Assembly: GCA_016186945.1 (NCBI GenBank) | Contig: JACPKR010000023.1 | Location: 1-18,748, forward strand | Length of the DNA stretch: 18,748 nucleotides | Direction: 5' to 3' | DNA from: Deltaproteobacteria bacterium | GTDB taxonomy: Bacteria > Bdellovibrionota_B > Oligoflexia > Oligoflexales > Bog-1112 | Shown here: piece by piece, positions 1-18,748 of the stretch | Layout: each line of letters starts with the position of its first letter | How positions within the stretch are numbered: position 1 is the first letter of the stretch | Position numbers and translations under genes: made by a program | Notes under the pieces: generated by a model | The model's input: only the letters and a program-made list of their open reading frames with translations | Databases searched by the model: none | What the model was told of the DNA's origin: nothing

Positions 1-141
1 GGATGACGGAAGCTGGATCCCGCGGTCAAGCCGCGGGATGACGGAAGCTGGATCCCGCGGTCAAGCCGCGGGATGACGGAAGCTGGATCCCGCGGCATAC
101 GCATTACCATTTTCCGTCATCCCGCGGCTTGACCGCGGGAT
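1..141. repeat. Palindromic repeat array (ATCCCGCGG family)
   Basis: Two full palindromes with arms ATCCCGCGG and CCGCGGGAT around a 5-base loop lie at 17-39 and 52-74. They sit inside a 35-base direct repeat that begins at 1, 36 and 71. The third unit has only its left arm (87-95). After 23 unrelated bases comes a full palindrome in the opposite orientation (119-141, loop CTTGA). The same palindrome recurs at 12044-12066 and its arm ends the window (18740-18748). There are no varied spacers, so this is not a CRISPR. The array is cut by the left edge of the window. Confidence 0.9.
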
Positions 142-146
142 CTAGC

Positions 147-180
147 CAACAGCAGGTTCCTCCGAGAAAATCCTTGGGAA
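147..180. repeat. Possible repeat fragment in the oleA leader
   Basis: The segment carries GGTTCCTCC followed after about ten bases by CCTTGGGA. The element downstream of oleD has GGTTCCTCC and CCTTGGGG at the same spacing (about 4800-4822), and 16569-16577 has GGTTCCTCC again. The purine run GGGAAGAG that serves as the oleA ribosome binding site lies at the end of this fragment. The similarity is short, so common origin is tentative. Confidence 0.35.
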
Positions 181-187
181 GAGAGCT

Positions 188-1222
188 ATGCTTTACACCG
201 ATGTCATGATAGAAAGCCTCGCGTACGAATTGCCGGAAATGCGGAAATCCTCTGCAGATCTGGAAGAGCAACTTAAACCCCTGTATAACGCTCTCAGCTT
301 GTCCCCAGGTCTGCTGGAACTCATGACGGGGGTGAAGGAACGACGCCTCTGGCCTTCCCATCTGCCTCCTTCCCATTTGGCTGCAAGTGTTGCCGGACGC
401 GCCCTGCAGCAGTCTGGTATCGCTACCCGTGATATATCGCTTCTGATCTACACCGGCGTGTGCCGAGATTTTATCGAACCTGCGACGGCGCACATCATAC
501 ACCACCGGCTTAGCTTAGGGCGGGAGTGCCTAACGTTTGACCTTTCAAATGCGTGCGTAGGGTTCCTAAACGGTATGCTCATCGCGGCCAATATGATCGA
601 AAACGGGCAAGTGGAAAAAGCACTTATCGTGTCGGCAGAAAGCGCCAGCCCACTTTATGAAAAAACCATCGCAAGGCTTAACGATGACCCGACAGAACGA
701 GCATATCGCTCCTCTCTCGCTAGCCTGACGCTTGGTTCAGCTTCGGCAGCCGTAGTGTTGTCGAAAGCAAAGGGCGCTTACCCTCGTCTCTTGGGCGGTA
801 TTTCACGCACGGCAAGCGAACATCACACACTCTGTCAGGGCAGTGGTGACTTTCGCAATCCCTTCATGCGAACGGATTCCGTCAATCTTATGAAGGAAGG
901 ACTGAAACTTGCCAAACTTGCGTGGCAGGACTTCCTGGGGGAACTCAAGTGGGGAACTTCCACACCAGCTTGCATTTTGACTCACCAGGTTAGCCAATCT
1001 CATCATGCGAAATTTTTTGAAACCCTTGAACTCGACCCAAGTAGAGGGCAAAACGATCTGCCCTATCTAGGAAACACGGGAAGCGTCGCTGCCCCCCTCT
1101 CCTTAGCCCTTAGCGCAGAAGCAGGCCGTCTGCACGCAGGCGACAAAATCGCAATGTTGGGCATAGGGTCAGGACTCACCACACTGATGCTAGGACTGCA
1201 ATGGAACTACCCCCACAGCTAA
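188..1222 (+). CDS. oleA: OleA, thiolase-fold acyl-CoA condensing enzyme
   Basis: OleA performs the head-to-head, non-decarboxylative Claisen condensation of two fatty acyl-CoAs to a 2-alkyl-3-ketoacid, the first step of long-chain olefin synthesis in the cytoplasm. The protein has 344 residues, usual for the family, and the FabH-like thiolase fold. Its nucleophile is Cys123 in SNACVGF. The other active-site residues are His266 in THQVSQ and Asn296 in LGNTGS. Glu97 in CRDFIEPAT matches the glutamate that OleA contributes across the dimer interface as catalytic base. The end motif LGIGSGL is also typical. The start at 188 has the purine run GGGAAGAG upstream; ATG 206 is an alternative. It is the first gene of oleABCD and overlaps oleB by 22 bases. 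It is distinguished from FabH by this active-site set and by the neighbours. Confidence 0.95.
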   Translation: MLYTDVMIESLAYELPEMRKSSADLEEQLKPLYNALSLSPGLLELMTGVKERRLWPSHLPPSHLAASVAGRALQQSGIATRDISLLIYTGVCRDFIEPATAHIIHHRLSLGRECLTFDLSNACVGFLNGMLIAANMIENGQVEKALIVSAESASPLYEKTIARLNDDPTERAYRSSLASLTLGSASAAVVLSKAKGAYPRLLGGISRTASEHHTLCQGSGDFRNPFMRTDSVNLMKEGLKLAKLAWQDFLGELKWGTSTPACILTHQVSQSHHAKFFETLELDPSRGQNDLPYLGNTGSVAAPLSLALSAEAGRLHAGDKIAMLGIGSGLTTLMLGLQWNYPHS

Positions 1223-2076
1223 GAAAACATTTTCCCTTCTCCCCCCATTTTTTCTCTCTTAAAAAGAGTGGGCCTTCCGACTATCGGCTTCACTATATTG
1301 ACGAAGGACGGGGCGACCCCCTAGTGTGCCTGCACGGGAACCCCACCTGGAGCTTTTTCTATCGAAACTTGATCGGTGAATTGAAAGACCAGCACCGTGT
1401 TCTTGCGCTTGACCATTTGGGCTGCGGTCTTTCCGATCGTCCGGAAGATTTTTCGTACCGACTCAGCGATCACATCGAAAACCTCACGAACTTGATCGAG
1501 CACCTTGGTCTGGAGAACATTACCCTTGTCGTGCATGATTGGGGGGGAGCGATTGGCTTAGGCTGGGCGGTCCAAAACGCAGCAAAAGTCAAACGACTGA
1601 TCATTATGAACACAGCAGCTTTCCTTTCCCAGGATATCCCCAAAAGGATCGCATTACTTAAATTCTCCCCGCTTAGGGACTTACTCATACGCAGACTAAA
1701 CCTTTTTTGCCTGGGCGCAAACTTGATGGCATCTCACAGAGGTTTATCAAGGGATCTTGCCGACGCTTACCTGTTTCCTTATCGCTCTTATAGAGATCGC
1801 ATAGCAGTTTCGTGCTTTGTAAAAGATATTCCCCTCAAGCCCACCCACCCGACCTACGACGTTTTGAAAAATATAGAGGAGAAACTACCCTCCCTGAAAG
1901 TTCCCACGCTACTCCTTTGGGGAGCGAAGGACTTCTGTTTTCACACAGGTTTCTTGGACAGGTGGAAGTACGTATTTCCTCATGCAGAGAGCCTTGTGAT
2001 GGAAGAGGCCGGGCATTACCTCCTAGAGGATGAGCCGGTGCTAACCCTTGAACGCATCAGAAAGTTTTTGTCATGA
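1201..2076 (+). CDS. oleB: OleB, beta-lactone decarboxylase (alpha/beta hydrolase)
   Basis: OleB removes CO2 from the cis-beta-lactone made by OleC, giving the cis-olefin. It belongs to the haloalkane-dehalogenase branch of the alpha/beta hydrolases, and without the operon it would be annotated as a dehalogenase. Visible motifs are HGNPTWSF (residues 45-52, with the Asn/Trp pair of the family), the nucleophile elbow VVHDWGGA with Asp113, the acid Asp244 in WGAKD, and His272 in AGHYLLED. The length of 291 residues is normal. The ATG at 1201 lies inside the end of oleA and has AGGA five bases upstream. The gene overlaps oleC by four bases (ATGA), so translation is probably coupled. In some bacteria oleB and oleC are fused; here they are separate. 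Confidence 0.94.
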   Translation: MELPPQLRKHFPFSPHFFSLKKSGPSDYRLHYIDEGRGDPLVCLHGNPTWSFFYRNLIGELKDQHRVLALDHLGCGLSDRPEDFSYRLSDHIENLTNLIEHLGLENITLVVHDWGGAIGLGWAVQNAAKVKRLIIMNTAAFLSQDIPKRIALLKFSPLRDLLIRRLNLFCLGANLMASHRGLSRDLADAYLFPYRSYRDRIAVSCFVKDIPLKPTHPTYDVLKNIEEKLPSLKVPTLLLWGAKDFCFHTGFLDRWKYVFPHAESLVMEEAGHYLLEDEPVLTLERIRKFLS

Positions 2077-3743
2077 ACATAACGAGTCTGATTCACGACA
2101 ATGCGCGCCGTTTTCCCGACAGAAAGGCGATTATCGAAGACAAGACAGGTGCCTTTCTCAGTTTTCGTCAATTTTCTGAACAAGCCAATCAGGTCGCAGC
2201 AAATTTGCGATCCCATGGGGTGGGAAAAGGTTGCAAAGTAGCCTTTTTCGTAAAACCGTCCCTCGCCTTTCACACGACAATCTTCGCCCTGTTTCAGATC
2301 GGAGCCGTCCCTGTCTTCATTGACCCGGGGGTGGGGTGGAAGCAGCTCCTGGCAGCCGTCGGACAAGCAGCTCCAGAAGTCCTCATTGCGGAGCCATTGG
2401 TTCTTTTTGTTCGCAAGTTGTTTCGCAGTGTATTTGCCAGCGTAAAACTGGCTGTCAGTCCGAGACAAGTCGTGGGGGAGCGACGGTTCCCTCGCCCCCC
2501 CACCCCCCCCTCTCCCCTTTTCATTTTAGAGGACGATGTGGCAGCAATTATCTTCACCTCAGGTGCCACAGGGGCACCGAAGGGAGTCGTTTACACAAAC
2601 GGAAACTTCCAAACACAAGTTAAACTTCTTGCAAAGATACTTCCGACCGGAGAAGGGGACACAGACATTTCTTGTTTCCCCCTTTTCTCTCTCTTTTCCC
2701 TCGCACTGGGGATGAGCAGCGTCATTCCAGACATGAACCCGAGCAAACCTGCTCAAGTCGACGCTGGGAAAATTGTGAGAGCCATTCGACAGCACAACGC
2801 TGCACAGGCAACAGGTTCTTCAGCTATTTGGGAGCGTGTCGCTGACTTCTGCTTGGAGAAGGATCTGCAACTACCAAGTCTTCGAGGGATTCTAATGTTT
2901 GGCGCTCCTGTTTCCGTCTTGCTGCACCAGAAATTGAAGAAAGTTATGCCAGCCGGTTCCACTTACACCCCCTACGGAGCAACCGAGTGCCTTCCCGTCT
3001 CATGGATAAGCGGGGAGGAAATTCTGCACGACTGTCAGAACCTCACCTTGCAAGGCAAAGGCACCTGTGTAGGCACACCCTTTCCGGAAACCGACGTACT
3101 CATTATCAAAGAGACAGACGGACCCATCCCTGAGATCTCCCAGGTGGACGAATGTGCGCCTTTTTCCATCGGAGAAATTCTGGTGTCAGGGAAACAGACC
3201 ACCAGGGAGTATTTCCAGAAAAGAGACGCGACGGAACTCGCGAAAATCAAAGACCCCTCAGGACGCATCTGGCACCGGATGGGTGACCTTGGGTATAAAG
3301 ACGAACGCGGGCGCATCTGGTTCTGCGGGCGTAAAGTTCACAAGTTCGAGACCGAGGACGGCCCCGTTTTCCCCATCATGGGCGAGGCTATTTTCAATCA
3401 AGATCCCGAGGTGAAAAGGACCGCTATCGTCGGTCTCTTGAATGGCACCACGCCTTGTTTGGTCGTGGAAAGAAAAGACGGACGGACAAAACTTTCAAAA
3501 AAAGAACGAATGAAATTTCATTCTGAGTTACTTGCCTTGGGAGCAAGGCACAAATTGACAGCAAAGATCCAATCCATTGTATTTCACAATAGCTTTCCGG
3601 TAGACTACCGTCATAACATAAAAATAGACAGAATTGCATTGCGAGATCAGATTATATTATCTGAGAAAAGGAATTTGTGGAGAGGACCTTTTTTGAAAAA
3701 AAGTTCCCCTCCACACCTCCCCCCAAAAAACTTTAGATATTGA
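2073..3743 (+). CDS. oleC: OleC, beta-lactone synthetase (AMP-ligase fold)
   Basis: OleC uses ATP to close the 2-alkyl-3-hydroxyacid made by OleA and OleD to a beta-lactone. It has the acyl-adenylate ligase fold: phosphate-binding loop TSGATGAPKGV (162-172), YGATE (301-305), GDLGY (404-408), and the C-terminal HNIKIDR with Lys517 in the place of the family lysine. There are 556 residues. Two segments do not look native. Residues 134-150, rich in proline and arginine, are encoded by a C-rich repeat also present between genes at 4819 and 14404. About the last 23 to 29 residues and the stop are encoded by a second repeat found inverted at 10709-10782. The motifs on both sides of the internal insert are intact, so the enzyme is probably functional. 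Confidence 0.93.
   Translation: MNITSLIHDNARRFPDRKAIIEDKTGAFLSFRQFSEQANQVAANLRSHGVGKGCKVAFFVKPSLAFHTTIFALFQIGAVPVFIDPGVGWKQLLAAVGQAAPEVLIAEPLVLFVRKLFRSVFASVKLAVSPRQVVGERRFPRPPTPPSPLFILEDDVAAIIFTSGATGAPKGVVYTNGNFQTQVKLLAKILPTGEGDTDISCFPLFSLFSLALGMSSVIPDMNPSKPAQVDAGKIVRAIRQHNAAQATGSSAIWERVADFCLEKDLQLPSLRGILMFGAPVSVLLHQKLKKVMPAGSTYTPYGATECLPVSWISGEEILHDCQNLTLQGKGTCVGTPFPETDVLIIKETDGPIPEISQVDECAPFSIGEILVSGKQTTREYFQKRDATELAKIKDPSGRIWHRMGDLGYKDERGRIWFCGRKVHKFETEDGPVFPIMGEAIFNQDPEVKRTAIVGLLNGTTPCLVVERKDGRTKLSKKERMKFHSELLALGARHKLTAKIQSIVFHNSFPVDYRHNIKIDRIALRDQIILSEKRNLWRGPFLKKSSPPHLPPKNFRY
2474..2521. repeat. C-rich hairpin repeat inside oleC
   Basis: These 48 bases match 4819-4866 at 45 of 48 positions without gaps, and a more diverged copy lies at 14404-14452. 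Each begins GGGGAGCGA, forms a stem with TCGCCCCCC (one bulged A in two copies), and continues as a C-rich stretch ending in TCTCCC and a T run. In oleC the element is in frame, contributes no stop, and encodes Val134 to Phe150. The opposite strand holds four long G runs that could form a G-quadruplex. Confidence 0.85.
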
Positions 3744-3751
3744 ATACTATA
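3653..3751. repeat. MITE-like element, copy 1, spanning the oleC 3' end
   Basis: The core at 3671-3744 matches the reverse complement of 10709-10782 at 73 of 74 positions. Its ends read TATATT and ACTATA, near-inverted and TA-rich, resembling the TATAGT/ACTATA ends of copy 2. The core folds into a long hairpin with arms 3676-3694 and 3696-3715 (about 17 of 19 pairs). It encodes the OleC tail and stop (TGA at 3741-3743) and ends just before the oleD ribosome binding site. Outer borders are less certain than the core. Confidence 0.75.
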
Positions 3752-3754
3752 GCA

Positions 3755-3762
3755 AGAGAGGA
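3755..3762 (+). promoter_or_regulatory. Ribosome binding site that fixes the oleD start
   Basis: AGAGAGGA ends seven bases before the ATG at 3770. A longer reading from TTG 3740 would start inside the repeat and has no such site, so the ATG is preferred. Confidence 0.75.
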
Positions 3763-3769
3763 TTCTGAG

Positions 3770-4756
3770 ATGGAGAAAGTTTTAGTCACAGGCGGTGGAG
3801 GATTCCTAGGAACAGAGATCTGTAAACAACTCAAGGACAAGGGTTACGACGTCACAAGCTACTCCCGGAAATCTTACCCCCACCTTAGCAAGATGGGGAT
3901 TCGATGCATGCAAGGTTCAGTAACGTCGAGGGAAGATTTGGGCTATGCGATGAAAGGGAAAGACGCCGTCATTCATACAGCAGCCTTGGCAGGGGTGTGG
4001 GGACGACATAAGGACTTCTACGACGCTAATGTCGTGGGGACACAGAACGTTTTGGACGTTATGGAGACACTGGGCATCCCGCGCTTGGTCTACACAAGTT
4101 CTCCTAGTGTTGTCTTTGCGGGGAAGGATATTACCGGCCAAAGTGAAGAGGAACTTTCTTATCCAACTCAGTCGATGGGAAGCTATCCTGACACAAAAGT
4201 GGAAGCAGAAAAACGAGTCCTGGCAACGCATGGAAAAAAGAACTTTGTCAGCGTAGCAATTCGCCCCCATCATATTCTTGGATCTGGTGACCCTCACTTC
4301 CTCCCTCGCATCAAGGAGAAGGCGAAGCGGGGGATGCTTAAGAAAGTTGGGGATCTGAATAACATGATCGACGTTACTTACGTCGGCAATGCCGCGCTTG
4401 CACATATTCTGGCATTGGAAGCTCTGACACCGAGATCCCCACTGGGAGGCAAAGCGTATTTTGTGGCACAGGAGCGTCCTGTGAACCTGTGGGAATTCGT
4501 CGATACGATGATCGACAAGTTTGGCTTGCCCGCGATCAAGGGACGAATCTCCTTTCAGACAGCATGGATCCTTGGCATAACCTTGGAGACGGTTTACAGG
4601 ACTCTAGGAATTTATAAGAAAGAGCCACCTATGACACGGCTCATCGCGTTCAGTACGGCACGGTCTCACTATTTTAGCCATGCGGCTGCCAAACGAGATT
4701 TTGGTTATATACCTCGGGTGTCGTTAGAAGAATGCATGCAGAAAATAATGCGCTAG
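3770..4756 (+). CDS. oleD: OleD, NADPH-dependent 2-alkyl-3-ketoacid reductase
   Basis: OleD reduces the OleA product 2-alkyl-3-ketoalkanoate to the hydroxyacid used by OleC. It is an extended short-chain dehydrogenase of the NAD-dependent epimerase/3-beta-HSD type. The nucleotide-binding loop TGGGGFLG is at residues 7-14 and the catalytic YxxxK is Tyr139/Lys143 in SYPDTK, preceded by the serine motif YTSSPS (around 108-113). The length is 328 residues. The start at 3770 is chosen because of AGAGAGGA upstream and because the Rossmann strand then begins at residue 3. The gap of 26 bases to oleC is occupied by the end of a repeat element, unlike the overlapping oleA-B-C junctions. Translation here therefore relies on its own ribosome binding site. 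It ends convergent to lysR. Confidence 0.94.
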   Translation: MEKVLVTGGGGFLGTEICKQLKDKGYDVTSYSRKSYPHLSKMGIRCMQGSVTSREDLGYAMKGKDAVIHTAALAGVWGRHKDFYDANVVGTQNVLDVMETLGIPRLVYTSSPSVVFAGKDITGQSEEELSYPTQSMGSYPDTKVEAEKRVLATHGKKNFVSVAIRPHHILGSGDPHFLPRIKEKAKRGMLKKVGDLNNMIDVTYVGNAALAHILALEALTPRSPLGGKAYFVAQERPVNLWEFVDTMIDKFGLPAIKGRISFQTAWILGITLETVYRTLGIYKKEPPMTRLIAFSTARSHYFSHAAAKRDFGYIPRVSLEECMQKIMR

Positions 4757-4758
4757 CC

Positions 4759-4898
4759 GCTTGTGGCAAGGAGGTGGTCTGGAGGAAACTGCGCAGCTGG
4801 TTCCTCCAGGACTTCCTTGGGGGAGCGACGGTTCCCTCGCCCCCCCAAACCCCCCTCTCCCTTTTTGCCAAAAGCCAAACCACCTTTTTGCCACAAGC
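4759..4898. repeat. 140-bp palindrome-bounded element between oleD and lysR
   Basis: The element is bounded by 24-base inverted ends (4759-4782 and 4875-4898, 21 of 24 matching) that start GCTTGTGGCAAGGAGG. Inside are the imperfect palindrome around GGAGGAAACTGCGCAGC and GGTTCCTCC, and the 48-base C-rich hairpin repeat (4819-4866). A shorter relative without the C-rich part lies at 16511-16610. It fills the space between two convergent genes, three bases after the oleD stop and four before the lysR stop. It could act as a transcription terminator in both directions. No transposase is encoded. Confidence 0.8.
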
Positions 4899-4902
4899 AA
4901 CA

Positions 4903-5760
4903 TCAACTAAGCAAATCATGACAATTCTTGGAAAGTTCCTCGACCACGGATTGGTGAAGCCGGGAGTAATATGCTTGTTCGTAGTAGTGCAGGTAGACCC
5001 CGACGGTGTAGGGTTGGAACTCAGAGACGATACGCACGTCGTGCAGATTTCCCAGAAGGTGTGCGGGCATCACGGCTCGCCCAAGCTTTCTTTGGACGCC
5101 TTCGATAATGCCGTAGCAATCACTGAAAAAAATCCGACGATACTTTTGTAAATCCCCCTGTGCTATGAAAAATTGTTCGGTAACTCGATCCTCGGGAGAA
5201 TTGTCTATGTAAATGTCTTGACGTGACTCTAAGTCCTTATGCTCAATCACAACCATTCTTTCATAGCCAAGGAGATCTTTGCGAACTTTCGGCTCTTCCA
5301 GTCGGTGGTCCATGACAATGAACTCCGCTTTCGAATGATGCAGGAGGTCGGGGAGTTTTTCCTGATTGTAGCAGATGAATTCAAAAACTACTTTGTCATG
5401 GCTTTCCATCAATTTCGAAAGAGCGGGCATAATCACCGAGCGCAGAACGGATGAGTAGGCTGCGACACGAACATGCCCGCCTAAGTCCCCGCTCACCTCT
5501 GCGGAAATGTCTCGCACGAGTTCTTCGTCCAGACCTTGTCTTACTTTGCAATAACGAAAGAGGACTTCCCCGGCCGGGGTAACTTGCACACCAGACGGTC
5601 GGCGAATGAAAAGAGAAACAGACAAGGTGTCTTCAAGGTTTTTGATCCTATGCGAAATAGCTGACTGGGTAAGGTGCAGTTCTTCTGACGCTTTGGAAAA
5701 ACTCAAAGTCTTGGCGACGGCAAAAAAAGCTTCAATCTGCTGTTGACTTGCCTGCGTCAA
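4903..5760 (-). CDS. LysR-family transcriptional regulator
   Basis: The N-terminal winged helix-turn-helix is clear (about residues 8-67, with FSKASEELHLTQSAISHRI and the following NLEDTLSVSLFIR). The effector-binding domain follows, starting near GGHVRVAAYSS. The length is 285 residues, short but within the family. The only start in range is TTG at 5760, preceded by AGGA seven bases upstream; that site overlaps the end of rimK. Unlike most LysR genes it is not divergent from a target but last in the pbp1-rimB-rimK-lysR row, nine bases after rimK. Its target and ligand cannot be told from sequence; its own operon or the convergent ole genes are possible. Confidence 0.9.
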   Translation of the reverse strand: MTQASQQQIEAFFAVAKTLSFSKASEELHLTQSAISHRIKNLEDTLSVSLFIRRPSGVQVTPAGEVLFRYCKVRQGLDEELVRDISAEVSGDLGGHVRVAAYSSVLRSVIMPALSKLMESHDKVVFEFICYNQEKLPDLLHHSKAEFIVMDHRLEEPKVRKDLLGYERMVVIEHKDLESRQDIYIDNSPEDRVTEQFFIAQGDLQKYRRIFFSDCYGIIEGVQRKLGRAVMPAHLLGNLHDVRIVSEFQPYTVGVYLHYYEQAYYSRLHQSVVEELSKNCHDLLS

Positions 5761-5769
5761 AAGTTTGTC

Positions 5770-6672
5770 CTAAGGTTTAATGTCCTGCACATGACCATCG
5801 TCGGCATTCTTTTCAATATACGATAGTATTTGCTCAGCGACGTTTATACCAGAAGTTTGCTCGATTCCCTTAAGCCCTGGGGACGAATTGACTTCCATGA
5901 CGACCGGCCCACGGGCTGAACGGAGGATGTCGACCCCTGCTACGCGAAGGCCCATAGCTTGCGCAGCCTTCACAGCGGTAACCCGCTCTACCGGGGTGAT
6001 CCTGACTTTGTAGCCTGTCCCCCCACGGTGAAGGTTGGAGCGAAATTCACCTTCCACCCCCTTTCTCATCATCGTTGCCACGACACGATCGCCGATGACA
6101 AAGCAACGAATGTCCGTCCCCTTCGATTCCTTGATGAACTCCTGGACGATAATGTGTTCCTTAAGCCCACGGAACGCTTCGATCACCGACTCTGCTGCCT
6201 TCTTTGTTTCTGCAAGGACAACGCCGATACCTTGTGTGCCGGCCAGGAGTTTGACCACAATGGGGGCGCCCCCGGCAATCGCGATCAGGCCCTCGATATC
6301 TTTTGTTGAATGGGCACAACCTGTAGTCGGGAGCGGTACTCCTCTCTCTGCCATAACTTGCAAACTGCGCAATTTGTCCCGTGAACGCAGAATGGCCTGG
6401 GAACGGTTGAGCGTGTAAACCCCCATCATCTCAAATTGTCGAACCACGGCGGATCCATAGAACGTGTTGGATGCTCCAATCCTTGGGATCACCGCGTCGA
6501 AATCTTCCAGAGAGTCTCCACCGTAGATAACGCGAGGTCTTTTGGTGGCAATATTCATATAGCAACGCAGGTAATTGATGACGCGCACCTCATGCCCTCG
6601 AGCGACCGCAGTTTCCACTAGCCGTTTCGTGGAATAAAGCTCACTACTACGGGAGAGAATGGCAATTTTCAT
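5770..6672 (-). CDS. rimK: RimK-type ATP-grasp glutamate ligase
   Basis: RimK enzymes add glutamate residues to the C-terminus of ribosomal protein S6 in enterobacteria, and can make poly-alpha-glutamate. The protein is 300 residues, the same as the E. coli protein. It has the N-terminal RimK domain (MKIAILSRS) and an ATP-grasp domain with Lys141, the glycine loop GTQGIG (145-150), VQEFI for the adenine, and the metal-binding [14 protein letters not shown] with Glu260 and Asn262. It overlaps the end of rimB by four bases (ATGA). In Pseudomonas rimK sits with rimB in a rimABK operon; no rimA-like gene is seen here, and a penicillin-binding protein gene takes the upstream place. Whether the substrate is S6 is inference. 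Confidence 0.94.
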
Positions 6673-7130
6673 GCTTTTTTCTTCCTTTTCTTTTTCGACA
6701 TCAGAAACGAACGCGACGGGTCTATCATGAAGTGCCCTCGGATTGCCTGCCGTCCCAATAACATGCGAAAACCCATTTCATCACGATTGACGAGGGTCAA
6801 TTCAAGGGTCCATGTACGTGCGTTCAAGGTGATTTCCGTTTCAATTACGTGACGTACCGTTACTTTGCCTCCCGAATCCTTGATGAGTCGTTTTCCGACT
6901 AAGGCAGCTCGGCAGGAAACAAGTTCCCGGGTGTTCCTTTGCACGGGATGTACTTTAAATCTGACAAAGGTCATGGTGCCTACGGAGTACTCTTTTACAT
7001 CAAATGCGTGTAAAGTCGAGGTCCTGGCCCCCGTGTCTATCTTGGCTTTAATCTTGCCAATCCCTAATTCATGAAGAGAGACATATTCCCGCCAACCGAT
7101 CACCGGAAAATCTATCGAGGGTATGCGCAC
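6669..7130 (-). CDS. rimB: RimB-like retropepsin-fold protease
   Basis: This small protein belongs to the ATP-dependent zinc protease/RimB family (COG4067 type), which has a retropepsin-like fold. The aspartic protease signature DTGAR follows KIKAKI near residues 26-36, and the second conserved segment LLGRQAI lies near the C-terminus. The end is strongly basic (SKKKRKKKA). In Pseudomonas RimB acts with RimK on ribosomal protein S6, which fits the overlap with rimK. I chose GTG 7130 because GAGG lies five bases upstream. A GTG at 7181 would add 17 residues and overlap the pbp1 end, but has no visible ribosome binding site. The conserved fold begins only after either start. Confidence 0.85.
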
Positions 7131-7156
7131 TTGATCCTCTTTATTGAATTTGCTTG

Positions 7157-10100
7157 TCAGTCTATCTCCTCGCCTTCCCACAGCGTGCTGGTCGGTCTTT
7201 GGAAAGGATAGAAGAAACGATACGGCTGCAGTGAGGATACCGAAGGATCGGTTTTTAGGTAGACGATGGAGCTTTTATTCGTGTCAATCGCGTAAGGGTT
7301 TTGAAAGTCCTCACCCGTAACAGATAAGTCGGTAAGTTTCCACATCTCCATATCTTCATCTTCCCCTGACCGAAGGATCACACCTCGGGAAAGATCGACC
7401 AAGTAAGGGGCACTTGTCGCATCGTAAGTAAGAGGCCACTCATGTTTGGAAAGTACAGTCAGATCCAAGGCGTCAAGATAGTCGTCATAGTGCCGGATCT
7501 TGATAACATCCTTTAAAAACTCGGTCCAAACGGGAAGGGCACCGACGCCGCCATAGATTCTTTGTCTGCCTCTACGCATTTCCCTGTTCAAGTCGTAACC
7601 TACGTAGGTGGCCACCACATAGCTATCGTCCGGGTCAAGTGCCTTCTTTCGCTCGGTAGGGAAGGGAAGAAAGCCCGCAAAATAGGCCGTCATGAAATCG
7701 TTCGTTGTCCCCGTTTTTCCAAAGGCGGGAATCCTTATTTTCTTTGTCCTGTCAGCGCCCTCTTGCTCGTCCGACCCACCATTAGCAGAAATGTATAGTT
7801 CACCCCGAGCGCGTCGACCAGTCCCATGAGTCACGGTCTTGCGTAAAATTTCCCGCATGTGATGAGCAATAACGGGGGGAACAATGGCATGTTCTTGCCT
7901 CACGGGCTTGTAAAGGACTGTGCCGAAACGATCTTCGATTCGCTTTATAAAGCTAATCTGGTTTGTCGGCCCTTCCTCAAAGAATCTATATGTCTTCCCA
8001 CCGATGAATGTCTGAAAGATCTTCGCAACCTCACCTACCGTCACATCGTTAGTCCCCAGGGGGAACGACAGGACAGGTTCCAGATGACTGAAAACCCCAG
8101 CCGTATGGCCAAGCTGGACAATGTATTTCAAACCAAGGCCGATGCGGAAATCATAATGTTGGAAATAAGAAGCAAGGCGGTAGGGATCATCCCCATCCCC
8201 AGTTGTGATGTCTTTGTAACGCTCTTCAATAATGTGTGTAATTCTTTCAAGTAACTTGCGTGGGAGAAATCCGTCGATATGTATATCCTCAAGGATTTGC
8301 CCAAATTGGGGGAGGCCACCCTCACCCGTTGATGCGACGAGTTTCTCCCAGTCATGCACGGTAAGGGGCCGTCCCCCAGGCTCGGGCAAGGGAAAACTCT
8401 CCGGTCGTAAGGAAACCAGCTCTTCATCCAGGTGCCGAAAATAACCAAGATTTGAATAGGAAGCGTCTGACATCATCCGGAAACGGTCCAGGATCGGCTT
8501 GAGCGAAGGCTCGTTGAACAGCTTGGCTAGACCTTCTGTTTCGACATAGTTTTGCAAAATCTTCCAGTCGTTGACCAGCAAGCTGTCGAGCGCTACCAGG
8601 CGTTTGTAATTGTTGAGCAGCAAATCTTGACGCAAGTGCAGTTCACGCAAAGAAAGGTTTTCGCCAATCTTCGACAGCAAATGCCGTAGCTCGTCGATAT
8701 ATCCATTTCCCCACCACATCTGCTTCAAACGCATCAAAACAGTCTTGTCACCCGCAAACACCAGGTCTGGCCCCAAATCGTCGATAGCGTTCTTGAGCTG
8801 AAACGCATGGACGCCCTCGTTGTCCAGGGTGACACCGATCTCTTTCGCCACCCTGTAATGATAATCGTTGGGAGCTTCCCCCGACATGGGCATCAAACCC
8901 ATGCTGTCCATCAGCTGCTTGAATTGCTGCAAGTTAAGTTTGTCGAGAAGCTGTGCACCCAAAGTTACCGACGCAAGGTTCTCGGACATAATACCCGCCC
9001 ACATCATCGAGACAGAATCAAAGGCTGGCACGTGGTCAGGGCGTGGATAATAGAAACGTCCCTGGTACGGAAACATTTTTCGTATGTTGTCTAAACGATC
9101 AAGCAGTGACCAACCCAATTGAAGAGCGGCAAAATAAACAAGAGGCTTGAAGACTGACCCGGGTTGCCTTCTTGCATGCATGGCCCGGTTATAACCCAGA
9201 GTGTCGAAACCTGAGACGATCGCTTTCACCTCCCCTTTGTCCAGAGCGATCAAGCCACCACTTATGTCGGGACGCTTCTGCAGCTCCAACACCGCCTCGT
9301 TAGTCTCTTTGTTGTATTCCATAACCTGCACAAAAAGCACGTCCCCCGGTCTAATGCGCCCGGCCAGTTCCTGGAGATGAACATTCATCCCCCTTCCATC
9401 GACCAAATCGAGAAGTTTGGCATAGCGTACGAGCGAACTATGCGGAATCACCCCGGCGGGAATACCGAAAGAAAGTTTAATCTCGTATTGATCCTTCCCC
9501 TTTTTCTCGGCAGCGATCACTTTCCCATACTCGAATTCATTCTGCTTAAGATCGCGCAGGGGTTTGTAATGCTCCTCAGGCTCTGCCGCATAACCACTGA
9601 GGATACTTTCCAGACGAGACAAATTTCGACGCATGGCAAGTTGCGCAGCTTTCTGAAACTCAGCATCGATCGTTGTATAAACTTTCAACCCTGCAACACT
9701 GAGGTCATTCACATCACGCAGGCCCAACGCCTGAAGAACCTCCTTTTTCTTCAACTGAGACTGCACCAAATTGACCAGAGCAACTTCAGCCGTACGAAAT
9801 TCCCCGTTTTTGAAGGGCACATCTGTCGAGAGAGCTTCATCATAGTCTTCCTGCTCAATCCATCCCTGCTCCAACATTTGCGATAGGACATAGTTTTTCC
9901 GTTCCGTGGCGTAGAATTTAGCTCGCTCCCGCTCCTTCTTTGTGAATTTTATGAACGGATTGTACTTGCTCGGTCCCTTCACAGACCCTGCTATAAATGC
10001 AGATTCAACTAGCGTTAAGTCGCGTACATCCTTGTTGAAATAATAACGAGCGGCAATGTCAACACCGTTTCCGTTCCCTACGACGTGGAATTGGTTAAGG

Positions 10101-10621
10101 TAGAATTCGAGGATCTGTCGTTTCTCATAAATGCGCTCGAGCTGAAGCGCTCGGATCATTTCCCTGAACTTTCTAGCGAAGGAAGCTTCCCAGTCGTCGA
10201 CTATGTTCTTCACAGTCTGCTGTGTGAGAGTAGAGCCGCCACGTCGAAACTCTCCCCCCTTCACCAAACCCTCGAAAAACGCTTTGGCAATCGCTAACGG
10301 ATCAACCCCAATATGGTGATAGAAATTCTTGTCTTCCACCGCAACGATCGCATTGATCATGTGGGCAGGCACTTCGTCGATGGGAACATAACGTCTGTGA
10401 CGAGACTCAAAAATGCTTCCTATGCGCGTCGTCTCGTCATCATAAAAAAGAGTTGTCTCCTCCTGGAAACGTGTAAGGATCGTACTCTTTTTCAACGAGG
10501 AATAGTCACCGTACTTCACCTGCCAGAATACGTAGAAACTCAGGCCAGCAGCACTTGCAAACCCTGCAAACATAATAAAAATAAGCAGGCGATATGTTGT
10601 TTTTCCAAAACGTTGCACCAT
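7157..10621 (-). CDS. Bifunctional class A penicillin-binding protein with a large insertion
   Basis: The enzyme polymerises lipid II and cross-links peptidoglycan at the periplasmic side of the inner membrane. A single membrane anchor (residues 10-34) is followed by the GT51 glycosyltransferase with EDKNFYHHIGVD (catalytic Glu97) and GGSTLTQQTVKN (129-140). The transpeptidase domain has SVFK (Ser490), SEN (547-549) and KTGT (970-973). With 1154 residues it is much longer than usual PBP1 proteins (about 750-900). The excess lies between SEN and the conserved segment LGTNDVTVGEVAKIF: about 300 residues against some 50 in relatives, so an insertion of about 250 residues at 560-845. The insert looks helical and charged and I do not recognise it. 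ATG 10621 is preferred over the adjacent GTG because GAGGG lies four bases ahead. It is first in the row with rimB, rimK and lysR. Confidence 0.92.
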   Translation of the reverse strand: MVQRFGKTTYRLLIFIMFAGFASAAGLSFYVFWQVKYGDYSSLKKSTILTRFQEETTLFYDDETTRIGSIFESRHRRYVPIDEVPAHMINAIVAVEDKNFYHHIGVDPLAIAKAFFEGLVKGGEFRRGGSTLTQQTVKNIVDDWEASFARKFREMIRALQLERIYEKRQILEFYLNQFHVVGNGNGVDIAARYYFNKDVRDLTLVESAFIAGSVKGPSKYNPFIKFTKKERERAKFYATERKNYVLSQMLEQGWIEQEDYDEALSTDVPFKNGEFRTAEVALVNLVQSQLKKKEVLQALGLRDVNDLSVAGLKVYTTIDAEFQKAAQLAMRRNLSRLESILSGYAAEPEEHYKPLRDLKQNEFEYGKVIAAEKKGKDQYEIKLSFGIPAGVIPHSSLVRYAKLLDLVDGRGMNVHLQELAGRIRPGDVLFVQVMEYNKETNEAVLELQKRPDISGGLIALDKGEVKAIVSGFDTLGYNRAMHARRQPGSVFKPLVYFAALQLGWSLLDRLDNIRKMFPYQGRFYYPRPDHVPAFDSVSMMWAGIMSENLASVTLGAQLLDKLNLQQFKQLMDSMGLMPMSGEAPNDYHYRVAKEIGVTLDNEGVHAFQLKNAIDDLGPDLVFAGDKTVLMRLKQMWWGNGYIDELRHLLSKIGENLSLRELHLRQDLLLNNYKRLVALDSLLVNDWKILQNYVETEGLAKLFNEPSLKPILDRFRMMSDASYSNLGYFRHLDEELVSLRPESFPLPEPGGRPLTVHDWEKLVASTGEGGLPQFGQILEDIHIDGFLPRKLLERITHIIEERYKDITTGDGDDPYRLASYFQHYDFRIGLGLKYIVQLGHTAGVFSHLEPVLSFPLGTNDVTVGEVAKIFQTFIGGKTYRFFEEGPTNQISFIKRIEDRFGTVLYKPVRQEHAIVPPVIAHHMREILRKTVTHGTGRRARGELYISANGGSDEQEGADRTKKIRIPAFGKTGTTNDFMTAYFAGFLPFPTERKKALDPDDSYVVATYVGYDLNREMRRGRQRIYGGVGALPVWTEFLKDVIKIRHYDDYLDALDLTVLSKHEWPLTYDATSAPYLVDLSRGVILRSGEDEDMEMWKLTDLSVTGEDFQNPYAIDTNKSSIVYLKTDPSVSSLQPYRFFYPFQRPTSTLWEGEEID

Positions 10622-10633
10622 CACACCCTCTTA

Positions 10634-10813
10634 TATAGTATTGAAGATAGTCAATTTGGGGACAAACTTTTTGAAAAAAGTTCTTTCCCCAACCCCCTTT
10701 TCAAAAACTTCAATATCTAGAGTTTTTTGGGGGGAGGTGTGGAGGGGAACTTTTTTTCAAAAAAGGTCCTCTCCACAAATTCTTTCTCCCAAATTCTATT
10801 TCTCAAAGACTAT
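10634..10813. repeat. MITE-like element, copy 2, between pbp1 and the htrA-like gene
   Basis: The ends are TATAGT and ACTATA, continued by loosely matching inverted sequence. This layout resembles miniature elements of the IS630/Tc1-mariner type that use a TA target. The segment 10709-10782 is the inverted 74-base core shared with the oleC end. Compared with copy 1, 68 extra bases (10643-10710) follow TATAGTATT; they contain a hairpin bounded by GGGG and CCCC (10658-10690). The element occupies most of the 249-base space between two divergent genes, so promoters for both must lie in or beside it. I saw no convincing sigma-70 site. Confidence 0.7.
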
Positions 10814-10873
10814 AGAGTAAAATGACATAAGAATATTCTAACGTAAAAACCACCCTGTCCCAACGAGGTCACA

Positions 10874-11932
10874 GTGAAGAGACGCTTCGTCCCCCTTTTT
10901 TTGGTTTTAAGTTCCGCCTCCTTTTTGGAAGCTAAGGATCTTTTTTCGTTCGCCCCCCTTATAGGACAGATAACGCCGGGAGTCGTCAACATACAAAGTT
11001 CCGAGACGCTGCGACGCGAGGCGGGTCTCGACCTTTATGAACACTACCTGGGGGGGCGTCCCCCTGCTCCTGGCCAAGCTAGGTCCCTCGGCACGGGTTT
11101 CGTCTGGGACCGCCAAGGCTACATCGTCACAAGCTACCGTGTGATTAAAGATGTTTCCAACATCGAAGTTCTTGTCAACGCGCGTTCTAAAAATTTGGCA
11201 AAAATCGTGGGAGTCGATGCCAAAACTGACCTGGCGCTTCTGAAAATTGCCCCTCGTGACAAACTCCACCCCTTGTCTCTGGGGGACGATCAAACACTCC
11301 GCCTGGGTGACGTCGTATTGGCGGTGACTAACCCCTTCGGCTTTTCGCACTATGTAAGTAGCGGGATCATCGCAGGTCTGGGAAAGCTGACAGGGCAGGA
11401 ATCCATCCACTTGCTGGATACCGACATCGCGATCCATCCCGGCAAGCAGGGAAGCCCCCTCCTTGACACGCGCGGAAGAGTGATCGGAATGGCCAGCCTT
11501 CGCGAAGAGGCGATGTATCGGAATCGAAATGTAGTTGTTCCGATAAATACAGTGAAGAAAGTCGTCGCAGAAATCAAACGCTTCGGAAAAGTGAAACGAG
11601 CCTGGCTTGGAATCGTGATCCAAAACATCCTCTCCCACGATGAACTCGCCTACGCAAAAGACCCTGCCGGTGTCCATGGCGTGCTTCTTTCTAACCTTAT
11701 CGTGGGAGGACCCGCTCATAAAGCAGCTTTGCAAATCGGCGACGTCATCCTGAGCATGGACGGTCAAAAACTCTTCGACACCAACCACTTTGAAACTGCC
11801 CTGCTTGGAAAAGAGATAGGAACAAAAGTGAAACTGAAACTCTACCGCAGAGAAAAAGGATACCTGGAAGCCGAAGTGACTTTGGAGGAGCTTCCCGAAA
11901 ACCAGGAACTTCCCACCGATGGCCTGTTTTGA
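10874..11932 (+). CDS. Exported HtrA/DegP-like pseudoprotease with PDZ domain
   Basis: A signal peptide (residues 1-20, ending SFLEA) is followed by a trypsin-fold domain that aligns throughout with HtrA/DegP, then one PDZ domain (about 245-345). HtrA proteins are periplasmic serine proteases and chaperones. Here the motif that should read NHVI is SYRVIK (Arg89 for the catalytic His) and the motif GNSGG is GKQGS (Gln192 for the catalytic Ser). The Asp is kept in KTDLALLKI (Asp119). Proteolysis by the usual mechanism is therefore not expected; a chaperone, scaffold or regulatory role is more likely. The frame is open and the fold signatures (NPFGF, VVVPINTVKKVV, GDVILSMDGQ) are well kept, so this is not simple decay. 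The start is GTG with CGAGG five bases upstream. At 352 residues with one PDZ it is DegS-like in size. Confidence 0.88.
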   Translation: MKRRFVPLFLVLSSASFLEAKDLFSFAPLIGQITPGVVNIQSSETLRREAGLDLYEHYLGGRPPAPGQARSLGTGFVWDRQGYIVTSYRVIKDVSNIEVLVNARSKNLAKIVGVDAKTDLALLKIAPRDKLHPLSLGDDQTLRLGDVVLAVTNPFGFSHYVSSGIIAGLGKLTGQESIHLLDTDIAIHPGKQGSPLLDTRGRVIGMASLREEAMYRNRNVVVPINTVKKVVAEIKRFGKVKRAWLGIVIQNILSHDELAYAKDPAGVHGVLLSNLIVGGPAHKAALQIGDVILSMDGQKLFDTNHFETALLGKEIGTKVKLKLYRREKGYLEAEVTLEELPENQELPTDGLF

Positions 11933-12066
11933 CCTCCACTGTCATCCCGCGGCCTCCACTGTCATCCCGCGGCCTCCACTGTCATCCCGCGGCCTCCACT
12001 GTCATCCCGCGGCCTCCACTGTCATCCCGCGGCCTCCACTGTCATCCCGCGGCTTGACCGCGGGAT
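11933..12066. repeat. 20-base tandem array ending in a full palindrome
   Basis: The unit GTCATCCCGCGGCCTCCACT is repeated exactly five times from 11941 to 12040 and preceded by its last eight bases at 11933. At 12041 a sixth unit runs into the complete palindrome with arms 12044-12052 and 12058-12066 (loop CTTGA). Each unit contains only the left half of the palindrome, so the array looks like slippage expansion of a broken copy. It begins directly after the htrA-like stop and the final palindrome enters the putP coding end. The long stem could stop transcription from both convergent genes, but there is no T run. Confidence 0.9.
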
Positions 12067-13445
12067 CCAACGGCACCTACAGTTGGGTTCCCCCGCGTGA
12101 ACTTGGAAACCAGGAAAATGACGCCAAGACTCCCAAAAAATCCAGGAATCATGGGCGCATCCGCAAAAACCCAACCCGTCAAGGGCCACAGAGCTGCTAG
12201 TAGGGCACCAGACGTCATCCCCGCAAAAGCTCCCCATTTTGTAAGCCCACGGTAATACAGGCTGCACAGGACTATCGGTCCAAATGTGCTCCCTTGCCCA
12301 GACCAAGCGTAACGCACGATTTCATAAACCGACTGAGAGTTTGTAAGCGTGATCACCGCCGCAATCGAAGTCTGACATACAATCGAAAGACGCGACGACA
12401 ACATGGAACGACGTTCCGTCAAGGCATTCACAATATCCTTGGTCACAACAGAAGCAGATACAATAATCTGCGAGTCAACTGTGGACAGTGTTGCTGCCAC
12501 CACACCGCAGAAAATAAACCCAGCAGCAAGAGGAGAAAAAAGCTGGTTCACCATATTCAAAAAAAGATATTGAGGCACTTCCAGCCGGTCCTTGAAAAAG
12601 ACCCACCCTAAAATGCCAATCGATACGGCAGCAGATAAAGCAAGGAACTGCCAGGCCAGACCAAGACGCATAGACTTCTTCAATTCCTCGGCTTTGCGAA
12701 TCCCCATAAACTTCGTTAACACGTGAGGCATACCGAAATAGCCTAAACCCCAGTTCAAGGCCACTTTCACAGCCTGGGAAACGGAGTGCGCTTCCCCAAA
12801 TGTGAACCCATCCCCAATCGTCATCCCGTCAGGCAATGAGAAAAATGCAAAGATGGGAACTACCAAAATAGCCAGAAGCAAGAAAACTGCCTGGAACGCA
12901 TCCGTAAACGCCACAGTCATATACCCACCCAGCGTTGTGTAGACAATAACAAGCAGAGCACTTAAAAGAACACCCCCCAACATGGGGATCCCAAAGAGCG
13001 CCTCAAGGACAGTTCCCATGCCCTGCAAACCAGATGCTATGTAAAATGTAAAGAAAAAGAGAGAAGCAAAAGCAGCAGTTAATGAAATCAAACGTGTCTG
13101 ATCACCCACCCTTGCGGAAAAAAAGTGAGACAGGGTTATACTTCCCGTCTCCTCCGTGCTGATACGTAAGCGAGGAGCAACAAATTTCCACGTGAGAGCC
13201 ATTCCCAGCAGAAGACCGACAGCGACCCAGGCTTCCGAAATCCCTATGGTGTAGATCGCAACAGGAAAACCAAGGAATAACCAACTGCTCATATCACTGG
13301 CATGAGCTGACAAAGCGGTAACCCAATAACTTATCTTGCGACTGCCGATCAGAAAATCATCAGCCTTCTGATCCCTTCGGTAGCTGACAACACCGATACT
13401 CACAAGAACGAGACCGTAGACAGCGAACGCAACAAATAATGACAT
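12042..13445 (-). CDS. putP: PutP-type sodium/proline (solute) symporter
   Basis: This inner-membrane transporter of the sodium:solute symporter family has the long hydrophobic segments expected of about 12-13 helices over 467 residues. PutP signatures are SSWLFLGFPVAIY near residue 53, GLGYFGMPHVLTKFM, and AATLSTVDSQIIVSAS, which carries the Ser/Thr residues of the sodium site. Proline is the most likely substrate, but related members carry other organic acids. The ATG at 13445 has GAGG upstream. The protein ends in TVGAVGSRGQAAG: the last eight residues (GSRGQAAG) and the TGA stop are encoded by the ATCCCGCGG palindrome. The original end appears to have been replaced or extended by the repeat. 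Confidence 0.9.
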   Translation of the reverse strand: MSLFVAFAVYGLVLVSIGVVSYRRDQKADDFLIGSRKISYWVTALSAHASDMSSWLFLGFPVAIYTIGISEAWVAVGLLLGMALTWKFVAPRLRISTEETGSITLSHFFSARVGDQTRLISLTAAFASLFFFTFYIASGLQGMGTVLEALFGIPMLGGVLLSALLVIVYTTLGGYMTVAFTDAFQAVFLLLAILVVPIFAFFSLPDGMTIGDGFTFGEAHSVSQAVKVALNWGLGYFGMPHVLTKFMGIRKAEELKKSMRLGLAWQFLALSAAVSIGILGWVFFKDRLEVPQYLFLNMVNQLFSPLAAGFIFCGVVAATLSTVDSQIIVSASVVTKDIVNALTERRSMLSSRLSIVCQTSIAAVITLTNSQSVYEIVRYAWSGQGSTFGPIVLCSLYYRGLTKWGAFAGMTSGALLAALWPLTGWVFADAPMIPGFFGSLGVIFLVSKFTRGNPTVGAVGSRGQAAG

Positions 13446-13742
13446 GGGAACCTCAGAAAAATAATCCAGCCGACTCTAGGGGTATTTTGAAATAATTCAA
13501 TGAGTCGCTAGTAAAAAAAGAAATGAACGTTAATGGATTCACAATTATTTTTCAAATTATAAACAAAGCTAAAACAAATTATCCTTATTTTAGGCATCTT
13601 ATAAAAACTCCTTAGACTACGCCAATTTAGCCAGAAATAGGGGTCTAAGGGTGCGACAATTTTACGTATTGTTCGGAAGAGATTTTTTCTCGCATGATGG
13701 CCTTAAGAAAATCTTAAGTTTCCAAAATTAATGGAGGACATC
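13446..13742. other. AT-rich divergent intergenic region
   Basis: These 297 bases separate putP from the DUF4360-like gene and are much richer in A and T than the genes. On the minus strand TATAAT occurs at 13561-13556, but without a good -35 partner. CTTAAG occurs twice (around 13700) as a small palindrome pair just upstream of the plus-strand gene. I see no gene or RNA here; it presumably holds both promoters. Confidence 0.5.
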
Positions 13743-14372
13743 ATGAAACTCGTAGCTTTCGCAGCCGGACTTTTATTAACAGGTTCGGCATTCGCCGCTG
13801 ATGTGATCGAATGGAACTTCAACGGACAGGCAAATGCGCTTGGCTCCGGTTGCCGCAAAGATGCAGGACGTCCTGGTGACACCGACTTCATCAGTGCTGG
13901 TAACGATGTGTCAGTTCTTTTCTCTCGTCTTGGGGTCAGCCTGACAGGAGACGCGGGAGGTGCCAAAGTTGCCTCGAAAACGTGCCGCTTTGCGATCCCC
14001 ACGAAAGTAAGAGCCGGCTACTACATTGGCCGACTCCAGCAAACGATCACCTACGGTTATGAGAGGAACTCAGGGACATCAGGTAAAGTGTCCGCTGCCA
14101 CAACATTCTACGGCCAAACTGCCGGAAATCTTCTCAGGAATATTCCCACACCTGGACTTGACCAGTGGTCCGTTCCCTTCGCAGAAGTCCGCCACACAAG
14201 CCTGTGGAGGGTCAACCCTTCTTGGTGCCTGCGAAGCGACTACAAGGGAAATTTCATGGCAAATCTTGCAGTTAACGGTTACCGAGAGTCCACCAAGCGT
14301 GATATCGTGATCCAGATCAACGGGCATGATATCCGCTTCGATGCAGTCGGTTTCCCTCTGCTTTGCCCATAA
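13743..14372 (+). CDS. Secreted DUF4360-like protein, first of a pair
   Basis: A signal peptide (residues 1-18, ending GSAFA) precedes a mature protein of about 190 residues. The pattern GSGC near the start, a beta-rich middle with KTCRFAIPTKVRAGYYIG, and a last cysteine close to the C-terminus matches how I remember DUF4360, a family of small secreted proteins of unknown function. Four cysteines in the mature part suggest disulfides. I start at ATG 13743, because GGAGG lies five bases upstream and the signal peptide then begins correctly; ATG 13731 lies in that ribosome binding site. The next gene shares the GSGCR motif and layout. The family call is from memory of its pattern, not a search. 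Confidence 0.7.
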   Translation: MKLVAFAAGLLLTGSAFAADVIEWNFNGQANALGSGCRKDAGRPGDTDFISAGNDVSVLFSRLGVSLTGDAGGAKVASKTCRFAIPTKVRAGYYIGRLQQTITYGYERNSGTSGKVSAATTFYGQTAGNLLRNIPTPGLDQWSVPFAEVRHTSLWRVNPSWCLRSDYKGNFMANLAVNGYRESTKRDIVIQINGHDIRFDAVGFPLLCP

Positions 14373-14403
14373 TCTAGGGGGTTCCTGCGGATGGCTTTTT
14401 CGA

Positions 14404-14452
14404 GGGGAGCGACAATTCTCTCGCCCCCCTCGCGCTCCCCCTCTCCCTTTTT
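14404..14452. repeat. C-rich hairpin repeat between the DUF4360-like genes
   Basis: This is a diverged copy of the elements at 2474 and 4819: GGGGAGCGA pairs with TCGCCCCCC, followed by a C-rich stretch, CTCTCCC and TTTTT. The hairpin with T run may weaken read-through between the two genes. Its end lies six bases before the ribosome binding site of the second gene. Confidence 0.75.
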
Positions 14453-14469
14453 GTTTGTAGGAGTTGTCG

Positions 14470-15117
14470 ATGAAAGTTGTAGCTGTCACGATCCTCTTGA
14501 GTTTATCCACTCAAACCTACGCAGTTACCCCGACCAAACCAGAAATAAAAGACTGGTTCGCCCTAGGCTCCGGCTGCCGCGGGCGCGAAGGCGGCATCGG
14601 CGACATCCGCATGACGATGACCCCCGACGGGCAAAACCCCGACAGGTTGTCAGTCAGCTTTTCGATGGGTTCCTACAAACTCAGTGGAAAAGACCCGGTG
14701 AACGCAGATACACCGACCTTCGCAAGGGAATGCTCACTGCGCTTTGCTCTCTATCCTCCCCCCTTCAAGAGAGTGAAGAACATAGAAGTTTCTACAGCTT
14801 TTCAAGTGGACAAAGAAAAAGGAGCGACAGCCGAACTCCACAGTCGACTCATGACTGCAACCGGAACCCTCAAGTCGTGGGACCAGGTCCTGGGCAAGGA
14901 GCAAAGTACGAAAGGTCAGACGCTCTCCATGAACCTTGCCCCCGATGAGAACGGCAAACGCATCCTTAGCGACCTTGCCTGCGGGGAAGCAAAAGTCCTC
15001 GGTGCTGACTTCACCTTCCTAAACCGTCGGGACTCTTTCAAAGAACAAGTCGAGATGAAACACGACTTCTCGAATAAAGTGGAATTCACGATTCAATTGG
15101 AAAGCTGCGGGAAGTGA
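14470..15117 (+). CDS. Secreted DUF4360-like protein, second of a pair
   Basis: A signal peptide (residues 1-18, ending TQTYA) precedes a mature region of about 197 residues. It begins WFALGSGCRGREG, like the neighbour upstream, and ends in a cysteine (LESCGK). The cysteines at GSGC, REC, LAC and ESC have the same order as in the first protein. The sequences are otherwise very diverged, so an old duplication is likely. ATG 14470 follows TAGGAG by six bases; the TTG at 14464 is a poorer choice. Function is unknown. The gene is 97 bases after its neighbour and separated from it by a hairpin repeat. Confidence 0.7.
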   Translation: MKVVAVTILLSLSTQTYAVTPTKPEIKDWFALGSGCRGREGGIGDIRMTMTPDGQNPDRLSVSFSMGSYKLSGKDPVNADTPTFARECSLRFALYPPPFKRVKNIEVSTAFQVDKEKGATAELHSRLMTATGTLKSWDQVLGKEQSTKGQTLSMNLAPDENGKRILSDLACGEAKVLGADFTFLNRRDSFKEQVEMKHDFSNKVEFTIQLESCGK

Positions 15118-15132
15118 CTTACATAAGACCAC

Positions 15133-15828
15133 TTACCTGACTCGGATGACTTTAGACTCTGCCTCTATCACCCGTCCGGCAATGTGAAGACGATATTCTT
15201 CGGGGGTGACTAGGAATAGCGTGTCGCAATCCCAGTCAATCATGTGACGGAGGAACGTTTGAAGGGGCAAGGTCCCCTCTCTTGACGAGAAACTCAATGA
15301 CTCAAGTTGCGAGAACACAAAAAGCGGGTTCCTGTGTGCTATTTTCAATTCATGTATATGTTCCAAGAGAAATTCCAGAAAAGCGTCATGCTCCATTTTT
15401 AGTTTCTGCGCTTCCCTTGCAATTTCTGTCAGCTCAATTTCGAGGATCGTACGGCCTTTGAGTTCCGACGGGAGGTCTGCCGTATCTTGGACAACTTTTT
15501 CCGCTAAAACTTGCGGATATTGCAAGGTGTCCAGCCCTCTTGGGCCAACGAGGAAAATATTGAGGGTCTTAACGTTGAGATGCCTTCGGTCTTCTTTAAA
15601 AGCTGCTAACAATTCTTTCAACACTTTGCTTGGGTATTCGACCTCTGATGAAAGATCCCTTTTAGCAAAAGCTTTAACGTTCTCAGAAAAACCTTTGCTG
15701 CGCGCAAGTTCATTGAAATTGTACACATAACTGTCTTCGCTAAGCGTGTCGAAATAAACCTCACGTCCGCACGCAAGAGCTAAGAAGCCTCCGATAAAAA
15801 TTGGGCAGACAAGTTTAGTGAAACGCAT
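15133..15828 (-). CDS. Probable lipoprotein with a degenerate ClpB-type AAA+ module
   Basis: The first 20 residues form a lipoprotein-like signal peptide ending FLALAC, with Cys20 as probable lipidation site (Ala at -3 is less usual than Leu). The rest follows the first AAA+ module of ClpA/ClpB in order: NFNELARSKGF for the pre-module DLTELARQGK segment, LVGPRGLDT for the Walker A LIGEPGVGKT, LPSELKGRTILEIEL for VPEGLKGKRLLSLDM, LFVFSQLESL for the Walker B ILFIDELHTL, and LVTPEEYRLHI for ATTLDEYRKYI. The Walker A lysine and the Walker B Asp-Glu are absent, so ATP hydrolysis is not expected. The alignment is by eye. ATG 15828 lies inside the end of the upstream beta-barrel gene (14-base overlap), indicating coupled synthesis. 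A longer start would bury the signal peptide. Confidence 0.75.
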   Translation of the reverse strand: MRFTKLVCPIFIGGFLALACGREVYFDTLSEDSYVYNFNELARSKGFSENVKAFAKRDLSSEVEYPSKVLKELLAAFKEDRRHLNVKTLNIFLVGPRGLDTLQYPQVLAEKVVQDTADLPSELKGRTILEIELTEIAREAQKLKMEHDAFLEFLLEHIHELKIAHRNPLFVFSQLESLSFSSREGTLPLQTFLRHMIDWDCDTLFLVTPEEYRLHIAGRVIEAESKVIRVR

Positions 15829-16432
15829 AACCAATTCCCACACTGAAGTTATATTCGAGATCTGGCTTAACGAAAGGCCTGATATTGTCGAAAGAACGTG
15901 CAAGCCCTCCTTTTACAGAGAAGGCGAAGTCCGTTACGAAAACCCTCTCCCAACCCAAGTCCAAGCCGATACGTGTGCGCAACCCTTTGCGGATGCTTTG
16001 AGATGATTCAGGGATCCACTGAACGACACGCCCCAGGTAAAGATTTGGCATTAAGAATATGTCCTGGTCCGTCATGCGTGTGACTTTCACCTTCAGTCCC
16101 AATCCTCCCCCGATTGTCTCGGTTTTGGGGACAAGGGAATCTTTCTTATGCCTTGTCTGATCCAAGACCAACTTGTCAGTCTCCATGGAGAAGAAGGGAA
16201 CCAAACTAAAACTAGAGGTGGATCCTAGGGGGGCGTCAAAATTGGCCTGGAAGCGGCCTGACACAAGAGGATCGATTTCGAGGATGACTTTGTTCGCCCG
16301 TTTCAGAGCACGAAGAGTGTCGGCCCTTACGACTAAGGTGTTCCTTCTGGCATACGCCAGCTGACTGGGGGTGCCCATCATAAAAGCTGAGAAAATTCCT
16401 GTGAACACCATGATTCGGTAAAACGAAAACAT
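15815..16432 (-). CDS. Probable outer-membrane beta-barrel protein
   Basis: I do not recognise a family. A signal peptide (about residues 1-28, ending QLAYA) precedes some 177 residues. These hold alternating hydrophobic and polar stretches such as SFSLVPFFSM, GGGLGLKVKV, LRTRIGLDLGW and FAFSVKGGL. The end, NFSVGIGYAFH, is aromatic-rich as in outer-membrane barrels, although the very last residue is His rather than Phe. An eight-strand barrel would fit the size. ATG 16432 gives a proper signal peptide; TTG 16453 would add seven residues. The gene follows a good promoter and overlaps the pseudo-ATPase lipoprotein gene by 14 bases, so the two probably act together in the outer envelope. Confidence 0.65.
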   Translation of the reverse strand: MFSFYRIMVFTGIFSAFMMGTPSQLAYARRNTLVVRADTLRALKRANKVILEIDPLVSGRFQANFDAPLGSTSSFSLVPFFSMETDKLVLDQTRHKKDSLVPKTETIGGGLGLKVKVTRMTDQDIFLMPNLYLGRVVQWIPESSQSIRKGLRTRIGLDLGWERVFVTDFAFSVKGGLARSFDNIRPFVKPDLEYNFSVGIGYAFH

Positions 16433-16470
16433 AAGGTGACCTGTGAGTTCCAATGTTGAAGTTGCGAGGC

Positions 16471-16499
16471 AAAATAGGTGACGACCAGCTAAGTGTCAA
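16471..16499 (-). promoter_or_regulatory. Sigma-70 promoter for the barrel/lipoprotein pair
   Basis: Read on the minus strand, TTGACA (16499-16494) is separated by exactly 17 bases from TATTTT (16476-16471). The start codon at 16432 is about 38 bases from the -10 box. The repeat element starts about a dozen bases upstream of the -35 box. Confidence 0.6.
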
Positions 16500-16510
16500 G
16501 CCACTTCAAC

Positions 16511-16610
16511 GGCAAGGAGGTGGTTTGCAGGAGTGGCAAGGAGGTGGTTTGGAGGAAACTGCGCAGCTGGTTCCTCCAAGAAGTCCCTGTGTCAAACCAC
16601 CTCCTTGCCG
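16511..16610. repeat. Palindromic element, short form
   Basis: A perfect 17-base inverted repeat (16535-16551 and 16593-16609, GGCAAGGAGGTGGTTTG) encloses the imperfect palindrome from GGAGGAAACTGCGCAGC to GGTTCCTCC. A further direct copy of the left end lies at 16511-16527. It is the short relative of the element at 4759-4898 and lacks the C-rich 48-base part. Confidence 0.8.
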
Positions 16611-16757
16611 CAGGCGCAACAAAACAGTATGATAGTTGTTGATTTTCATGAAAAATAACAACTAAGGTGCGGCTTATGTTTTTTCGTACATTGAAACTTG
16701 CTAATTTACCGTCTATCGCCGTAATGCCCCCGAAATTCATTCGTGGGGATATAAGGC

Positions 16758-16862
16758 GATAACGTGAGAGTCTAGCGAATCCGTTAGGATAGCAGCTAGA
16801 CTTGAGCGTATCATTCGGATAAGATCGCAAATAGTTCGGAAGTTTGCACGAGTGCATCCGAA
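16758..16862 (+). other. Two nested inverted-repeat structures, possible structured RNA
   Basis: The first structure pairs AGTCTAGC (16769-16776) with GCTAGACT (16795-16802), with an inner ATCC/GGAT stem closing on GTTA and an outer GATA/TATC pairing. The second pairs TTCGGAT (16814-16820) with ATCCGAA (16856-16862), with an inner GCAAA/TTTGC stem. The stretch has no open frame worth calling. It may be a small RNA, a leader, or decayed sequence of the gene remnant that follows. The rest of the gap (16611-16757) holds only an imperfect palindrome at 16635-16662. Confidence 0.3.
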
Positions 16863-16867
16863 CATAA

Positions 16868-17596
16868 AGCAGTTTTGATCTGCATCAAGGAAGCCAATTC
16901 GCTGCGGAAGAGCTTAACAGTTATGTGAGCACTTACCTTCGTGAGGAAATCCAGGGCGAGGCGGCGACCCGCAACATAGAAGCATTTGCAGAATTTTTAG
17001 ACCTCATTGCCATGGCTAACGGACATGAGCTGAATTATGAGCGCCTGGCATCCGACTGCCAAGTCTCCACAAGCACGCTCAAAAATTACCTCCAAATCCT
17101 CGAAGACACGCTCCTTGGCTTCAAACTCCCTGGTTTTACAAAGACTAAAAAAAGAAAGGCCACTTCGCGTTCCAAACATTTCCTATTTGATATCGGCGTC
17201 GTAAACTGCCTCTGTCAAAGATCGCCAATTAGACCCAAGAGCGAGCTTTTTGGAAGTGCCTTCGAACACTTCATTATCCTGGAAATTAGGGCGTTTCTGA
17301 GTTACCGCAGACTCCAAAACTTCAAAATGACGTACTGGCGAAGCACCTCACAATATGAGGTCGACCTTATTGTTGGCGACCAATGGGCTATCGAGATCAA
17401 AGGAACCCATCTGGTTCAGGACCGACATCTCAAAGGATTAAGAGCGCTCAAAGAGGAAGGAATGGCCATGTCGTACTTTGTGGTCTCCCTGGACAACGCG
17501 GAAAGGCTCACAGACGACGAGATCCGCGTCCTGCCATGGAAAATTTTTCTGGAACATTTGTGGGCCGATCAACTGATTCAATCCCGCGCTGATTAA
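16868..17596 (+). pseudogene. C-terminal remnant of an AAA_14/DUF4143 ATPase
   Basis: Complete members have an N-terminal P-loop ATPase (AAA_14) and a C-terminal DUF4143 domain; they are common mobile or toxin-antitoxin-like genes of unclear role. Here only the C-terminal half is present. It begins in the middle of the linker (AEELNSYVSTYLREEIQ), continues through the winged-helix part (LASDCQVSTSTLKNYLQIL) and ends with the nuclease-like part FGSAFEHFIILEIRAF and VDLIVGDQWAIEIKG. The homologous frame extends upstream of the first usable start (GTG 16925) to a stop at 16865, and no Walker A sequence is seen before it. I therefore read it as truncated. The frame is otherwise open for 243 codons, so the loss may be recent, or a short product could still be made from GTG 16925. 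Confidence 0.75.
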
Positions 17597-17612
17597 ATTT
17601 TGGGCGATTTAC

Positions 17613-17641
17613 TTGACTCCCCGTTAGGCACAGGCTAGGGT
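17613..17641 (+). promoter_or_regulatory. Candidate promoter for the secreted protein gene
   Basis: TTGACT is followed after 17 bases by TAGGGT. The -35 box is good and the -10 box is poor. The start codon is 31 bases further on. Confidence 0.3.
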
Positions 17642-17672
17642 TGCCAAAATTTTTCATCAAACGGAGATTAAT

Positions 17673-18695
17673 ATGTTGAAAAAGATCGCGCTTGTCCCCC
17701 TTATTGCAGGGTTCTCGTCCGCACATGTTTACGCTGATGATTATTCCTCGTGCAAAGAAAAACAGGAGCAATGTAAACAATATACTGAGGCCAATCTAAA
17801 AAAGTTCGACGATGACTTTTATGACTCTGATTACTACCACTCGCTCTGGAGCAATAGCACCGTTCTCTCCAAACTCGTAGCGGGCGGAGCTTCAACTTTC
17901 CAGCCCCTTTATGACCAAACAAGATCGTACATATATTTGCGAAAATTATTCGCATCATTTGGTGATTACAAAGAAAAGAATCCTCAGGGCGCCGATCGCG
18001 TGAACGCACTCAGTGATTTTGACTTTAGGCTTAGCGACATCGTTAAATGCGAGGAAAGTCTTTTCCCGAATGTCATTGCTAAAGATGCAGTAAAAAAAGG
18101 ACGCTTGGTTGAGGTTGGAAAGACATACATCGACGATATGTTGAGTTACAAGATGTCTGTTTGTAGCGACACCCAAGTCAACACGCTTTTTGAAAAAATT
18201 GATGAAGCTTTAAAACAAGTGCTGAATTCAGCACCATCTGCGGCATCGGTTTCATCCGAAACTCCTGCCACCGAACCCGCCGATAAGGAGTCAGTTGTTC
18301 GGGAGCTAAATACGGACGAAATAGAGAATTTGGTCAACACGTTTGTGGTCGAGATCGACAAGATCGCCAACTTTGTTGGTACGCAAGGTTCAAATGCTGG
18401 CGAAAAAGCAAGCTCACTTAAAACTGACCTGTCGACGCTTTTCCAGAAACTCATGAAGGGAGCAGCCGACAGCAACGTAAATTCTATGAGAGGCGCCGTG
18501 ATAGCGAAGCTTATGGAGGCAGAAGTACTCAAATCAAAAGATGATGGTCAGAATTGGGAAGAAAATTTTAGCCCCGACAACTTTACGGTTAAATCCGCCA
18601 TTTGTGACCAGGCTAAGCTGTTTCTAGTTGCAGATCTCAAGACTCGTCCTTGGTACGCCAAGTTGAAGGAGTTTAATGGCGGCAAAGACCTATAG
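17673..18695 (+). CDS. Secreted helical protein of unknown function
   Basis: I do not recognise this protein. A signal peptide (residues 1-21, ending AHVYA) leads to a mature protein of 319 residues. It is rich in charged, helix-forming stretches and contains a Ser/Ala/Pro/Thr/Glu-rich linker near residues 192-212 that separates two halves. Cysteines lie near the N-terminus (SSCKEKQEQCKQY), in the middle (VKCEES, SVCSDT) and near the end (SAICDQ), which suits disulfides in the periplasm or outside. ATG 17673 has CGGAG upstream at good spacing. The stop TAG (18693-18695) lies inside the first bases of a TATAGT-type repeat, so the present C-terminus may have been set by an insertion. Confidence 0.75.
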   Translation: MLKKIALVPLIAGFSSAHVYADDYSSCKEKQEQCKQYTEANLKKFDDDFYDSDYYHSLWSNSTVLSKLVAGGASTFQPLYDQTRSYIYLRKLFASFGDYKEKNPQGADRVNALSDFDFRLSDIVKCEESLFPNVIAKDAVKKGRLVEVGKTYIDDMLSYKMSVCSDTQVNTLFEKIDEALKQVLNSAPSAASVSSETPATEPADKESVVRELNTDEIENLVNTFVVEIDKIANFVGTQGSNAGEKASSLKTDLSTLFQKLMKGAADSNVNSMRGAVIAKLMEAEVLKSKDDGQNWEENFSPDNFTVKSAICDQAKLFLVADLKTRPWYAKLKEFNGGKDL

Positions 18696-18729
18696 TGTTC
18701 AAGATAATTAATTCGGGGATAAACTTTTT
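18691..18729. repeat. Left end of a MITE-like element
   Basis: These 39 bases match 10634-10672 at 33 positions without gaps, beginning with TATAGT and ending with AAACTTTTT. The element is interrupted or followed by one arm of the ATCCCGCGG palindrome (18740-18748) at the window edge. Confidence 0.7.
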
Positions 18730-18748
18730 CGGGTCTGTCATCCCGCGG

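Follow-up and report, generated by a model that had tools for sequence, protein, structure and literature searches.

How does a hairpin repeat whose copies lie mostly between genes come to be read as protein inside an enzyme, and does it there add to the protein or stand in for something that was lost? The window, by which we mean the whole 18,748-nucleotide stretch analysed here, raises this question in its oleC gene, which sits in an oleABCD gene order; it makes up all of contig 13 of a 2.66 Mb draft genome (76 contigs, 91% complete). The genes and hairpin copies needed to follow the argument are these:

188..1222, plus strand: oleA, 3-oxoacyl-ACP synthase III family
1201..2076, plus strand: oleB, alpha/beta hydrolase, haloalkane dehalogenase-like
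2073..3743, plus strand: oleC, AMP-binding, olefin beta-lactone synthetase-like, 556 aa (PF00501 and NF006754/NF045786 matches)
2474..2521, plus strand: core-only copy of the hairpin repeat (subfamily A), translated in the oleC frame as residues 134-150
3770..4756, plus strand: oleD, 2-alkyl-3-oxoalkanoate reductase (NF042422)
4819..4866, plus strand: hairpin core within a larger copy, 45/48 identical to the oleC copy
14402..14450, plus strand: diverged core-only copy between two genes, with a compensated stem (CGAG..CTCG)

A genome-specific hairpin family read in frame in oleC

An earlier note on this DNA had reported that a 48-mer within oleC recurs at 4819 and 14404 and is read in frame just before the ATP-binding loop. 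Both statements hold, with the qualification that the 14404 copy is more diverged (73% against the 48-mer at 2474-2521, ungapped). In OleC the repeat-coded segment stands in the context VV-GERRFPRPPTPPSP-LF, the peptide sequence there being GERRFPRPPTPPSPLFILEDD, and it ends about 10 residues before the ATP-binding loop, FTSGATGAPKG. The DNA at 2474-2521 folds into a hairpin (-22.7 kcal/mol, z -3.2), and a covariance model of the core gives 73.8, 78.8 and 63.5 bits to the copies at 2474, 4819 and 14404, the first and the last of which are among the rows on which the model was trained.

The earlier note had also proposed counting the genomic copies and those inside genes. With up to 3 mismatches allowed, the degenerate core is found at 98 + 104 places genome-wide (2.66 Mb), while a reversed-pattern control is found at 0, which rules out a chance similarity of C-rich DNA. 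The family thereby amounts to about 200 copies, and 186 distinct ones were collected. Subfamily A (GGGAGCGACGGTTCCCTCGCCCCCC) occurs at 62 + 62 places, and the place counts of subfamily B (GGAGGCGACGCTTCACTCGCCCCCC) overlap with those of subfamily A. Outside this genome, subfamily A was found in 0 of 55 related genomes, the same-genus genome included; of 19 relatives searched with the core model, only one gave matches, two weak ones (best E 2e-4); the exact core gave no match in other named genomes or in viral contigs, the full element described below none in plasmids, and an Rfam search of the window none. The oleC 48-mer is one copy of a genome-specific hairpin family.

It could perhaps be argued that the junctions themselves are at fault, in that repeats were collapsed or misjoined and the boundary in oleC, or in the ABC transporter gene discussed below, is false. 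A 76-contig, 91% complete draft with hundreds of near-identical short repeats invites such errors, and two genes lack native sequence next to the repeat. Nevertheless, we regard this as very improbable, because the core is only about 50 bp long, roughly 200 copies (up to 146 bp) were crossed in just 76 contigs, the two flanks of the oleC copy are parts of a single oleC that stays in frame within the oleABCD order, and the copy carries private differences from the consensus.

The mobile element and its bare core

In most of the 186 stacked copies, the core sits midway in an element of 144-146 bp that is bounded by 25-bp terminal inverted repeats with GTAA ends, GTAATGCGTAAGCCACTTGGGGCAA and its complement. 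An 8-bp target-site duplication (at least 7/8 identity) flanks 26 of the 66 elements that have both ends, as against 0.1% of mismatched pairs. By its length, its GTAA ends and its 8-bp duplications, the full element is a mobile MITE with IS66-like ends. GTAA ends and 8-bp direct repeats characterize IS66 (PMC11946415), and the likeness to IS66 insertion sequences and MITEs covers the inverted repeats of about 25 bp starting with GTAA and the 8-bp direct repeats, whereas the large structured hairpin and the failure to find an IS66 transposase in the draft set the present element apart. Because the IS66 transposase (PF03050) had no match in the 91%-complete draft genome, an IS66 origin stays a resemblance, and the parent may be lost or unassembled. 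The window holds two parts of this picture:

4759..4898, no strand assigned: larger palindromic copy 3' of oleD, with arms at 4759-4782 and 4875-4898 and the hairpin core midway
16533..16616, no strand assigned: copy of the outer palindrome of the MITE, lacking the hairpin core

Given the second of these, outer palindrome and core can occur apart. The core does so in 27 copies that lack the MITE ends, those at 2474 and 14404 included, and the stem ends of such copies include TTGG/CCAA, CGAG/CTCG, CCTG/CAG and TCAG/CTGA. Direct repeats or target-site duplications flanking bare cores are at background (2 vs 1.2 expected). Nine of the 27 core-only copies lie inside predicted genes, compared with 2 of the 122 full elements (Fisher 2.6e-6; 5e-5 per locus), with gene calls taken from a home-made hexamer score and five internal cases of a core in a gene verified or inspected. 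A minus-strand ORF seemed to span the 14404 copy, but it runs antisense to a probable gene and was left out of the coding count. The earlier note had pointed out that the repeat has no stop in the oleC frame; this is correct, but since the core is stop-free in all six frames, the open frame in oleC is nothing special.

Is the hairpin then kept for a function in RNA or DNA, such as 3' end protection, pausing or a G-quadruplex, and does it tune oleC expression? Several features would accord with such a role. The stem covaries: among 24 rows picked for diversity, 18 cells are doubly changed, whereas shuffles give 7.7 and slid controls no more than 8. These changes may go back to about three independent events, and neither the doubly changed pairs, of which there are 5, nor the pair types outnumber those in shuffles. 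A G-quadruplex motif is present on the minus strand of 175 of the 186 copies, and among intergenic bare cores convergent spaces outnumber divergent ones 8:1. Conserved structure would, however, be equally expected if a mobilising machinery recognises the hairpin, and full elements have no placement bias (20 convergent vs 30 divergent). There is also no T-run directly 3' of the stem, on which ground a reading as an intrinsic terminator was dropped. Overall, we consider maintenance for such a function improbable.

The OleC linker and other proteins that carry the core

The earlier note had taken residues 134-150 to be an added insertion, and here our comparison departs from it. Measured from the conserved VK to VAAI, the OleC linker comprises 32 residues and is shorter than is typical of 16 homologues, where it spans 30-48 (median 39.5; 42 in the same-genus OleC) and is equally short in two cases (30 and 32). 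As about 16 of the 32 residues are repeat-encoded, only some 16 native ones are left, and since the homologues have 30-48 residues in all, it would seem that native linker was lost. Replacement of part of the native linker, not a net insertion, fits these sequences better. A segment of equal length that aligns well in repeat-free orthologues had been named as evidence against an insertion; the length does agree, but the segment is hypervariable among the homologues and not alignable. The closest OleC in the comparison is about 50% identical.

In the AlphaFold model of OleC (mean pLDDT 87.7), confidence falls below 50 only at residues 136-140 and 535-556, and a search of solved structures with the OleC alignment returned distant adenylating enzymes only. 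The OleC-family invariant columns were computed with the present protein included, so that their presence in it holds by construction. The protein is presumably made and active.

Our preferred reading, to which we would give a probability of about 0.7, is that a REP-like hairpin, mostly borne by the MITE, became coding sequence in oleC as a bare core that replaced linker, and that it is likely a neutral or slightly harmful passenger. The 48-mer would be a REP-like unit, consisting of a stem-loop and a C-rich tail, that multiplied in this species with the 144-146 bp MITE, the hairpin at its centre, as its main vehicle and with bare cores as a minority. In oleC, such a bare core would have come to encode about 16 residues of an exposed, length-variable linker, with native residues displaced. 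The order of these events, like the way in which bare cores move, we infer: either core insertion was followed by deletion of flanking linker, or the core patched a deletion. OleC would tolerate the repeat since its effective length is divisible by three, none of its frames contains a stop and the loop lies outside the fold. Within OleC the core is most likely a selfish passenger, neutral or slightly harmful and with no function of its own.

The same element is read in frame in several further proteins, namely a glycosyltransferase, MoeA, an ABC transporter and a PilT-like ATPase, and the peptides that it encodes differ (GERRFPRPP in OleC, RERGVWGGEGTVAPP in the glycosyltransferase, KGEGGLGGRGNRRSP in MoeA). 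The glycosyltransferase has a clean insertion of about 33 residues that is present neither in its same-genus homologue nor in 12 others. MoeA has the core close to its N-terminus: about 15 residues are repeat-coded there, and the alignable part begins at residue 34 vs 29 in E. coli MoeA. Two core copies occupy the place at which all homologues of the ABC transporter have the first nucleotide-binding domain, and this gene may be decaying; its ORF lies at L191:593-2818 on the minus strand and has a second repeat family, described below, at its N-terminus. In the PilT-like ATPase (L136:799-2682), the N-terminal linker, a region that varies across all homologues, contains a local duplication in which subfamily A and B cores stand in tandem, with PSPPQAPLSL repeats. 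Three proteins named by eye, an alanine racemase, an aspartokinase and a dUTPase-like protein, also appear to be lengthened by elements at their C-termini.

These cases bear on whether the core simply entered an OleC whose linker was already as short as about 16 residues, with no loss at all. OleC linkers do vary in length (30-48), and a plain insertion of this kind is seen in the glycosyltransferase. Yet the ancestor would then have had a linker of about 16 residues, half as long as the shortest among the 16 homologues, and native sequence is also missing at the repeat in MoeA and the ABC transporter, which makes this reading rather unlikely for OleC. Apparently missing native residues at the repeat in OleC, MoeA and the ABC transporter could alternatively mean that the bare core does not insert by transposition but is copied in when breaks or deletions are repaired, so that gaps in the coding sequence are filled with stop-free, frame-compatible DNA. 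We entertain this only tentatively; if true, the core would repeatedly supply this species with new protein loops.

Known repeat families and the other repeats of the window

Whichever way the bare cores arrived, what we describe is a real and recurrent in-frame capture of a mobile hairpin, like Rickettsia palindromic elements (RPEs) and intragenic REPs. RPEs are repetitive palindromes that lie in frame within many unrelated genes, and the first RPE family measures about 150 bp and has 44 insertions (reviewed in PMC10969869). The resemblance to RPEs that the earlier note saw is borne out by in-frame copies in five unrelated proteins, with palindromes apparently tolerated at loops. The differences are that it is the 48-50 bp core alone that is frequent within genes here, and not the complete element, that there is no conserved reading frame or single peptide, different frames and both strands being used, and that most copies are intergenic. 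As the earlier note held, the family probably also differs in sequence from the RPEs; the exact core was absent from all other named genomes.

Tagged REPs are short, high-copy hairpin repeats that favour 3' ends and convergent spaces and are sometimes intragenic and in frame, the intragenic in-frame cases being from O. terrae, Thauera and R. conorii (PMC3733652). Like the tagged REPs of the GTAG/CGTC super-families, the core is a high-copy, imperfect palindrome of 20-40 bp, and core-only copies are similarly placed, sometimes within genes. Unlike them, it has a conserved C-rich tail and is mostly carried inside a MITE. An unpaired GTAG or CGTC tag is absent from the stem ends, as inspected in the consensus and the core alignment; the core is not a tagged REP. 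The Y1_Tnp profile (RAYT, Y1 family) matches four times in the genome, each time in an open frame of between 60 and 157 aa, with no link made to the repeat.

Rickettsia is the best-known host of palindromic repeats in frame, and other REP-rich genomes have yielded scattered reports. Here one genome combines a mobile carrier that has target-site duplications with a bare core strongly enriched inside genes, and the protein comparisons point to pure insertion as well as loop replacement; insertion and repair patching can therefore be told apart with sister strains.

OleC also ends in repeat sequence of another kind:

3654..3744, plus strand: second, unrelated palindromic repeat, coding for the last ~29 OleC residues and the stop codon

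The low-confidence tail at 535-556 in the AlphaFold model is encoded by this second family, which has an inverted copy at 10709-10799 and 40 close copies in the genome. It, too, consists of a hairpin and a C-rich tail, with TATAGTATT-like ends, and it occurs in about ten further ORFs, where it forms N- or C-terminal segments or joins two fused coding stretches. In an 886-residue ORF (L346:197-2854, minus strand), for instance, it links two stretches that resemble separate outer-membrane-type proteins. A third palindromic repeat (GTCATCCCGCGGCTTGACCGCGGGATC) is present at 1-146 and 11933-12069 of the window in direct and inverted copies, and adjoining it is a perfect 20-bp tandem repeat, CCTCCACTGTCATCCCGCGG.

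Follow-up and report, generated by a model that had tools for sequence, protein, structure and literature searches.

A putative exported pseudo-AAA+ protein with remote homology to the Clp D1 module in a member of the Oligoflexales

Introduction

The window, which is the whole 18,748-nucleotide stretch of DNA analysed here, encodes a protein of 231 residues that begins with a predicted export signal and whose body, as several sequence comparisons support well, descends remotely from the D1 module of the Clp ATPases. In this protein the residues by which Clp modules bind and hydrolyse ATP have been replaced. The explanation favoured here, on which our judgement is evenly balanced, is that the protein would be an envelope-anchored AAA+ core free of nucleotide that serves as a passive protein-binding or scaffold part, with the protein encoded upstream as its likeliest partner. 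The features on which this proposal is built are collected in Table 1.

Table 1. Positions of the pseudo-AAA+ gene, its parts, its upstream neighbour and the signal-bearing Clp ATPases of family f4.
Feature	Position	Strand	Basis
Pseudo-AAA+ exported protein, 231 aa	15133..15828	(-)	Open frame, native codon usage, Clp D1 homology
Predicted export signal, residues 1-20, MRFTKLVCPIFIGGFLALA-C20	15769..15828	(-)	Sequence; hydropathy 2.50
Low-confidence linker and helices, residues 21-65, including the ELAR segment of the original prediction	15634..15768	(-)	Mostly pLDDT <60 in both models
Alpha-beta-alpha core, residues 88-231, homologous to the Clp D1 large subdomain	15136..15567	(-)	
Degenerate Walker A, GPRGLDTL for GEPGVGKT	15523..15546	(-)	Alignment with ClpB D1
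Degenerate Walker B strand, LFVFSQ for LFIDE (D>S173, E>Q174)	15307..15324	(-)	Alignment
TPEEY segment at the place of the sensor-1 TTLDEY segment	15193..15207	(-)	Alignment
Two Arg finger positions, now A223 and E224	15157..15162	(-)	Alignment
Upstream gene, probable start ATG 16432, signal peptide and beta-strand-rich protein	15815..16432	(-)	Sequence
Possible promoter of the two-gene operon, TTGACA-17-TATTTT	16471..16499	(-)	Such sites in the region not above chance number
f4 Clp ATPase, genome G010, signal-like start MVKFLLGAILLSAVLPAQARW, 682-aa frame	L134:505-2550		
f4 Clp ATPase, genome G010, signal-like start VRFWVVVAMLLVADTVWC, then ankyrin repeats	L133:1017-4067		
f4 Clp ATPase, genome G019, signal-like start MRAIVVFVISWAAATSLLAKVPA, then ankyrin repeats	L099:1510-3627		
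f4 Clp ATPase, genome G019, signal-like start	L102:116-2497		

Reading frame and export signal

The gene lies on the minus strand and runs from an ATG at 15828 to a stop at 15133-15135, exactly where the original prediction had placed it. Its codon preference, 0.21 bits per codon, equals that of the neighbouring genes, and neither of the two remaining forward frames scores above about 0; the GC content (0.45) lies below that of most neighbours. The alignment of residues 21-65 to Clp is uncertain. The chain stops after the last core strand, so that lid, D2 and N-domain are absent from the protein, and a search for other Clp remnants (lid, D2) elsewhere in the window found none.

The N-terminus, MRFTKLVCPIFIGGFLALACGRE, is composed of a positive n-region (MRFTK), a 14-residue hydrophobic stretch and ALA-C. 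The signal reads MRFTKLVCPIFIGGFLALA-C-GRE, reaches a maximum 11-residue hydropathy of 2.50 and is of the Sec type, terminating in LALA-C. The features of a lipoprotein, namely a positive n-region, an h-region and a lipobox Cys (C20), are present, and ALA-C is both lipobox-like and a perfect signal-peptidase I AxA site. ALA-C20 is consistent with the broad PROSITE lipoprotein pattern; it falls outside the narrow lipobox consensus [LVI][ASTVI][GAS]C. Because of this departure and of the alternative AxA site, the designation lipoprotein is likely and not certain: of the lipoprotein-like signal first proposed, the export-type N-terminus stands, the lipobox being the weaker part, and predicted export is a firmer claim than predicted lipidation.

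Remote homology to the Clp D1 module

Single-sequence, profile and profile-profile tests all match the protein to Clp D1 in a constant register. It aligns to the D1 of ClpA, ClpB and ClpC in this one register over about 125 residues, at an identity of 18-27% (about 23%), and the significant matches are to D1 and not to D2, with segments that include LPSELKGRTILEIEL and TPEEYRLHI. With phmmer the best score was 22.8 bits, and none of 600 shuffles exceeded 9.8; when the scores for the eight top-scoring Clp proteins were added together, the total was 131 bits, with 37 as the highest value among 600 shuffles. A D1 profile built from ten Clp proteins scored 17.7 bits with the mature protein (20,000 shuffles, maximum 11.4; reversed sequence, -2.2), and hhalign matched the protein to D1 over 123 columns with a P value of 8e-6.

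Searches of genomes led to the same module. When whole genomes from this phylum were searched, all non-self matches at E <=0.005 were to ClpB D1 in the same register; the ClpB proteins of sister genomes scored 22-23 bits, with best E values of 8.9e-5 and 1.1e-4 per genome, and in a genome outside the phylum an 826-aa frame of Clp length was matched with E 5.3e-5. A six-frame search of the organism's own genome with the D1 profile ranked the protein 6th (E 0.0034, columns 58-180 of 212), with four Clp proteins and one further match ahead of it, and the matches weaker than it were shorter and mostly P-loop stretches. Among 177,635 PDB sequences, a ClpB D1 structure was the top phmmer match, a weak one with E 0.077, and searches of Pfam, NCBIfam, PHROGs and PADLOC gave no convincing match.

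The origin from a Clp-type D1 module, as originally proposed, is thus supported, with the phmmer and D1-profile scores above all shuffles. The segment-by-segment correspondence proposed with it holds over about 125 residues, TPEEY included, and the alignment of the ELAR segment is insecure. At the profile level, the D1 profile and hhalign support the relation, which neither Pfam nor the PDB search establishes.

Residues kept and lost

For the comparison of residues, the protein was aligned with 28 ClpB D1 modules. It keeps 19 of the 87 nearly invariant ClpB D1 columns, most of them glycines in turns or positions within helices and strands, and the catalytic positions are all changed. In Walker A, Lys has become T101 and Thr has become L102; together with D>S173 and E>Q174 in Walker B, this bears out the loss of the Walker A Lys and of both Walker B acids read earlier from the letters. 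The first sensor-1 Thr is lost, as are both Arg fingers (R>A223, R>E224) and the pore-loop YRG (RG>KM at 144-145), and the DPVIGR segment is missing. Since none of the catalytic features compared has been retained, the protein is, judged by its sequence, a descendant of the Clp ATPases and not a member by function.

Fold models

A model computed without an alignment was poor (pLDDT 48.5). By hand count, 45 of its 50 best VIA rows were AAA+ chains, at Z 5.7-6.7; such values by themselves prove little, a Z of about 6 being, for this model, within the range of common arrangements. When the 28 ClpB D1 rows were supplied, the greater part of the core had block pLDDT values of about 74-90, and the resulting model matched ClpA, ClpC, ClpB, p97 and NSF at Z 9-10 and Clp chains in Foldseek at E values near 1e-5 to 1e-4, in a comparison biased toward AAA+ by the ClpB rows themselves. 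With regard to the expected ClpB-like fold, both models are AAA+-like, one of them at low confidence and the other with that bias.

Upstream gene and genomic surroundings

The pseudo-AAA+ gene overlaps the gene upstream of it by 14 bp, and the two probably form one operon. The upstream protein has a signal peptide ending in AYA, an alternating beta-type sequence and a C-terminal YAFH, and these features suggest an outer-membrane-barrel-like protein. No match to it was found in Pfam, NCBIfam or PHROGs, and none of the 57 further genomes of the phylum yielded a convincing homologue of its gene. Downstream, and convergent with the operon, lie two tandem genes for small exported proteins (13731-14372 and 14464-15117), which have the motif LGSGCR in common and the first of which is weakly DUF4360-like (E 4e-4). 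Rfam and tRNA searches of the window found nothing.

Other features of the window were recorded on the way. Positions 16925-17596 encode the C-terminal DUF4143 part of an ATPase of the AAA_14-DUF4143 type (PADLOC candidate PDC-S01); the upstream sequence lacks the AAA half, and the ATPase looks truncated. Four consecutive genes at 188-4756 resemble, by sequence only, an OleA-OleB-OleC-OleD olefin (hydrocarbon) cluster. Several families of dispersed repeats lie between genes or at their ends (4763-4819, 16533-16589, 2473-2521, 4818-4866 and 14402-14450), a 91-nt repeat occurs as an inverted pair (3654-3744 with 10709-10799), and a 20-nt tandem repeat, CCTCCACTGTCATCCCGCGG, at 11933-12060 adjoins a copy of a palindromic element also present at 1-146.

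Distribution

No homologue of the pseudo-AAA+ protein was found in 57 other genomes of the phylum, and only ordinary Clp proteins matched it in the genome-contig, viral-contig and plasmid sets and in up to 383 whole genomes. The whole-genome search takes a heuristic first look, which in one run dropped a true ClpB match, and weak homologues may thus be missed. Short-frame Clp-like candidates in genomes of the family were discarded, since they turned out to be fragments at contig edges, sigma-54 activators or else an ordinary AAA ATPase. Because homologues are absent, selection on the features of the protein cannot be shown. A literature search over open-licence papers found no exported bacterial pseudo-AAA+ protein described, in agreement with the earlier statement that no family of this kind was known.

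Comparison with known systems

With the D1 of ClpB, ClpA and ClpC, the protein shares the homology of the large subdomain and the order of strands and helices, including the LPxxLKGR and EEY segments; unlike them, it has neither the Walker acids and Lys nor the Arg fingers, the pore-loop YRG, the lid, D2 and the N-domain, and it bears an export signal. The Torsin activators LAP1 and LULL1 would resemble it as membrane-anchored AAA+ folds without Walker motifs in a non-cytosolic compartment, the lumenal AAA+ fold of LAP1 having no Walker A and a changed Walker B (PMC4358337). However, LAP1 retains an Arg finger, proposed to activate Torsin, whereas the pseudo-AAA+ protein has lost both, and no sequence relation between it and LAP1 or LULL1 has been shown. 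With LAP1 as a precedent, a scaffold role in the envelope is possible by analogy. In the organism's own genome no exported AAA+ protein came to light that could be its partner; a lid search there recovered four Clp proteins whose N-termini, partly read, look ordinary.

Clp modules outside the cytosol are also found in human CLPB/SKD3 and, by prediction only, in ankyrin-Clp proteins of family f4, but both of these keep their Walker motifs and D2. In two f4 genomes, from the same order, four Clp-type ATPases with intact Walker motifs have N-terminal signal-like sequences (Table 1), followed by ankyrin repeats in three of the four; their appearance is that of exported proteins, with a host cell as a possible destination. 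For one of them (L133), the closest solved structures are those of bacterial ClpB and not of human CLPB. In this order, the original premise that Clp unfoldases work only in the cytoplasm may therefore fail. Descent of the pseudo-AAA+ protein from the f4 ankyrin-Clp proteins was tested and found no support, as it scores lower with them than with ClpB.

Discussion

Taken together, we infer that Sec exports the pseudo-AAA+ protein, that a lipid anchor most likely holds it, and that its body would be the alpha-beta-alpha core of a Clp D1 without nucleotide binding, hydrolysis, Arg fingers, pore loop or lid. The periplasm has no ATP pool, and for this reason a passive protein-binding or scaffold domain appears the most likely role. 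The barrel-like exported protein encoded directly upstream would be the likeliest partner, and translational coupling of the two genes is probable. A more specific version, advanced only tentatively, is that this may be the first bacterial envelope protein with a nucleotide-free Clp D1 core, a ligand-binding lipoprotein working with an outer-membrane protein in parallel to LAP1.

The alternative that survives best, still an unlikely one, is a decaying or newly captured fragment, in which a piece of ClpB D1 became joined to a signal sequence and now drifts without function. Such an origin would fit a gene found in a single genome only, with its catalytic residues all gone, its lid and D2 absent and its GC content low, but it accounts poorly for 231 codons kept open with native codon usage and for the overlapping upstream gene, whose product is likewise an exported protein; moreover, the helix-strand order and hydrophobic pattern, kept at about 23% identity, suggest long divergence under selection for the fold. 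It is considerably less probable that the N-terminus is an inner-membrane anchor, or that the protein is cytoplasmic and serves the Clp rings there as an adaptor or poisons them as a subunit: mixed rings are conceivable, given that the closest relatives are ordinary ClpB D1 modules and that export is predicted from sequence, but the short h-region is followed by ALA-C with no long transmembrane segment, the upstream gene product likewise has a signal peptide, and the interface Arg fingers and the lid are lost. Slightly less probable again is the convergence of an exported, unrelated alpha-beta protein on a Clp-like sequence, to which the unmatched library models, the PDB E value of only 0.077 and the 18-27% identity would lend themselves, but which has against it scores far above every shuffle, significant matches to D1 and not D2 in one register, the specific segments LPSELKGRTILEIEL and TPEEYRLHI, and an alignment-free model that is likewise AAA+-like.

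For the order as a whole, the intact and exported-looking Clp ATPases of family f4 raise the question of where such proteins would obtain ATP, for instance from a host cell. As for the nucleotide-free envelope core favoured here, if it is real and functional, it would represent a Clp motor domain stripped of its motor and reused outside the bacterial cytoplasm, as LAP1 is in eukaryotes.
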